From the NCBI GenBank assembly GCA_030836185.1, contig JAURQH010000050.1, forward strand, positions 1 through 64,000: a DNA stretch of 64,000 bases, read 5' to 3'. The stretch comes from Planctomycetota bacterium. Lineage in GTDB: Bacteria > Planctomycetota > Planctomycetia > Planctomycetales > Planctomycetaceae. Below the pieces are notes generated by a model that saw only the letters and a list, made by a program, of their open reading frames with translations, made no database searches and had not been told where the DNA came from. Both the position numbers and the translations under genes were made by a program. Position 1 is the first letter of the stretch; every line of letters starts with the position of its first letter. Of the stretch, positions 1-64,000 are shown piece by piece.

Positions 1-53
1 GACGAGATGCGAGGGCAGTGTCGGTCCTTCTGAACTCTTGCGAGTTCAACTAC
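1..53. repeat. Dispersed palindromic repeat, copy 1 (cut by window edge)
   Basis: This stretch matches the right part of the elements at 49271-49346 and 27844-27913. The shared run includes GCGAGGG, then TCGGTCCTTCT, then AACTCTTGCGA and CTACG. The similarity to the 49 kb copy continues past the arm into the flank (GGTTAAC). The left arm would lie before the window starts. It resembles the short hairpin-forming intergenic repeats common in planctomycete genomes. No coding potential is visible. Confidence 0.65.
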
Positions 54-477
54 GGGTAAGGTTAACAACAAGAGCGAGACGTTGAAGCATTCGTCTTTCG
101 GAATTCAATCATCGCCCCAGATGAAAAAAGGGTGGCACTGGTCGGCTTGCCCGCCAGTGTGAAGAACACTCACAGGCTCACCCTCCCAGACTCTTTTATT
201 GGGTGACTGAATCTATGCAGGTAGCACCGTTTGCTCCTGAAACTAGATGGGGCAGAACAAGAGGCATAGCCGTGGAACGCAAGCTCCGCGGGCTGTATTG
301 CGGCGAGTTCCCAAACAACAAAAGCTGGGATCAGTCCCGGCACAAAACTGAAGAGGAAATTTACATTCTGGTTTGCTTTCCGGCGTCAGCTCACAATAAT
401 CTGTCATAAGCACTTGTTTGTAGGGCCGGTTTCTACCGGCGTGACTTCTCTTGATCCAATGAAGGCAACCTGACATC
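54..477. other. Intergenic region upstream of hemH with small hairpins
   Basis: No convincing gene is present. Two short inverted repeats are visible: CACTGG...CCAGTG at 136-159, and GGCCGGT/ACCGGC at about 424-440. The second lies about 40 bases before the hemH start and could fold in the leader. The short open frames here lack ribosome binding sites and protein-like composition. Confidence 0.5.
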
Positions 478-1515
478 GTGACAGACAATCAGACAGACAG
501 TTATGACGCAATTTTGGTCGTAGGATTTGGCGGACCGGAGAAAAAAGAGGACGTGATGCCGTTTCTCGAAAACGTCACACGCGGTCGAAACATCCCGCGG
601 GAACGCCTCGAAGAGGTTGCCGAGCATTATTACCAGTACGATGGAGTCAGTCCCATCAATCAGCAGGCGAGAGATCTGCTGGAAGTTCTTATACCTGCGT
701 TGCAAGAAGCGGGGGTCACTCAGCCGGTCTATTGGGGCAACCGAAACTGGCATCCTATGCTCGAAGATACTGTCGCACAGATGAAGCAGGACGGCGTGGA
801 GAAAGTTCTCGGCTTGGTCCTGGCAGGCTACTCTTCGTATTCCAGTTGTCGCCAATATCGGGAAGACATGTACCGGGCGGGCGAAGAGAGTGGTTGGGAA
901 GCCTCACAATTCGACAAAATTCGAGTATTTTTCAATCACCCCGATTTCGTAGAAGCCAATGCCGACCATGTCAAACAGGCGGCAGAGCCATTCAATGGTG
1001 AGCCATACCATTTGGTATTTACGGCTCATAGCATCCCCAATTCGATGTCAGACAATTGTAATTATCAATTGCAATTGACCGAAGCGTCACGACTGGTTGC
1101 TGAAGCAGTCGGAGTCGATGATTGGAAACTGGTGTATCAAAGCCGCAGTGGTCGCCCTCAAGATCCTTGGCTCGATCCTGATATCTGCGATTACCTGAAA
1201 GACTATTCAACAAATGATGTGAAGAATGTTGTGATTCTCCCGATTGGATTTTTGTCTGACCATATGGAAGTAATGTTTGACCTTGACGAAGAGGCACAGG
1301 AAGTGTGTGCCGAAGTTGGGCTAAAGATGCAACGCGCTGCAACTGTCGGCTTACACCCAAAGTTCATCAAAATGTTGGTGGAATTGATTCAGGAGCGGAC
1401 GGGACAAATCGAGTCCAAACAGGCGATTGGCCAATTCGGACCAAACCATGATGTCTGCCCACTTGATTGTTGCCCTGCTCCGGCCCGAAGGCCGGCTGCT
1501 GCACGACCTCAATAA
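478..1515 (+). CDS. hemH: Ferrochelatase (HemH family)
   Basis: Predicted ferrochelatase of 345 residues, which inserts Fe2+ into a porphyrin at the end of haem synthesis. Whether the substrate is protoporphyrin IX or coproporphyrin III cannot be read from sequence. The catalytic histidine is in FTAHSIP (His184) and the conserved acidic residue in SDHMEVMFDLD (Glu264). These positions match the short, soluble Bacillus-type enzyme. The start is GTG at 478, preceded by a GAAGG about 12 bases upstream. The C-terminus is unusual: after the normal fold ends it carries CPLDCCPAP and a basic, proline-rich tail, so three cysteines lie close together. Some ferrochelatases bind a [2Fe-2S] cluster through C-terminal cysteines, but this spacing is not one I can match with certainty. 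An intrinsic terminator follows immediately. Confidence 0.93.
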   Translation: MTDNQTDSYDAILVVGFGGPEKKEDVMPFLENVTRGRNIPRERLEEVAEHYYQYDGVSPINQQARDLLEVLIPALQEAGVTQPVYWGNRNWHPMLEDTVAQMKQDGVEKVLGLVLAGYSSYSSCRQYREDMYRAGEESGWEASQFDKIRVFFNHPDFVEANADHVKQAAEPFNGEPYHLVFTAHSIPNSMSDNCNYQLQLTEASRLVAEAVGVDDWKLVYQSRSGRPQDPWLDPDICDYLKDYSTNDVKNVVILPIGFLSDHMEVMFDLDEEAQEVCAEVGLKMQRAATVGLHPKFIKMLVELIQERTGQIESKQAIGQFGPNHDVCPLDCCPAPARRPAAARPQ

Positions 1516-1553
1516 GAGTGGCTATTTTTTGCACGCAAAAACAGACTCTTTTT
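1514..1553 (+). terminator. Intrinsic terminator after hemH
   Basis: Outer stem AAGAGT...ACTCTT encloses an inner stem TTTTTGC-AC-GCAAAAA, and a T run follows. It begins at the last bases of the hemH stop codon. Confidence 0.6.
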
Positions 1554-1579
1554 CCTCTGAAACGACCACTTAAAGCAAA

Positions 1580-1607
1580 TTGATCTTTCTTTTTTGATTG
1601 ATATGTT
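1580..1607 (+). promoter_or_regulatory. Possible promoter of the BON-domain gene
   Basis: TTGATC at 1580-1585 and TATGTT at 1602-1607 are separated by 16 bases, in an AT-rich stretch after the hemH terminator. The -10 match is weak. This is assigned by eye only. Confidence 0.3.
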
Positions 1608-1725
1608 AAGATTTAAGTACCCAACAAGACAGACGCACAATTCTCTCAAGACGAGGAGCAAGCCCCAGAATCTCTGATGATTTGAATTATGGAGGATTCA
1701 GAAATCGCAAAAAAGGAACGCTACC

Positions 1726-2046
1726 ATGAGATCTTTACCGACCGAAGGTGAAACCTCGGCAATCGCCAATCAGCGAATTGACCAATCGTCTGATTCGCAT
1801 TTTTCTCTGCCTCATACGACCGAACTCAATGTTCGACGAACTCTGCTCACGCAGTGCCAGTGCAAATTTCACTCTCTGGTTGTCCACCGCACGAGAGACG
1901 GCATCTGCTTACAGGGCGTGGTTGACGGAACTCCCTCTGATGCTGCCGAAATTTGCCGAATTGCCGAGGTTGTTTCCGGGGTGGGGAGCGTGATCAATCG
2001 ACTCACCTTCCAGTCCACAGACTCAGCTCCGCCTCCAAAAGGCTGA
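1726..2046 (+). CDS. Small BON-domain-like protein
   Basis: A 106-residue soluble protein. After about 30 polar residues, residues 32-97 resemble a BON domain: an amphipathic first helix, a strand pair around LVVHRTRDGICLQGVVDG, then a helix leading to VVSGVGSVINRL. The G-V-D-G turn and the final VxSVxNRL are typical of the fold. BON domains are generally thought to bind lipid or other ligands. No signal peptide is seen, so it is probably cytoplasmic. The ATG is preceded by AAGGAACG at suitable distance. It stands alone between hemH and the acetyltransferase gene, with its own leader of about 170 bases. Function is not known. Confidence 0.7.
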   Translation: MRSLPTEGETSAIANQRIDQSSDSHFSLPHTTELNVRRTLLTQCQCKFHSLVVHRTRDGICLQGVVDGTPSDAAEICRIAEVVSGVGSVINRLTFQSTDSAPPPKG

Positions 2047-2238
2047 ACGATTGTAGAAATAGGAGTGTTCTCAAAAAAAACCGGAATTCGTCTCCCAGAA
2101 TTTGGCAACCTGTGATAAGCTCATCGACCACCCGAGAGAAGCCACTTCATTCGGGTGGGTGATCCAGACATTTCAACCCGTCTCTCGACTGACGGATTGA
2201 ACGAATTTGAGTTTGAAACACGAGCAAGGAGGCTCGCC

Positions 2239-2775
2239 ATGAGTTTCGGACAAGCACAAGAACAGCAACTCAAAGTCCAAATCCGCTGGCTGATTCGCCG
2301 CGATATGCCCGAAGTCCTCGACATCGAGCAACGCAGCTTTGAATTCGCTTGGGGTGAAGAGCATTTCCTGGAATATCTTCGCCAACGAAACTGCATCGGC
2401 ATGGTGGCTGAATGTAATCAAAAGATCGTGGGCTTCATGATCTATGAGCTCCATAAGTCCAAGCTCCGTGTTCTCAACTTTGCCGTTGATCCTAAAATGC
2501 GCCGTCGAGATGTTGGCACACAAATGATTCAACGACTGATCGATAAACTCGCTCAGCAACGGCGCGAGGAAATCGAACTCGAAATCCGCGAAACTAATTT
2601 ACCGGCTCAATTGTTCTTTCAGCGGCATCACTTCAAAGCGACCGAAGTGATTCGCGAACATTATGACGACACCGACGAAGATGCTTATCGGATGCAATAC
2701 CGACTCGATGAGCCTCTTGAATGGGTGCTTCCCTTTCCTCCTTCGGGAAGAATCTCGTTCCCGGACGCCGCGTAA
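2239..2775 (+). CDS. rimI: GNAT acetyltransferase, RimI-like
   Basis: A 178-residue GNAT-fold N-acetyltransferase, most like RimI, which acetylates the N-terminal alanine of ribosomal protein S18. The early segment VLDIEQRSFEFAWGEEHF matches the RimI substrate side. The acetyl-CoA loop is at MRRRDVGTQMI, followed by the IRETNLPAQLFFQRHHF region typical of the family C-terminus. I place the start at the ATG at 2239 because AAGGAGG at 2226-2232 sits 6 bases upstream. A longer open frame from 2155 would add 28 residues that look unrelated to the fold. The C-terminal tail of about 35 residues after the GNAT core is longer than in E. coli RimI. The exact protein substrate is inferred. Confidence 0.8.
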   Translation: MSFGQAQEQQLKVQIRWLIRRDMPEVLDIEQRSFEFAWGEEHFLEYLRQRNCIGMVAECNQKIVGFMIYELHKSKLRVLNFAVDPKMRRRDVGTQMIQRLIDKLAQQRREEIELEIRETNLPAQLFFQRHHFKATEVIREHYDDTDEDAYRMQYRLDEPLEWVLPFPPSGRISFPDAA

Positions 2776-2864
2776 TGTCGAAGAATCACTCTCTAAGAGT
2801 AGATTTACATCGTTTGTCTCTCAACAATATAGCCTGACCAAAATGGCTGTATAGGGAGAGATGC

Positions 2865-5183
2865 GTGTCGTCAGAGATTCTGTTATCGGGATGCCGTCAG
2901 CATAATCTGCGGAATCTCGATCTCTCACTTCCTGCACACGGCCTGACACTCATCACTGGGCCTTCGGGTTCGGGGAAAAGTTCTCTTGCGTTCGCGACCC
3001 TTCATGCGGAGAGCCGACGGCGTTACCTCGAATCTCTTTCCACGTCCGAACGTAGCCGCTTCGATCATATTGCTCCTCCACATCTGGATGATGCGACAAA
3101 TTTGCCACTGACCGTCGCGATCCGTCCCGATTCTCTTTCCAGCGGTTCCAGAAATACCTTAGGGACAGAATCAGGAATTATTCCGCTGCTACAAATGCTC
3201 TTTGCCTCCTACGCAGACAGTACATGCCCCGATTGTGAGACACCTGTTCGAACGTGGGGATCGCAGGAAATTATCGAGACCTTGAACGAGTTGCCCGAAG
3301 GAACACGCCTTCAGCTTGGTTTCCCGCTTCAGCAGACTGTTTCAGGGACAGAGGCCATCAACTGGTTGCAAACAGCCGGCTTCCAAAGAGTCGTCCACGA
3401 AGGGAAAATCTGCTCCCTCACTGATTTGTCGGAAGACTCCGCTCTCGAGGATCTCGTCGTCATCGTTGACCGGGTCAAAACTGGTTCAACAAACGACGTT
3501 CGAATCCGAGAATCATTGGAAGTTTGTTTTCGTGGCGGCCAAGGGAAGTGCATCGCCTATGCAGAAGACACGGCTAGTGATTCGAACTGGCAATCCCTCT
3601 CATTGGATGATCGTAAGTGGTTTTCTCGCCTGTTTAGTCGAGAGCGTGATTGCCTGAACTGTGGTCGATCTCTCATGAATCCTGCTCCGAGCCTGTTTCG
3701 CTGGTCGTCTCCTTTAGGAGCATGCGCAGAATGTCAGGGACGAGGTTGGGTCAAAACAAATCGAACAAAATCAACTTGCGGACGTTGTGAGGGCTCACGA
3801 TTGAATCCAGATGCCTGTGCATACCAAATGCATGATCGATCTTTACCCGAACTACACCGTCTACAAGTTCTGGAACTCAGACAATGGGTTGATCAGCACC
3901 TACACAACGATTTGCATCATCAAGAATTATTACGACGCCTGAACCTGTTGGCAGAAATTGGGTTTGAGTCATTTCCTCTCGATTGTTCGGTCAGTTCGCT
4001 TTCGGCTTCCGAACGCACGTCGCTGGCTCTGTGTGATGCGGCTGTGGAACCATTGCCGGGCGCACTGTATCTCGTGGAAGAGCCTTATAGTGGCCACCCT
4101 CCAGAAGATTGGTCAAAAGTAGATCGGATCATCTCGCAAGTGTTGACAGGAGGAGCCGGCGTCTGTCTTGTTCAGGCGGAAGAGGAACCGATTACCCGAA
4201 GGTTGCATCTCGATCACCTCATTCGACTCGGTCCCGGCTCGGGTGACGACGGAGGACAACTTGTCGCAGAACCAGATTCTCGCGACGAAACGCCGTCTGT
4301 TAATCACCTGAAAACAGAACCTTTCAAGCTGAGGCAGATTGATTGGTCTTGGATCGAACAAACGGAACTCGAGATCTCGGTGGGAGGCATTACCACAATT
4401 TCCGGCACACTGGCGACGCGACCAATTGGACTTTTACGGGAGTGCTTAGCTTCGAGATTGGCAGAACTGGCAGAAGACGATTCGTTTCCGTTCCCCGAAC
4501 AACAATCACTCGCCACCGAAACCCGGAAGCCCCACCCCCGTCAAACAGTGCTGTCAGCCATTCAGGCGTTTGGAGGAATTCGCCAGCTCCTCGCAGAGAC
4601 GGATGACGCCAAAAAACGGAATGTCACGGCAAGTGATTTGAGTCTCCACAAAAAAGAGGGAGCCCGATGCGTACGGTGTGAAGGGACCGGATGTGTCTCT
4701 GTCGATCTCGATTTTCTACCCGAGTTCGAATTGCCTTGCCCCGAATGTGGTGGGAGTCGCTATGAATCTCGAATCAACGAAATTCGGTTCCGCGGTTTGA
4801 CTCTTCCTGAAATCATGAAACTGACTGCCGAAGAAGCCTTTCGAATCTTCAAAGGCCATCACCGCATTCAAAAAAGACTTCAATTACTGAAACAGGTTCA
4901 ACTCGGTTATCTACGATTAGGGCAGTCTCTCACGCAATTATCGCGGGGGGAGAGGCAACGCATTCGTCTCTCAGCCGCATTGGCAAAAAGCGGAGGCACG
5001 AAAAGTCTGTTGACGATTGAAGAGATTTCCAACGGGCTCTCGTCCTCGGAACTCCCCTCGATCTTGTCGGTTCTGCGAGAATTCACGTCTGCCGGGCATT
5101 CTGTCTTACTGATTGATGCCAATGAGTTCTGGCAAAAGAATTCTGACATTTTTCAAAAATTGACTCGTCGAAAATGTCCCTGA
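2865..5183 (+). CDS. Degenerate UvrA-like ABC ATPase
   Basis: A 772-residue UvrA-type protein, shorter than a normal UvrA (about 940). The first nucleotide-binding half has an intact Walker A, GPSGSGKSS (about residues 32-40). Its signature is altered to LSASERTSLAL, and the Walker B reads LYLVEEP. Three CxxC-type zinc modules are recognisable: CPDC/CLNC, CAEC/CGRC and CVRC/CPEC with GGSRYESR. In the second half the expected Walker A loop is replaced by ISGTLATRPIGLL, with no lysine. The second signature LSRGERQRIRLSAALA remains, but Walker B is LLTIEEISNGLSSSEL. At most one site therefore looks able to hydrolyse ATP. It starts at GTG 2865 after GGGAGAG. It is probably not the excision-repair UvrA itself but a diverged paralogue. 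Its role is unknown. Confidence 0.8.
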   Translation: MSSEILLSGCRQHNLRNLDLSLPAHGLTLITGPSGSGKSSLAFATLHAESRRRYLESLSTSERSRFDHIAPPHLDDATNLPLTVAIRPDSLSSGSRNTLGTESGIIPLLQMLFASYADSTCPDCETPVRTWGSQEIIETLNELPEGTRLQLGFPLQQTVSGTEAINWLQTAGFQRVVHEGKICSLTDLSEDSALEDLVVIVDRVKTGSTNDVRIRESLEVCFRGGQGKCIAYAEDTASDSNWQSLSLDDRKWFSRLFSRERDCLNCGRSLMNPAPSLFRWSSPLGACAECQGRGWVKTNRTKSTCGRCEGSRLNPDACAYQMHDRSLPELHRLQVLELRQWVDQHLHNDLHHQELLRRLNLLAEIGFESFPLDCSVSSLSASERTSLALCDAAVEPLPGALYLVEEPYSGHPPEDWSKVDRIISQVLTGGAGVCLVQAEEEPITRRLHLDHLIRLGPGSGDDGGQLVAEPDSRDETPSVNHLKTEPFKLRQIDWSWIEQTELEISVGGITTISGTLATRPIGLLRECLASRLAELAEDDSFPFPEQQSLATETRKPHPRQTVLSAIQAFGGIRQLLAETDDAKKRNVTASDLSLHKKEGARCVRCEGTGCVSVDLDFLPEFELPCPECGGSRYESRINEIRFRGLTLPEIMKLTAEEAFRIFKGHHRIQKRLQLLKQVQLGYLRLGQSLTQLSRGERQRIRLSAALAKSGGTKSLLTIEEISNGLSSSELPSILSVLREFTSAGHSVLLIDANEFWQKNSDIFQKLTRRKCP

Positions 5184-5375
5184 ATAATGCAGGTCTTCCG
5201 CAGCGGAGCCAACTTCAAGCCTCTTGTTTTTCAGGGTTTTCGGCTCTCCCGGTCGCCTCTGGTGTTCTGAATGAGGGGCGTTAGAATGGAAATCATCGGC
5301 AGATTCATTCACCGATCATCGATATCCATTGAGAACGGGCAACGAAGCCCTGAAAATAAGATTTGGAGGGATCCC

Positions 5376-8300
5376 ATGAGCCGTCCGTTTGCTCACCTGC
5401 ATTGCCACACCCATTACTCCTTGCTCGATGGTGCCAATCGCATCCCGGAAGTGGTGAAAAAAGTCAAAGAGTCCGGCATGGACTCGCTGGCGATCACCGA
5501 CCACGGCAATCTCTACGGTGCGATGGAGTTTTATAACACTTGCCGAGCCCAGGAGATCAACCCGATCCTCGGTTTTGAAGCCTACATTGCTCCCGGCAAA
5601 CGGACTGACCGGAGTGGTGCATCTCGAATGAAGGAAGCCAGTTATCACCTGACCTTGCTGGCAATGAACCGCAAAGGGTTTGAAAACCTGATGCACATGT
5701 CGTCCGTCGCGTATCTGGAAGGGTTCTATTACAAGCCACGGATCGATAAAGAGCTGCTGGAAGAGTTCAACGAAGGATTGATCTGTCTTTCGGGTTGCGC
5801 GGCAGGAGAACTTTCGCAGCTACTCCTCAAAGACAAAATGACCGAAGCGCGTGAGCTGACCGCTTGGTACGAAAAAGTTTTTGGCGACCGTTTTTATATG
5901 GAGATCCAGAATGCCGGCTTTGACATTCAACGAGAATGTGCCGAGGGAACCATCGATCTGGCCAACTCCATGGGGCTGCCTCTCGTTGCCACCAATGACG
6001 CTCACTATTTGAATCAGGAAGATGCTCACGCCCACGACATTCTGTTGTGTGTGAACACACGAACGACGGTCCACGACGAAAAACGAATGAAGATGGACAG
6101 CGACGAACTGTTTGTGCGCACGCCCGAAGAAATGTACGCCGCTTTCCCCGGTCACGAAGCAGCCGTCAAACGGTCTCAGGAAATTGCGGATCGTGTCGAT
6201 ATCCAACTGGAAGAAAATCCACAACACTATCCGGTCTTCCGCCCACCGGAAGAGAAGACAGACATTGATTATCTCCGCGAACTGTGCCTGAAAGGGATGA
6301 CCTGGCGTTATGGTGACACTGCCACCGAGAAGCACTTTGAGCGACTCGACTACGAACTCGAAGTGATCAAGAAAATGGGCTATGCCAGTTACTTCTTGAT
6401 TGTCTGGGACTTCATCCGTTTTGCCGACGAGAACAAAATTCCGTGTCAGGCACGTGGCTCGGCGTGTGGTGCGATTGTCGCATATATTCTGGGCTTCAGT
6501 CACGTTTGCCCACTGGAATACGACTTGCTGTTTGAACGGTTTCTCGATCCCAGTCGAACCGAGCCTCCCGATATCGATATCGACTTCTGTCGTGATCGTC
6601 GGCAGATGGTGATTGATTACACCAAAGAAACATATGGAGAATACAACGTCGCACAGATCGGAACCTTTGGGACGTTAAAGGCGAAAAACGCGATCCGCGA
6701 CGTAAGCCGCGCACTGGGTCTCGATCTCAAGCGAGTTGACGAGATCTGCAAAATGATCCCCGAAACTCTAAATATCAAACTGCAAGAAGCGATTGATGAA
6801 TCGGCGGAACTACGGGAAGCCTATCAGGGCGATCCTCAAATCACCGAAATGCTCGACCTGGCGATCAAAATCGAAGGTCTCGCTCGATCTGCCGGAACGC
6901 ACGCAGCCGGCGTGGTGGTCGCCGATGAACCGATCTCTCGGTATATTCCCTTGCAAAGAATCACAGGAAAAACCGACATCATCACGCAGTGGGATGGGCC
7001 GACTGTCGAAGAAGTCGGTCTGTTGAAGATGGACTTTCTCGGCTTGCGGAATTTGACGATCCTCGACAAAGCGATCCAGAACGTCAAAAAACATCACCCT
7101 GATCAACAAGACATTGATCCGCTCAAATTTCCACTCGACGATACCGCAACCTTCGCCCTGCTCCAACGTGGCGAAACGAAAGGAATTTTCCAGTTGGAAT
7201 CGGGCGGCATGCGGGATTTGTTGCAGAAAATGAAACCGGACAAGTTCCACGACATCATCGCCACATCGGCCCTTTACCGTCCTGGCCCTCTCGAAGGGGG
7301 TATGGTGATGACGTACGTCGAAGTGAAACATGGTCGGATTCCGATCCCCAAGGTTCATCCGATTGTCGATGAAATTCTCGAAGAGACCTACGGCGTCATG
7401 GTCTATCAAGAACAAGTCATGCGGATTTTGAATCGAGTGGGCGGAATTGATCTTCCTGCCGCCTATCGCTGCATTAAAGCAATCAGTAAGAAGAAAGAAA
7501 AAGTGATCGCTTCGTTTCATCAAGAATACATTGATGGTGCCGGTGAACGAGGGGTCGACCAGAAGCTCGCGCAAGAGCTATTCGATTTGATTAAGAAGTT
7601 TGCGGGCTACGGCTTTAACAAATCTCACTCGACCGCTTATGGAGCTGTCGCCTATCAGACTGCATTTTTGAAAGCCCATTATCCCAAAGAGTTCATGGCG
7701 GCGTTGCTGTCTTGCGGAATGGAATCGTCTGAACGGATTAACGAGCACGTCGATGATTGTCGGCGGATGGATCTCACCGTTTTGCCCCCCGATATCAATC
7801 GCGCACAAGTTGAGTTTGATATTTCGGGTGATGATGTGGTCTTCGGCCTTGGAGCGATCAAGGGTGTCGGAGAACAGGCACTTCAGACCATCGTGACCGA
7901 GCGAGAAGCAAATGGACCCTTCCGCAATATCTTTGATCTGACCGAACGGATTGATCCCAAAGTTCTGAACCGCTCCACGATGGAAACGCTCGTGAAAGCC
8001 GGCGCGCTCGACAGCCTGGGAGATAACCGGGCACAACTGTTTTTGGCTATCGAACGCGCCATTTCCTCCAGCGTAAAAATCCACAAAGACCGAGCCATCG
8101 GTCAAAAATCACTATTCGGCGATATGGGAGGAAGCGAAGGCGAACCAGATCCCGATGAGGATGTTTCGTTGCCGGAAACTCCCGACTGGAATCACAGCCA
8201 AAAACTGGCATTCGAGAAAGATGTCTTCGGGTTTTACCTCACTTCGCACCCCCTGACCGAGCATTCTGAGAGAGTCGGAAAGTTTCGTTCGCACACGATT

Positions 8301-8918
8301 CACGAAATCGGTGACATGGAAGAAGGCGAGGAAGTCCTCATTAGTGGCATGGTTTCGTCGATCAAGAAAGCGACCTCCAAAAAACCAAACCGCAATGGAC
8401 ACTCCAAGTTTGCCAATTTCGATTTCGAAGACGAAACCGGAACCGTGCGCTGCATCATCTGGCCGGAGGAATTCTCTCGGCAAGGCGAGAAGCTCGAATC
8501 AGAAGACATCCTTTACGTTCAAGGTCGTGTGGACCGACGTGGTCGAGAACCGAATGTCGTCGTCAACAAACTGTTGACTTTGGAAGAAGCCGAAAAACAG
8601 TTCACGCGACAAATTGCGATCAAAATTCAAAAAGGTCTTCACCCCGACGACTGCTTGCCGCGCATTCGAGAAATTTTACAGCGTTATCCGGGTCGAACCA
8701 GCGTCATGCTGTACATTGACTCCAACGACGAAGCGACCGGTGAATGGACCCGTTACGTCCTCTCATTACCTGCCACCTTGCAAGTCAGTTGCGGTGAATC
8801 TTTGCAGAGAGATCTGGAAGGTTTACTCGGCAAGGATGCCGTCCATTTGATCGCGCATCAATTCAAATCCGCCAGAGTAAACCGCAACGGTCATGCTTTG
8901 GCTGGTACGAGGGGCTAA
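5376..8918 (+). CDS. dnaE: DNA polymerase III alpha subunit (DnaE1)
   Basis: Replicative polymerase alpha subunit, 1180 residues, which is normal length. It has an N-terminal PHP domain (about 1-270), palm/fingers with the catalytic PDIDIDF aspartates, helix-hairpin-helix and tau/clamp-binding regions, and a C-terminal OB domain (about 980-1080). The start is the ATG at 5376, because GGAGG at 5365-5369 lies 6 bases upstream and the next residues are the conserved AHLHCHTHYSLLDG. An in-frame upstream ATG at 5271 would add 35 unconserved residues. All nine metal-ligand positions known for PHP-proofreading DnaE1 enzymes seem present: HxH, LLDG, TDHGN, GFE, YHLTLL, LSGC and NDAHY. The PHP domain may thus be an active 3'-5' exonuclease. 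The gene follows the UvrA-like gene by about 190 bases. Confidence 0.96.
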   Translation: MSRPFAHLHCHTHYSLLDGANRIPEVVKKVKESGMDSLAITDHGNLYGAMEFYNTCRAQEINPILGFEAYIAPGKRTDRSGASRMKEASYHLTLLAMNRKGFENLMHMSSVAYLEGFYYKPRIDKELLEEFNEGLICLSGCAAGELSQLLLKDKMTEARELTAWYEKVFGDRFYMEIQNAGFDIQRECAEGTIDLANSMGLPLVATNDAHYLNQEDAHAHDILLCVNTRTTVHDEKRMKMDSDELFVRTPEEMYAAFPGHEAAVKRSQEIADRVDIQLEENPQHYPVFRPPEEKTDIDYLRELCLKGMTWRYGDTATEKHFERLDYELEVIKKMGYASYFLIVWDFIRFADENKIPCQARGSACGAIVAYILGFSHVCPLEYDLLFERFLDPSRTEPPDIDIDFCRDRRQMVIDYTKETYGEYNVAQIGTFGTLKAKNAIRDVSRALGLDLKRVDEICKMIPETLNIKLQEAIDESAELREAYQGDPQITEMLDLAIKIEGLARSAGTHAAGVVVADEPISRYIPLQRITGKTDIITQWDGPTVEEVGLLKMDFLGLRNLTILDKAIQNVKKHHPDQQDIDPLKFPLDDTATFALLQRGETKGIFQLESGGMRDLLQKMKPDKFHDIIATSALYRPGPLEGGMVMTYVEVKHGRIPIPKVHPIVDEILEETYGVMVYQEQVMRILNRVGGIDLPAAYRCIKAISKKKEKVIASFHQEYIDGAGERGVDQKLAQELFDLIKKFAGYGFNKSHSTAYGAVAYQTAFLKAHYPKEFMAALLSCGMESSERINEHVDDCRRMDLTVLPPDINRAQVEFDISGDDVVFGLGAIKGVGEQALQTIVTEREANGPFRNIFDLTERIDPKVLNRSTMETLVKAGALDSLGDNRAQLFLAIERAISSSVKIHKDRAIGQKSLFGDMGGSEGEPDPDEDVSLPETPDWNHSQKLAFEKDVFGFYLTSHPLTEHSERVGKFRSHTIHEIGDMEEGEEVLISGMVSSIKKATSKKPNRNGHSKFANFDFEDETGTVRCIIWPEEFSRQGEKLESEDILYVQGRVDRRGREPNVVVNKLLTLEEAEKQFTRQIAIKIQKGLHPDDCLPRIREILQRYPGRTSVMLYIDSNDEATGEWTRYVLSLPATLQVSCGESLQRDLEGLLGKDAVHLIAHQFKSARVNRNGHALAGTRG

Positions 8919-8954
8919 AGAAGACACGACGGCAATTTATTGTGATACATCTTT

Positions 8955-9524
8955 ATGAACGACACCTCTGACATGTCCCCAGAATCAACCAGAATAACAA
9001 CTCCCAAAACATCTCGTCATAAGATGAAGGTGTTCCTGCCGTTGCTGATCCTTGGCCTTCCAATTGTCATTCTCTGGGGGACGAGCGAGGAAAAGGTGAC
9101 CCTGCAAAAAACGGCGGCAGAGGAAAAAGTGGAACCTGTTGTCCAGGAATCGACCGACGAGAAATATCGGAAACTGATCGTGGGTGACTGGGAAATGGAT
9201 CGGGATGGCAAACGATTTCTGACGGTTCATCCCGATGGAACAGCCGATATGGATGCCGAAGTCTCCAGCAATTGGAGCTTGCTGTTCGGTAAAAAACTCA
9301 AGTTTCGGATCGAATGGTCCATAGAAAAGGGTGTTCTCACGATGCTGACCACCGGGGGAGAGCCCAAAGGAAAAGTCGATTTGATCACGAGCATGTATGG
9401 CGCAGAACGGATTCAGGCGATCAAACTCCTCGATGAAACGACTTTGCAGCTTCCCGATGAAGAACCCGGAGAAGCGGACCACATCTGGACTCGTGTCGAA
9501 ACCGCCGTAAACCCCGCCCCTTGA
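8955..9524 (+). CDS. Membrane-anchored protein of unknown function
   Basis: A 189-residue protein. A basic N-terminal segment of about 25 residues leads into one hydrophobic helix (VFLPLLILGLPIVILWG, about residues 26-42), so it is probably an inner-membrane protein with its body outside. From about residue 68 there is a compact domain beginning KYRKLIVGDWEMDRDGKRFL with HPDGTADM. This recalls the small lipocalin-like or beta-barrel domains common in planctomycete secreted proteins. The domain is not assigned. It lies 36 bases after dnaE on the same strand and ends 68 bases before bioB, so co-transcription is possible. No functional link is evident. Confidence 0.65.
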   Translation: MNDTSDMSPESTRITTPKTSRHKMKVFLPLLILGLPIVILWGTSEEKVTLQKTAAEEKVEPVVQESTDEKYRKLIVGDWEMDRDGKRFLTVHPDGTADMDAEVSSNWSLLFGKKLKFRIEWSIEKGVLTMLTTGGEPKGKVDLITSMYGAERIQAIKLLDETTLQLPDEEPGEADHIWTRVETAVNPAP

Positions 9525-9592
9525 CTGTTTTCAGTGACCTTCAGGCGTTACAATTTCTCTGTCGTTTTTGTGATGCTTTTAGAGAGAAATAC

Positions 9593-10627
9593 ATGTCATC
9601 CACCATCGATCCCACGTTGTCGGCCTCTCGCTGGCAGACACTCGCCAATCAAATCATTGCGGGAGAAGAACTGACCCACGAAGACGCTCTTGCCATTCTG
9701 GCGTCTGATGACGATGAACTTCTCGACTTGCTCGCTGCCACCTATCGCGTTCGACGACAGCATTTTGGCAAGACGGTCCATTTGTATTACCTGCGAAATG
9801 CCAAAAGTGGACTTTGCCCGGAAGATTGCAATTACTGCTCACAGTCTAAAGTCTCAGACGCGCCCATCGAAAAATATGTGATGCAGAATGAGGAAAAATT
9901 GCTCGAAGGTGCTCGACAAGCAGCCGCTTCGAACTCGAGAACTTACTGCATCGTGGCCAGCGGACGAGGCCCGACAGATCGCGAAGTTGATCACGTTGCC
10001 AGCACCGTTAAAAAGATCAAAGACGAATTGGGGCTGCATATTTGCGCCTGCCTGGGAATTTTGTCCCCCGATCAAGCCTTGAAGCTAAAAGATGCAGGCG
10101 TCGACCGCATCAATCACAACCTGAACACCTCCCGCCGATTCCACGAAGAGATCTGCTCGACTCATTCCTACGAAGACCGTCTGGCCACTCTGAAAACAGC
10201 ACGAGACGCCGGCCTCGAACTCTGTGCCGGCTTGATCGTCGGCATGGGAGAAGAACACAAAGACGTGGTCGATGTGGCGTTCGACTTGAAGGAACTCGGA
10301 GTCGAATCGATTCCCGTTAACTTCCTCAACGATATTGATGGCACACCTCTCGAAGGTGCGGATAACATTACGCCCCAAGATTGTCTGCGAGCACTCTGCC
10401 TGTTCCGTCTTTCCAATCCTGCCACCGAAATTCGTATCGCGGGTGGTCGCGAAGTCAAACTCCGCAGCCTGCAACCGTTCGGCTTATACGCGGCGAACTC
10501 GATGTTTGTCAGCGATTACCTGACAACCGCCGGCCAAGCAGCCGAGATGGACTTCCAGATGGTCCGCGATTTGGGATTTGAAATTGTCTCGGGCGACGCA
10601 CAGACCAAGGCATTATTGGACGGATGA
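9593..10627 (+). CDS. bioB: Biotin synthase
   Basis: Radical SAM enzyme of 344 residues that inserts sulfur into dethiobiotin in the last step of biotin synthesis. The [4Fe-4S]/SAM motif is CPEDCNYC, in the context GLCPEDCNYCSQS. The cysteines of the auxiliary [2Fe-2S] cluster are seen in TYCIVASGRGP, HICACLGIL and LCAGLIVGMGE. The fourth ligand, arginine, lies in EIRIAGGREVKLR. I choose the ATG at 9593; the frame stays open upstream to 9521 but overlaps the previous gene and has no family similarity. No other biotin genes are in the window. The downstream gene is convergent, 7 bases away. Confidence 0.96.
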   Translation: MSSTIDPTLSASRWQTLANQIIAGEELTHEDALAILASDDDELLDLLAATYRVRRQHFGKTVHLYYLRNAKSGLCPEDCNYCSQSKVSDAPIEKYVMQNEEKLLEGARQAAASNSRTYCIVASGRGPTDREVDHVASTVKKIKDELGLHICACLGILSPDQALKLKDAGVDRINHNLNTSRRFHEEICSTHSYEDRLATLKTARDAGLELCAGLIVGMGEEHKDVVDVAFDLKELGVESIPVNFLNDIDGTPLEGADNITPQDCLRALCLFRLSNPATEIRIAGGREVKLRSLQPFGLYAANSMFVSDYLTTAGQAAEMDFQMVRDLGFEIVSGDAQTKALLDG

Positions 10628-10634
10628 GGAATTC

Positions 10635-11147
10635 CTATTCGTTCTTCTTGATCGGCTTCAGATAAAACATGACACCGTGATCGGTCCGTTTGACTTTCGC
10701 CGCGTTCCACGAATCTTCGATGGCTTTTTTGATCTCGTCTTTCTCGGTGCTAAAAATCATGTCTCGCCAATCGGGTAGACTGGCGGCAAAGATGGGCGAA
10801 AGGCCTTCGTCTGGTTTTTCCCACACCCAAACATCAAACTCCTCAAGTTCTGTCCCCTTGGGAAGCTGTTCGGGGGCTTTGGTGTAAAAGACATGCCAAC
10901 GGCCACGATGAGCACGCTGGAGTTTGATCAATCCTTTCCCGTCTTTCGGACTGCCGTAACCAAGAACGCCTCGATCTTCCCACCCGTCGGTTCGCTTCAG
11001 CCGCGTGACTTCTTCAGGATCGACGGTATAAACCATCTCGGGAGCCGTTTCTCGACGGAACGCATGAATGGGAATGAGCTTTTCATCCTCTGCATTGGCA
11101 ATACTGAAGGTCAACAACAGGCAGAATGTCAGGACAACCGTTTTCAT
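10635..11147 (-). CDS. Secreted DUF5648-like protein
   Basis: A 170-residue protein with a clear signal peptide (MKTVVLTFCLLLTFSIANA) cut near residue 19. The mature part carries the repeated aromatic pattern VYTVDPEEVTRLKRTDGW...GVLGYG, then WHVFYTKAPEQLPKGTELEE. This resembles the DUF5648 beta-trefoil-like domain found on secreted lipases and adhesins, where the blocks read HFYTT...E...L...GW. Only about one and a half blocks are present. The start is the ATG at 11147 because GGGAG sits about 7 bases upstream. The open frame extends further but without a signal-like sequence. It is convergent with bioB. The function is unknown; a sugar- or surface-binding role is only a guess. Confidence 0.65.
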   Translation of the reverse strand: MKTVVLTFCLLLTFSIANAEDEKLIPIHAFRRETAPEMVYTVDPEEVTRLKRTDGWEDRGVLGYGSPKDGKGLIKLQRAHRGRWHVFYTKAPEQLPKGTELEEFDVWVWEKPDEGLSPIFAASLPDWRDMIFSTEKDEIKKAIEDSWNAAKVKRTDHGVMFYLKPIKKNE

Positions 11148-11362
11148 AAGCGTCTCCCAAGTTTTTAACTGACCATATCGTATCAATAACCTTGTTACTA
11201 ATTCTACATGTTGATTGCCTCCAAAATATGAAACTGGCTCCGAACATCGGAATTGATGGAATCCGTTCCCATTTCGCAAGTTCTCTTGGAAAACACCAAG
11301 GTAAATCTCGTAGAATCGATCCAATAAACAGAATGTCGTTGGTTACTTCTTGAAAGCCGCAA

Positions 11363-12187
11363 ATGCTTATGTCTTTGAACCGTATTTTCACGCTCGGATT
11401 GATTCCCGCAATTCTATTGTCGCTGTTAGCAGTCATTACTTCTGCCGAAGAAGGGGACACTCCCTCTGCGGGAACTCAGCGAGAACTGTTTCAGGTCGCC
11501 GAGCATCGGGCGTTTGTGATCATGCCCAAGGATGAGTTTCGCAAAGAAGGGCCAGTTCCCTGGATCTGGTACGCACCCACACTCGGCGATGTCTATCCCA
11601 GAGAACAGGAATATTGGATGTTCAATCATTTCCTGAAAGAAGGAATCGCCATTGCCGGCATCGATGCTGGAGAGTCTTACGGCAGCCCCAAAGGATCGGC
11701 ACTCTTTCAATCGTTGTATCAAGAACTGACATTGAAGCGTCATTTTGGACCGAAGCCTGTGCTCTTGGCACGCAGCCGAGGCGGTTTAATGCTGTATAAC
11801 TGGGCCGTCGATCATCCCGACTCTGTGGGTGGGATCGCGGGAATTTATCCGGTTTGCAATCTGGCCAGTTATCCCGGACTCAAGCGAGCGGCTCCCGCCT
11901 ATAAGATGACCGAGCAAGAGCTGCAAAAAAACTTGACCACCTACAATCCCATTGACCGTCTTGCACGTTTAGCAAAAGCCAAAGTCCCCATCTTTCACAT
12001 CCACGGAGACATCGACAAAGTGGTGCCGCTCGAAGCGAATTCCGCAATCGTCGCCAAGCGTTACAAATCACTCGGCGGACCAATGGAACTGGAAGTGGTC
12101 AAAGGACAAGGACACAATCTTTGGGAAGGCTGGTTTCATTCGGAACGATTGACCAAGTTTGTGATTCAGCATGCGATTAAGAAATAA
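11363..12187 (+). CDS. Secreted alpha/beta hydrolase
   Basis: A 274-residue exported alpha/beta hydrolase. Residues 1-28 form a signal peptide ending TSA. The nucleophile elbow is LLARSRGGLMLY (serine about residue 138), a variant of GxSxG with alanine first. The acid is likely the aspartate in HGDIDKVVPL and the histidine is in GQGHNLW. All three triad residues are therefore present in order. Close relatives are prolyl-oligopeptidase or esterase-like secreted hydrolases. The substrate cannot be told. Translation may start at 11363 or at the second ATG at 11369; either keeps the signal peptide. The gene ends 4 bases before the stop of the convergent CcdA-like gene. Confidence 0.8.
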   Translation: MLMSLNRIFTLGLIPAILLSLLAVITSAEEGDTPSAGTQRELFQVAEHRAFVIMPKDEFRKEGPVPWIWYAPTLGDVYPREQEYWMFNHFLKEGIAIAGIDAGESYGSPKGSALFQSLYQELTLKRHFGPKPVLLARSRGGLMLYNWAVDHPDSVGGIAGIYPVCNLASYPGLKRAAPAYKMTEQELQKNLTTYNPIDRLARLAKAKVPIFHIHGDIDKVVPLEANSAIVAKRYKSLGGPMELEVVKGQGHNLWEGWFHSERLTKFVIQHAIKK

Positions 12188-12191
12188 ATGA

Positions 12192-13295
12192 CTACTCGAT
12201 CACGTCTTCTGAGACGGCAGCGGGAGGTTCGCTCACTTCGTTCGGGTTGGCTTGTCCCAACCATTCCGGCTTGAGCAGCATCAACAGACCGATGCCGAAG
12301 ATCAGAGCACCGCTGACGAGTTTCAACCAACGTCCTTCTTTCTCTTCAAGACGTCGTTTACCGAGCGTGACGACGGCAATGATGACCATCACGCCGTCGT
12401 CGAACATATAGGCCAAGTTATACAGCCCGATGTAGGCGTAGTTTTTCCAGCTTGGATACTCTTGCAATGCCAGGACGTTTGTGTAAAGAGCCGGCAATCC
12501 TGCCGTACATAACAGTTCGAGGATATTCACCATAATGGCAAGGACGGTTGCTCCCAGCAGCGCGGCCCAAATGTTCTCTGCGGTGATGATCTTTCGCATG
12601 CGGGCGTTAATCCCCGACTTCGCAGAATCGGGAATGGACAGAGAAACACCCTTCTTAAAAGCAAAGAAATCTTTGATGTGAATCCCGCCGACGATCAATG
12701 CCATCACTCCAAGTGCGATTTGAATCCCCCGCATGAAACCTAGGAACAAATATACTTCCAGCCAAAATGCCATGAAAATGAAGTAGGCAATTCCGCTGAT
12801 CAGTACAAAAACGCCAGCGATGGCGAACATCTTCTTGCGATCTTTAAGGTTCACCAACAACGAGAGCAAGAACAGTAATACCCACATTGCACAGGGGTTA
12901 AATCCATCAACCAGTCCGATGGCAATTGTGAAGCCGACCATGCCCATATCGGTCGCGTTCACATTACCGAACAGAGGCAGCGCGACAGTTTCCTCATCAA
13001 GCATCGCTTCAGCGTCTTCCTCGCTGATGTCGATGGGAAACGCAACATCCTCCCCACCACTCATTCCAGGACTGGGTGGCAGGTCGTTACCGGGAGGAAG
13101 TGGTGGACCATCATCAGCACCGGGAGGTAATGGGGGGCCGTCATCGACACCGGGTGGGGGCGGCAAAGCGTCGTCATTTCCGCTGGGAGGCGGAGGAAGA
13201 TCATCACCAGAATCCGGCGGCACGGGAAGCGACTCGTCAGATTCCCCTCGGACGAGAAGCCCCGTGTATAAACCGCCGAATTCCAGTAATGCCAA
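12192..13295 (-). CDS. CcdA/DsbD-like thiol-electron transfer membrane protein
   Basis: A 367-residue frame. Residues 15-80 are a Pro/Gly/Asp-rich low-complexity linker with repeats of the type PPLPPGADDG. From about residue 120 there are six or so membrane helices. They include two cysteine motifs typical of the CcdA/DsbD family: FNPCAMWVL in the first helix and ELLCTAGLP in the fourth. These proteins pass reducing equivalents across the inner membrane. The only in-frame start is a TTG at 13295 with no Shine-Dalgarno sequence, lying just after a perfect stem-loop. The frame is open upstream to the stop region of the thioredoxin-fold gene. I suspect it is translated as a fusion with that gene by -1 frameshifting (see 13299-13350). 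Confidence 0.8.
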   Translation of the reverse strand: MALLEFGGLYTGLLVRGESDESLPVPPDSGDDLPPPPSGNDDALPPPPGVDDGPPLPPGADDGPPLPPGNDLPPSPGMSGGEDVAFPIDISEEDAEAMLDEETVALPLFGNVNATDMGMVGFTIAIGLVDGFNPCAMWVLLFLLSLLVNLKDRKKMFAIAGVFVLISGIAYFIFMAFWLEVYLFLGFMRGIQIALGVMALIVGGIHIKDFFAFKKGVSLSIPDSAKSGINARMRKIITAENIWAALLGATVLAIMVNILELLCTAGLPALYTNVLALQEYPSWKNYAYIGLYNLAYMFDDGVMVIIAVVTLGKRRLEEKEGRWLKLVSGALIFGIGLLMLLKPEWLGQANPNEVSEPPAAVSEDVIE

Positions 13296-13298
13296 CGA

Positions 13299-13350
13299 GA
13301 TTCGGGACGAAAAAGCCTGCCCCGAATCAGTCTCACTTACTTTTTTTTTT
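13299..13350 (-). promoter_or_regulatory. Candidate -1 ribosomal frameshift signal joining Trx and CcdA-like genes
   Basis: On the minus strand ten A residues (13350-13341) are followed by GTAA. In the frame of the upstream gene this reads GAA AAA AAA AAG TAA. The dnaX-type slippery heptamer A AAA AAG is therefore in the correct zero-frame phase, with the stop codon next. A perfect stem GATTCGGG/CCCGAATC (13328-13321 with 13306-13299, loop 14 nt) begins 11 nt after the heptamer. A -1 shift, or one extra A by transcriptional slippage, reads V-S-E-T-D-S-G-Q and continues with no stop into the CcdA-like frame. A homopolymer sequencing error would look the same. Confidence 0.6.
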
Positions 13351-14014
13351 CGACCACACCACCCTCAGACCAGTAATCGAGCGTCTTTAGAATTTTGACA
13401 CCCGTGGTGCGTTCGGTGCTGTATCCAATCGAAACTCCATTACAATAATGAAGTAACGGCAAACTGGCCGCCCGCTGACGATACCGTCGTGCGACATCTC
13501 TCATCTCTTGCGAGGCCGTTTTATCAGTCGTCACTTCACGATAGACAATATTGAGAGCCGGGTAGCGTCCGCCGTATTTTGTCAGAAATGCCTTGGCCGC
13601 TTTACAGTGAGGACAGCCATTGCGGACATATGCAGTCAGAGTCAGCATTTCGTCCAACTTGGCATTCATTTTCTTGGCAGAATCGATATTCTCTGCGAAA
13701 TATTTGAGTCCGTATAATGCCGGTAACTTGGCCTCTTTGATTTTGAAGTAATCCTGCATTTCCTGCAGGCGTTGTTGTCCTTTTTCGTTCTCGTAAACAT
13801 CCCGAAGATAGAGTTTCAAGCCGGGATGGTCTTCGCCGTACTTTTCGAATGCCGCCTTTAATTCATTCGAGTTTTCAACGGTGGAATCGTAGAACATTTC
13901 CAAGAGAAACAATTGGACTTTCTCGTCCTCTGCATGAACTCGGTTTTCAGTAAGCACACAGCAAAATGCACACATGCCAAGAATAAGTTGTGGAAAATGT
14001 CGGAACATGATCAT
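13337..14014 (-). CDS. Secreted protein with thioredoxin-fold domain (CPHC)
   Basis: A 225-residue exported protein. It has a signal peptide over residues 1-28, a first alpha/beta segment (about 30-110) that looks like a thioredoxin-type fold without CxxC, and a second segment (about 110-205) with the redox motif NGCPHCKAAKAFL. CPHC is the DsbA/glutaredoxin-like active site. It is probably a periplasmic thiol reductase or oxidase that exchanges electrons with the CcdA/DsbD-like protein encoded just downstream. The C-terminus ends in VVEKKK, encoded by a ten-A run directly before TAA, and this run is the probable frameshift site. The start is the ATG at 14014, with a second ATG two codons later. 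The ribosome binding site is weak. Confidence 0.8.
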   Translation of the reverse strand: MIMFRHFPQLILGMCAFCCVLTENRVHAEDEKVQLFLLEMFYDSTVENSNELKAAFEKYGEDHPGLKLYLRDVYENEKGQQRLQEMQDYFKIKEAKLPALYGLKYFAENIDSAKKMNAKLDEMLTLTAYVRNGCPHCKAAKAFLTKYGGRYPALNIVYREVTTDKTASQEMRDVARRYRQRAASLPLLHYCNGVSIGYSTERTTGVKILKTLDYWSEGGVVEKKK

Positions 14015-14416
14015 GTCTCATAGCGAGAAAAAGGAAACTGTTCAGGAGAGTTCCCCTTAAAGCTGACGCGGTCAAGCAAAATTGTTCGTGACGAGGGGAA
14101 ACCTGCAACTGTTGTCGCGACCGAGAACAACATCGGTATTAAGCGGGAGGTATCGATTACACCGGTCGAAGTTATCCGGCGTGAAGTATCGATTGGGAGA
14201 CACTGCCAGATATCGTGTGATTAATGAGGTGGAGACCATCATGTCGCAGCGTCCTCGCGACTCCACAAAAAAAACAGCAGGCACTCACAGGGGAAGCGAG
14301 TGTGCCGGTTTGTCGAAAAACCGTCCTGATTAAAAAACCTCACAAGAGGGGATTTTGTGAGATTGTCAGGAAGGTCTCCGATGCAAAACAGAAAAAAATC
14401 GCCGAGCAGAGGGGAG
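14015..14416. other. Intergenic region between divergent/convergent gene ends
   Basis: About 400 bases with no supported gene. It holds the leader of the thioredoxin-fold gene and a minus-strand terminator at 14331-14361. On the plus strand a GTGGAG precedes an ATG at 14241, giving a 30-codon frame across an eight-A run. This composition is not convincingly protein-like. Confidence 0.4.
14331..14361 (-). terminator. Intrinsic terminator of the 14417-15112 gene
   Basis: On the minus strand, stem CTCACAA...TTGTGAG with a 9-nt loop is followed by GTTTTTTA. It lies about 55 bases after the stop of the minus-strand gene. Confidence 0.65.
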
Positions 14417-15112
14417 CTACTCGGCGACGACGGGAAAGCGAAACTGATCAGAGACCAGTTCAACTTCCCGCTTAGTCAGTAATCCTGATAATCGATTTCT
14501 CATTTCGGGAGACGGATGCCATTCTCCCAACGCTTCAAAGAGTGGTTCGATGCGTGAGGGGTTCACACTCCACTCTTCTTTGATCTCAGCAGCGACAAAG
14601 GGCGGCATGTCCTCAAACTGTGAAATCAACAGGAAGTCAGCATCCGCCGAGACTCCCAAATGCAGTTTGCGGAACATTTCGGCCCACTTTTCCAAGCGGG
14701 ACCAATCAATAATCTGTGGTCCACCTTGCAGGTATCGCTTAATGATGGACGGTGATTCATTCTCGAGGCACCAAGCGGCACGCTCGCAAGCCGCATAAAT
14801 CACACTTTCATCCATCAGCGATGCCTCTACGGGGTGGACCGAGTTATGCCGTTCCCACGTTGCAGCCAGTAAATCCAATTGGACGGCTGGCGATACATTC
14901 GCCAAAAAAGGAACTTCGGTGAGGAAACCGAAGCCATCCTGTGGCGATGTCGGAAACTGACGAGCAAGAGTAATTCGTTCAAGTGTTTCGCAGAATGCGA
15001 TACGAAAAACGAGGTAACCCACTCCCGCCTGTGGCATAATTGCATCATTAACGAATATCATAGACATATCGTGTTCGCCTTGTTGACCATGAGCAACACT
15101 AAATTTGCTCAT
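14417..15112 (-). CDS. Hypothetical cytoplasmic protein
   Basis: A protein of about 231 residues that I do not recognise. It is soluble and rich in aromatic and acidic residues, with no signal peptide or membrane helix from this start. Short helical stretches such as VIYAACERAAWCLENE and WSRLEKWAEMFRKLHLG suggest an all-helical fold. The start is uncertain: ATG at 15112 (MSKFSVAHG) or at 15067 (MSMIFVNDA). The frame also continues upstream to 15184 with a hydrophobic stretch, but without a ribosome binding site. A terminator follows at 14331-14361. The upstream neighbour, a HEAT-repeat gene, is divergent. No function can be proposed. Confidence 0.6.
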   Translation of the reverse strand: MSKFSVAHGQQGEHDMSMIFVNDAIMPQAGVGYLVFRIAFCETLERITLARQFPTSPQDGFGFLTEVPFLANVSPAVQLDLLAATWERHNSVHPVEASLMDESVIYAACERAAWCLENESPSIIKRYLQGGPQIIDWSRLEKWAEMFRKLHLGVSADADFLLISQFEDMPPFVAAEIKEEWSVNPSRIEPLFEALGEWHPSPEMRNRLSGLLTKREVELVSDQFRFPVVAE

Positions 15113-15438
15113 TCTTAGAAAAAAAGTCGTAAAAATTTTGATCGGTATGACCGACAAAATGAGATACTGGATCAGAGAGTCCAAATTCTCTTAATTTTAT
15201 CGAGGTTTTATTACATTCCTCAATTTGGAACAGTGTTTTCCTTGACCCAGTGTATCTCTTGAGGTCTGCTCGAATATTACTTCTGGCGCGAAGGAATCCA
15301 GTAGAGTTGCCCATTTTGGTGACGGATTCAGGATGATGAGTAACGATCAATTTGATTCTGGGAATCAGGAAGAATTTTCCTGTACGTGCCCCTGAGAATG
15401 TTTCAAAAATACAACACGCGAATAAACGGAGTCTATTG
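15113..15438. other. Divergent intergenic region
   Basis: About 325 bases between the divergent hypothetical gene and the HEAT-repeat gene. It must hold both promoters, but no -35/-10 pair stands out. Open frames here on both strands run into the neighbouring genes and have no ribosome binding site. Confidence 0.4.
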
Positions 15439-16260
15439 ATGGCGGAGTGGGCACTGATTGAGTCTGATCTCAACAATGAAGATGGGGAGATCAGGGAAGC
15501 AGGGATGAGAAAGTTATTGGAGCTCTCTGAGCCGGATTCCTCCACTTCGCTTGAGGTCATCGAGGCGTTGCAAGCACTCGTTCTGTCTCCTGAACGAAGC
15601 CAACCTGAGCAAGAACAGGCAGCAATGTGCCTCGGCCATCTACATAATGAAGACCCCCTGCGAGATTTTGCCACATCCGATCATTCCAGCGTCCGGTCTC
15701 ACGCAGCAGCCGGATTTGGGTATTGCTCGACTGAAACATCAGTGGCCTCTTTGTGCGCAATGTTGACGGACCCTGTTAATACTGTACGGAATATGTCTGA
15801 ACGAGCCCTCATCCGTCAGATGACACAAGTCAAGCTGACTGGTATCGATAGGTTGTTAGAGCTCTTAGACCATCCGGCACCGCTCACGCATTCGCCCGCA
15901 GCGCGTATCTTGGGGCTCACTCAGGACGAACGGGCCTTACAACCATTACTGGACAAAGCTAACCACGGAGAGAAATGGTTGACACGCATGTGGGCCACCA
16001 AAGCACTGGGAGACCTGGGACGACTCGAAGCGTTCGAGACTCTCAAAACTCGTCTGGAATCTGATGAAAAGAACCGCGTCCGAGCAGTGGCGGCAATTGC
16101 ACTGGGAGATCTACGCCATCCAGATTCACGCCAAACTCTCGAAGCGGCCGAATCAGATGACGACAGTGGTGTCAAAACCGCCGTCGAAGAAGCCCTCGAC
16201 GCTCTCAGCCAACTTGGCGACGTGGAAACTGTCGATCCCTTCGCAGACGGAAATGCTTAG
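15439..16260 (+). CDS. HEAT-repeat protein
   Basis: A 273-residue protein made of HEAT-like helical repeats, about 30 residues each. Examples are VRSHAAAGFGYC, LTHSPAARILGLTQDERALQPLL, TRMWATKALGDLGRLEAFETLKTRL and VRAVAAIALGDLRHPDSRQTLE. The last three are close to the canonical PBS-lyase/HEAT pattern. Such proteins act as scaffolds or, in some cases, as phycobilin-lyase relatives; nothing here points to pigment chemistry. The start is the ATG at 15439, 7 bases after CGGAG. The open frame extends 29 codons upstream without support. No signal peptide is seen. The FAH-family gene follows after 84 bases on the same strand and may be co-transcribed. Confidence 0.8.
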   Translation: MAEWALIESDLNNEDGEIREAGMRKLLELSEPDSSTSLEVIEALQALVLSPERSQPEQEQAAMCLGHLHNEDPLRDFATSDHSSVRSHAAAGFGYCSTETSVASLCAMLTDPVNTVRNMSERALIRQMTQVKLTGIDRLLELLDHPAPLTHSPAARILGLTQDERALQPLLDKANHGEKWLTRMWATKALGDLGRLEAFETLKTRLESDEKNRVRAVAAIALGDLRHPDSRQTLEAAESDDDSGVKTAVEEALDALSQLGDVETVDPFADGNA

Positions 16261-16344
16261 TTCCTACATTTGAACCCAATATCGCCAACCGATACACTTC
16301 TGAAACACAAAATATCCACTGGCGAGAGATAATAAAGGGCTGCT

Positions 16345-17214
16345 GTGAAATTTGCACGTCTGAAAACCGATCAGGGTATCAAATTGGTTGGGGTCGAAGA
16401 TTCTGGAGATGGGGTTCAATACCTTGATCTCGCGGCATCGGATGAAACTCTTCCTGAAACACTGCCGCGACTGTTTATCGAAGATGCTGAGTTATCCCGA
16501 GCAGCGGCCGCCTTCGAATCTGCAAAGTCGACCGATAAAGTCGTCAACGGTCAACTGCTCGCCCCCATTGATCGTCCCGGCAAGGTTATCTGCATCGGAC
16601 TGAACTACCGCGATCACGCTGAAGAAACCGGATCGCCCATTCCGACCGAACCGGTTTGTTTCAACAAATTCCCACAGACCGTCATCGGTCCCGATGAAGC
16701 AATCGTCCTGCCGGGCGTTTCCCAAAAAGTGGATTACGAAGCGGAACTGGTCATCGTCATCGGCAAAGAAGCCAAGCATGTCTCCGCAGCAGATGCTACC
16801 GATTACGTGGCTGGTTATATGAACGGACATGATGTCTCTGCCCGTGATTGGCAAAAGGGGCGTCCGGGTGGTCAATGGTTGCTCGGCAAAACCCCCGACA
16901 CCTTCGCACCGACTGGCCCTTATCTGGTCACCTCTGAGGAAGTGGACGATCCTGAAAACTTACCCGTCAAACTGTGGTTAAACGGTGAGCTGATGCAGGA
17001 CGGCAATACGTCCGAATTTATTTTTGGAGTCGGCGCACTCATCGAACATCTCACAAAACTGATCACCCTTGAACCGGGCGACTTGATCTTCACTGGCACT
17101 CCTCCTGGAGTTGGCGACGCTCGCACCCCACCCGTTTATCTGAAAGAGGGTGACTCGGTTGAAATCGAAATCGGAAATCTCGGTCGTTTATCGAACCCCG
17201 TGAAAGCCGAATAA
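16345..17214 (+). CDS. Fumarylacetoacetate hydrolase family protein
   Basis: A 289-residue FAH-family enzyme. The N-terminal part (1-70) is a small cap-like domain. The catalytic domain begins with CIGLNYRDHAEE and has the metal-binding acidic residues in VDYEAELVIVIG (ExE) and the downstream conserved GYMNGHDVSARDWQ. It ends with TGTPPGVG, the glycine-rich family signature. Members hydrolyse or decarboxylate 2-oxo acids from aromatic or sugar degradation, for example acylpyruvases and 2,4-didehydro-3-deoxy-rhamnonate hydrolases. The exact substrate is not clear. The start is GTG at 16345 after AAAGGG. No pathway neighbours are present. Confidence 0.88.
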   Translation: MKFARLKTDQGIKLVGVEDSGDGVQYLDLAASDETLPETLPRLFIEDAELSRAAAAFESAKSTDKVVNGQLLAPIDRPGKVICIGLNYRDHAEETGSPIPTEPVCFNKFPQTVIGPDEAIVLPGVSQKVDYEAELVIVIGKEAKHVSAADATDYVAGYMNGHDVSARDWQKGRPGGQWLLGKTPDTFAPTGPYLVTSEEVDDPENLPVKLWLNGELMQDGNTSEFIFGVGALIEHLTKLITLEPGDLIFTGTPPGVGDARTPPVYLKEGDSVEIEIGNLGRLSNPVKAE

Positions 17215-17240
17215 GTGCAAATACACTTTTCAGTATCGAA

Positions 17241-17435
17241 TCACGCCGCTTGAGATTCGGTCTCGTCGTCGTGAAAAAGAGCATGCACTTCGGTCGCCGC
17301 ATCTTCAAGAATCGCGCGAATTGTTTCACTGTTGACGTGATCGGCAAGAACTTCCAATGCCTCAACCACTTCATCGACTTCCGCTTCTTCCAGCTCTTCA
17401 AACTCGTCTTCAATAGGCAAGGATTGATCGGTCAC
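17241..17435 (-). CDS. Small acidic protein
   Basis: A 64-residue, strongly acidic protein with the run DEFEELEEAEVDEVVEALEV followed by a helix that ends in HALFHDDETES. It starts at GTG 17435, and GGGAG lies 6 bases upstream, which supports translation. There is no signal peptide and no cysteine. It sits head to tail upstream of a lysine-rich basic protein gene on the same strand, about 80 bases apart in the wrong order for tight coupling, so any charge partnership is speculation. I do not recognise the family. Confidence 0.55.
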   Translation of the reverse strand: MTDQSLPIEDEFEELEEAEVDEVVEALEVLADHVNSETIRAILEDAATEVHALFHDDETESQAA

Positions 17436-17515
17436 TTTGGTCTCCCACGAAATCAGATAAACATTCTTAAATCTGGTATCGGCAGGATCACTCGTGTTCC
17501 GTAGTTAGAATCGCC

Positions 17516-17920
17516 CTAGAAGAGCGACTTCTGCTGCTTTTCAACCTGCTTGTTTTTTTTGCCAGAACGCTGTTTCGTCTTGGTTTTCTTGGCAGCGGGA
17601 GCTTTTGCTTTCTTCTTCTTAGCTGGCTTGTTGACTGTTTTTTTTGCCGGTTTTTTCACCGATTTCTTCTTCGTGCCACTCGATTTCTTTTTGACGGACT
17701 TTTTGGGCTTGGGACTCTTGGCAGGCTTCTTCTTCGGGGGTGTTTTCTTTTTTGCAGGCGACTTGGAAGTCTTCTTTTTGGCCGATTTTTTCTTCTTCTT
17801 TTTTCCAGCCTTCTTCTTCGGTTTTCCCGAAGATTTCTCGTTTTGACCATCGCTGAAGATTTGATCCCAACCGGCCACGAATTGTTTCGAAGCTCCTGTG
17901 TGGACGGTATAGCCTGTCAT
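17516..17920 (-). CDS. Lysine-rich histone-H1-like protein
   Basis: A protein of about 134 residues. A short, ordinary N-terminal part (MTGYTVHTGASKQFVAGW, to about residue 28) is followed by about 100 residues made almost only of Lys, Pro, Ala, Ser and Thr. It contains many PAKKK, KKKS and PKKKP units, with a short tail VEKQQKSLF. This is the composition of bacterial histone-H1-like C-terminal tails (for example HctB or the AlgP type), which bind DNA or RNA non-specifically. The conserved-looking head suggests a specific domain or target. The start is taken at ATG 17920; an upstream in-frame TTG at 17935 is possible. Repetition in the coding DNA may make copy number variable. Confidence 0.7.
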   Translation of the reverse strand: MTGYTVHTGASKQFVAGWDQIFSDGQNEKSSGKPKKKAGKKKKKKSAKKKTSKSPAKKKTPPKKKPAKSPKPKKSVKKKSSGTKKKSVKKPAKKTVNKPAKKKKAKAPAAKKTKTKQRSGKKNKQVEKQQKSLF

Positions 17921-18094
17921 ATATGCGACTTTCAAATCTTGGTGACGAGTTCCCTCAGTGATGTCCTTTTAATCTAACATATCCAGAAATTCTCGCAAGA
18001 ATCCGGGAGAGCCTTTGCTGTAGATTGGTCCCGGAACGGCTCGCCTTCTATAATAGAACACTGGATTAATGATCTCTGAACTTTGTAGACAGCT

Positions 18095-18880
18095 ATGAAC
18101 CGTATTGATTCGCTGAAGCAAAATCTGGAACCCTATCGCCGACAATTGATCGAACATCCCTTGTATGACGTGATGGATAATCTCTCTGCATTGCGAACTT
18201 TCATGCAGCATCACGTTTTCGCAGTGTGGGATTTCATGTCGTTGCTGAAAGCACTCCAACAGCGATTCACGGGATCCCAAACTCCCTGGCAACCAGCCGG
18301 AAACCCCCTGGCCTGTCGACTGATCAATGAAATTGTCCTCGGTGAAGAGTCAGACGAAGATGGTGCAGGTGGGTATGCGAGTCATTTTGAACTCTATCAT
18401 CGAGCGATGCAAACTTGTGGCTGCGAGACCTCGCAAATCGACCAACTTCTTGTACGACTCCAAAACGGTGTCCATCTTGAGAGTGCCTTGAGAGAGTCTA
18501 AAATCAGTCCGGCTACCAGTCAATTCATCATGTCGACGTTTGAGTGGATCGATCAAGGCCACGAAATTGAAATTGCCTCCGCTTTTACGTTTGGACGAGA
18601 AGATTTGCTACCAGATCTCTTTCGCAAAATTGTCGGACAGATCGACCGTGAGGAATCGGGACAACTACAACCATTTTTGTATTATCTCGACCGGCATATC
18701 GAACTGGATGAAGATCGTCATGGCCCGATGGCAGACCGGTTGATGGCCGACCTCTGCGGAGACGATCCTGAATCTTGGAAACTCGCCGAACAAACCGCGA
18801 TTTACGCATTGCAGTTGCGGATCAATCTTTGGGATGAAATCACTGCAAAAATCCTCACTCATTCTCCCGCTTCCTGCTGA
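18095..18880 (+). CDS. DUF3050 family protein
   Basis: A 261-residue soluble, all-helical protein of the DUF3050 type, whose fold is probably related to the haem-oxygenase-like superfamily. Conserved blocks are MQHHVFAVWDFMSLLKALQ, HFELYHRAM and YYLDRHIELDEDRHGPMA. The second and third carry His/Glu residues placed as metal ligands are in haem-oxygenase-like diiron proteins. I infer metal binding; the reaction is unknown. The gene starts at ATG 18095 and ends 118 bases before glgC on the same strand. No signal peptide is present. Confidence 0.78.
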   Translation: MNRIDSLKQNLEPYRRQLIEHPLYDVMDNLSALRTFMQHHVFAVWDFMSLLKALQQRFTGSQTPWQPAGNPLACRLINEIVLGEESDEDGAGGYASHFELYHRAMQTCGCETSQIDQLLVRLQNGVHLESALRESKISPATSQFIMSTFEWIDQGHEIEIASAFTFGREDLLPDLFRKIVGQIDREESGQLQPFLYYLDRHIELDEDRHGPMADRLMADLCGDDPESWKLAEQTAIYALQLRINLWDEITAKILTHSPASC

Positions 18881-18997
18881 GTGTTTTCTGTCAATCAAGA
18901 GATTCTGGTCAAATCTCATCTTGTAACACTCACTTCGGCTCCTGATAATCGGAGTTGGTAATGGAATGACTCCGACACACACTTATTGGGTGGGCCT

Positions 18998-20257
18998 ATG
19001 CAGGATGTGTTAGCGATTGTTTTGGCAGGAGGCCGTGGAACTCGCCTGGATCCTCTCACTCGTGATCGTGCCAAGCCGGCGGTCCCGTTTGGCGGAGCCT
19101 ACCGAATCATCGACTTCACACTGTCGAACTGTATCAACAGTGGCTTACGTCGGATGATTGTGCTCACGCAATACAAAGCCGCCAGCCTCGACCGGCATCT
19201 TCAGTTCGGGTGGAATTTTCTTTCACGCCAACTGAACGAATTCATCGAAGTCCTTCCTCCTCAACAACGCCTCGACGATCATTGGTATCAGGGGACGGCT
19301 GATGCCGTCTATCAGAATATCTACACCATCGAGAAGAATCCGTCTGAACAATTGCTGATTCTCTCTGGCGATCACATCTACAAAATGGACTATGCAGAGA
19401 TGATCCGCGAGCACCGGGAATCAGGTGCCGACGCGACCGTCGCCTGTTTGCCCGTTCTTCTCGAACAGGCGTCAGAGTTTGGTGTGATGAAAATTGACGA
19501 ATCCCGTCGCATCATCGATTTTCAGGAGAAGCCAACACACCCCGAGGCAAGTCCTGACGATCCGTTGCGATGTCTGGCCTCGATGGGAGTGTATGTCTTC
19601 AATACACGGTTTTTGTTTGAAGAACTCTGTCGCGATGCAACGGTGCCCGGTTCGGCTCACGACTTCGGCAAGAACATCATTCCGTCCTTAATTCACAAAG
19701 CCAACATCCGAGCGTTTCCGTTTCGGGACAAAAACACGGGGGAAGGCAATTACTGGCGAGATGTTGGTACACTCGATTCTTACTTTGAAGCGAATCAGGA
19801 TCTCATTTCCGTCGAGCCGGAATTGAATCTTTACGACCCCGCATGGCCCGTCCGCACGTATCAGCCAAGTTTACCGCCACCGAAGTTTGTCTTCGCCCAA
19901 CAAGCGGGACCAAACCCACGTCGCGGCGTGGCACTCGATAGCATGGTCTGCGATGGGTCGATCATCTCGGGTGGAAAAGTCGAACGGTCGATCATCGGGC
20001 ACGGCGTCCGAATCTCCAGTTGGTGTGCGGTGGAAGATTCGATTCTGTTTGATGGCGTGCAGCTTGGTCGTGAAGTCCAAATACGCCGAGCCATTATCGA
20101 CAAACATGTTCAGATCCCCGCAGGAACGCGCATCGGCTTCGATCCCGACGAAGACCGCAAAAATGGCTACACAGTGACCAATAGCGGCATCACAGTAATC
20201 CCGAGCACTATTGGCAGCGCCGACCCGAATTTGCTTCCGTTTGCCGCGTCGGGATGA
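18998..20257 (+). CDS. glgC: Glucose-1-phosphate adenylyltransferase
   Basis: ADP-glucose pyrophosphorylase of 419 residues, which makes ADP-glucose from ATP and glucose 1-phosphate for glycogen synthesis. The nucleotide-binding loop AGGRGTRLDPLTRDRAKPAVPFGG is complete. The substrate-binding segments QGTADAVYQN, SGDHIYKMDY, FQEKP and YWRDVGTLDSYFEAN follow. The C-terminal third is a left-handed beta-helix with repeated hexapeptides (SMVCDGSIISGG, SIIGHGVRI, SILFDGVQLG). The ATG at 18998 is chosen, with a purine-rich GGGTGGG upstream; a TTG four codons earlier is in frame. No other glycogen genes are nearby. Confidence 0.96.
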   Translation: MQDVLAIVLAGGRGTRLDPLTRDRAKPAVPFGGAYRIIDFTLSNCINSGLRRMIVLTQYKAASLDRHLQFGWNFLSRQLNEFIEVLPPQQRLDDHWYQGTADAVYQNIYTIEKNPSEQLLILSGDHIYKMDYAEMIREHRESGADATVACLPVLLEQASEFGVMKIDESRRIIDFQEKPTHPEASPDDPLRCLASMGVYVFNTRFLFEELCRDATVPGSAHDFGKNIIPSLIHKANIRAFPFRDKNTGEGNYWRDVGTLDSYFEANQDLISVEPELNLYDPAWPVRTYQPSLPPPKFVFAQQAGPNPRRGVALDSMVCDGSIISGGKVERSIIGHGVRISSWCAVEDSILFDGVQLGREVQIRRAIIDKHVQIPAGTRIGFDPDEDRKNGYTVTNSGITVIPSTIGSADPNLLPFAASG

Positions 20258-20400
20258 TGGCAGGAGAATGTGACGAGAACACCAAGAGCATACAAGATGC
20301 GTGGTAGCGGCATTCATACGCGTGTAAAGCAGATTGTTCTCTCAATTCTGATACAGTCTTCGATTTTGGAACACAAGCATAGCCCCAGATGAAAGAAGTT

Positions 20401-20434
20401 GACTCACGCAGTGGCGCGGCGGCGCAGAGAAAGA
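20401..20434. repeat. 34-nt dispersed repeat, copy 1
   Basis: GACTCACGCA followed by a GC-rich core and CGCAGAG, then a purine-rich end. The same pattern occurs at 27761-27796 and 27967-28000. All three lie in gene-free DNA. Confidence 0.6.
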
Positions 20435-20462
20435 CAAGCATGATGTTCGCTGATCAAAACTC

Positions 20463-20527
20463 AGCCACAAAAAACACGAAGAGACACCAAAAAATACTTT
20501 TTGTGCCTTTTGGTGTTTTTTGTGGCT
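20463..20527. repeat. Perfect inverted repeat
   Basis: Arms AGCCACAAAAAACAC and its exact complement are 15 bp long, separated by about 35 bases that also pair in part (CACC...GGTG). As RNA it would form a long AU-rich hairpin. It resembles widespread small palindromic intergenic elements and is not followed by a clear T run. Confidence 0.6.
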
Positions 20528-20699
20528 ACTAAATGAAAGAACCGCGGATGTCGCCGATAAAATAAAGGGACCGACAACTTCGGGTGACAAGACTTCTCGA
20601 CGATGGTTGCTGGCAATCGTCTCGGTCGCATGATGGTGACCCTTGACCAGCATGGTTTGCGACATCCTCCCGTTCCAAGAGAATGAAGTGGAACTTCAG

Positions 20700-21001
20700 G
20701 AGGACAATTCTTGTCGGAGAACATCCATGGTCTCTTGCTGTCGTTTTCGACAAAAGCACGTGCCTGGTTCGCCTTCGCCTTGGCAGCTTCAGGATGTCTG
20801 GCCATCTCGAGGACGGTGGGAACAATCTGTTTCCGGTCTGTGGGGGAATCGTGATGAACAGCCAATCCTTCAATCCGATGTCTTCCCACATGTAGCCTTT
20901 GCTGGTCTGTTCCGCAAATCGGCAGACGAGGCGGACTGCAGAGCGAGACCGAGCGCAGCCAAGCTGGAGCTCTGCATGAAGTCACAACGATTGAGAGTCA
21001 T
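20700..21001 (-). pseudogene. Remnant of a Tat-exported protein gene
   Basis: Starting at ATG 21001 the minus strand reads [20 protein letters not shown], very close to a Tat leader of the NRRDFL type, but with Cys where the second Arg should be. After this leader the reading moves between frames. One frame gives [20 protein letters not shown] to about 20830. A one-base shift at a CCCCC run continues with [20 protein letters not shown] and [19 protein letters not shown] to about 20700. These pieces look like the start and end of one protein with a large internal deletion and a frameshift. I cannot name the family. The strand is the same as the secreted-protein genes that follow. Confidence 0.5.
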
Positions 21002-21113
21002 AATTTTTCCGGGGGGATGAGTTGATAAATTATTGTAGACGTTCAAAACAAAGTTCAGTGATCATTGGTCATGGTGCTCTTACTTGGGAAGGCAGGCGAG
21101 AGCTTGCACTGCC

Positions 21114-21950
21114 TTACTGCTCTTCAGCTTTAGGTAGTAAAGGAATCGGTCCGCTGAAATTTAAACGCGCAATTTGGTAGTCACCCACGTCACACCATTT
21201 ACGGAAAACAAAATAACCGTTTGTTGCGTTGGTGGCGTTATAGCGTATTTTTGTCGGTTCCCACGATTCTTGCTTTAAGTAAGGTGTTGACAATTCTGGT
21301 TTTGCCGAGCTCAATGCTACATAGACCCAACCCGGTTTGTTAACTTTGAGTTTCAAAGGAGTTTTACCACTACCAGGCATTCTTGCAAACCGATCAAAAG
21401 GTAACCCTGGTGGAATTATTTCCCAAAGATATTTACGGTTTGAGTAGATTTCTGATTTCAACCGAAGGGGCGCAATCTCTTTTATTCCTTCAACAATTTC
21501 ATGGGTTACCAGTGCATCCGGCGTGATTACATTTGCTACTGAGTTTTTGATCTGTGTTAGTTCATCCCGGTACTTCTTGGCTTGCTCGACCATATCGTTT
21601 TTAACGGCTTCTTCGATCACCTCGTCAAAGACATCTGATAAATCATCAGTTGCACGTTTAATATCAGCCGAATAAGCAGTGGTTCGAACCAAGCTCGGTA
21701 AACTCCCTTTTTGCATAAAAGCCGTTTTTTCTTGGTTGAGTGCTTCTACGCTTTCGAGGCTTCCTCTTCGCTTCGCGCTCTCCACCTTGTCATCGAGTTC
21801 TTCGATCAGATCGGCTCTTGCCTCTTTAATGGCAGATGTAAACTGTTCTCTTGCCTTATCGATCCGAGCATCTGTCTCTTGGGCAGATAATGAGGGTGCC
21901 AAGTAACAGGCGGATAGGATCGCAATCAGGATTAGCCTAAAACTTTCCAT
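21114..21950 (-). CDS. Secreted coiled-coil protein of unknown function
   Basis: A 278-residue protein with a signal peptide ending SLSA (about residue 23). The mature protein begins with roughly 120 residues of charged, coiled-coil-like helix (ARIDKAREQFTSAIKEARAD, then EEAVKNDMVEQAKKYRDEL). It ends with a beta-rich domain (about 165-270) containing KLKVNKPGWVYVALSS and NGYFVFRKWCDVGDYQIARL. The layout, a secreted helical stalk plus a small beta domain, is common among planctomycete proteins of unknown role. The start is the ATG at 21950. The ThuA-like gene lies upstream on the same strand, about 120 bases away. No enzymatic motif is seen. Confidence 0.7.
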   Translation of the reverse strand: MESFRLILIAILSACYLAPSLSAQETDARIDKAREQFTSAIKEARADLIEELDDKVESAKRRGSLESVEALNQEKTAFMQKGSLPSLVRTTAYSADIKRATDDLSDVFDEVIEEAVKNDMVEQAKKYRDELTQIKNSVANVITPDALVTHEIVEGIKEIAPLRLKSEIYSNRKYLWEIIPPGLPFDRFARMPGSGKTPLKLKVNKPGWVYVALSSAKPELSTPYLKQESWEPTKIRYNATNATNGYFVFRKWCDVGDYQIARLNFSGPIPLLPKAEEQ

Positions 21951-22072
21951 GAAAATAATTCCTTAATCAATGCCAATCTGTGGCCGCAAACAATCTTCCG
22001 CGTTGAATCTACTCTGGCACGCATCCCGTGCGCTCGCGTTCAAGGGCTATCTTTTCATGGCCCTTCAACCCA

Positions 22073-23074
22073 TCACTGATGATCTTTCACCAGCACACCT
22101 TTTTTGTACTTCTTGAAGCCGAAGAAGCTGGGATCGTATTCGCCCACCGGTTCGACGTTCAGGTCGGCTTTGATCTGATCGGTTAAGCCGGTCGCCCAAT
22201 AGGTGCCGTTGACGACGAGTCGGCGTAAGTCTTCATTGGTAAAATCAATGGCGGCTCCCATGGTGGTGGTGAGAATCTTGCTCTTGCCGCCGGGAGTCGG
22301 ATATTCCCGAGTCCACACCAAGGGCATCATCGTTTTGTCTTTGTTGGGAGGATCGTTGGGCTTCATCCCTTTCAAAACCTGACCGTGCATTAATACCGTT
22401 GCGTCATCGGGCAGATGAGTGACGCCATAAACATCGGTTGGTCCCCAGACATCATCGACCCCTTCGAGGATCGGATGTTTGGCATGCACATCGTTAATGA
22501 CGCCGCGAGTGCTTTCTTTGCCGTGATGTCCGTGGTGGCTGACCCAGGTTTCTCCGAGGACTTCCTGACCGAAGCCACCCGCCCAAGGCTCTTTGGCTCG
22601 CCAATGATACTTGGCATACGGGCTATCTGTATTGCGAGTATAATTGAAGGCATGAGTCGAAGTTCGTAGCGAGATGAACGGCTTGCCGGCTTTGAAATAG
22701 TCATCAAAATATTTCATATCTTCATCGGGAAGCTCTCGGAAGCGGAGTCCCAGAATGACCAGGTCGGCTTGTTCCAGATGGCTCATGCCGGGAATATTGG
22801 TTTGATTGTCGGGATTGATCTCAGTCGTTTCCGGGTTTTGCGAGAACAATACCGTGCAGGTGAAGCCGTGACGTTCGGCCAGCATCTTCCCCAGCATGGG
22901 GAATGCTTCCTCGGAGCGATATTCTTCGTCACCCGAGATGAAGACGATGTGTTTGCCTTGTCCGGGTCCGTCTTGTCCTTTGTAGGTGACCCATTGGACT
23001 TTTTCGGCATGGGCCGACGCGAGCGACATCAAAGACAAACCGGTCATCAGAGCAACAGAAAACAGCCGTGGCAT
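22073..23074 (-). CDS. Secreted ThuA-domain protein
   Basis: A 333-residue exported protein of the ThuA-like (class-I glutamine-amidotransferase-like fold) family. A signal peptide covers residues 1-23 (ending AHA). The domain begins KHIVFISGDEEYRSEEAFPML, with the typical SHLEQADLVILGLRFRELPDE strand-turn. It continues with GKPFISLRTSTHAF, GETWVSHHGHHG and KILTTTMGAAIDF. Planctomycete ThuA proteins often accompany sugar degradation or cytochrome-type dehydrogenases, but no such genes are adjacent here. The biochemical activity of the family is poorly defined. The start is ATG 23074. A separate short transcript seems to end just upstream (terminator 23202-23234), so this gene needs its own promoter in 23075-23200. 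Confidence 0.85.
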   Translation of the reverse strand: MPRLFSVALMTGLSLMSLASAHAEKVQWVTYKGQDGPGQGKHIVFISGDEEYRSEEAFPMLGKMLAERHGFTCTVLFSQNPETTEINPDNQTNIPGMSHLEQADLVILGLRFRELPDEDMKYFDDYFKAGKPFISLRTSTHAFNYTRNTDSPYAKYHWRAKEPWAGGFGQEVLGETWVSHHGHHGKESTRGVINDVHAKHPILEGVDDVWGPTDVYGVTHLPDDATVLMHGQVLKGMKPNDPPNKDKTMMPLVWTREYPTPGGKSKILTTTMGAAIDFTNEDLRRLVVNGTYWATGLTDQIKADLNVEPVGEYDPSFFGFKKYKKGVLVKDHQ

Positions 23075-23201
23075 GTGAATATTCCTTGTGGATGAATCAA
23101 TCAGGGTGTACCACTTTTGTACCGCGCGACCGTCCTGATTGCACGAATTTTCCGCGGTGTAGAGATCGAAACAGTGCCGAAATTGAGAGAGTACCGCGCA
23201 T

Positions 23202-23234
23202 AAAAACAGGCCCCGGTAAGATACCGAGACCTGC
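23202..23234 (-). terminator. Intrinsic terminator of the 23.2-23.5 kb short transcript
   Basis: On the minus strand, CAGG...CGGTA-TCT-TACCG...CCTG is followed by TTTTTA. The stem has a three-base loop and an interior mismatch region. It lies 128 bases upstream of the ThuA-like start, so it must end a separate transcript. Confidence 0.65.
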
Positions 23235-23335
23235 TGCTTGTCAGGCGTTCTAAGAGATCAACATAGGAGTAGATAGCCTCCGAACGGACCTCTCGGAGAT
23301 GGTGGCTGAGTCAACGGCCCGCCGACTGTCTAGGT

Positions 23336-23407
23336 CAGACCACCTCGACATTGGCTGGAACTACATAAAGATGATTCCACAAGACCACCTCCTTTCTCTG
23401 TTGCATC
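23336..23407 (-). CDS. Micro-ORF, 23 residues (or 15 from an internal TTG)
   Basis: From ATG 23407 the frame encodes 23 residues and ends at TGA 23336. AAAGGAGGTG, a 10-nt perfect complement to the usual 16S rRNA 3' end, lies inside the frame and 3 bases before a TTG at 23383. From that TTG a 15-residue peptide LWNHLYVVPANVEVV (first residue read as Met) would be made. A second frame from ATG 23414, with GGAGG 6 bases upstream, gives 27 residues rich in Gly, Ser and Cys and overlaps it. Which is translated cannot be decided. The first has the more protein-like composition. It is far below normal gene-calling length. Function is unknown; it could be a leader peptide. Confidence 0.45.
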
Positions 23408-23522
23408 AGTCATCGCGTCCTCCGCGAGTCTGAATTACCCCCTGCCTTAACGTGAGCCACACGATAGAGGGCAGGCGTTTGTCCTGTCGAGCTGCGTTAG
23501 CTTCGACCTGTAGTTGGCGAAA

Positions 23523-23550
23523 TTGTACGCCAACTTTCTTTTAAGTCGAG
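23523..23550 (-). promoter_or_regulatory. Promoter-like elements of the short transcript
   Basis: On the minus strand, TCGACT (23550-23545, four of six to consensus) is followed after 16 bases by TACAAT (23528-23523, five of six). The -10 lies within a GTTGGCG/CGCCAAC inverted repeat, which could also act as an operator or as a plus-strand hairpin. Confidence 0.45.
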
Positions 23551-23725
23551 ATCAGATTCCCGGAACTCGATGAAAGATTCATGAAATTTTCCAATCTCCC
23601 GTCCGGGTAAGGCATTGAGTGTTGGCTCGCTGCCCGATTTCGATCTCATTTTGCATTACACGCAAGAGATCTGTCTGAAAATGACGACTTTTCTGATAGA
23701 CATACAGCTACGAGGAAAGGTTCTC

Positions 23726-26700
23726 ATGTCTGACGAAGAAAATCCCCAAGAAGCGTCTGAAATCGCGGCGAAATCTGCCGGTTCTCAAAAGTCTCGACCA
23801 AAGCCGAGACGAAAAAAACGCCGATTTCTGAAAACTGCGATCTTTTTGCTCATCCTGATCGCGGCCGTGGTTGCCGTTGCGCCGGAGATAATCGCACGGA
23901 CATCGTTACGCAATACTTTGATTGCGAAGTTCTCACCGGAATATGACGGTCGGCTGGTTCTCGGCCAAACGTCACTCGGTTGGTTGAAACCGATTTCGGT
24001 CAAACAGGTCGAACTGAAATACCCCGACGGCGACACTTGGGCCGTCATTGACGATCTGCAGGGAGAATTTACACTCCTCGATCTCATTCTCGAACCGTCG
24101 CAACTGGGTCAATGGACTGCATCGCAGTGTCAAGTGACCGTCCGTTGCGAGCCGGGAACAACCGATGTTGAGCACTGGCTGGACAATCTCTCCGAAGAGC
24201 AGCAAGCGAGCAGCCCATCGACTGTTTCGTTCTCGACAAAATCCATGTTACTCACACTGATCTCCACTGATCAGAAATCTCAATTCAAATTGAGCAATCT
24301 CGATTACCGCCAGAATTCTGACTCAGTCGTGAAGATCGTGAGTCAGGTCGAAGTGATCTCCGAAAAACCGCAAGACGCCGCGGGCAAGCTCGATCTGGAT
24401 CTCGACTTCAAGTCAACGACTCAGGCCAATATTGTCGCGTCGTCTTTTCCGTTGAAAACGCTTGAGCCGCTCTTCGTGCGGTTCGACATCTCGGAAACGA
24501 TCACCGGAACCATTGAAGGGAATTGGAAACTGACCGGCGATGAGGAAAGTTCCCTGCAGTTTGATGGACGGGGCAAGGTGGAACAACTCGCCATCGCTCA
24601 AAACCAAACATCTGTGCTTTCAGTCGATTCACTTTCGCTCGATCTGGCAACCAGCTATTCGTCTCAAGGCTGGAAAGTCTCCCGTTTGAACGGCGTCACT
24701 GATTTCGGTCAAATCAGTTTGGACGGAGTGGTTCAACTACCGACCACGCTGAATCTGAACCAGTCCACTTTTGACCAATTACTCACACAGTCGTTTGCTG
24801 TTACGGGTGACCTGGAATTAAGTGCTTTGACTCGTCGTTTTCCCGGTTTGTTGACTCTCCAAGAAGGTGTCGAGTTACAGCGTGGGACATCGGCATTTCG
24901 AATGGAATCACTCCCCGATGAGACGACACCTCGACTGACAGCCAGCTTTGATGTGCAGAATATTGTCGCCAAGACGCCCGTTCCTCAAATTGAGTGGGCA
25001 AAACCGTTCACCGCCAGTGCCATCATTCAGCGTTCCCAAAATCAATGGGACATCGAAAGACTGGATATCAATTCCAAAGCGGTCTCTCTGAGCGGCAGCG
25101 GAAACTGGAATTCTGCAAACATCACAGCAGACATCAACCTAGCTGAGTTCCTGCAGGAATGGAGTCGCATCTTCGACTTTGGTGACTTGCAGTTAGCGGG
25201 GCAAGTCCGCGGCAATGCGACCTGTCAAACGACTGAAGAGGGACCGATCCGTCTGGACGCCACATTGACCGGAACCGATTTGGTAATGGGTTGGACCAGT
25301 GCCGATCTCTGGCGATTTCAAAAGTTGCAAGCCGACATCAAAGGATCGGGAACTCTCGACGACAACAAGCAATTACAACTGATCGAACTCTCCACCACCA
25401 TCACCACCGACCGCGACCAAATCACGCTCACACAACAACCCACGTTGAAAAATCAATCAATCCCAAACTGGAAACTCGAAGGCGTCGGCGAACTCTCGGG
25501 ACTCACTGGACAGCTCCTCGCTTCGCGCATTCCGGGCCGTATGTCGGGGCGTTACAATCTGGAAACCGTACTGATTCGCTCCGCGAAAGAAGACCAGTTT
25601 GAGCCTTTTGATCTCGAGTTAACGAATCTTCTGTTCGCGTCTGAGGGAGTAAAACTTCAAGAACCCCAACTTCAACTCACCGGTTCGTTCGCCATCAATC
25701 ACGAGTCACAGACTTTGACCAGCGACGAAATCATTTTGAACTGTCCCACAATTGCAGCGCGTGTCAATGACTTGAAACTGCCGTTGCAGAACCTGAGTTC
25801 CACTGACGCCAAACTGGCCGCTCGCGGACGCATCGAGCGGCTCTGGAAATATATCGAACCGGATTCAACCCGCCCTGCCCCGACCGGCATGCTCAATTTA
25901 CAACTCTCGGCGACACGACAATTGAACGGCACCGATCTCGTCTGGAAACTGACAGCCGACGATCTGAAGTGGCCCGAACCCATCGCCGGAGTTCCCACTC
26001 GAACCGTCTCCACCAACAATCGCACCAGCATCGCTCCCGTCTGGAGAGGGAAAGCCATTTATCTCACAACTAACGACCGCCTCTCCATCAACGAAAGTCA
26101 CATCAGCGCGGAAGGGCTCGATTGCCGATTGACGGGAGACATCGAAAATGTGTCGTCGACTCCCTTCGCCAGCTTGGAAGGTAACTGCCAATACGATTGG
26201 CAGTCATTGCGTCAACTCTATCCCGATCTCACCGGGCCAGACTTGATCCTTTACGGCCAACACGAAACACCCATCTCGTTAAGCATTCCACTTTCTGATA
26301 CCCCCGAGAATCAACGAGCGATGTCGGGAAATGTTGCCGTCGCGTGGGACCGGGGGGACTGGAACGGTTTACCCATCGGGCCGGCCATTATCACCGTTGA
26401 CCTCACACCGGACCAAATGTCGATTCGACCGGTCGAAGTGACCGTCTCTACCGGCACTGTCCGTTTCGGCCCGAGTATCAATCGGACCGATCAGGGAGCC
26501 GTGTTGGTTCAACCCGCAGAACGTCTGCTCAATCAGGTCCAACTGACCGACGAAATTTGTCATCAATGGCTGAAATATGTCTCCCCCATGACGGCCGACT
26601 CGGCTCGCGTGAGTGGTACGTTCTCGGTTGACAACTCTTCGGCACTGGTCGTTCCGCTGGATCGCCCTGAGCAAATCAATGCCCAAGGACTCGTGATGAT

Positions 26701-27184
26701 CCACTCGGCCAAGATGACTCCCGGACCGTTGGCGATGCAATTTATCACCTTGGGCAAGCAGATCGATGCCCTACGTCGAGGAACACCTTTCGATGGCGGG
26801 GCAACAGATCCTAACCGTCCGATGATGATGATCACTCGGCAAACGGTCCCGTACAAAGTTGTGCAGGGTCGGGTTTATCACAAAGACCTGACAATGCAGG
26901 TCAGCAACCTCAACGTGACCAGTTCGGGGTCGGTCGGTTTCGATGACAGCCTTGATCTCGTCGCCACTATCGAAGTCCCCGATTCGTGGACGGTACAGGG
27001 AAAACGAGTCCGCGACATCTGGGGAGCCGCCATTCAAATCCCCATCCGTGGAAGTTTGGCGAAACCACAAATGGATAGCAGAGTGATCAAGTCGCTGCTT
27101 GATAAACTGGTCCGCGGCACGGTCACCAATTTCCTGGAAAACGAGCTGAACAAACAGTTGCAGAATTTGTTCAGGCCGAAATGA
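23726..27184 (+). CDS. Giant AsmA-like envelope protein
   Basis: A 1152-residue protein with a polar, basic N-terminus (about 35 residues ending RRKKRRF), one membrane helix (FLLILIAAVVAVAP) and a long beta-strand-rich periplasmic body. Repeated blocks such as LEGVGELSGLTGQL, LTGDIENV and VSNLNVTSSGSVGFDDSLDL are typical of AsmA/TamB/YhdP-type proteins. These are thought to form lipid-transfer bridges or to govern outer-membrane assembly. The last 40 residues (RGTVTNFLENELNKQLQNLF) are an amphipathic helix. The start is ATG 23726, with GAGGAAAGG about 6 bases upstream; the open frame extends 37 codons further without support. It stands alone, with a repeat cluster downstream. Confidence 0.82.
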   Translation: MSDEENPQEASEIAAKSAGSQKSRPKPRRKKRRFLKTAIFLLILIAAVVAVAPEIIARTSLRNTLIAKFSPEYDGRLVLGQTSLGWLKPISVKQVELKYPDGDTWAVIDDLQGEFTLLDLILEPSQLGQWTASQCQVTVRCEPGTTDVEHWLDNLSEEQQASSPSTVSFSTKSMLLTLISTDQKSQFKLSNLDYRQNSDSVVKIVSQVEVISEKPQDAAGKLDLDLDFKSTTQANIVASSFPLKTLEPLFVRFDISETITGTIEGNWKLTGDEESSLQFDGRGKVEQLAIAQNQTSVLSVDSLSLDLATSYSSQGWKVSRLNGVTDFGQISLDGVVQLPTTLNLNQSTFDQLLTQSFAVTGDLELSALTRRFPGLLTLQEGVELQRGTSAFRMESLPDETTPRLTASFDVQNIVAKTPVPQIEWAKPFTASAIIQRSQNQWDIERLDINSKAVSLSGSGNWNSANITADINLAEFLQEWSRIFDFGDLQLAGQVRGNATCQTTEEGPIRLDATLTGTDLVMGWTSADLWRFQKLQADIKGSGTLDDNKQLQLIELSTTITTDRDQITLTQQPTLKNQSIPNWKLEGVGELSGLTGQLLASRIPGRMSGRYNLETVLIRSAKEDQFEPFDLELTNLLFASEGVKLQEPQLQLTGSFAINHESQTLTSDEIILNCPTIAARVNDLKLPLQNLSSTDAKLAARGRIERLWKYIEPDSTRPAPTGMLNLQLSATRQLNGTDLVWKLTADDLKWPEPIAGVPTRTVSTNNRTSIAPVWRGKAIYLTTNDRLSINESHISAEGLDCRLTGDIENVSSTPFASLEGNCQYDWQSLRQLYPDLTGPDLILYGQHETPISLSIPLSDTPENQRAMSGNVAVAWDRGDWNGLPIGPAIITVDLTPDQMSIRPVEVTVSTGTVRFGPSINRTDQGAVLVQPAERLLNQVQLTDEICHQWLKYVSPMTADSARVSGTFSVDNSSALVVPLDRPEQINAQGLVMIHSAKMTPGPLAMQFITLGKQIDALRRGTPFDGGATDPNRPMMMITRQTVPYKVVQGRVYHKDLTMQVSNLNVTSSGSVGFDDSLDLVATIEVPDSWTVQGKRVRDIWGAAIQIPIRGSLAKPQMDSRVIKSLLDKLVRGTVTNFLENELNKQLQNLFRPK

Positions 27185-27249
27185 TGAAGAGGCTGAATGC
27201 CTCACACGATTCGCAGGAATCTCGCCCCGCTTTCTCGAACAGCCCGGCG

Positions 27250-27374
27250 TTCAAGAGTGTGAAATCTAATACTCTTGAATTCGTTCTAACTCGTTAAGTC
27301 TCGGCGACTTTCAAGAGTCTTCAAGAGTATGGCGAGACATAGACCCTTCTCATACTCTTGACGATACTCTTGAG
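27250..27374. repeat. Cluster of six CAAGAGT / ACTCTTG motifs
   Basis: Three copies of TTCAAGAGT on the plus strand (near 27250, 27310 and 27320) and three of ATACTCTTGA (near 27269, 27352 and 27364) lie within 125 bases. Several are extended to TCAAGAGTAT. The alternating orientation can give hairpins or paired protein-binding sites. Confidence 0.55.
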
Positions 27375-27554
27375 CAAGTTGTTGATGTGACTGCGGTTGC
27401 AACATTCGGGTTTCGCAGTTCTCAAAAGAAGTGATTCCCCTCACATTAGTAAACGGCTTGAGATGCAAAAAAGCACCAAAACCAGCAGCCATCAAAGGCC
27501 GCGCGTGATGATTCAGGAAGGTTCAGATTGCCAAAGATCGAAGTCGTATTTGCC

Positions 27555-27647
27555 GTAGGCTGGGATAGCGAATGCGTATCCCAGCAAAGATGTGTGGCGA
27601 ACAAATGCTGGGTTACGACTCGCTTCGCTCGGCTAACACCAGCCTAC
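27555..27647. repeat. 93-bp inverted repeat (GTAGGCTGG arms)
   Basis: GTAGGCTGG at 27555-27563 is mirrored by CCAGCCTAC at 27639-27647, with further pairing (GGATA...TATCC) near the left arm. It resembles a small hairpin element rather than a gene. Confidence 0.5.
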
Positions 27648-27760
27648 TTTTCACCAACGAACCACGAACGGTAACTCTGGTAGAAGTGAGTTGGCAAGAT
27701 GAGTTTGTCGGGTCTTTGAAAGCCATAGCCCGATCTGCGCGAGCAGTCGGGATAAAAACA

Positions 27761-27796
27761 GACTCACGCAGCGACGCGGCGACGCAGAGGAAAAAC
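27761..27796. repeat. 34-nt dispersed repeat, copy 2
   Basis: GACTCACGCAGCGACGCGGC then GACGCAGAGGAAAAA matches 20401-20434 closely, and 27967-28000 less closely. Confidence 0.6.
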
Positions 27797-27843
27797 AGAG
27801 CCAAAAGCCCGACAACAGAACAGCCCAAGACAACAAACAGGTA

Positions 27844-27913
27844 GTAGCTGGATTCGCAAGAATTCAGATGAATGTTGATGACAATGTCCCTATACTCTCG
27901 CGAGTTCATCTAC
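27844..27913. repeat. Dispersed palindromic repeat, copy 2
   Basis: It begins GTAGCTGGATTCGCAAGAAT, identical to the 49271 copy, and ends CTCTCGCGAGTTCATCTAC. The centre has diverged and the right arm is imperfect. Confidence 0.7.
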
Positions 27914-27966
27914 GCGCTGAATGCAGCAAACAAATCGGGTGGCGGTTTTCACCAGTGAGAAAAGTT

Positions 27967-28000
27967 GACTCACGCAAAGGCGCCAAGACGCAGAGGAAAA
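27967..28000. repeat. 34-nt dispersed repeat, copy 3
   Basis: GACTCACGCAAAGGCGCCAA then GACGCAGAGGAAAA. It shares the ends and spacing with the copies at 20401 and 27761. Confidence 0.6.
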
Positions 28001-28213
28001 AATTGAATCACTCAAAAAAGTGTCGCCCCGTTTGCTTGCCAAACAGGGTGACGAAGTCGGTGAAGGCTAGGTCGTGACCCAGCACTCCAGTGCGATACGT
28101 GCTACCTGCGTGAAGCTGGGACCAGTCCCAGCCTACGAGTCATTGTGGCGAATCCAGAAGCATAATAGAGAAACTGATCGAGTGGCTGGTGCTGAGTTAG
28201 ATGGCGAATCGTT

Positions 28214-28420
28214 ATGAACGCTGGAAAACAAGTCATTCGTTACGAGGGAGAAGAGTGCCCTCACTGTGCCGCGACTTACGAAGTCAAATCGAACAAGATT
28301 CAAGATGCTGACAGGGTTGAGTTAATCGGCAAGAAGTCTAGTTTTACCTGCCCGTGTGGCTATGTTTTTGAGTGGTCGGCTTTGTTAATCAAGCAATTTA
28401 CACGCCATCAGAGAAACTAA
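28214..28420 (+). CDS. Small zinc-ribbon-like protein
   Basis: A 68-residue protein with CPHC at residues 15-18 and CPC at about 46-48, a C-x2-C...C-x-C pattern that could bind one zinc ion. The ribbon is followed by a hydrophobic segment YVFEWSALLIKQF. It has no signal peptide. Its ribosome binding site is weak and it sits just after a cluster of intergenic repeats, so it may be an accessory gene or a fragment. I do not recognise the family. The paired cysteines in an otherwise compact frame are the main reason to call it. Confidence 0.5.
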   Translation: MNAGKQVIRYEGEECPHCAATYEVKSNKIQDADRVELIGKKSSFTCPCGYVFEWSALLIKQFTRHQRN

Positions 28421-28873
28421 CCTGTGGTTCAAACCCATTTGCGACGCTACCCCTCTCCTCAAAACACTACACATTTTCTTAAATACCAACTGTCTAGCTC
28501 GATTGAGAACTACATCAGAAATTCACGTAAGTCCCCTAGTGGAGCTTGGTTGTCTCTTCCGTGGTATCGAACTTGTAACCATTGATGGGATTTCTTAAAT
28601 CTCGTCTATCGACTGCTATTTCAGAGTTTACGACGATATTTGTGGCCCGATGGAATGTCGTAACTCATTGACTTCTTGACGGCGTCTCGTAAAATTCATG
28701 CCGTTGAAGAAAGTGTGAAGGATCAATGCTGCAGGATGCGTATGTCCACTTTACTGCGACGCGATTCTGCATCTCTCACACTCATTGATCCCAAGACCAC
28801 CGAGCCACACTTTTTAGAGCCTATGCTGGATTCACGCCCCAGAACCCGCCATCAACCCCGTAAGGAGATTTCC
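28421..28873. other. Leader and promoter region of dnaG-rpoD
   Basis: About 450 bases without a supported gene. It contains the promoter at 28668-28695. The dnaG frame stays open upstream to 28676, but translation from there would start inside the promoter and lacks a ribosome binding site. Confidence 0.5.
28668..28695 (+). promoter_or_regulatory. Sigma-70-type promoter for dnaG-rpoD
   Basis: TTGACT (28668-28673) and TAAAAT (28690-28695), each five of six to consensus, are separated by 16 bases. The predicted leader to the dnaG GTG is about 170 nt. Confidence 0.6.
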
Positions 28874-30793
28874 GTGTCGATCGGTCTATCACCAGATTTC
28901 AAAGAGACCGTGAGATCACGGACCAATCTGGTGGAATTGATTGGCGATACTCTCTCTTTACAGCCTCACCGTGGTGGTGCAGATTATGTTGGGCTCTGCC
29001 CCTTCCATCAAGACAATAACCCGTCTTTTCACGTGTATCCAGACCGCCAGTCGTGGCGTTGTTGGGTCTGTAATGAAGGAGGCGATTGCTTCTCGTTCGT
29101 CGAAAAGACCGAGGGAATCGGCTTTTTTGATTCGCTCAAACTGCTGGCAGACCGCGCAGGCATCGATATGCCGCAACGGATGGCTCCCTCTCCTCAACAG
29201 CAGCAACGTAAGAGCATGCGGGAAGAAATGTTCTCTGCCCTGACTTGGGCTGAGGAGCAGATGCATCAGTGTTTGATGAGTTCGCCCAGGGCTCAAGCGG
29301 CCCGCAGCTATCTGCAAGATCGCGGATATACGACAGAACAGATGGAGCAGTTTCGACTGGGATATCATCCCGACAATTGGGAATGGATTTTGGGACAAGT
29401 CGCGAATCGCTACGACATGAATGTTCTGGAAGAAGCCCGCCTGATCGCTCGCCGGAAAAACGGCCCCGGATACAGCGATTCTCACATCTTCATTAATCGG
29501 GTCATTTTCCCGATTCACGATGCCCGCGGACGAACCATCAGTTTCGGCGGTCGGTTGATGCCGGGAGAAGAAGGCCCCAAATACTTCAATGGCAACGAGA
29601 GCGATCTGTTCCACAAAAGTGACGTTTTATACGGCTATCATCAGGCAAAAGACGCGATTCGCAGGTCTCGGACGGCATTGGTCGTGGAAGGTTACACCGA
29701 CCGGATCGGCATGCATCTGGCAGGGATCGAAAATGTGGTCGGTGTGCTGGGGACGGCTTTGACCGAACAGCATGTCTCCCAGCTCAAATTGATCGCCGAT
29801 TCAGTCGTTCTGGTCTACGATGGAGATGCTGCCGGTCAAATGAATGCAGATCGGGTTGTGAGCAAGTTCCTCGCTCAAGACCTGGATTTGAAAATTCTGA
29901 CCTTGCCGGATGGACTTGACCCGGAAGAATACCTTAAAGCACATGGTGCAGAGTCATTTCAAAACCTTGTGGAGTCGGCACTTGAGGCTTGGGAGTTCAA
30001 ATATCGCAACCTTGTGGAAAAACATGGTTTGCAGTCGGAGGGATCGCGTCAGACGATTTTGAGTGAAATGTTGTCACTCATGGGACAAGCCCCCAATCTG
30101 GCCGGAACCAACCGAGAGGACTCGTTGATTGCCCGTTTGTCACAAAAGACGGCCGTTCGCGAAGATAAGGTCAGAAAACAACTTAAAGAAATCCGAAGTA
30201 AACAGTCTGGTTACAATGCGCATGCTGGCCCTCACGGTGGAGAGCCGATGGGTGAAGAGCCAGCAATCAACCCGGTGAAGCAGTTGATGCAGTCTGGTTA
30301 TTCAGGGATGAGCCAGCATCAAAAAGTGGAAGCGGAGCTTCTGGAGATCATTTTAGCGGCTCCGAATTGGATGAATGAGATTGCCAATCGCGTTCACCCG
30401 CAAGAGTTGCAAAACCCTCACTTCCAGCAACTGTATCAAATTTGCTGCGACCTTCACGAGCGTGGAGACGGGGTGAGTCGCAATCAGCTACTGAACGAGT
30501 TGGAAGATGCAGATTTGAAGCAAATGGTCGTGGTTTTAGAGGATTGGAGTCACGACCGAAACATTCGGGCAAAGCTTGACGATCGGGTCAACGATGCAGA
30601 CATTCCGCATTATCTGATTCAAGCGACACAAGTTCTTGCCTGGCGTAGAGAAGAATCGGAACATGATCGAACCCGAGGTGAAATCGCGGGTTATACTTCC
30701 GCTGAGGATCAACTGACGGATACCGATCAAAAGCTCCTGATGCGTTCGATGGAGTTTCACAAGAAGCGAATTCAAAATAAAACGACCACTTAG
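28874..30793 (+). CDS. dnaG: DNA primase
   Basis: Primase of 639 residues, which makes RNA primers at the replication fork. The N-terminal CHC2 zinc finger reads CPFH...WRCWVC (about residues 40-65). The catalytic core follows, with the TOPRIM motifs VVEGYTDRIGMHLAG and VLVYDGDAAG. The C-terminal third (about 470-639) is the helicase-binding part and is variable. The start is GTG 28874, because AAGGAG at 28862-28867 lies 6 bases upstream and the next residues (SIGLSPDFKETVRSRTNLVELI) match family N-termini. rpoD follows 21 bases later, so the two form the core of a macromolecular synthesis operon without rpsU. Confidence 0.96.
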   Translation: MSIGLSPDFKETVRSRTNLVELIGDTLSLQPHRGGADYVGLCPFHQDNNPSFHVYPDRQSWRCWVCNEGGDCFSFVEKTEGIGFFDSLKLLADRAGIDMPQRMAPSPQQQQRKSMREEMFSALTWAEEQMHQCLMSSPRAQAARSYLQDRGYTTEQMEQFRLGYHPDNWEWILGQVANRYDMNVLEEARLIARRKNGPGYSDSHIFINRVIFPIHDARGRTISFGGRLMPGEEGPKYFNGNESDLFHKSDVLYGYHQAKDAIRRSRTALVVEGYTDRIGMHLAGIENVVGVLGTALTEQHVSQLKLIADSVVLVYDGDAAGQMNADRVVSKFLAQDLDLKILTLPDGLDPEEYLKAHGAESFQNLVESALEAWEFKYRNLVEKHGLQSEGSRQTILSEMLSLMGQAPNLAGTNREDSLIARLSQKTAVREDKVRKQLKEIRSKQSGYNAHAGPHGGEPMGEEPAINPVKQLMQSGYSGMSQHQKVEAELLEIILAAPNWMNEIANRVHPQELQNPHFQQLYQICCDLHERGDGVSRNQLLNELEDADLKQMVVVLEDWSHDRNIRAKLDDRVNDADIPHYLIQATQVLAWRREESEHDRTRGEIAGYTSAEDQLTDTDQKLLMRSMEFHKKRIQNKTTT

Positions 30794-30814
30794 AATTAGA
30801 GTTGGAGGTCAGTC

Positions 30815-32482
<1,668 letters not shown>

Positions 32483-32508
32483 TTTTCTCGCCAGTTTCGC
32501 AAATTTCT

Positions 32509-32545
32509 ACAAACGTCGGTCAATTCTGATCGGCGTTTGTTTTTT
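32509..32545 (+). terminator. Intrinsic terminator after rpoD
   Basis: Stem ACAAACG...CGTTTGT, extended inside by CGG...TCG-type pairs, is followed by TTTTTT. Confidence 0.75.
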
Positions 32546-32624
32546 GCGCCGACCAAACGTACTATAAACCTTCGATCTTTGACTCACCACACCGTCAGCG
32601 AAACAGGATTCACCGAGAACCACT

Positions 32625-33329
32625 ATGGATAAAACCACCGGTTTACTGCCAGACATGCATCAGGTGCACCAGAAACTGGAATCAGTCCGCAAAAAACTTG
32701 ACCGTGGCCCGCGGATGATTGCCACTCAAGAACGCCTTCGAGATCAGAAACAGGAAGAACGAGACGCTCTGAAAACAAAGCTGACTGAACTCCGCAAGGC
32801 AGCCGACAGCAAGTCTTTGCAACTGAAAAGCAATGAAGCCAAAATTCAGGATTTACAGGGAAAGCTGAACGCGGCCGCCTCAAATAAAGAGTACGAGATC
32901 ATCAGCTCGCAAATCGCGGCTGATAACATGGCCAACAGCGTGCTGGAAGATGAAATCCTGGAAGCCTTGGAAAAGGTCGATCAGGGAGTCCAGGCGATTA
33001 CCGACGCCGAGGAAGCGATTGAAGCTCAAGAAGATTTGATCAAGAAAACTGAGGCAGAGGTGAATGCCTCCAAAGCGGGCTTGGAAGAGCAGGCCGCCAC
33101 TTTGGAAGCGGAGCTTGCCGTCTTTGAAAAAGAAATTCCCAGCACGATGATGGATCAATATCGTCGCCTCGTGGACGCTCATGGAGCGAGTTGTCTCACG
33201 GAAGTCGAGAACGATGCCTGCACTTCTTGCTATGCGATTGTTGCCCCCCAGGAAAAAGTACAGCTCAACATGGGGAAGGTGATGCTCTGCCGTTCTTGCG
33301 GACGCATCATGTACCAACAAAAAAGCTGA
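32625..33329 (+). CDS. Coiled-coil zinc-ribbon protein (DUF164/CT398-like)
   Basis: A 234-residue cytoplasmic protein. Residues 10-175 form a long charged coiled coil. The C-terminal 50 residues hold a C4 zinc ribbon: CTSCYAIV and CRSCGRIMY. This is the architecture of the DUF164/zf-RING_7 family (chlamydial CT398 type), which interacts with sigma-54 or secretion components in the cases studied. The exact role is not known here. The ATG at 32625 begins a plausible N-terminus after the rpoD terminator, so it has its own promoter. A terminator-like hairpin overlaps the end. Confidence 0.82.
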   Translation: MDKTTGLLPDMHQVHQKLESVRKKLDRGPRMIATQERLRDQKQEERDALKTKLTELRKAADSKSLQLKSNEAKIQDLQGKLNAAASNKEYEIISSQIAADNMANSVLEDEILEALEKVDQGVQAITDAEEAIEAQEDLIKKTEAEVNASKAGLEEQAATLEAELAVFEKEIPSTMMDQYRRLVDAHGASCLTEVENDACTSCYAIVAPQEKVQLNMGKVMLCRSCGRIMYQQKS

Positions 33330-33358
33330 GCAAGGATCCCGATCCCGGCTCGGCTTTT
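33324..33358 (+). terminator. Intrinsic terminator after the zinc-ribbon gene
   Basis: AGCTGAGC pairs with GCTCGGCT (one G-T pair). The intervening bases contain the small repeat GATCCCGATCCC, and TTTT follows. It begins within the last codons. Confidence 0.6.
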
Positions 33359-33440
33359 AGAGTTCTCTGAACGATATGAAAACTCGTCAGAAAACTTTTG
33401 TCATCATGGTCTCTGTTGTGAGGGGGCCACAACGAGTCAT

Positions 33441-33926
33441 TTAGCAAGCGATTGCTTCTGCGATGATGTTGGTGGAATCTGACCATTCTTCGGTTCGCAT
33501 CTCTTCGACAGTTTCCTCTTCAACGGTAGCGTCGGCTTCATCGTCGCGGAACACATTCTCCATCAGGAAGTTGGGTTCTGCTTCCAGTTGAAAGAATCCG
33601 GGACGCAGCTCGGTGAAGTATTGCTGGAACCACAACATCTGGGCAACATTGGGTTGCACACCCAACACAGAGATATTGATTCCGCGATCTTTCCAATCTT
33701 CCAGCATTCCGAAGAATCCGCTCGGGATGTATTTGACCGTCTTCATATCCAGGACAAGATCACGTTGTTCAAAGTCGAGGATTTGCTCAAACAGTGTATC
33801 TCGGATCAGTGCCAAGTCGGCACCATCCCAGATTTCCATTTCGCCCAGACTAATGAGTGTCGAACCATTCTCTTGATGAATGGTCAGTCGTTTGCGGCGG
33901 CGTGTTGACATGAGTGGTGTTTGCAT
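33441..33926 (-). CDS. STAS-domain protein
   Basis: A 161-residue protein with a STAS-like domain over about residues 12-110: TLISLGEMEIWDGADLALI, DLVLDMKTVKYIPSGFFGML, ISVLGVQPNVAQML. The position where anti-sigma antagonists carry the phosphorylated serine reads YIPSGFFG, so a serine is present. The last 40 residues are very acidic and disordered. Such proteins usually relay signals between kinases and sigma factors, but no partner switch genes lie next to it. The start is ATG 33926 with AGAGGA upstream; the frame remains open for 34 more codons without support. The signalling role is inferred from the domain. Confidence 0.72.
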   Translation of the reverse strand: MQTPLMSTRRRKRLTIHQENGSTLISLGEMEIWDGADLALIRDTLFEQILDFEQRDLVLDMKTVKYIPSGFFGMLEDWKDRGINISVLGVQPNVAQMLWFQQYFTELRPGFFQLEAEPNFLMENVFRDDEADATVEEETVEEMRTEEWSDSTNIIAEAIAC

Positions 33927-34248
33927 TTTGGAGTCCTCTGTTTTCGGGATCATCTTTTGTGAGGATGACGACTGCTTAAGAGCTGGCCCGCTCTTCTGCC
34001 TGAAGACTAAATGCAACCCCTGCGCCAATTTCAGGAAAATCCCCAGATGGCTCGAAAAATGTCAAGATACACTGGAAATTAAGCACTAATAATAAAGTGA
34101 GGCGTGGAATCCCAAATCCTGAGCAACACACAAGACGTTGTTTTTGAACGACAACAGAGGCATCGATGATGCAGTAAAACAACACTCCTCGTAACCCGTT
34201 TAACCGGAGTGGCTTAAGTGATATGCCTCACTCCTGGTCTTTCATCTT
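33927..34248. other. Intergenic region between STAS and ClC genes
   Basis: About 320 bases with no supported gene and no obvious promoter or repeat. Confidence 0.4.
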
Positions 34249-36087
34249 TTACTTGAGCTCGACCATTCTTTGATTGTATGCGGCGATGGTCTCTTTGCGT
34301 CGCAGCATGCCGAGAAGTTTTCCCGAGTCTTCGGGATCCAGCACGGGGAGTTCTTCGAGATTCAATGAAGTAAACTTCTGCATGGCGGAATTGAGGTCAT
34401 CTTGTGGTGAGAGGGTGACGAGATTCGTCACCATGACATCGCCGGCATTGGCGAGTTTCCAGATGGTTTCGTCATACAAATAGGCACGCACATCGTTGGC
34501 AGAAAAAATGCCAATCACCTTCTGGTCATCATCGACGACAGGGAAATATTGCTGCTCGTTCTCAGACAACAGGTGAACAATCTCTTCCAGCGACATCGAC
34601 TCATGAACAAAACAGAGTTGGCGGTCTTTCTGATAGACATCTTCGACCAGAATCCCTTCGAGTAAGTCGATGATGAAATCTCCCAGATGAGCCGACGATT
34701 CGAGCCGACTCGGAACCTGCTTGACGTAGATGGTCCAACGCCGTGAAAACAGAAAACAAAGTGTCGAAACCCACATGGTGGGTAAAAGCAGATGATAACT
34801 TCCTGTCATTTCTGAGACCATGATGATCGTCGAGAAGGGAGCGTGTGCAATGCCGGCAAAGAAACCTGCCATCCCGACGATTGCGTAACTTTCCGGTTGA
34901 ACGGTCCACCAATCAGGTCCGTACTCGGCGAACAGTTGCCCGACAGCTCCCCCCACACATCCTCCGATGACCATGGAAGGTCCGAAGACTCCTCCCGATC
35001 CTCCTGAACTGATTGTGAGTGAAGTGGTGACAATTTTGAAAATCGCCACGGTGATGAGTACAACTGGAGCCACCGAGACGGAATCAGACAACGCGGCCTG
35101 TAACACTCCGTAACCAGTGGAGAGCACCGCCAACAACTGGATATTTTCAGCGAATGAATAGTACAGCCCCATTGCCATCAGCCCAGCCAGACAGGCACCG
35201 ATTGCCGGTCGGAAATGTTTTTTGACGGGCAGTTTTTCAAACAGGTGATGTGTCCCGTAAAACACCTTGATATAAAGAATTCCTACCAACACCAAGACCA
35301 CCGTCAGCAGGCCAAAGGGGATCAAGTCCCACATTGTTGAACGGACAAATTCGGGCGGCGTACCGAACAGAGGCAGGAATCGCAATTCCGTTGGTAAGAT
35401 CAGGCTATAGACGGAATAGCTGATAATCGATGAGATCGCAGCCGGGACAATCACATCTGATTCCAGATCCCCATCACGATAGAAGATTTCTCCCGCAAAT
35501 AACGCCCCTGCCAACGGAGCGCGAAAGATGGCTCCGACTCCCGCAGCCATCCCGGCAGCCAGCATGATACGTCTGTCACGGGCGCTCAATTTCAATTTGG
35601 TAGCCAGAAGCGATCCAAAACCGGCACCGATTTGAGCGATGGGGCCTTCTCGCCCCGCTGATCCGCCAGTTCCCAGAGTGAGTGCAGACGCGACAGTTTT
35701 CACGAGCGGAATTCGCCAATTGATTTTCCCGCGCTGATTATGAAACGAATCAATGGCCGCATCGGTGCCATGTCCCTCGGCTTCGGGAGCAAACGTGTAC
35801 ACGAGGATTCCCGATAACAACCCGCCCAAAGTCATGACGAGCACAATCATCCAGGGAGAAAATAACGCCTCGTTGATTGCGATGCCTGCCGGTTCTCCCA
35901 CAGCTTCTCCGGGAAGGTAATTGGCAAAGTGTGCGAGTGAGAACTCGACGACATAGTGAGTCAGGTACTGAAAGAGAATCGCCCCCAAACCGGCCACACA
36001 TCCGATCAAAGATGACAGGAAAAACCATTTTCCGGTGGTTCTCAACTCGAACGCCGTGACAATTTCTTCAAAGCGACGACGAATCAT
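34249..36087 (-). CDS. ClC-type chloride channel/antiporter with CBS pair
   Basis: A 612-residue membrane protein. About ten hydrophobic helices form a ClC core (residues 20-430). It carries the anion-pathway motifs GREGPIAQIGAG, with the gating glutamate, and GGVFGPSMVIGG. The first classic filter motif GSGIPE is not present; its place reads EGHGTDAAIDSF, as in a divergent subgroup. A cytoplasmic C-terminal part (about 470-605) holds two CBS domains (VEDVYQKDRQLCFVHESM and AGDVMVTNLVTLSPQDDLNSA), which usually sense nucleotides. It moves chloride or another anion, as channel or H+ antiporter. I use ATG 36087; an in-frame TTG at 36123 is less likely. Confidence 0.9.
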   Translation of the reverse strand: MIRRRFEEIVTAFELRTTGKWFFLSSLIGCVAGLGAILFQYLTHYVVEFSLAHFANYLPGEAVGEPAGIAINEALFSPWMIVLVMTLGGLLSGILVYTFAPEAEGHGTDAAIDSFHNQRGKINWRIPLVKTVASALTLGTGGSAGREGPIAQIGAGFGSLLATKLKLSARDRRIMLAAGMAAGVGAIFRAPLAGALFAGEIFYRDGDLESDVIVPAAISSIISYSVYSLILPTELRFLPLFGTPPEFVRSTMWDLIPFGLLTVVLVLVGILYIKVFYGTHHLFEKLPVKKHFRPAIGACLAGLMAMGLYYSFAENIQLLAVLSTGYGVLQAALSDSVSVAPVVLITVAIFKIVTTSLTISSGGSGGVFGPSMVIGGCVGGAVGQLFAEYGPDWWTVQPESYAIVGMAGFFAGIAHAPFSTIIMVSEMTGSYHLLLPTMWVSTLCFLFSRRWTIYVKQVPSRLESSAHLGDFIIDLLEGILVEDVYQKDRQLCFVHESMSLEEIVHLLSENEQQYFPVVDDDQKVIGIFSANDVRAYLYDETIWKLANAGDVMVTNLVTLSPQDDLNSAMQKFTSLNLEELPVLDPEDSGKLLGMLRRKETIAAYNQRMVELK

Positions 36088-36207
36088 CGGTACTCGATCT
36101 GGGCAATGTGTGAAAAAGGGCAATGTAAGAAAAAAGAGAGCAAACCTCAGCTAACCGGTTCACCGTAGCACTATTCGAAGTCGAGGATCAAGGAACACGG
36201 GAGCCTA

Positions 36208-37107
36208 TTATCGATTGACCGTTAATTTGGAGGACACGGGGGGCTCTTCATGAATCAGACGAATTGCACGTCCTCGCACCAATATCTCCAGATCTTCCCA
36301 CGACCAGAGATCCATACCAACCGCGGGATCTCCAATGATCGCCTGTCCCTCTTGGTTAAAACCGAAGAAGACGACCGAATGCAATTGCCCGACTTCCCAT
36401 CCAAATTTATTATTCGCTGTATATTTGGCGGGGACTTCAACTCCCTCTGGAATCCCCACAGCAAGAATGGCATTGGAGTGAGTGAAAAGAGACAAGTCTG
36501 CTGGCTGACAGGGCAGCACTTCAACACCGAGATTGGTCCCTTCTGACTTCAAAGAGAGTCCACGATAGAGCCCTTGCCAGGAAGTGCCCGTTCCGTTGGT
36601 CAAACAAAGTTCGGCCATCTCCTGTTCGCTTGTGTCGATCCCATGCAGTCTCAAGAGCGTCGCGGCACAGGCAGCCGAGCAGGTTTGATTGGATGTTTGG
36701 CGACAAACCTGGCCATCCCAAAGTTCCTCACACTGAGGAGCGGTTCCCCAAACGGGAAGCAACATCGCAATGCCGGCAATCATAAATTCCACTGCCGTGT
36801 AACCATTCCGGCGACGCAGCGAACCGGGCATGCTTTTCCAGGCGATGCCGGCAATCAATGCCGTCATGGGAGGAAGCCAGTTACCGATCACGATCAGGTT
36901 ACTGAAAGGGAGCAGATTCGCGAGCAGAATGTCATCCCAGAGATAGAGCAAATACAGGACAATCATGCCAACGCAAACGCTCAATAGCAGCAAGCTCGTT
37001 TTGCGTGAGACACGTTCTCCAATCACGACTCCCAACAGAAAAAGCGAGAGAGAGATCCCCATCATGACTCCAAAGCCGTACATCAAATCGGGGGCGGCCA
37101 GTCTCAT
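36208..37107 (-). CDS. Membrane protein with peptidase C39-like domain
   Basis: A 299-residue protein. Residues 1-120 contain four hydrophobic helices. The soluble part (about 125-290) is a papain-like domain of the C39 type. The catalytic cysteine is in QTSNQTCSAACAATLLR, the histidine in QLHSVVFFGF, and the aspartate in IGDPAVG. C39 domains usually cleave double-glycine leader peptides on peptide exporters. Here the domain is fused to a membrane part without an ATPase, and no exporter lies beside it. It may be a free-standing membrane protease. Additional cysteines (ECEELW-type CEELWDGQVCR) precede the domain. The start is ATG 37107. The ClC gene follows about 120 bases downstream. Confidence 0.7.
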   Translation of the reverse strand: MRLAAPDLMYGFGVMMGISLSLFLLGVVIGERVSRKTSLLLLSVCVGMIVLYLLYLWDDILLANLLPFSNLIVIGNWLPPMTALIAGIAWKSMPGSLRRRNGYTAVEFMIAGIAMLLPVWGTAPQCEELWDGQVCRQTSNQTCSAACAATLLRLHGIDTSEQEMAELCLTNGTGTSWQGLYRGLSLKSEGTNLGVEVLPCQPADLSLFTHSNAILAVGIPEGVEVPAKYTANNKFGWEVGQLHSVVFFGFNQEGQAIIGDPAVGMDLWSWEDLEILVRGRAIRLIHEEPPVSSKLTVNR

Positions 37108-37416
37108 AGAGCTCTCTGAAATTGATTGAGTGAAAACAAACCCAACACGTTATCTGGTTTCTAGCTGATGTTCATACGCAAGCTTTAGAGGATTTCAAAG
37201 AAGAATTCCCCAAGAAAGAGACCAACCTTAAAACTCAATCACCACTTTAGCACCCGACTATCTTCATAACTATTGGTATCATCGGACTTTCCCTGAATTG
37301 GCGGCGTCCGGGTTCCGCCAAAGAATCATTGACATTGCCTCCTAAAAATGACGATAATCATCCGTAGAAATTGATATGAACTGCCCACCCCATCTGCTCG
37401 ATAAAGGCTCAAACCT
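37108..37416. other. Divergent intergenic region
   Basis: About 310 bases between the C39-like gene and the DUF1501 gene. It must hold both promoters. I see no repeat and no clear -35/-10 pair. Confidence 0.4.
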
Positions 37417-38874
37417 ATGAGTCGAAACACCGCTCACTCCAATCCATCGAATCAGCACCCCCATCGTTGCGAAGGGCCATCCCGACGCGAAGTGCTCCAA
37501 TGGGGAACACTCGGATTAGCGGGATTGTCTCTCGCCGACTATATGCGAATGGACGCACTCGCGAGCAACACCTCTCGGCCAATTGTGACGCCTCCCGATA
37601 CGTCGGTGATTTTTATCTGGTTACCAGGCGGACCTCCGCATATGGAGACGTTCGACATGAAGCCGAACGCTCCTTCCGATTACCGGGGAGAGTTCAGGCC
37701 GATCTCGACAACTGTACCCGGGATGGAAGTTTGCGAGTTACTGCCGAAGCTCGCAGCGTGTGGCCACCAATACAATATTGTGCGTTCGATCTCTCACAAC
37801 TTTGCCGATCATGGTGGCGGACATAAACGCTTCATGACGGCACGAGCGCCTAAAACTCCGACAGGATTTGTAAACGACGCCCCGGCGGTGGGATCAATCG
37901 TTGCCAAGTTACGGGAGCAATACCAGGTGGGAGTTCCGAACTATGTTTCAGGAACCAACAATGGACGCAGTGGAGTTGATATTTACAGCATGGGTTCGGC
38001 TTATCTAGGACCCGCTTATACTCCCTTCATTATTCCGGGACACCCCAACGAATCGATCTTTGAGGTTCCCAACCTCAAACTTTCCGAGCGGGTTGCCAAT
38101 AGTATTGATGACCGTCAGGAACTCCTCAAGCATCTTGATAATGTTCAACGCAGCATTGACGGGTCTGGGGCGATGTCTGCCATGGATCAATTCGGGCAAC
38201 AGGCTCTCGATTTATTGACGAGCGACAAAGCTCGAGCCGCCTTTGATCTTTCCGAAGAACCCCAAGAAGTTCGTGATCGATACGGAATGCACCCGTGGGG
38301 ACAACGTGCTTTGATGGCACGACGACTTGTCGAAGCGGGCAGCAGTTTCGTGACGATGGTCATGGAAAACCCCATGATGAAGGGGGAATCATTCCCACAG
38401 GGAGTGCTTTATAACTGGGATTCGCACGCGGTCAATGGGCATATCTTCAATGATGCCAAATATCGAATGCCTTTCTTTGACCGCGCAATCAGTGCCTTGA
38501 TTGAAGATGTTCACCAGCGCGGTCTCAATAAAAATGTGATGGTGATTGTCACGGGAGAATTCGGACGCACACCGCGACTTTCCACGCGAAAAGGAACCTC
38601 ATCCGGCGTCATGCAACCGGGACGCGATCATTGGCCATCGGCCATGTCTTTGTTGATCTCTGGGGGCGGCATGAGAACCGGACAAATCATTGGATCAACT
38701 AACTCCAAGGGAGAGAATCCCAAGGATCGTCCACTCACACCCAATGATTTGTGGGCGACCGTGTATCGCCACTTGGGAATCGATACCGAGTTGACCTTCC
38801 CGGATTACAGTGGGCGACCGATGCCTATTCTTCCGTTTGGTAGCCCGATTGAAGAACTGTTACCGGTCAGTTAG
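37417..38874 (+). CDS. Tat-exported DUF1501 protein
   Basis: A 485-residue protein of the DUF1501 family, very frequent in Planctomycetes. The twin-arginine leader is SRREVLQWGTLGLAGLSLAD (about residues 22-42). The body has an alkaline-phosphatase/sulfatase-like fold: VIFIWLPGGPPHMETFDMKP at the start, FGRTPRLS and GRDHWP towards the end, the last two being typical metal-site segments of the superfamily. In most genomes it is paired with a DUF1549/DUF1553 cytochrome-like gene; that partner is absent here. Substrate and reaction are not established. The start is ATG 37417. Confidence 0.9.
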   Translation: MSRNTAHSNPSNQHPHRCEGPSRREVLQWGTLGLAGLSLADYMRMDALASNTSRPIVTPPDTSVIFIWLPGGPPHMETFDMKPNAPSDYRGEFRPISTTVPGMEVCELLPKLAACGHQYNIVRSISHNFADHGGGHKRFMTARAPKTPTGFVNDAPAVGSIVAKLREQYQVGVPNYVSGTNNGRSGVDIYSMGSAYLGPAYTPFIIPGHPNESIFEVPNLKLSERVANSIDDRQELLKHLDNVQRSIDGSGAMSAMDQFGQQALDLLTSDKARAAFDLSEEPQEVRDRYGMHPWGQRALMARRLVEAGSSFVTMVMENPMMKGESFPQGVLYNWDSHAVNGHIFNDAKYRMPFFDRAISALIEDVHQRGLNKNVMVIVTGEFGRTPRLSTRKGTSSGVMQPGRDHWPSAMSLLISGGGMRTGQIIGSTNSKGENPKDRPLTPNDLWATVYRHLGIDTELTFPDYSGRPMPILPFGSPIEELLPVS

Positions 38875-39582
38875 AGCATCCATGAGGAAGTTTCTGTGCC
38901 GCGACAACATTTTTTTCTTTCTCGAAAAACAGACTGCCACGAGCCAGACGCGGGAACATAATTTCGTAAGTCACTCTAAGAGTTTGATTCTTCTCGAATT
39001 ATCGTGGAGAAGACCTCTCGGGCTGCTCGTGATCTTTGGTAGCCATTCAAAAATCGAATACGAATACATCGTTCTCTGAAAAGTATTCGTGTTATTCGTT
39101 TGATTCGTGGTCCTCTTGAAGATGAATTAGCAGGGAAACAAACCACGAATGACTCGAATTGCACGAATGGCTGTCGCATGTGTTGTGTCGTTGGAGAAAA
39201 CCGCCCGGAGCCACCAGTGGAATCAAACAACAGAAGACAGGATGTATATAGCCGAGGTCTTCAACGCTCATCAACGAGTTGACTTAATCAGTCCACTCCA
39301 ACGAGCCACGAAGTTCCGCGAAGCGCCAAGAGTTTTTCTTCTCAGCGATTAAGTTCCACCAGCCGAACTCGTTCTCCGCGTTCCCCTGCCGACTTCCGTC
39401 GGCGGCTAAAAATCAACGGGTAGCACCGATAGCTCGCCCATCGGTATGTCGCAGGCATCTGAATGAGTTTCAATCGTCGACATTCCGGGGGCTTCCGCTT
39501 CGCGGTGCGCCGCCCGCCACCCAACCTAACAGACTGTCGAGAATTAACTCTTTGCCGGGCGAACTCATAAAATTTTTTCTTG
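38875..39582. other. Repeat-containing intergenic region
   Basis: About 700 bases without a supported gene. It holds the inverted repeat at 39083-39170. A single related block, GAGCCACGAAGTTCCGCGAA, sits at about 39303. A further short palindrome (CACCGATAGCTCGCCCATCG) is near 39427. The scattered open frames have no ribosome binding sites. Confidence 0.5.
39083..39170. repeat. Inverted repeat of ATTCGTG units
   Basis: Each arm is about 28 bases and carries three ATTCGTG-like units (left arm 39083-39111, right arm 39142-39170 as complement). About 21 of 27 positions pair. The centre is about 30 bases. Similar ATTCGTG palindromes are a common small intergenic repeat class in bacterial genomes. 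Confidence 0.6.
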
Positions 39583-40284
39583 TTAGCTAAAAGACTCCTC
39601 TTCAGCGTTCAGCACATCTTCGATGAGTTGAGGATCGTCTTCACTGGGGGTTTGCGAGAGTCGCCGGCGGAACCACCACAGTGGAATCAACGGCACCACG
39701 GCTGAGCCGATGATGGTCCAAATCAAAGCGGGCGAATCCTGGAACCAGGCACCGATGGAAACATACACTGCCGCGATGACAGCGTTACTCATCATGATCG
39801 CAATGGCAGCCAGCCAAAATGGAAGGCGAGTCAGCCCCAAAAGTAAGACACTTGCTTCCGACAACAAGGGCATGGCTCGTGTAACGATCAAAACAACAGG
39901 CCCGTATTTGAGACTCAACTGATCAAGCTGCTTGAGATCATCGGCCTTGGCCCAGCGTTCTGCGAATGGTCGTCCTACCACGCGCGACATGCCGAATCCG
40001 ATCAAATGACCGGCAGAGAGACCTCCAAAAGCAGACAAAAACGCCAAGCCCCACGGTAACACCCCACCCGCATAGGTGGTAATTGCCGTCGAAGGAACTG
40101 GAAGCAGTAAATCCACCGCCAGTAATCCACACAGCCCCAGCGCGATTTGTTCTGCGGAGAGACCACTTTCTAACCAGTCGAGTAAGCGTTGCTCAAAGCC
40201 ATCTCCCAGAATGATAAAAGGGACGATGGGAACCAGCAATGCCATCAGCAACCAAAGAGTAAGACGAACAGGAGCGGGCATCAT
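39583..40284 (-). CDS. DedA/VTT-family membrane protein
   Basis: A 233-residue integral membrane protein of the VTT (SNARE-associated, DedA) type. The family core is seen at LLLPVPSTAITTYAGGVLPW, then SAFGGLSAGHLIGFGMSRVVG, and VLIVTRAMPLLSEASVLLLG with the conserved R-x-x-P. Five or six helices are predicted. DedA-family proteins are linked to flipping of undecaprenyl phosphate or phospholipids. The first codons MM allow a start at 40284 or 40281. The rhomboid gene ends 6 bases upstream, so the two are likely co-transcribed and concern membrane homeostasis. Confidence 0.85.
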   Translation of the reverse strand: MMPAPVRLTLWLLMALLVPIVPFIILGDGFEQRLLDWLESGLSAEQIALGLCGLLAVDLLLPVPSTAITTYAGGVLPWGLAFLSAFGGLSAGHLIGFGMSRVVGRPFAERWAKADDLKQLDQLSLKYGPVVLIVTRAMPLLSEASVLLLGLTRLPFWLAAIAIMMSNAVIAAVYVSIGAWFQDSPALIWTIIGSAVVPLIPLWWFRRRLSQTPSEDDPQLIEDVLNAEEESFS

Positions 40285-40290
40285 GAATTG

Positions 40291-41220
40291 TCACCGCCCT
40301 CGAAAGACTCGACTGGCTCGCTCCAGAGTTTCGCGTTCTTCGTCGGACAGACTGGCTTCTCCCTCCGCTTTGATTTTTGCCAAAATGCGATCCACTTCTT
40401 CGCGAAGATCGTCATCGTTGGGCTCAAAGACCTGCAACTCTTTTTTCCGTTTTTGATCGCGCATTTTGCGCTGCATCTTCGAGACCGGGTTGGAAAAGCT
40501 TTGCAACTTCTCCAACAGTGGCGAGACTCTCCAACCTCGTACAAAATAGAGATAGCCGAAAGCCGCACCGCCGAGATGAGCCGCATGAGCAACATGATCA
40601 TCAAGCCCGCGCCCCATGATGAAATTCACAAGCCCCAACGAATCCATACCGACTTTAAAGGCCGCCAGCCCCCAAAGTGGTATGGGAATGATGAAAAACA
40701 GTAAGACTTTGACATTGGGAAAGTGCATCGCCGTCAGTATGACAACCGCGTTGACGCCGCCTGAAGCGCCAATGGTCCCGCTCGCCGGGTAGCCCATCAG
40801 TCCCATGAACACGGTCTGTGCAACCCCACTGAAGATGATGCCCGCCAAATAGGACGCCAAGAACTCGCGGGATCCATAGATACCCTCAACCATCCGGCCA
40901 AACATCCACAGAAACAGCATATTGAAGACGATATGCCAAATCGCACCATCACCTTCAACCGCATGGCAGAACCCATAAGTGAGCAAACGCCAGATTTGGA
41001 ATGACCCAAGATCGCTCAGGGAGAGAGACAGCCACGGGGTGATGCCTCCTCCCGCACCGGGTTTGGTGGTGGCCAGTTGCAAGACCCACACGATCACGTT
41101 GATGATGATGATCGTCTTGATCGCCCATTGATCAGAGAAGGAAGCGCGCATATTGAAACCGCCGCCGTCTCCATAACGTCGGGCTTCGTCTCTTAAATAA
41201 TCGCGGTCTTCCAGTCCCAT
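40291..41220 (-). CDS. Rhomboid-family intramembrane protease
   Basis: A 309-residue protein with six membrane helices (about 35-235). The catalytic serine is in TIGASGGVNAV (GASG motif) and the histidine in AHAAHLGGAAFGYLY. The HxxxN motif of the second helix is WHIVFNMLFLWMFG. All elements of an active rhomboid are present. The C-terminal 70 residues are charged and soluble (FEPNDDDLREEVDRILAKI), a region also seen in other planctomycete rhomboids. It cleaves membrane proteins within the bilayer; targets are unknown. The gene is directly followed by the DedA-like gene on the same strand. Confidence 0.93.
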   Translation of the reverse strand: MGLEDRDYLRDEARRYGDGGGFNMRASFSDQWAIKTIIIINVIVWVLQLATTKPGAGGGITPWLSLSLSDLGSFQIWRLLTYGFCHAVEGDGAIWHIVFNMLFLWMFGRMVEGIYGSREFLASYLAGIIFSGVAQTVFMGLMGYPASGTIGASGGVNAVVILTAMHFPNVKVLLFFIIPIPLWGLAAFKVGMDSLGLVNFIMGRGLDDHVAHAAHLGGAAFGYLYFVRGWRVSPLLEKLQSFSNPVSKMQRKMRDQKRKKELQVFEPNDDDLREEVDRILAKIKAEGEASLSDEERETLERASRVFRGR

Positions 41221-41292
41221 TCGATCCGTCCGGGAGTTGGTGGTGAATAAGAAGAATCGTGAACAGCGTCGAGAAAAATGCCCCGATCAGAA

Positions 41293-42171
41293 TCAGTTGG
41301 CGACTGTATCGACAGACGGTTGCGGAAGTTTCTCAACCAGTTGGCGACTTTGATCGAGCAAAGATTGCAACTTCTCTTGTGCCGCGTGAATATCTCTGCG
41401 CAACTGATCGACGTTGATGAGGACGAGATTCCGTGCTGATTCGGCATTGGAAAGAGTTTTGACGAGCCCTTCTAAATCTTCAGGAGGCAAGTCTTCGGCA
41501 GTGGGAAGTTTGTCACCACCTTTTAACTCGTCCACTCGTTCTGCGATCTGTTCATTCGAACGTGCTTGCTGAGCGGTGACGACTTCGTCCAATTTGATCG
41601 CCTGTGTGAGACGTTCGTCGGCTGAAATCAGGGAGTTCCATTGATTCTCGTAGCGATTATTGAATTGAGTCGGAACCCGTTGCCAGAATCGCCACGCTCC
41701 CTGTTGCCAAGTTTGAATATCGCCCGCACGAGGGAACTTGTTGAACTGCATCACAGAATTAGAATCGCGAAGATCGGTGACCTGAAAAGGGCCGATGTAA
41801 CGTGAGGGACCGTTTTGGGGAATGAAAAAGCCGTAAAGAACAGGAGGAGCTTCGGCACTCACCACCTGTAATCCATCTCGTGTTCCCAAATCGACATTGA
41901 TCATGCCGGCTTCCGGATTACTGACGGTCACGCTTTTGGCGGCAAAGGGACGCCCATAACTTCTCATCAACAAAGCACGGTCTGCCACCAACTGTTTCAG
42001 TTCCGCTTCTTTTTTCGTAACGCTCTCTTTTTTCTTCGCATTCGCCTCGGACAACGTATCGGCTTTGGCGAGCCAACTATTGCGGACGTTAATCGCTTGC
42101 CCGGTCAACATCACAGCACCGATGACGAGAACCACCAGTACCCAAGCACAGATTTTACCAGTAATATGCAT
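41293..42171 (-). CDS. Membrane-anchored coiled-coil protein, unknown
   Basis: A 292-residue protein with an N-terminal membrane helix (ICAWVLVVLVIGAVMLTGQA, about residues 6-26). A coiled-coil segment follows (30-65). Then comes a beta-rich domain (about 75-165) including VTVSNPEAGMINVDLGTRDG, and a second helical, coiled-coil C-terminus. The middle domain, with its DLGTRDGLQ turn, resembles the beta domain of MreC-type proteins, where the same phrase occurs. Its function is not known. It precedes the rhomboid gene by about 70 bases on the same strand, and the three genes to 39583 may form one operon. Confidence 0.7.
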   Translation of the reverse strand: MHITGKICAWVLVVLVIGAVMLTGQAINVRNSWLAKADTLSEANAKKKESVTKKEAELKQLVADRALLMRSYGRPFAAKSVTVSNPEAGMINVDLGTRDGLQVVSAEAPPVLYGFFIPQNGPSRYIGPFQVTDLRDSNSVMQFNKFPRAGDIQTWQQGAWRFWQRVPTQFNNRYENQWNSLISADERLTQAIKLDEVVTAQQARSNEQIAERVDELKGGDKLPTAEDLPPEDLEGLVKTLSNAESARNLVLINVDQLRRDIHAAQEKLQSLLDQSRQLVEKLPQPSVDTVAN

Positions 42172-42668
42172 TTCGGGCCTTCAACTTAAACGAATACAAA
42201 ATCCCTGCTTCTGATCATCGACAGAGACGATTCTCAGAGGACAGACTTTCCTGAATGAATTTCAGGGAACGGAGTGATCGGAATCCGACAGGAAGAGTCG
42301 TAACGACAATCACTCCATAAGGATAATACCATCTTATGGCGTGTGAATCTGTGTGGTCAAGCAGAAACAGCCGGTGAACGCCTTCTGGACAGGACGCATT
42401 CCGCAGATTCGTCACAGTCGTTACAGATTTACGCATTCTGTGAAGCCTTAATTCCGCTCCGCCGCGAGAGACCTGATGGGGTTCTGGCAAGTCACCGATT
42501 CTTTCCAGGAACTAGATAGAGGCATAATTTGCACAAATTGATTCATGCAGAAGGTTTTTCCCGAGTGGTCAGAGCGTTAACATAAACCCTGAACAGTTTT
42601 TACAGTGATTGCCAGGGTTGGGACTCGACCCAGTCACTGTTTCGACCGATAGCCGAAGGATCCCGATT
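42172..42668. other. Divergent intergenic region
   Basis: About 500 bases between the coiled-coil membrane protein gene and the YkgJ-like gene. It should hold two promoters. I could not identify a good -35/-10 pair, repeat or RNA. Confidence 0.4.
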
Positions 42669-43121
42669 ATGGCGACTGTCGCCCCACCGCAATTGCCGCA
42701 GATGCCTCGTGAAAAACTCCCCAAGGGAGAGGTGCTTTGTGAGTATTGTTCGGCCAAGTGTTGCCAATACTTTGCTCTTGAGATTGATGCTCCCAAGTCG
42801 AAAGCCGATTTCGACTATATTCGCTGGTACATGGTTCACGGACAGGTTTCTGTGTTTGTCGAAGATGGTGTCTGGTTTTTGATGGTTCATAATCGCTGCA
42901 ACCATTTGTTGGAGAACAATCTTTGCGGCATCTATGAAACGAGGCCACAAATCTGCCGGGACTACTCGACCGACAATTGCGAATATGATGATGACGCGTG
43001 TTACGAAAAACTGTTCGAGACCCCCGATCAATTGTGGGAGTACGCGGAAGCGGTCTTGCCGATGAGCAAACCGAAGAAGCGGAAACGGACACAACTGCCG
43101 CTGGTCACCGTCGCTAATTGA
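42669..43121 (+). CDS. YkgJ-family cysteine-cluster protein
   Basis: A 150-residue protein of the YkgJ/Fe-S oxidoreductase-like family. The cluster cysteines are CEYCSAKCC near residue 25, CNHLLENNLCGIYETRPQIC near 77-96, and further Cys at NCEYDDDAC. The order C-x2-C-x3-CC...C-x(8)-C-x(9)-C is typical of the family, which is thought to bind a zinc ion or Fe-S cluster and whose role is uncertain. The start is ATG 42669, with GAAGGA at 42656-42661. The open frame runs 20 codons further upstream without support. The tail is basic (KPKKRKRTQ). Confidence 0.8.
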   Translation: MATVAPPQLPQMPREKLPKGEVLCEYCSAKCCQYFALEIDAPKSKADFDYIRWYMVHGQVSVFVEDGVWFLMVHNRCNHLLENNLCGIYETRPQICRDYSTDNCEYDDDACYEKLFETPDQLWEYAEAVLPMSKPKKRKRTQLPLVTVAN

Positions 43122-43280
43122 ACTTACAGCCTGTTCAACAGCACGAACTGAAATCCTTCATGCGGTGTCTCAAGAATCAGAGATGAACGATGTCGCATTT
43201 TCTTTGACATGTTCAGACGGGTTCAATTCCCGGACGAGACCTTCAAAATATCCTCTAGTCACAGAAACTGACAATCTGCC

Positions 43281-44606
43281 GTGAGCAAAATCAAACCGCA
43301 AACCCTTAAAGGATTCCGTGACTTTCTCCCCGAGACGATGCTTGCGCGCGAACATCTGATGCAAACGGCGCGGGACGTTTATCGCAGTTTTGGATTTGCT
43401 CCCATCGATACGCCTGCACTGGAATACACGGAGATTCTACTGGGAAAGGGTGGCGAAGAATCGGACAAGCAGATGTTTCGCTTTACCGATCAAGGCAATC
43501 GCGATGTCTCTATGCGATTTGATTTGACCGTCCCCTTTGCACGATTCGCCGCACAACACCTCAATGAGTTGGGAACACCGTTCAAACGCTATCACCTCGG
43601 AACCGTCTGGCGGGCTGAGAAACCTCAGAAAGGTCGCTATCGAGAATTTGTCCAATGTGATTTTGATACTATCGGGACAAAGTCCAATGCGGCCGACATC
43701 GAAACCTTGATGGTGATCCACGAATTGATGGATCGCATCGGGTGTGGCGAATTTCAAATCCGCGTCAACAATCGTAAGGTCCTGAACGGTCTGCTCCAAA
43801 AACTGGAACTGACCGAACAAAGTGTCAGCGTGCTACGAGCGCTCGACAAACTCCCCAAGATCGGACGAGATGCCGTCCTCGCAGAGATGGAAGGACAATC
43901 CATTTCCTCCACGCAAGCCATCCAAGTTTTGGACTTTGCCGAACTGACGGGAACTCCTGCTGAACTTCTCACTCAGGTCGAACAGATGGTGAGTGGAAAC
44001 GAGACAGGAGAAACGGGAATCGCACAACTGCGAGAATTGTTTGAGGTGGCGAATTCTGTTGGCCTCCCAGAGTCTCGATTAAATCTCGATCTGTCGATTG
44101 CACGCGGGCTCGACTATTACACCGGAACGATTTACGAAACATTTCTCGATGAACTTCCCGGAATCGGGTCCGTCTGTTCCGGGGGACGATACGACAATTT
44201 GGCCGAGCTGTTTACCTCTCAACCACTTCCCGGCGTGGGAGCCAGCTTGGGCCTCGACAGGTTACTTGCCGCGATGGAAGAACTGGGCAAATTGAAACCG
44301 TCATCGACCCCCAGCCAGATTCTGGTCACCGTATTTGATCCCGCCTGGACAGCCGACTCGTTCCGAATTGCTCAACAACTTCGTCACAGCGGCCTTGCTG
44401 TTGAGGTTTACACCGACCACAAAAAGATGGGTAAACAGTTCCAATACGCGGATAAAAAAGGGATTCCCGTCGTTTTGATTGCCGGCGAAGACGAACGCTC
44501 CGCGGGAACCTGGCAGGTAAAAGAGCTTTCCAGTGGCGATCAAACCCCGATTCTGGAAGCCGATCTTGCCGACCATTTGTTGGAGATGGTGGGAAAAACT
44601 GATTGA
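43281..44606 (+). CDS. hisS: Histidyl-tRNA synthetase
   Basis: Class II aminoacyl-tRNA synthetase of 441 residues. Motif 1 is seen at KGFRDFLPETML, and motif 2 at VWRAEKPQKGRYREFVQCDFD. The histidine-specific loop is RGLDYYTGTIYE, and motif 3 is GLGLDRLL-like (ASLGLDRLLAAM). The C-terminal 90 residues are the anticodon-binding domain (ILVTVFDPAWTADSFRIAQQ, YADKKGIPVVLIAG). The start is GTG 43281; no strong ribosome binding site is visible. It is followed by the HYE-type nuclease-like gene 69 bases later on the same strand. All catalytic signatures are intact. Confidence 0.96.
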   Translation: MSKIKPQTLKGFRDFLPETMLAREHLMQTARDVYRSFGFAPIDTPALEYTEILLGKGGEESDKQMFRFTDQGNRDVSMRFDLTVPFARFAAQHLNELGTPFKRYHLGTVWRAEKPQKGRYREFVQCDFDTIGTKSNAADIETLMVIHELMDRIGCGEFQIRVNNRKVLNGLLQKLELTEQSVSVLRALDKLPKIGRDAVLAEMEGQSISSTQAIQVLDFAELTGTPAELLTQVEQMVSGNETGETGIAQLRELFEVANSVGLPESRLNLDLSIARGLDYYTGTIYETFLDELPGIGSVCSGGRYDNLAELFTSQPLPGVGASLGLDRLLAAMEELGKLKPSSTPSQILVTVFDPAWTADSFRIAQQLRHSGLAVEVYTDHKKMGKQFQYADKKGIPVVLIAGEDERSAGTWQVKELSSGDQTPILEADLADHLLEMVGKTD

Positions 44607-44675
44607 ACAGACGAACAGACTTTGCTTTAATGGGAATGTCTTGTTTCTGGATTACCTCATTGAGCGAGCCTGATT

Positions 44676-45233
44676 GTGGGTCAACGACACCATCATTATG
44701 AAGCGGCATTTGAATCGTGGTTAAGAGCGACCCGCTTGCCTTATGTGATGGTGGACGAAAAACGGCGATCATTGGTCGGAGATGGCAGTCTGAAATCGCT
44801 CGATTTTATCGTCTCCCCGCCGCAAGGTGAACGACTGCTGATCGATATCAAAGGGCGACAGTTTCCCGGCTCGGAACGCTCCACAACGGCCAAATGGAAT
44901 AATTGGGCACCTGCCGCCGATCTCGACCAGATCTCCCATTGGGAATCGTTATTTGGTGAGAACTTTCGGGGCTTGTTCGTCTTTGCTTATGAGACCGATG
45001 AACCAGGTCGGTTCCCGGAACTCGCCCCTTTCTTTTCTCACCGAGAGAGGTATTATGCGTTTTATGGAGTGTGGTTGGACGAGTACAGCCGCCATACCCG
45101 CATGAGATCACATAGTTGGGAAACTGTTGATCTCTCCGCTCAAGACTTTCGAGAACTCCGTTTTCGTCTCGAAGATTTGATCTTGCAGCGGCCTGAAGCC
45201 GAAACCCCCTCGATGGAAAAGGTTGCCGGATGA
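44676..45233 (+). CDS. PD-(D/E)XK-like protein of unknown function
   Basis: A 185-residue soluble protein. It starts GQRHHHYEAAFESWLRATRL, with a HYExAFE motif. It continues with LKSLDFIVSPPQGERLLIDI ending in DIKGR. The spacing Asp...DxK is that of a PD-(D/E)XK nuclease fold. Later blocks are WNNWAPAADLDQISHWESLFG and FVFAYET. Similar proteins occur across planctomycetes, as far as I recall, without a known function. It may be a nuclease or a structural relative. Translation starts at GTG 44676. It overlaps the next gene by 4 bases (ATGA), so the two are translationally coupled, which suggests a joint function at the membrane. Confidence 0.7.
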   Translation: MGQRHHHYEAAFESWLRATRLPYVMVDEKRRSLVGDGSLKSLDFIVSPPQGERLLIDIKGRQFPGSERSTTAKWNNWAPAADLDQISHWESLFGENFRGLFVFAYETDEPGRFPELAPFFSHRERYYAFYGVWLDEYSRHTRMRSHSWETVDLSAQDFRELRFRLEDLILQRPEAETPSMEKVAG

Positions 45234-45469
45234 AATGTTTCGCCCTCCACGCTCGTCAATTGATGAGAGTCTCACTTGCTGTCGGAATTCTTTCCTGCGG
45301 AACCGCGGCAGCCATCGCGCAAGATGCCCCCGCAGCCGCAGACCCCGCGAATAACGGTGTCGTGGTCACTTTGAATACCAAAAGCTACGTTAAAGAGGTC
45401 ATCATTTTTGCGATTCTGGGAGGAGCCGCAATCTTCGCCGTCTGCCGGAGCAGTCCTCGGGGACTGTAA
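45230..45469 (+). CDS. Small membrane protein coupled to the nuclease-like gene
   Basis: A 79-residue protein with a signal peptide over about residues 1-30 (ending AIAQ). A short Ala/Asp/Pro linker and a C-terminal hydrophobic helix EVIIFAILGGAAIFAVCRSS follow. It has a Cys three residues from the end of the helix. Its start ATG overlaps the previous stop in ATGA. It is convergent with metY, the stop codons being 1 base apart. The function is unknown; its position suggests an accessory to the PD-(D/E)XK-like protein. Confidence 0.6.
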   Translation: MKCFALHARQLMRVSLAVGILSCGTAAAIAQDAPAAADPANNGVVVTLNTKSYVKEVIIFAILGGAAIFAVCRSSPRGL

Positions 45470-45470
45470 A

Positions 45471-47183
<1,713 letters not shown>

Positions 47184-47363
47184 ATGATTGAGCAACGGGT
47201 CAGGCTCATGAGGAGCTGGACAACAATTCAAGAACCCCAGCAACAGGAGGATGCATACGGGGAAGAATTTGTTCCGTCCTCGGAACCGGTCACAGCCGCC
47301 GTATCGGTTGAAGAAAGCCAAACATCATGTTCTTTTCTCGTGGACCTCTCAACAAGCCGTTGA
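47184..47363 (+). CDS. Putative small ORF overlapping the S41 protease start
   Basis: A 59-residue frame from ATG 47184 to TGA 47363 overlaps the first 37 bases of the S41 protease gene in another frame. It contains an acidic, Gln-rich stretch (TIQEPQQQEDAYGEEFVPSS). AAGGA lies about 10 bases before the start. If translated, it could couple to the protease gene, which has no strong site of its own. It may be chance. Confidence 0.3.
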   Translation: MIEQRVRLMRSWTTIQEPQQQEDAYGEEFVPSSEPVTAAVSVEESQTSCSFLVDLSTSR

Positions 47364-49018
47364 CGGCTGTCTGCTGCACAGTGGTTGTTTTTCTGACAAC
47401 CGGAATTTCCTCTTCTCTTGCTGCCAGCGCGGAATCCCTCAAAGTGGCCTCCGCCACCTCCGCCACCTCCGCCATCTCGACAGGAGTCGAACTGGAGCTG
47501 GATCGCAAATGGTTGGCCGCCATCGAGCATTACAAAGATTCACTAGAAGCATGGCCTCAAAGCGATCAGCTTCGCTTTGGATTACGACGTTCCAAGATTC
47601 ACTTTTCCATTCAACGTCGTTATCTCGACAACAGTTTTGAAGCAGACATGCTGGCATTGGAACCACGAGACGCCTTGTCTGAATGGGACGACGTTTACAA
47701 CATGATCTCTGGTCGTTATGTCGAACGCATCGATGTCACTTCCTTCGTCGCTCATGGAACAGAATCCCTTTACTTGGCCTTGGCCAACGATCACTTCCTC
47801 GCTCATCACCGACTCAATCGCGATGATGCCTCGGTCCGTGCACTGCGACGCTTCTTGCGAGAGCAATACTGGAATAAACCGCTCGGCTCGCAGGCTGACG
47901 GACATCAAATGATGAAAGAGATCGCGACTCTCTGCCAACGTCGGTTGGCGATTCCTGCGACTGCCGTGATGCTAGAATATGTGTTCGGCGGCACAAATGT
48001 TCTCGATGATTATTCGATGGTGCTGACACCTGAAAAACTGAAAGCACTGTACGCAAATATTGATGGAGAATTTGTCGGACTCGGCATCGAAATGAAAGCC
48101 GAAGAAGGCAAAGGGATGTTGCTTGTCAATGTCCTGCCCAACAGTCCTGCCGAACGAGGTGGTGCAGAACCGGGTGACTTTATCGTCGCGATCAGTGGAC
48201 ACGATTGTCGTCACTGGACAACCGAAGAAGCCGCTAAACTTCTCAAAGGCCCCGAAGAAAGTCGTATCCAGCTCACACTTGCCAATCAAGACGGCGAAGT
48301 TCGTGGGCCTCTGGCCTTCATTCGACGCCCGGTTCAGGTGAAGAGCATTCCGGTTGTCAAAATGGTCGATCAAGAACGTAAAGTAGGCTACATCAAAATG
48401 ACAGCCTTTCAAAAGACCTCAGCACAAGAACTCGACGCGGCTCTTCGCGAACTTGATTCTCGTGGAATGAAATCATTGATCTGGGACCTCCGCGGCAATC
48501 CAGGAGGGTTACTGACCGCTGCCGTAGAGGTGCTGGATCGCTTTCTCGATGAGGGTACGATTGTCTCGACACGTGGCCGGCAACGTACGGAAAACTGGTC
48601 TTACTCGGCTCACTCTGCCGGAACTTGGTCGATGCCTTTAGTGGTCTTGATCGATTCAAATTCAGCATCGGCCTCCGAAATTGCTGCCGGAGCGATCTTC
48701 GATCACCGTCGAGGATTACTGCTCGGACGGCAGTCTTACGGAAAATGGTCGGTACAGTCGATCTTCAACGCCGATCACTCGACCGGCATTCGATTGACCA
48801 CGGCGAAGTTCTATAGTCCTCACGGAAAAAATTACTCGAAGGTGGGGATCAAGCCGAATGTCGAAGTTGAGAAACCCGATCAGTTCACCAGTTTCTATCG
48901 TGGGCCGGAAACTCTCAACGCAACCGACGATGCAGACATCGCTCGCGGAGTCGAAATCCTCCGTTCCAGCAACGAATACTGGGCCTTGACTCGCAACGAT
49001 ACGAGCCTCGCCCCGTGA
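47327..49018 (+). CDS. Exported S41 (CtpA-like) protease
   Basis: A 563-residue C-terminal-processing protease. A signal peptide ends about residue 33 (SLAASA). Residues 52-100 look like a TPR-type helix pair. A PDZ domain covers about 240-320 (FVGLGIEMKAEEGKGMLLVN, SPAERGGAEPGDFIVAISGH). The S41 catalytic domain follows, with the serine in SNSASASEIAAGA and the lysine in GRQSYGKWSVQ. It should cleave periplasmic or tail-tagged proteins. The coding DNA has a short triplet-type repeat (CCTCCGCCA three times, about 47450-47478) in the early part, giving SATSATSAI. The start is ATG 47327. A strong terminator follows. Confidence 0.9.
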   Translation: MFFSRGPLNKPLTAVCCTVVVFLTTGISSSLAASAESLKVASATSATSAISTGVELELDRKWLAAIEHYKDSLEAWPQSDQLRFGLRRSKIHFSIQRRYLDNSFEADMLALEPRDALSEWDDVYNMISGRYVERIDVTSFVAHGTESLYLALANDHFLAHHRLNRDDASVRALRRFLREQYWNKPLGSQADGHQMMKEIATLCQRRLAIPATAVMLEYVFGGTNVLDDYSMVLTPEKLKALYANIDGEFVGLGIEMKAEEGKGMLLVNVLPNSPAERGGAEPGDFIVAISGHDCRHWTTEEAAKLLKGPEESRIQLTLANQDGEVRGPLAFIRRPVQVKSIPVVKMVDQERKVGYIKMTAFQKTSAQELDAALRELDSRGMKSLIWDLRGNPGGLLTAAVEVLDRFLDEGTIVSTRGRQRTENWSYSAHSAGTWSMPLVVLIDSNSASASEIAAGAIFDHRRGLLLGRQSYGKWSVQSIFNADHSTGIRLTTAKFYSPHGKNYSKVGIKPNVEVEKPDQFTSFYRGPETLNATDDADIARGVEILRSSNEYWALTRNDTSLAP

Positions 49019-49087
49019 TCCATTTCTCGGGAATAGTCCTCGTCGGACGACCCCCGTAACGTGTGTGGCTTTCGCACGTTAATCGAG

Positions 49088-49128
49088 AACAGTCCGCCTG
49101 CAATGATGTGCCAGGCGGACTGTTTTTT
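49088..49128 (+). terminator. Strong intrinsic terminator after the S41 protease gene
   Basis: A perfect 13-bp stem AACAGTCCGCCTG/CAGGCGGACTGTT with an 11-nt loop is followed by TTTTTT. Confidence 0.9.
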
Positions 49129-49453
49129 TGTTCATTCGAGATTTGCGTGTTCACTTCGACGCTTGACGAAAAGCGGACATCTCTTTCCGATGCTGAATTG
49201 TTCAACGACCCCGCATGAGAAATCAAACATTACCGCGAATTCGCCAACCGTACGATGAAGCTACGAACACGTAGCTGGATTCGCAAGAATTCAGACGAAC
49301 TGCGAGGGAGATATCGGTCCTTCTAAACTCTTGCGAATCCAGCTACGAGTGAGGTTAACTTCGAACTGAATACGCATCAGTCGGATGAACCTGCTTTTTT
49401 ATTGAGTTTTTTCAGCGCGATCACAAATTCTGACCGAGTCACAATATCGCATC
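49129..49453. other. Intergenic region between the S41 and beta-propeller genes
   Basis: About 325 bases with no supported gene. It holds the third copy of the dispersed palindromic repeat (49271-49346). No further gene or clear promoter is seen. Confidence 0.45.
49271..49346. repeat. Dispersed palindromic repeat, copy 3 (complete)
   Basis: Perfect 18-bp terminal inverted repeats, GTAGCTGGATTCGCAAGA and its exact complement, enclose about 40 bases. Its right half and right flank match the sequence at 1-66, and its left arm matches 27844-27863. This is the best-preserved copy in the window. Confidence 0.8.
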
Positions 49454-50380
49454 GTGGCTTCACCTCATTACGATGACAGCATGAATTCTCCCAGCTTACA
49501 ATGGTTGAGTGATGGTCCCGGTCGTCCGCCCCAGTTGCGATGGTCGTTTGTGATCGACGCTCCATTACAGTCGATGGCATACTCGGGAGAAGCGGGAACA
49601 TTGTTGGCCGCTGATCAATCAGGAGGGCTCTATCTGTTCGACAGAAGTGGAAAAGTCCTCAGCATGATGCGTGGTTTTCAGGAGATTCGAAATCTTGCCT
49701 GGTCACGTCGAGGAACTGCCGGGATCGCCATTCTGGGAGAAAACCGTGTGGTCTCGCTGACCCCTTCTCTGAAAATCGAGTGGTCGGTTGATTTGAGCGA
49801 AGCGGCCACCGCAGCAGCCGTTTCTCCGTTTGGAGAACATTATTCAGTCTCGCTGGCGAATGGCATGAACTACATTTTGCGATCAGATCGCAAACAGCTC
49901 GGCAAATTTGAAACCGATCGCCCTATCCATTTTTCAGAATTTCTGGAAACCGAGACCGAACTGATCCTCTGCGCTCAATATGGATTCATCGGACGATATA
50001 ACTTTCAGGGATCGCCCATCTGGCGTAACAAAACTTTCTCGAACGTAGGGCAACTCGCGACGACAGCCAACGGATCGTTGATTTCATTGGCCATGTTTAA
50101 TCACGGCGTCCAAAAATTTGATCGATATGGTGAAGTGGCGGGCCGTTTTGCTCTGGAAGGAACCCCACACCTAATCACGATGACACCCAATGGCGAACAT
50201 TTGGCCATCGCCACACTCGAAAATCATCTTTATTGGATCAACTCCAAAGGGGCTTTGCTCTGGGCGGCGACGGCTCCTGAAACAATTCGATCCCTGGCCG
50301 TCTCTTCTGCCGGAGAAAGCATTTATTTGGGCCTCCAATCGGGCCGCCTCCTTAATTTCCACTGGAATCCCGGCCACTGA
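49454..50380 (+). CDS. Beta-propeller (WD40/PQQ-like) protein
   Basis: A 308-residue protein made of short beta repeats of about 40 residues, for example GTLLAADQSGGLYLFDRSGK, GTAGIAILGENRVVSLTP and ESIYLGLQSGRLLNFHW. The spacing fits a six- or seven-bladed propeller of the PQQ/WD40-like type. No signal peptide is present, so it should be cytoplasmic. The start may be GTG 49454 or ATG 49481. No ribosome binding site separates them. It is followed by the kinase gene with its own promoter, and might present a signal to it, but this is a guess. Confidence 0.72.
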   Translation: MASPHYDDSMNSPSLQWLSDGPGRPPQLRWSFVIDAPLQSMAYSGEAGTLLAADQSGGLYLFDRSGKVLSMMRGFQEIRNLAWSRRGTAGIAILGENRVVSLTPSLKIEWSVDLSEAATAAAVSPFGEHYSVSLANGMNYILRSDRKQLGKFETDRPIHFSEFLETETELILCAQYGFIGRYNFQGSPIWRNKTFSNVGQLATTANGSLISLAMFNHGVQKFDRYGEVAGRFALEGTPHLITMTPNGEHLAIATLENHLYWINSKGALLWAATAPETIRSLAVSSAGESIYLGLQSGRLLNFHWNPGH

Positions 50381-50412
50381 CAGGATTCTGGCAGAATTCG
50401 GGTAACTGACTT

Positions 50413-50442
50413 TTGACCGGAAGCAACATGCACGGTTATACT
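50413..50442 (+). promoter_or_regulatory. Promoter of the kinase gene
   Basis: TTGACC (50413-50418) and TATACT (50437-50442), each five of six to consensus, are separated by 18 bases. They are placed about 115 bases before the kinase ATG. Confidence 0.5.
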
Positions 50443-50557
50443 TGGAGATCACTTCAATGGTCTTATCACATCACAACTGACGTTAGATCACGGCTAGCCC
50501 GCTGAACTCATGAAGCTGCTGCTAACTTGCGCTCCCCCTGATTGACCCCAAACCTCT

Positions 50558-53500
50558 ATGTCCAACGCCGATTCCAAATCAGAAAACAATCAGAAAGGGA
50601 GAATCAAAGCTCCCCGTCAGATTGGAAAATATGAACTGAAACGACGGCTTGGTGCGGGCGGTATGGGAGCCGTTTTCCTAGCGACCGACACCAAAACGAA
50701 ACGTGCGGTGGCGTTGAAAGTCTTACCCAAAGACAAGGCCGCTAACGAAACATTGGTAAAGCGATTTCAGGCTGAGGCACAAGCGGCAGCTAACCTGGAA
50801 CACGATAACATTGTTCGGGTGTATGAAGCCGATCAGGCAGACGGCTATCTATACATCTCATTGGAATACATTGACGGCACAGATGTTGACATTGTTCTGA
50901 GAAAACGAGAACGAATGCCCGTGAAACGGGCTGCCGAGGTCGTGAAACAAGTGGCCAAGGCGCTGCAGCACGCTCACGAACAAAACATTGTTCATCGCGA
51001 CATCAAACCCGCCAACATCATGATTCGTAATGACGGTGTCGTGAAATTAACCGATCTTGGTTTGGCGCGATCCGTAGATGAAGCTGACGACACCAATATC
51101 ACACGCGCAGGAACCACGGTCGGAACGGTCGACTATATGGCTCCCGAGCAAGCTCGCAACAGTCGACTGGCCGACATTCGTAGTGACCTTTATTCGCTGG
51201 GTTGCACGTGGTATCAGATGATTGTCGGGCATCCGCCGTATCATGAAGGATCTCTCATGAACAAGCTTCAGGCACACTCTTCGGCAAAGCTCCCCGATCC
51301 TCGCGATGAGAATCCCGATGTTCCCGAATCAACCGTCATCATGATTCATCAATTGATGGCCAAAAAACCTGAAGACCGCTACCAGACACCCCAAGAGTTA
51401 CTGGATGATTTTCAGAATTCGTCCATGCACCGTTCGACTCTCAACAATGATGTCCTGAGTGCGTTGGCTGAAGAAGACACCTCTTTGGACCCTACGAGCC
51501 AGGGAGAACCAGAAACCGTCTCGGAAGCGACCACCTCCAACCGGTCAAATACAAACTCCGGCAATTCTGCAAATGATTCCGCAGCGGAGACAGCAGACGA
51601 AGAGGCACCTCGCCGTCGAAAGAAACAGAAAAAACGCCCCTCCAAATCTTCAAGGACGCCACAATCTGATCATGCGTCAGATTCTTCCCGTCAGCAAAAA
51701 ATGCCTCCTCGGCAAGACCGGAAGGATGCCCCCGAGTCGAAGCCGCGTGGAGGGGATGGCGATTCCGCCCCATTGGAAATCTTGAAGTACCTTACAATCG
51801 CGGGGGGATTTGTCGGAGTCTTTGTCGGAATCTGGTATGTCCTGTCTGCGTTCGCTTCGGGTCTCGATCCGGGAGGATCGACCGCGAAGGGTGAGTCACA
51901 GCGTCAAATCGCGCGGGACATGATTGGTGAGAATCAATCTGCTCCGGTTCCCACCGCGGGGCGCAGGCAACCCGAAGAAGAGAACGGCCCCTCACCCACT
52001 CAGGTCACTTTCTCTGATCCCGGTCGATCATCGAGTCCTCAAAAGGCAGCCGTATCGTCGCTCGAACTGATTAAAGCTCCCAGTATTTACAAGGCACCCG
52101 ATTGGGCAAAGCAAGTCCCCGTCTCCTCAGAGATTCCCAAACTCCTTGCCGACTTGAAACTGAAACCAAGAACAGTGGGACAGTGGGGCAATCAACTGGG
52201 AGCGTTCCGCACCATTTCCTCTGCTCTGGAAAAACTTCCCGCAGGACCGGTTTGGCTTCAACTCCTTGGCCCCGGGCCTTTTTCCATGAATCCTGTCGCC
52301 ATCAAAGGTCGTCAACTCATTATCAGCCGAGCGTCTGATGACTATGAGCCCTCAATTGTTTGTCTGGGGAGGAAGTTGAAGAAGTCCAATCAGTTCCTGA
52401 AAATCGAAGAGGGAAGCCTGCTGTTGACGGGCGTGAATCTGGTTGTCGATGTCCAACAATTCCCAGCCACCGGTCCCGTGTCACTGATTTCGATGAATCG
52501 TGGGGATCTCTTTCTGAGAGATGTCTCTATTAGCCTGTTTGGGAAACGCGAGTCGCCCACGCACGCAATCTCTTACACGTCCTCAAATTCGACAACGGAA
52601 AAATCACGAATTCTGATTGACCGCAGTTTAATTCGCGGCCATTGCAGTTCTCTTCAACTCACAGGAAACAGCAACTCACTGCTCGTCACGAATTCACTGT
52701 TGCTCTCTGCCGAATCTCCCGTTTTCTCCATCGATTTTCCTGATGTCGCGTCTGCTGAAAATCAGAAACCAAACAACTCGATGAACGTGGTCAGAAGCAC
52801 GCTGGCGACTTCCCACTCACTCTTTGTCGTCAACGGCAAAGGCTCTTCGATGCAAGTGGCATTGGAAGAGGATCAGTGCTTTTCTTCGGGGAATACTGAC
52901 TCTCCTTTAATCGATCTCAAACAATGGGCGGTCAGTCCCACGCCGCAACCGAGTCAATCGTCGGCACAAAATTTCCGTTGGACCACAAACGCTTCAAATT
53001 TTCGAGGATGGAAAACACTACTCCGATCAGGCGCGAATTCCGTCGAACCCATCGTAGAGATTGCCGTCTGGAAGAAGTTCTGGGACGACGGCTTCAATAA
53101 TTCCGAGTTTTCCTCCGACGCGTGGACCGCTCCTCAACCGATTGATGCACACAGCTTCAATGACAAAAACTGGACAGACAACTCTTCCTCGGGTGTTCCG
53201 GCCGATGCCTTATCCCTACCATCGCCCAGCATTCAATCGACGACATACGCAATGACTGGAGTGAGTGAAGTCGCACCGATGGCGTTTGCAGGACAACCAC
53301 CAGCCACGATTGAACTCAACCTCGACAAAACGAATTTGGACGAAGAACTCACGAAAACCTCTTGGAAAAGTGGGACTCGCTTTCTCCTGTCAGGAACGCA
53401 AACAGATCTTCTGAGGCCCATCGTTGTGGATGGTCGATCATTGATTCTGGAAATGGCCCCCAACCAGCCAGAAGGGTTTGACCTACAGCCCAGGAAGAAT

Positions 53501-54457
53501 TTTTCCGAGTCACTCCTCACCGTGCAAAATGCTTCCCTGATACTGAGAAACGTGCGAATGCGTGCTCCCAATCGGTCACGCGATAACGAACAACCGGCCT
53601 GGTTACTGAATGTCACCAACGGAAGTCTGTCGGTTGTTGATAGCCACCTCAGTGGCCCGTATTTGGAGAACGATCACTACCGAGGTCTCATCCACTGGGA
53701 GACGGGGAATGGACGATCATTGCCCGAGTCTCAGCCTCGTCGGCACCTGCTGGAAATCTCTTCGAGTGTTTTACTGACCAAAGGGATCGCCGTTTCAACA
53801 TCTCCACAAGCTGGACTTGTCCGCGTGAATGACAGTCTGATTGCAGCACAGGGCACAGCTTGGGAGTGTCGATTTCTTCCCAACCCAGAGTCTCTCTCGG
53901 CGTTATTTGATTTCCGCCAGTCAACACTGGGAGGGTCGGACAGTGTGTTGTCCATCATAGAGACTCCCAAAGACGAGGCGGGGATTCGATGTGCATTCTT
54001 AATCCGCGACTGTCTCGCAATCAACACAAACCCTGGAGACATTCGTAGAGCAAAGACCGCCTTTCTGACAGCCGATCCATCTTGGCTCAACCCGCAACAC
54101 CTCATCTGGTGGGGGCGTGCGAATGGTTGGTCCACCGACATTCCCTGCTTCACAAGAGCCCCCAATGATGCCGGGCAACTGCAAACGGTCGATGACTGGA
54201 CGGCTCTTTGGGGAGAATTTAATGTTCAAAAGCCTCTGTATAATCCGGGGGGAGTGATTCTGGTCGAACAAAAGACTCGCCCCAAAGAGCTGCTGCCGGA
54301 ACAGTTTCAGCTTGACCCCAAATCTCGCGCTCTGAAATGGAATTTGGAAGGCGATCCGATTGGGGCAAATCTGGATGGTTTTCTGCCTGTTCAAACAGCC
54401 GACGGCAAGCCGGCCAAGAAACAACCCTCCAAAGCCCGGCCAACCAGTGGATTCTAA
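50558..54457 (+). CDS. Large Hanks-type Ser/Thr kinase with extracytoplasmic domain
   Basis: A 1299-residue receptor-like kinase. The kinase domain (about 22-290) has the glycine loop LGAGGMGAV, VALK (Lys54), HRDIKPANIM (Asp148), and DLG in place of DFG (166-168). MAPEQ completes the activation segment. A disordered basic linker (300-405) leads to one membrane helix (LTIAGGFVGVFVGIWYVLSA, about 412-430). The remaining 860 residues lie outside and contain two beta-rich halves with repeated short strands (SLLLTGVNLVVDV, SLILRNVRMRAP, SLSVVDSHLSG). This pattern suggests a right-handed beta-helix with a sensory or binding role. The MnmE-like and ROK genes follow on the same strand. The extracellular ligand is unknown. 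Confidence 0.88.
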   Translation: MSNADSKSENNQKGRIKAPRQIGKYELKRRLGAGGMGAVFLATDTKTKRAVALKVLPKDKAANETLVKRFQAEAQAAANLEHDNIVRVYEADQADGYLYISLEYIDGTDVDIVLRKRERMPVKRAAEVVKQVAKALQHAHEQNIVHRDIKPANIMIRNDGVVKLTDLGLARSVDEADDTNITRAGTTVGTVDYMAPEQARNSRLADIRSDLYSLGCTWYQMIVGHPPYHEGSLMNKLQAHSSAKLPDPRDENPDVPESTVIMIHQLMAKKPEDRYQTPQELLDDFQNSSMHRSTLNNDVLSALAEEDTSLDPTSQGEPETVSEATTSNRSNTNSGNSANDSAAETADEEAPRRRKKQKKRPSKSSRTPQSDHASDSSRQQKMPPRQDRKDAPESKPRGGDGDSAPLEILKYLTIAGGFVGVFVGIWYVLSAFASGLDPGGSTAKGESQRQIARDMIGENQSAPVPTAGRRQPEEENGPSPTQVTFSDPGRSSSPQKAAVSSLELIKAPSIYKAPDWAKQVPVSSEIPKLLADLKLKPRTVGQWGNQLGAFRTISSALEKLPAGPVWLQLLGPGPFSMNPVAIKGRQLIISRASDDYEPSIVCLGRKLKKSNQFLKIEEGSLLLTGVNLVVDVQQFPATGPVSLISMNRGDLFLRDVSISLFGKRESPTHAISYTSSNSTTEKSRILIDRSLIRGHCSSLQLTGNSNSLLVTNSLLLSAESPVFSIDFPDVASAENQKPNNSMNVVRSTLATSHSLFVVNGKGSSMQVALEEDQCFSSGNTDSPLIDLKQWAVSPTPQPSQSSAQNFRWTTNASNFRGWKTLLRSGANSVEPIVEIAVWKKFWDDGFNNSEFSSDAWTAPQPIDAHSFNDKNWTDNSSSGVPADALSLPSPSIQSTTYAMTGVSEVAPMAFAGQPPATIELNLDKTNLDEELTKTSWKSGTRFLLSGTQTDLLRPIVVDGRSLILEMAPNQPEGFDLQPRKNFSESLLTVQNASLILRNVRMRAPNRSRDNEQPAWLLNVTNGSLSVVDSHLSGPYLENDHYRGLIHWETGNGRSLPESQPRRHLLEISSSVLLTKGIAVSTSPQAGLVRVNDSLIAAQGTAWECRFLPNPESLSALFDFRQSTLGGSDSVLSIIETPKDEAGIRCAFLIRDCLAINTNPGDIRRAKTAFLTADPSWLNPQHLIWWGRANGWSTDIPCFTRAPNDAGQLQTVDDWTALWGEFNVQKPLYNPGGVILVEQKTRPKELLPEQFQLDPKSRALKWNLEGDPIGANLDGFLPVQTADGKPAKKQPSKARPTSGF

Positions 54458-54502
54458 CTACACGAAACGGCCAGTTCTCGGCAACCTCTGGGCATTCGAA
54501 TC

Positions 54503-55666
54503 GTGAACACATCGCTCCCCAATTCCACTTCATCGGCGGCTCTCATCACACCTCTTGGTCGAGGGGCTGTCGCCACGTGGAAAATCACAGGTCCCGCCTC
54601 ACATTGGCAACAATTTCCTTTTCAATCTGCCACATCGATGACCATCGCAGAGCAACCCGTGGGAAGAATTTTGTTTGGTTATTGGGAAGGTGAAGATGTC
54701 GTCGTCATTCGTATGGAGGAGAATGAGTGGGAGCTACACTGTCATGGAGGGTATGCAGCCGTCAATCGAGTTCAAAACAGCCTCGAATCTCGGAACGTAC
54801 AAATACAGGACTGGCGTGAATTTCAAAACGACTTAGTGAGCACTCTCGCACGAGAATTTCAGATTGCGATTTCGGAATCTGTCACCTGGAAGACTGCGGA
54901 ACTTCTGCTGCGACACCCCACAACGACCTGGATTCATCAATTACGCTGTTGGGTAAAAGCACTCGCAGAGAGCCCGTCCACAGGTTTGGCGAGTGAAATC
55001 CAGACTCAATGCGAACATATCGTGGATAAATCTCAAATTGGTATTCGCCTGACAAAAGCGGCCCGCGTTGTTCTGGCCGGAGCCCCCAATGTCGGCAAAT
55101 CCAGTTTACTCAACCGACTGGCAGGCTACGAACGAAGTATCGTTCAAAATCGGCCCGGAACAACCCGAGATACGTTCGGGGCCGAAATTGCTTTAGGAGG
55201 ATACCCGGTCACTTTGACTGATACCGCAGGTATTCGAGAGACCGACGACAGTCTCGAATCGGCTGGAATCAGCCGTGCCCGTCAAGTCCTGAGCACCGCT
55301 GATTTGATTCTGTTTTTGATTGATGGCACAGCAGCCCCCACTCTCGAGGAAAATCAATTCCTCGAACAATACCCCGATGCCGTTCCTGTCCTCCACAAAA
55401 GCGACCAAGCTGTTCACCCCGAACGAACAATGACTTCGGGTTTGTTGCGAGTGTCTGCTCTGACCGGTGAAGGAACAAAAACACTGATCGATGAGATCGT
55501 GAGACTGATCGTCCCAGCTTCCCCTGACTCGTCCACAATTTTTCCAATTACTCGTCGCCAAAGAAATTGTCTCCATGAGATCGTTTCAGCCACAAAAGAA
55601 CAGAACTTCGAACGGCTGAATCAATCGATCAAAGACTTGCTCACAGACCCTCTCTCCATCGACTGA
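54503..55666 (+). CDS. MnmE-like GTPase lacking the C-terminal FCIGK
   Basis: A 387-residue relative of the tRNA-modifying GTPase MnmE (about 450 residues). The N-terminal domain keeps SAALITPLGRGAVATWKITG and ELHCHGGYAAVNRV, although divergent. The G domain is complete: G1 GAPNVGKSS (about 192-200), PGTTRDT, DTAG and HKSD in place of NKxD. Canonical MnmE ends in FCIGK, whose cysteine is needed for the uridine modification; this protein ends at LLTDPLSID and lacks it. It may have lost tRNA modification and kept GTPase switching, or it may act with a second protein. It starts at GTG 54503, 45 bases after the kinase gene, and ends 20 bases before the ROK gene. The three genes are probably one transcript. 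Confidence 0.8.
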   Translation: MNTSLPNSTSSAALITPLGRGAVATWKITGPASHWQQFPFQSATSMTIAEQPVGRILFGYWEGEDVVVIRMEENEWELHCHGGYAAVNRVQNSLESRNVQIQDWREFQNDLVSTLAREFQIAISESVTWKTAELLLRHPTTTWIHQLRCWVKALAESPSTGLASEIQTQCEHIVDKSQIGIRLTKAARVVLAGAPNVGKSSLLNRLAGYERSIVQNRPGTTRDTFGAEIALGGYPVTLTDTAGIRETDDSLESAGISRARQVLSTADLILFLIDGTAAPTLEENQFLEQYPDAVPVLHKSDQAVHPERTMTSGLLRVSALTGEGTKTLIDEIVRLIVPASPDSSTIFPITRRQRNCLHEIVSATKEQNFERLNQSIKDLLTDPLSID

Positions 55667-55686
55667 CACTTCAGAATTGCAACGCT

Positions 55687-56631
55687 ATGTATCTTGGAAT
55701 TGAAATTGGTGGAACCAAGCTTCAGGCTGCCATCGGCAAACCTGGAAACATTGAAAAACTGATTCGCCGTGAGGTTGATCCCGAACTTCAGGCAAATGGA
55801 ATTCGCGATCAACTGTCACAAATCGTTCCCGAACTTTGCAATCAGTACCCTGTTCAACATATTGGGGTCGGTTTCGGAGGCCCCGTCGAAACGAAAAATG
55901 GAGTGGTGACAACATCGCATCAAGTTTCTGGCTGGGACAAGTTCCCTCTTGCAAAATGGTTAGCAGAAATAAGTGGTGTCGAATGCACGGTCGTGAATGA
56001 CTGCGACGCCGCCGCGTTGGCGGAAGCATGCTGGGGAGCCGGCCAAGGAGCCTCGGGAGTGATTTATGTGACAGTCGGCACAGGAGTGGGTGGCGGATAT
56101 GTCGTTAATGAAGTGCTACAAGGAACAAATCGGCCTGCCTCATTGGAGATTGGTCATCTTCGTCCCGGTCTTGCCTCTGAAACTCCTGACGAGACCGTCG
56201 AGTCCCTTTCGAGTGGACGGGGCATCGAAACTCGGATGCAGCAGATTCTACAAGACAAAGAGGATGACCCTGAACTCCTGGAATTGAAGTTGCATTTACT
56301 AGCGGGCGACGAACGACTCAATGCCAAACAGGTTTGCCTTGCAGCAGCCGAGGGAAATCCGGCAGCCGTTGAGATTATCAAAACAGCCTGTCAAACCTTG
56401 GGTTGGGCCATTGCTCAATCAATTACGTTGCTGGCCCCTGAATGTGTTGTGATTGGTGGTGGAGTTTCTTTGGCGGGAGACAAACTGTTTTTTGGTCCCG
56501 TCCGAAAATCTGTCGAAAAATACGTATTCTCTGGCCTCCTCGACAGTTATCGCATTGAACCAGCCGCATTGGGAGAGGAAGTTGTTTTACACGGGGCTCT
56601 TCAAATCGCAGCTCAGGCTGCTTCAAGCTGA
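55687..56631 (+). CDS. ROK-family sugar kinase
   Basis: A 314-residue ROK protein, probably a glucokinase or other hexose kinase. It begins MYLGIEIGGTKLQAAIGK, the ATP-binding phosphate-1 motif. It continues with VGFGGPVETKNGVV, the catalytic VVNDCDAAALAEACWGAG and the phosphate-2 segment VTVGTGVGGGYVVN. EIGHLRPG carries the ROK glutamate and histidine. The zinc motif CxCGxxGC of many ROK proteins is absent; this region reads SSGRGIETRM, as in zinc-free members. The C-terminal VVIGGGVS loop is present. The start is ATG 55687. It is the third gene of the kinase cluster. Confidence 0.88.
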   Translation: MYLGIEIGGTKLQAAIGKPGNIEKLIRREVDPELQANGIRDQLSQIVPELCNQYPVQHIGVGFGGPVETKNGVVTTSHQVSGWDKFPLAKWLAEISGVECTVVNDCDAAALAEACWGAGQGASGVIYVTVGTGVGGGYVVNEVLQGTNRPASLEIGHLRPGLASETPDETVESLSSGRGIETRMQQILQDKEDDPELLELKLHLLAGDERLNAKQVCLAAAEGNPAAVEIIKTACQTLGWAIAQSITLLAPECVVIGGGVSLAGDKLFFGPVRKSVEKYVFSGLLDSYRIEPAALGEEVVLHGALQIAAQAASS

Positions 56632-56755
56632 ATCCGCTGTTGACGAAATATTCCAACTATTCTACCGTTCGAGCCTCTCCTTCGCGGCATTTCCGGCAAG
56701 TCCTTGCCAAACGAACTCATAATCACAATTTGTTTCACATCCAAAGAGATGCGAT

Positions 56756-57823
56756 ATGCGCCATCAATCTTGGTTGATCGGTGTCGGCCTACTCTGTCTG
56801 TCGGTCGCTGCCGTTGCCGACGATCTCACAACTCCACTCCCGACGGTTACGGGAAGCGGTGTGGCACGAGATAACCCTCATCCAAAGTTGATTGTGACGA
56901 CGCTCGGTCGCCTCGTGGAAGGGAAAATCACCCACAATGCAACCGGATATGTCGTTGATGTGCGAGGTGGGTCCATGCTGGTTCCCTTTCAACTTGTGAA
57001 ATTTACAGCCGATTCTCGGCACGACGCTTACCTGAAATATCGAAAACTGATGCCGGAGGAAACGTCGGGGAATCACGTCGTTCTTGCCAAATGGTGCCTT
57101 CAGTACAACCTTGCCAATGACGCCATCCATGAACTCAAACAAGCCTTGTATCTTGATGAGAATAACCGAGATGCCGCCAAACTGCTTGTTTATCTGGAAG
57201 AGAAAAAGAAACGCGGTCAGCCAAATGTATTCTCACAAGTTGCTCAAAAAACAAGATCCCCGCTGAAACAGGCTGTTTCGCTGCAAGGGCTTTCTCCAGA
57301 AAGCATCGGCGAGTACAACTCGGCCATTCAACCTGTTTTGATGAATAACTGTGCCAAGGCGGGCTGTCATCATTCTCAAGCGACTAACAACTTGCAATTG
57401 CAATACGTGCGTTTGACGGGATATGGGAACCGCATCGCCTCTTCTGAGAACCTGGCGAAGGTGCTGGAACAGATTGATGTCAGTGATCCCCGGCAAAGCC
57501 CTTTGTTGCTGAAAGCTCGCTCAAACCACGGAGCCGCTAGAAACACTCTTGTTCACGCTCCGCAGGGAAAAGAAATATTGAACCGGATCGAAGCGTGGGT
57601 CATCAAGACATCACAAGAATTGAACCCCTCAGGTACCAATACTTCTGACACTGTTACAAAATCTCAGCCGAACACATCAACTTTCAACCAACAACAACAA
57701 TTGGTGCGTGATTCGATCCCCGATGACCGGGAACAATTCATCGAGAAGATTCTCGACAAACATCGTAATGACCCATTTTCACCGGACCAATTTAATCGAA
57801 CCGTACGACCTTCCGGGAATTGA
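56756..57823 (+). CDS. Secreted protein with a CxxxxCH motif
   Basis: A 355-residue exported protein with a signal peptide ending AVA (about residue 21). Residues 45-95 form a small beta domain (VEGKITHNATGYVVDVRGGS). Residues 100-150 look like TPR-type helices. A cytochrome-like segment follows: VLMNNCAKAGCHHSQATNNL (about 195-214). The motif CAKAGCH has four residues between the cysteines in place of two, so it may bind haem atypically or form a disulfide. Similar C-x4-CH segments occur in planctomycete surface proteins. The tail is Gln/Thr/Ser-rich. It is followed 58 bases later by a lipoprotein gene. Function is unknown. Confidence 0.72.
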   Translation: MRHQSWLIGVGLLCLSVAAVADDLTTPLPTVTGSGVARDNPHPKLIVTTLGRLVEGKITHNATGYVVDVRGGSMLVPFQLVKFTADSRHDAYLKYRKLMPEETSGNHVVLAKWCLQYNLANDAIHELKQALYLDENNRDAAKLLVYLEEKKKRGQPNVFSQVAQKTRSPLKQAVSLQGLSPESIGEYNSAIQPVLMNNCAKAGCHHSQATNNLQLQYVRLTGYGNRIASSENLAKVLEQIDVSDPRQSPLLLKARSNHGAARNTLVHAPQGKEILNRIEAWVIKTSQELNPSGTNTSDTVTKSQPNTSTFNQQQQLVRDSIPDDREQFIEKILDKHRNDPFSPDQFNRTVRPSGN

Positions 57824-57881
57824 TTCACTTTTCAAACAATCGAACCACCGATCACACAGCCATTTTGAATGGAGTTTAGCC

Positions 57882-58502
57882 ATGTATCGATCAACCCTGT
57901 TTTTGCTAGCCGTTATCGCCGGAATGATGACTGTTGGCTGCGCGAAACACTCTGGCTCCATCGTCTCAAACGATCCATTTGCCACGGATGGCGATCCATT
58001 CCAAGCAGTCGCCAACCATTCTAAAGAATCTCAGAAAACCTACACGGCAAAAACGCCAGTATCATCGCAAACTCCCGGCTGGAGTCGAACTCAGCCAATG
58101 CACACACAATCGAGTACACAGCAACCTGCCGGAATGGCCAACACCTCCCTCAGGTTTCAAACCTCTGCTCCGATGCCGGAAATCACAGCCGAAAAGCCAA
58201 TCACACGTAAGCCAATGCCGATTCCTCCGAGACAAACCGTTGAAGCCACTCCCGATTCGGGAATCCAACATGCTCAATATTTTAACGGTCAATCTCAGCC
58301 GAGTGGTGTGACCCCGGCAAGTTTCGAAAACGCGATGCCAGTGATTCGTCCGAGAAATGCGCCACCAATAGAACAATCACCGGCAACTTTGGAGATGCCT
58401 GTTTTCGCAGATGAAGTAGAATCAACTCCATCAAGAGAGCCAAACACCGTTACGACACCCACGATACAAAACGGATCTGATAACGAGTGGTGGAACAACT
58501 AA
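57882..58502 (+). CDS. Lipoprotein, proline/serine-rich
   Basis: A 206-residue lipoprotein. The leader MYRSTLFLLAVIAGMMTVGC has a lipobox with Cys20. The mature part is almost wholly low-complexity (Pro, Ser, Thr, Gln) and probably disordered, with motifs such as SNDPFATDGDPFQAV near the start. The ATG at 57882 is chosen because GGAG lies 7 bases before it and the lipobox follows directly; the frame is open upstream to 57708. It may be an envelope linker. The gene is convergent with the M20 peptidase gene, 25 bases apart. Confidence 0.75.
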   Translation: MYRSTLFLLAVIAGMMTVGCAKHSGSIVSNDPFATDGDPFQAVANHSKESQKTYTAKTPVSSQTPGWSRTQPMHTQSSTQQPAGMANTSLRFQTSAPMPEITAEKPITRKPMPIPPRQTVEATPDSGIQHAQYFNGQSQPSGVTPASFENAMPVIRPRNAPPIEQSPATLEMPVFADEVESTPSREPNTVTTPTIQNGSDNEWWNN

Positions 58503-58527
58503 AGAGACACCCACAACTGGCCAATCA

Positions 58528-59655
58528 TCATTGGCAATATCGTTGAATGACTTTCTGATAGAATGCTGTCCCCAATTCCAATTGGCTGAGACTGATCCAT
58601 TCGTCATGAGTATGAGCTTGGGCAATGTCCCCTGGCCCACAAACGACAAGATTCTCAAGTTCTGTAAACATCGCACCATCTGTGCCGTAGGAGACTGTGT
58701 GCGACCGTTCTGCCTCAGCCAGTTCTAACATTTCTTCGACAAATGTTGACTTCGGGTCGGTATAAACCGCGTCCCCTCGAATTTCTTCGACATACTCCAA
58801 GCCATATTTTTTGGCTAAATCTTCAACGCGCGAAAACAACTGATCGCCGTCTATCCCCGGCATTGGCCGAAAATAAACGGTGCAGATGCTTTGGGGAGGA
58901 GTGATATTCACTGCGGCAGTGTGGTCGTTGATACCGATATTCCAAGTGACGGTCGGTGGATCGAACTCGTCATTTTGCCATTGAGGGGCTGTTTCGGTTT
59001 CCTGATAGATCGCTTGCATTTCCTGTAAAAACGGGATCATGGCGAGATTCGCATTCACTCCGTCTCGGGTACTGGAATGTGCAGCCTTACCATGAGAAAT
59101 GACACGAAAGCCGCCGACACCTTTGTGGGCATGCACAACTGATAACAAAGTCGGTTCACCAATGATGGCTGGAGTTTGTGATTCCACCATCTCTCGGTAA
59201 AACTGCGATCTCGCGACGACATCAGCCGCTCCGGTAAAGCCGACCTCTTCATCTGCCGTACAGGTGACATAAACAGGAGCCGTCTGCTGTTCCACAGGGA
59301 CAGACGCGCATGCCGCCAATAAACAGGCCAACGAACCTTTCATATCGCAGCTTCCGCGAGCATAGACTTTTTCGTCGCGAATCACGGGCTGAAACGGTCC
59401 CGACTCGACATCCAGCCAATCGTCAGCGGGCACCACATCCGTGTGAGCAAAGTATCCAATGCCTTTTGTCCCCTGACCTCGTTTGGCAACGACTGAACTT
59501 TTGCAAATTCCATCATCATCCCGATATACGAGTTTTTCAGTTTCAAACCCAATAGAGGTCAAAACACCGATGACATGATCTGTAATCGCCTCGTTACTGG
59601 TCGAACTGACCGAAGGAAACGAGATCAATTCTTTCAGATAACTTAAGGCATCCAT
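58528..59655 (-). CDS. M20-family peptidase (ArgE/DapE-like)
   Basis: A 375-residue zinc hydrolase of the M20 family. The first metal ligand is in GYFAHTDVVPADDW. The bridging aspartate is in ARGSCDMKGSLA and the catalytic glutamate pair in TADEEVGFTGA. The lid/dimer segment AAHSSTRDGVNANLAMIPFL and the last ligand (YGTDGAMF, AQAHTHDEWI) follow. It is most like ArgE, which removes the acetyl group from N-acetylornithine, or the related DapE/carboxypeptidase G2. The choice cannot be made from sequence alone. The start is ATG 59655. No other arginine or lysine genes are near. Confidence 0.85.
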   Translation of the reverse strand: MDALSYLKELISFPSVSSTSNEAITDHVIGVLTSIGFETEKLVYRDDDGICKSSVVAKRGQGTKGIGYFAHTDVVPADDWLDVESGPFQPVIRDEKVYARGSCDMKGSLACLLAACASVPVEQQTAPVYVTCTADEEVGFTGAADVVARSQFYREMVESQTPAIIGEPTLLSVVHAHKGVGGFRVISHGKAAHSSTRDGVNANLAMIPFLQEMQAIYQETETAPQWQNDEFDPPTVTWNIGINDHTAAVNITPPQSICTVYFRPMPGIDGDQLFSRVEDLAKKYGLEYVEEIRGDAVYTDPKSTFVEEMLELAEAERSHTVSYGTDGAMFTELENLVVCGPGDIAQAHTHDEWISLSQLELGTAFYQKVIQRYCQ

Positions 59656-60169
59656 AGCAGTTCGGATTTCGATTGGAGTTCAGGACTTCCCCCACGGCAA
59701 CGCTGCAGACAGGGAAACATATGATCGGGAGACAATCCAGGGCCATCAATTTGATGAGCTGTTCTCACATAGTCACTGACACGACGTACTCCCTTGTGGT
59801 TTCAATGTAACAAGTATTTTTTGGCTCCGCATCGAATGCCTGAATCCAAGGAAGCGGCACTAGCAAAACTTTTGAGATGTAAATATGGAGGACCTGTCAT
59901 CGAGTCATTCAAATCTGAGACGGCAGGACAATACAACAGGACACCACAACAAATCTCGCCCCTTAGATCCCATTTTACCTATTCCCACAATCAAGATCGG
60001 TATATTCGCTACAAAGTCTCATAAAACCAAGGATTTGGAAAAAGAGTTGCAATCGCCATAACCGATACAGTTTGTACGACCGTATTCCGTACGGTTTCGG
60101 AAACAGCATATGTAGCCTGTTTCTGTTGTCAGTAAGTCCTGAAATCATGTGTCCAACAGGATTGTAAGA
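59656..60169. other. Divergent intergenic region with a palindromic site
   Basis: About 510 bases upstream of the M20 and BBP7-like genes. It includes the palindrome at 60079-60095. No gene is supported. Confidence 0.4.
60079..60095. promoter_or_regulatory. Possible operator upstream of the BBP7-like gene
   Basis: ACCGTA-TTCCG-TACGGT is a perfect 6-bp palindrome with a 5-base centre. An overlapping GTACG...CGTAC pair is also present. It lies about 75 bases before the BBP7-like start. A regulator is not known. Confidence 0.3.
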
Positions 60170-61477
60170 ATGGCGATTCAAATCCTCCGCAGTTTCCTGT
60201 GCATTGCCTGTATTTGCTCAACAGGTGTCGGATTTGCTCAGACTCCCCCTTGGAGTGCTGGTGCAGGTGCGACTTATCAGTCTCCGTATGCCCCGTCTGG
60301 TTACGCACAATTTCAGGGGCCGCCTCCCGGGTACATGCCAGCCAATTACGAACGGCCATTACCGGGTTCTCGTGAAGCCATCGCAAACGGAATGTTTCTC
60401 CCCGATCAGCAAGTATTTCCAACTGATGTCGGAAATCAGGACAGGGCACTCGATAAATATTTCCGTCGGATCTTTGATCGTAGCTGGATTCGCTTGGAAG
60501 CGTTGCACTGGGACGTGGATAACCCGCATCGTAACACACTCGGGGCCGACCCGATCATTGACATCAATGGTGATCCGACTGACCCGAACGTCATTCAGCC
60601 AGTGTTTGACGGTAATGGCACACTCATTGGAACTGGCTTCACTCCAATAATGCCTTCATTCAGCTTCAATGACAACAACGGAATTCGTGGAACCTTCGGT
60701 CGAGAAGACTCTTGGGGATCATTTCAGTTAAGCTTCATGGGCTTAGAAGAATCCAGCGAGTCCGCAGACTTGAATGAGCTTCTGCAAACCCCAGATTTCT
60801 ACATTACGACAACACTGAATATTAATGGGGCTCTTTCCAACGCGGCATTACTGGCTGATGAAAGTTATAGTGTCAGTTACCAAACCAGCCTTTTCAGTGC
60901 CAATTCTGAATTCCGTGTCAACATGGGACAATGGCCTTCTGGCATTGTGATGCAATACGTCGCCGGTGCGAATTTCACACAACTGCACGATAATATGCGA
61001 ATCAACTCTGGTTATACCAACCAAGGGACAGAAGTTTTATTACAATCAAAAATTGAATCTGACATCAAAAACAATATGTTCGGACCAGTCATCGGTTTGA
61101 ACCTGGAAGCTGAAGCACCACTTGGGTTTTCCTTTGGCGTCACGCCAAAAGCCATCTTGAGTATCAACCAGATTCGCTACGATGTGATGACACGAGACCT
61201 CACAGCCATTGGTGACTCTGTCAGGCACAAGGAAAACGATTATGCGTTTTCACCCATCCTGAATCTCTCCGTCTATGCGAGAAAGACAATCAACGAGCAT
61301 CTCTCGATCTATGCGAGTTGGGATGTCAGTTGGATGACCAGCGTGGCTCAAGCCTCCAACTCTATCAATTACAATGACAACACCAACACTCTACAAACTG
61401 ACCTCGGTATCAACAAAACTCTGAACTCCTTCCATGCCGGTGGGATTACGGTGGGTGGAGAACTGCTGTTGTATTAG
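60170..61477 (+). CDS. BBP7-like outer-membrane beta-barrel protein
   Basis: A 435-residue exported protein similar to the planctomycete BBP7 family of putative outer-membrane barrels. The signal peptide ends GFAQ (about residue 24). A Pro/Gly/Tyr-rich linker (25-70) precedes a barrel with alternating strands, beginning RSWIRLEALHWDVDNPHRNT and ending in the aromatic residue of GGELLLY. The final tyrosine is typical of outer-membrane barrels. Start ATG 60170 is favoured over GTG 60149 because AGGA lies 9 bases upstream and the leader follows. A strong bidirectional terminator follows. Confidence 0.82.
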   Translation: MAIQILRSFLCIACICSTGVGFAQTPPWSAGAGATYQSPYAPSGYAQFQGPPPGYMPANYERPLPGSREAIANGMFLPDQQVFPTDVGNQDRALDKYFRRIFDRSWIRLEALHWDVDNPHRNTLGADPIIDINGDPTDPNVIQPVFDGNGTLIGTGFTPIMPSFSFNDNNGIRGTFGREDSWGSFQLSFMGLEESSESADLNELLQTPDFYITTTLNINGALSNAALLADESYSVSYQTSLFSANSEFRVNMGQWPSGIVMQYVAGANFTQLHDNMRINSGYTNQGTEVLLQSKIESDIKNNMFGPVIGLNLEAEAPLGFSFGVTPKAILSINQIRYDVMTRDLTAIGDSVRHKENDYAFSPILNLSVYARKTINEHLSIYASWDVSWMTSVAQASNSINYNDNTNTLQTDLGINKTLNSFHAGGITVGGELLLY

Positions 61478-61513
61478 AACAGACAGCCATACCGAAAAGA
61501 TCGAACTCAATAA

Positions 61514-61553
61514 AAAAGTCCGTCAGTGAAAATTCACTAACGGACTTTTTTAA
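61514..61553. terminator. Bidirectional terminator between convergent genes
   Basis: AAAAAAGTCCGT and ACGGACTTTTTT form a long stem extended by AGTGAA/TTCACT, with a 2-nt loop. The A and T runs at both ends allow it to serve the BBP7-like gene (plus) and the protease gene (minus). Confidence 0.9.
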
Positions 61554-61574
61554 TTGCTTCGTCTCTAAAATACT

Positions 61575-63272
61575 CTAGGGAACAACCACGGGAGCCGGTT
61601 CGCCATCCACTTGCAACGTACCAGGTCCAATCAATCCCAATACAACATCAATGGGATTTGCAAAGGTGAAAGGTCCTCCTCCAGCAAAAAGTAAACCTAC
61701 GGGATTACGTCCATCTCGGGATACGATAAGTGAACCAGAATCACCTGGACCACCAAAAGCGCCAGAGAAATTGCTATCTGATATGATGCCTATTTGATTC
61801 ATAAATCGAGCGATTCGAGGAGTTACTTCATCACCGAAATCGACATCAACCGTCATGGATGTTGAAACTACAAATCCGGTTGTAAATTCAGTTGTTCTAC
61901 CATATTTCATGACGTCCAAATCAATAGTAGGGAGTATTGTTTCTTCTTTGGGTATTCCGTACCCATTGCAGGGCGTGGCACTAGACATCAGTAGGGGTGT
62001 TGTTGTTGCAATTGCCGCATCAATGAAGTTTCGGTCATTCTGAGTCGTAATTTGAATGACAGTAAAATCAGCCAAAGTCCCAACCACGCTATTAGCAGCA
62101 AAGGAGCAATTGAAATCGAGTGGACCGGGCTGAATCACAAGATCTCCCACATTGGCTCGCCCCTGATCTCCCAACACATGTGAATTACTCAGAATAAATT
62201 TTTGATAACTATCGAGAGTATCTTCGAGGCGACATCCCAGCGTTCCGGTCGCACAAGCGTTGATATCTCGATTCCAGCCAGAAACACCGATCGGAATCGG
62301 TCGTTCAAAGACACGTTTCGGGTCGTCAAAACAGTTTCCAGATTCAGGATGAACAGGAAATCCAACCGAACCGAGTGGACCATATGCTCGTACCATGTCC
62401 TGAACCAACACTTGGACAGGGACGCCATCCAATTGATTGGGGACCAGCTTTTTCTGAGCAAAGTTCTGGACAAATACTGTCACACCTGCACTACCATCGA
62501 GCGCCCAACCAGCTCCCACCGCGTGCACACCTTCTACTCCAAACAGTTTATCCGTCCATTCATTTTTGACGGCGGTTGCTTTGGCGACTTCTTCCTCAGT
62601 CGGCACACGAGGCCGCGGAGTGAAGTGGCCACCGCGTGCAGCGGGAGCTCTATTCTCATCAGCGGCAACCGGTTCACCAGCCGCAATGGGATCGGGTTCT
62701 GGCTGAATGCTGCTGGTCTCGGAACCTGCTTGATTATCACTCGCGCGAACTCCTCGCATCGGGAACGGCAATCCTGCCTGCTGTTGGCCTTTAGTTTCTG
62801 TTTGTGCGATCTTGGATTCTGCTTGAGTGCGTAACTCAAAAACCTTGGCAGTGAGTTCAAACTTGTCGATCGGATCAGACTTCGGCTTCACCAAAGTCTC
62901 GAAACGAATCCCTTTACAAGAGAGTGACTGATTAGCCCTCAGAGTTTGCCCCGGCTTCAGAACGGTCAGGAATACCTTGCCGTCTTTCGAAAATCGACCG
63001 TCATGCTTTTTGAGGACAAAACTGTCAACGCCAGTTTTCTCAATCGTTAACAGCAATGGTCCCTGCAGTGGCTCAGCAGACTGATTTTTAAGCGTCAGGT
63101 CCAAACGATATTCGTCGCCACGAGACTCTCGCAGAGGAGCATGATCAATCTGAAGTCGTCCTGTCACTTCTTTTCCACGGTGAAACTCTGGCTCGTCAGC
63201 AAAAGTCGTGCTGACAAGAGCGAGCATCAATCCGAGTGTACTGGCAGAACGCATGATTCTGAGATCAGACAT
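61575..63272 (-). CDS. Secreted trypsin-like serine protease
   Basis: A protein of about 565 residues. A signal peptide of about 27 residues ends at TFA. An N-terminal beta domain (30-150) includes YRLDLTLKNQSAEPLQGPLL. A disordered region (150-230) follows. The C-terminal domain (about 260-560) has the chymotrypsin-type triad: His in FILSNSHVLGDQG, Asp in FIDAAIATTTPLL, Ser in GGPGDSGSLIVSRDG. The order and spacing fit an S1-type protease, with unusually many inserted loops. The start may be ATG 63272 or 63254. It shares a terminator with the BBP7-like gene, so the two envelope proteins are convergent. The substrate is unknown. Confidence 0.78.
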   Translation of the reverse strand: MSDLRIMRSASTLGLMLALVSTTFADEPEFHRGKEVTGRLQIDHAPLRESRGDEYRLDLTLKNQSAEPLQGPLLLTIEKTGVDSFVLKKHDGRFSKDGKVFLTVLKPGQTLRANQSLSCKGIRFETLVKPKSDPIDKFELTAKVFELRTQAESKIAQTETKGQQQAGLPFPMRGVRASDNQAGSETSSIQPEPDPIAAGEPVAADENRAPAARGGHFTPRPRVPTEEEVAKATAVKNEWTDKLFGVEGVHAVGAGWALDGSAGVTVFVQNFAQKKLVPNQLDGVPVQVLVQDMVRAYGPLGSVGFPVHPESGNCFDDPKRVFERPIPIGVSGWNRDINACATGTLGCRLEDTLDSYQKFILSNSHVLGDQGRANVGDLVIQPGPLDFNCSFAANSVVGTLADFTVIQITTQNDRNFIDAAIATTTPLLMSSATPCNGYGIPKEETILPTIDLDVMKYGRTTEFTTGFVVSTSMTVDVDFGDEVTPRIARFMNQIGIISDSNFSGAFGGPGDSGSLIVSRDGRNPVGLLFAGGGPFTFANPIDVVLGLIGPGTLQVDGEPAPVVVP

Positions 63273-63521
63273 ATCGATATCCACAATATAAAGAAGCATG
63301 AACGACTACGGGTAAAACCCACAAAACAGGTAACTTGGCTAATATACTCTATCTGCTTTACAAATACCCTGACACCGCATCGGATGTCAACTATTTTCAC
63401 TGTGAAGCACACAGCAAGTGGAATTTTCCGATTTTAGGAATTATACCACCTGACTGGAGGGCTCGTTTTCTACATGATTCCTGGTATTCGGACTTTGCGA
63501 ATCGGAAATCCCATCGTGCAT

Positions 63522-63548
63522 AAAAAAGCCCCTGCAAACGCAGAGGCT
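63522..63548 (-). terminator. Intrinsic terminator after the window-edge gene
   Basis: On the minus strand, AGCCTCTGC-GTTT-GCAGGGGCT (one mismatch) is followed by TTTTTTA, about 35 bases after the stop. Confidence 0.8.
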
Positions 63549-63581
63549 AGAAACATTCAACGGTCTTCACAGCCTCAAATA

Positions 63582-64000
63582 TTATTGCCGAAAGCTTTCC
63601 CGACTGTAATAAGGATCGACTTCTTCTTTCTTCCCGGCCTCTTCGGCAGTACGCCGATCATCAGCCTGCTTTTTGGCAAATACAAGAAGTCTTTGAGCGG
63701 TCACCAGATCACTTTGAGTGAAGTAAGAAGTTGTACGACCACCGAAATGAGCTTCTTGTTTGGCGGCCATCTGCTGGAAGCTTAAACCATCAGTCAGGTA
63801 CCAAGCAGCCGCTTGAGCAGCACGCTCGGAAACTTGTCCGGTACCAACGATACTTAAGAGTTCGTACAACGTGTCATTTTTGATCACTTTTTCGGCAGGA
63901 ACCAACGTGTATTTCATGGTTTTGGTAGGAGATTTTTTGCCATGTTCCAGGCAGACACTATTCAGGTTCAAACGGACACGATGCTGAGGAGGAACAGAGA
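63582..64000 (-). CDS. Hypothetical protein, 5' part cut by window edge
   Basis: The minus-strand frame is open to the last base of the window, so the true start lies outside. The visible 139 codons encode SVPPQHRVRLNLNSVCLEHG, then PAEKVIKNDTLYELLSIVG and a helical part GTGQVSERAAQAAAWYLTDG ending in charged residues (RRTAEEAGKKEEVDPYYSRE). This resembles the C-terminal part of planctomycete secreted proteins of unknown function that carry VCLEHGKKxP segments. No signal or membrane part can be judged. A terminator follows at 63522-63548. Confidence 0.65.
   Translation of the reverse strand, partial: SVPPQHRVRLNLNSVCLEHGKKSPTKTMKYTLVPAEKVIKNDTLYELLSIVGTGQVSERAAQAAAWYLTDGLSFQQMAAKQEAHFGGRTTSYFTQSDLVTAQRLLVFAKKQADDRRTAEEAGKKEEVDPYYSRESFRQ

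Follow-up and report, generated by a model that had tools for sequence, protein, structure and literature searches.

A poly-A tract that RNA polymerase probably slips on may give free and membrane-tethered thioredoxin-like proteins from one planctomycete gene

Two adjacent minus-strand reading frames in the 64,000-nt stretch of planctomycete DNA analysed here (hereafter the window) appear to form a single gene, in which RNA-polymerase slippage on ten adenines would yield both a free protein of 225 residues and a membrane-tethered protein of 607 residues; we give this reading a probability of roughly two in three. Under the proposed mechanism, RNA polymerase would slip on the ten template T's and produce mRNAs with extra or missing A's. 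Messages with ten A's (or 10+3n) would encode a secreted thioredoxin-like protein that ends at the TAA, and those with eleven (or another net +1) would encode the fusion (225 + 15 + 367 residues), in which a Pro-rich linker ties the same redox domains to a two-cysteine membrane domain. In the periplasm the short form would be unattached, the longer one would hold the redox domains at the putative electron conduit, and slippage may set the proportion of the two.

Results

The split gene in the window

The elements of the locus are collected in Table 1. The earlier note had described a zero-frame A AAA AAG in GAA AAA AAA AAG TAA directly before the stop, a −1 frame that runs on without a stop for 15 codons and then enters the 367-codon membrane ORF, a perfect 8-bp stem, and a TTG at the head of the membrane ORF that lacks a ribosome binding site. 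Direct reading bears out the first two points. The stem is present as letters, with arms GATTCGGG (13328-13321) and CCCGAATC (13306-13299) starting 11 nt after the AAG. As to the TTG, no Shine-Dalgarno (SD)-like tetramer or longer motif was found in the 13 nt scanned before it, nor before the other downstream-frame starts in the window or in its congener G002. The predicted junction peptide of the fusion is EKKKVSETDSGQAF.

Table 1. Features of the split redox gene (window coordinates)
Feature	Position	Strand	Basis or remark
Zero-frame ORF, 225 aa, ATG start	13337..14014	minus	direct reading and ORF list
A10 tract, candidate slippage site	13341..13350	minus	context GTC GAA AAA AAA AAG TAA
Zero-frame stop TAA, abutting the slip site	13337..13339	minus	direct reading
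15 codons predicted to be translated only after the shift (−1 frame)	13296..13340	minus	direct reading, relatives, substitution pattern
8-bp hairpin (10 bp as folded)	13299..13328	minus	window's genus only; probably not needed
Downstream −1-frame ORF, 367 aa, TTG start	12192..13295	minus	Pro/Asp-rich linker, then multi-helix membrane domain
Membrane domain, two invariant cysteines (FNPCA, ELLCTAG)	12195..12998	minus	alignment A1 (41 sequences), AlphaFold pLDDT 78.3

Such tracts are rare in this 5.16-Mb genome: counting both strands, only two A/T tracts reach at least ten nucleotides, and 29 are exactly nine long. The second of the two, besides the A10 described here, is an A11 within another ORF (G000:C56:8615, locus L205); this longest A tract of the genome lies in frame at codon 55 of 439, and one of the other frames has a stop one codon later. 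Elsewhere in the window, positions 17516-17935 of the minus strand hold a 139-codon ORF made up largely of Lys, Ala and Pro.

The two halves of the predicted fusion

The first ORF is a member of the glutaredoxin/thioredoxin fold: it matches the Pfam Glutaredoxin model PF00462 with 29.3 bits (cut-off 22.9) and carries a CxxC motif. By eye, its N-terminus is a putative signal peptide. The AlphaFold model of the 225-residue protein (pLDDT 90.6) contains two thioredoxin folds, the second of which bears the CPHC motif (Cys134 and Cys137), and both cysteines are invariant among 34 aligned sequences. The best Foldseek row for this model is the protein disulfide oxidoreductase of P. furiosus, at an E-value of 4.3e-6 but a TM-score below 0.3.

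The membrane domain is probably a CcdA/DsbD-like electron conduit. The earlier note had named it as such, and the proposal is plausible. Two cysteines (C36 and C164 of alignment A1) are invariant in 41 sequences and fall in predicted helices 35-51 and 143-165; these may be catalytic. Family models gave no match: the families listed with E≤0.1 matches to the 41 members include no DsbD or CcdA model, and Pfam, NCBIfam and PDB sequence searches of the domain gave no CcdA/DsbD match. Two of the 41 members match SfLAP (best 2e-6) and two match LysE. Alignment with E. coli DsbD by hhalign is insignificant in score (E 0.09, probability 0.6 percent) and places both cysteines opposite what we take to be the DsbD catalytic pair. 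The NMR structure of CcdA is the second Foldseek row for the domain, at a non-significant E of 0.27; in the VIA comparison it stands at row 44 (Z 7.2, rmsd 4.3, 179 aligned), in a list where other transporters reach Z 11. One locus, L048 (2840-3988), holds a stand-alone membrane ORF with a signal-like N-terminus of its own, and no thioredoxin part was found within 2 kb upstream of it.

Fused and split relatives in Planctomycetaceae

The gene is present in 54 of 170 Planctomycetaceae genomes, most of them metagenome bins and each representing one species, and its loci were read from 53 of the 54 (G132 is the exception). Forty carry both parts fused in one frame and ten carry them split; the four not judged are G132 and three genomes in which the gene is cut at contig ends (G075, G179 and G048). 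Fused and split states were called by a script on the CxxC and FNPC motifs, which had no match in loci L011, L014, L054, L086 and L095. G064 is counted as fused and has a frame break further on, within the membrane domain, and G297 has a second gene copy with internal stops; neither was read as recoded.

The split genomes belong to four genera and comprise G000, G001 and G002 (every compared member of the window's genus), G172-G176 (genus g4), G103 and G091. All ten have a run of eight to ten A's at the same place, shortly after the last thioredoxin helix: A10 in G000, G002, G001, G175, G174 and G091, A9 in G103, G172 and G176, and A8 with a nearby A7 in G173. Nine of the ten thus have A9-A10 at the frame junction, and the A8 and A7 of G173 fall below the usual nine for slippage. 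In G001 the two parts lie on two contigs and the −1 frame after the run is still visible; in G174 the locus is cut in the linker. A homopolymer in draft genomes invites the suspicion of an assembly or sequencing error, yet the split recurs at one site in ten genomes from four genera, whose run lengths and tails differ, and on these grounds we reject error, which is hardly conceivable.

In a FastTree phylogeny of 92 distinct loci (copies, loci without a 75-residue thioredoxin stretch, G001 and G174 were dropped), the eight placeable poly-A splits form one clade with support 0.93, beside the fused loci L019 and L022. The fused form is the commonest and surrounds the split clades. Linkers of distinct fused loci hold a run of at least eight A's in only 2 of 80 cases (L019 and L155, both A8), and the run of L019, a sister lineage, is in frame.

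That recoding joins the two ORFs is well supported by these comparisons, because the parts are fused in 40 of the 54 genomes, the stretch after the run seems constrained as coding sequence, and no start of the downstream ORF is conserved except an ATG within the first predicted helix; the earlier note's claim of one fused protein made by recoding is upheld in this respect. Counted by −1-frame codon positions 1, 2 and 3, differences after the run number 12, 7 and 19 between L001 and L011, 11, 6 and 21 between L002 and L011, and 10, 11 and 24 between L016 and L096; two further pairs are uninformative (L001/L002 with 3, 1 and 4; L018/L020 with 6, 5 and 6). The post-run stretch thus appears mostly to evolve like −1-frame coding sequence. 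Short zero-frame tails follow the run, and they vary from genus to genus.

Two ordinary genes, with the membrane protein translated from a start of its own, would also account for two frames. A TTG lies 15 codons past the run, the helix ATG is shared by 8 of 8 poly-A loci scanned (11 codons upstream of the FNPC motif), SD-like tetramers precede some downstream starts in L017, L020, L021 and L050, and L048 has the stand-alone membrane ORF described above. Against this, the TTG of the window is CTG in G002 and no downstream start of L001 or L002 has an SD-like motif, for which reasons the TTG is rejected as a genuine start, and the shared ATG would open translation inside the first predicted helix. 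We regard separate genes as very improbable.

Polymerase slippage, ribosomal frameshifting or a changing DNA tract

In eight of the ten split genomes the membrane frame is reached by a −1 change (equivalent to one added nucleotide), and in two, G173 (L015) and G091 (L021), by +1; the phase of the A-run also differs among them. The earlier note had proposed a −1 ribosomal shift of the E. coli dnaX type, stimulated by the stem, and had looked to orthologues for a conserved run, stem and frame relation. The A-run is indeed kept in all ten; the frame relation is divided eight to two, the zero-frame A_AAA_AAG occurs in six of the ten (A_AAA_AAA in the remaining ones), and the stem was seen in no genus but the window's, so the dnaX-like form of the proposal is not supported. 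The hairpin of the window is marginal, with z −1.94 and 6 of 200 shuffles equally good (z −1.7 and 20 of 300 when a 60-nt stretch is folded), and in seven split genomes of other genera the stem was not seen (z −1.4 to +1.6). It is rejected as an essential element on account of this restriction to one genus, and recoding probably does not need it.

A ribosomal shift on a uniform mRNA, either programmed at A AAA AAG or by ribosomes sliding on the A-run, nevertheless has points in its favour. An in-phase A_AAA_AAG or A_AAA_AAA is kept in all eight genomes that need −1, AAG stands directly before TAA in the window, G002, G001, G175 and G174, the hairpin of the window lies 11 nt downstream, and a −1 heptamer, C_CCT_TTT, occurs in the same linker of three Pirellulaceae. 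Sliding of ribosomes on a run of A's, which needs no heterogeneity of the RNA, has been described for A11 in a cell-free system from E. coli (the available part of PMC4363877). This reading is weakened by the lack of the stem beyond the genus, by the two of ten genomes that need +1 (in G173 the zero-frame A_AAA_AAG lies in the A7), and by the A9 tracts that interrupt further genes in the family, with a +1 relation in a few cases. A search for tRNA-Lys gave two pattern matches, neither confirmed as a tRNA by ARAGORN. We consider a ribosomal shift unlikely, though a contender to be taken seriously.

RNA-polymerase slippage seems more likely than a dnaX-type shift, because the stem, the phase of the run and the frame relation vary while the A-run stays. 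A homopolymer that alone is kept throughout fits what would be expected of a slipping polymerase, which yields all frames; polymerase slippage fits all ten split genomes, eight of which (those with −1) would also fit ribosomal slipping. Other A-tract genes of the window's own genome, described below, count in its favour as well: a dnaX with the Thermus layout, and three A9 tracts at junctions between frames. We infer that the shift occurs in the RNA and not on the ribosome.

A third possibility is that the run changes length in the DNA, toggling the fusion within a population by phase variation. Long homopolymers do mutate by replication slippage, the runs range from A8 to A10 between species, and the sister genome with L019 is fused with an in-frame A8. 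Yet only one of 11 family genomes with at least eight A's at this site is in the fused frame, where one third would be expected at random; the chance of this is about 0.075 if the genomes are independent, which they are not, so that the argument alone is weak. The run at a further gene of the family (gene 3, below) is exactly A9 in 78 of 82 judged genomes, which also speaks against frequent change. Phase variation thus appears quite improbable.

A separate split in Pirellulaceae

The gene occurs in 42 of 241 Pirellulaceae genomes. Thirty of the 44 match rows were read: 25 are fused, three are split with a heptamer, one lies at a contig edge, and one is L170. The three splits (L046, L050 and L051, from three bins of three genera) interrupt the same linker without an A-run and have CCCTTTT in X_XXY_YYZ phase (C_CCT_TTT), followed at 10, 16 or 49 nt by the zero-frame stop. 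CCCTTTT is found in 3 of 80 fused linkers, and in that phase in one. L046, L050 and L051 form a separate clade (support 0.84 in the 92-locus tree), and because they do so with C_CCT_TTT and no A-run, two separate origins of recoding in this linker, each with its own signal, are probable. L170, from the single-contig genome G276, has a frame break inside the second thioredoxin domain, where no slippery site was noticed; it was left out of the split counts.

Other A-tract genes

Three of the genome's 29 A9 tracts separate ORFs in different frames, as recognised by reading their translations. Gene 1 (G000:C39:21729, L186/L267) encodes an ABC-type ATPase followed by an acetyltransferase-like domain. 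Among 30 loci, the best 30 of 48 genomes, 29 could be judged: 22 are split with A8 or A9, two are split without a run, two are fused with A10 and three are fused without a run. Gene 2 (G000:C72:3488, L193/L207), a TIM barrel followed by a cytochrome c, is split at an A9 in all three members of the genus; the other 27 of the best 30 rows comprise 25 fusions across a different linker and two loci (L233, L235) that are not comparable, and since the query matches every genome the distant rows may be paralogues.

Gene 3 (G000:C90:14643, L199/L237) encodes a large protein for which family searches, NCBIfam included, found no known family. Its sample comprised 90 loci of 158 matching genomes (the best 30 and 60 hand-picked), eight of them without the upstream part. 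In 81 of the 82 Planctomycetaceae genomes judged, from some 39 genera by hand count, it is split at A8-A10, and the one fused genome has A10. The 81 include three splits with a +1 relation and L248, whose two parts share one frame, with a stop that overlaps the run.

The dnaX gene of the same genome (G000:C6:16345, L177, 1502-1510; NCBIfam gamma/tau model NF004046, 486 bits, cut-off 400) carries an A9 in frame at codon 410 (of about 577), and each of the two alternative frames meets a stop within five codons. This A9 is known from the window's genome alone.

Discussion

The mechanism that we favour, a fusion dependent on slippage, is of a known kind; the gene is new, and use across a family is unexpected. 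Documented transcriptional slippage in bacteria concerns mainly IS elements, Thermus dnaX, Shigella secretion genes and endosymbionts, to judge from the available parts of PMC1088944 and PMC5009743. In Thermus dnaX it is the short product that arises by slippage, the long one being read in frame (PMC1088944, part available), and its A9 layout is also described in the accessible part of PMC5009743. The redox gene resembles dnaX of Thermus thermophilus in having A9-A10 in the coding strand and two products with a common N-terminus, a layout shared by the window genome's own dnaX, but here it is the long product that would require slippage. Closer in this respect is Shigella flexneri mxiE, where overlapping ORFs are joined by an added nucleotide and the long product needs slippage (PMC1088944, same part); the run there is of U in a regulator gene, whereas the planctomycete gene encodes a redox/membrane protein. 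The likeness to the E. coli dnaX frameshift, A AAA AAG with a downstream hairpin, is found in the window, but hairpin and exact heptamer are not conserved, and in the planctomycete gene the long form would need the shift. As in the thiol conduits DsbD, CcdA and ScsB, thioredoxin-type domains are joined to a membrane domain of several helices that has two invariant cysteines; the planctomycete protein differs from them in having no family-model match and in the free and tethered forms predicted from one gene. Such paired forms of DsbD, CcdA or ScsB did not appear in the available text of the open-access matches listed, nor did slippage in planctomycetes or a report on the redox gene; PMC3711429 took in two planctomycete genomes, according to the part available.

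The main rival on the usefulness of the two forms is that slippage serves no purpose here: a frameshift became fixed, enough full-length protein is still made to rescue the gene, and the short form is a by-product. Such 'pseudo-pseudogenes' are described in the available part of PMC1088944, and the predominance of the fused form around the split clades and the short zero-frame tails, unlike between genera, agree with one. On the other hand, the split has been kept in four genera, the run is retained even though such runs mutate easily, and Pirellulaceae acquired a split of this linker independently, at a different slippery site. A purposeless origin is doubtful, if a substantial minority possibility. 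From the maintenance of the split in four genera and from its second origin we infer that both proteins, which would be made side by side and have a redox role, are useful.

A broader proposal, for which we see odds barely better than even, is that Planctomycetaceae use polymerase slippage on A9-A10 as a standing, conserved device for several unrelated genes (the redox gene, the ABC-ATPase/acetyltransferase, the large protein and dnaX), and that selection for free plus tethered thioredoxin was strong enough for Pirellulaceae to re-invent the split with a ribosomal heptamer. If so, an A9 fixed in an otherwise conserved gene across some 39 genera would place slippage among the ordinary layers of gene expression in the family. 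Genes that look 'broken' in planctomycete annotation would then be explained, and in the redox gene the balance between free and membrane-tethered thioredoxin would be set in a way open to test.
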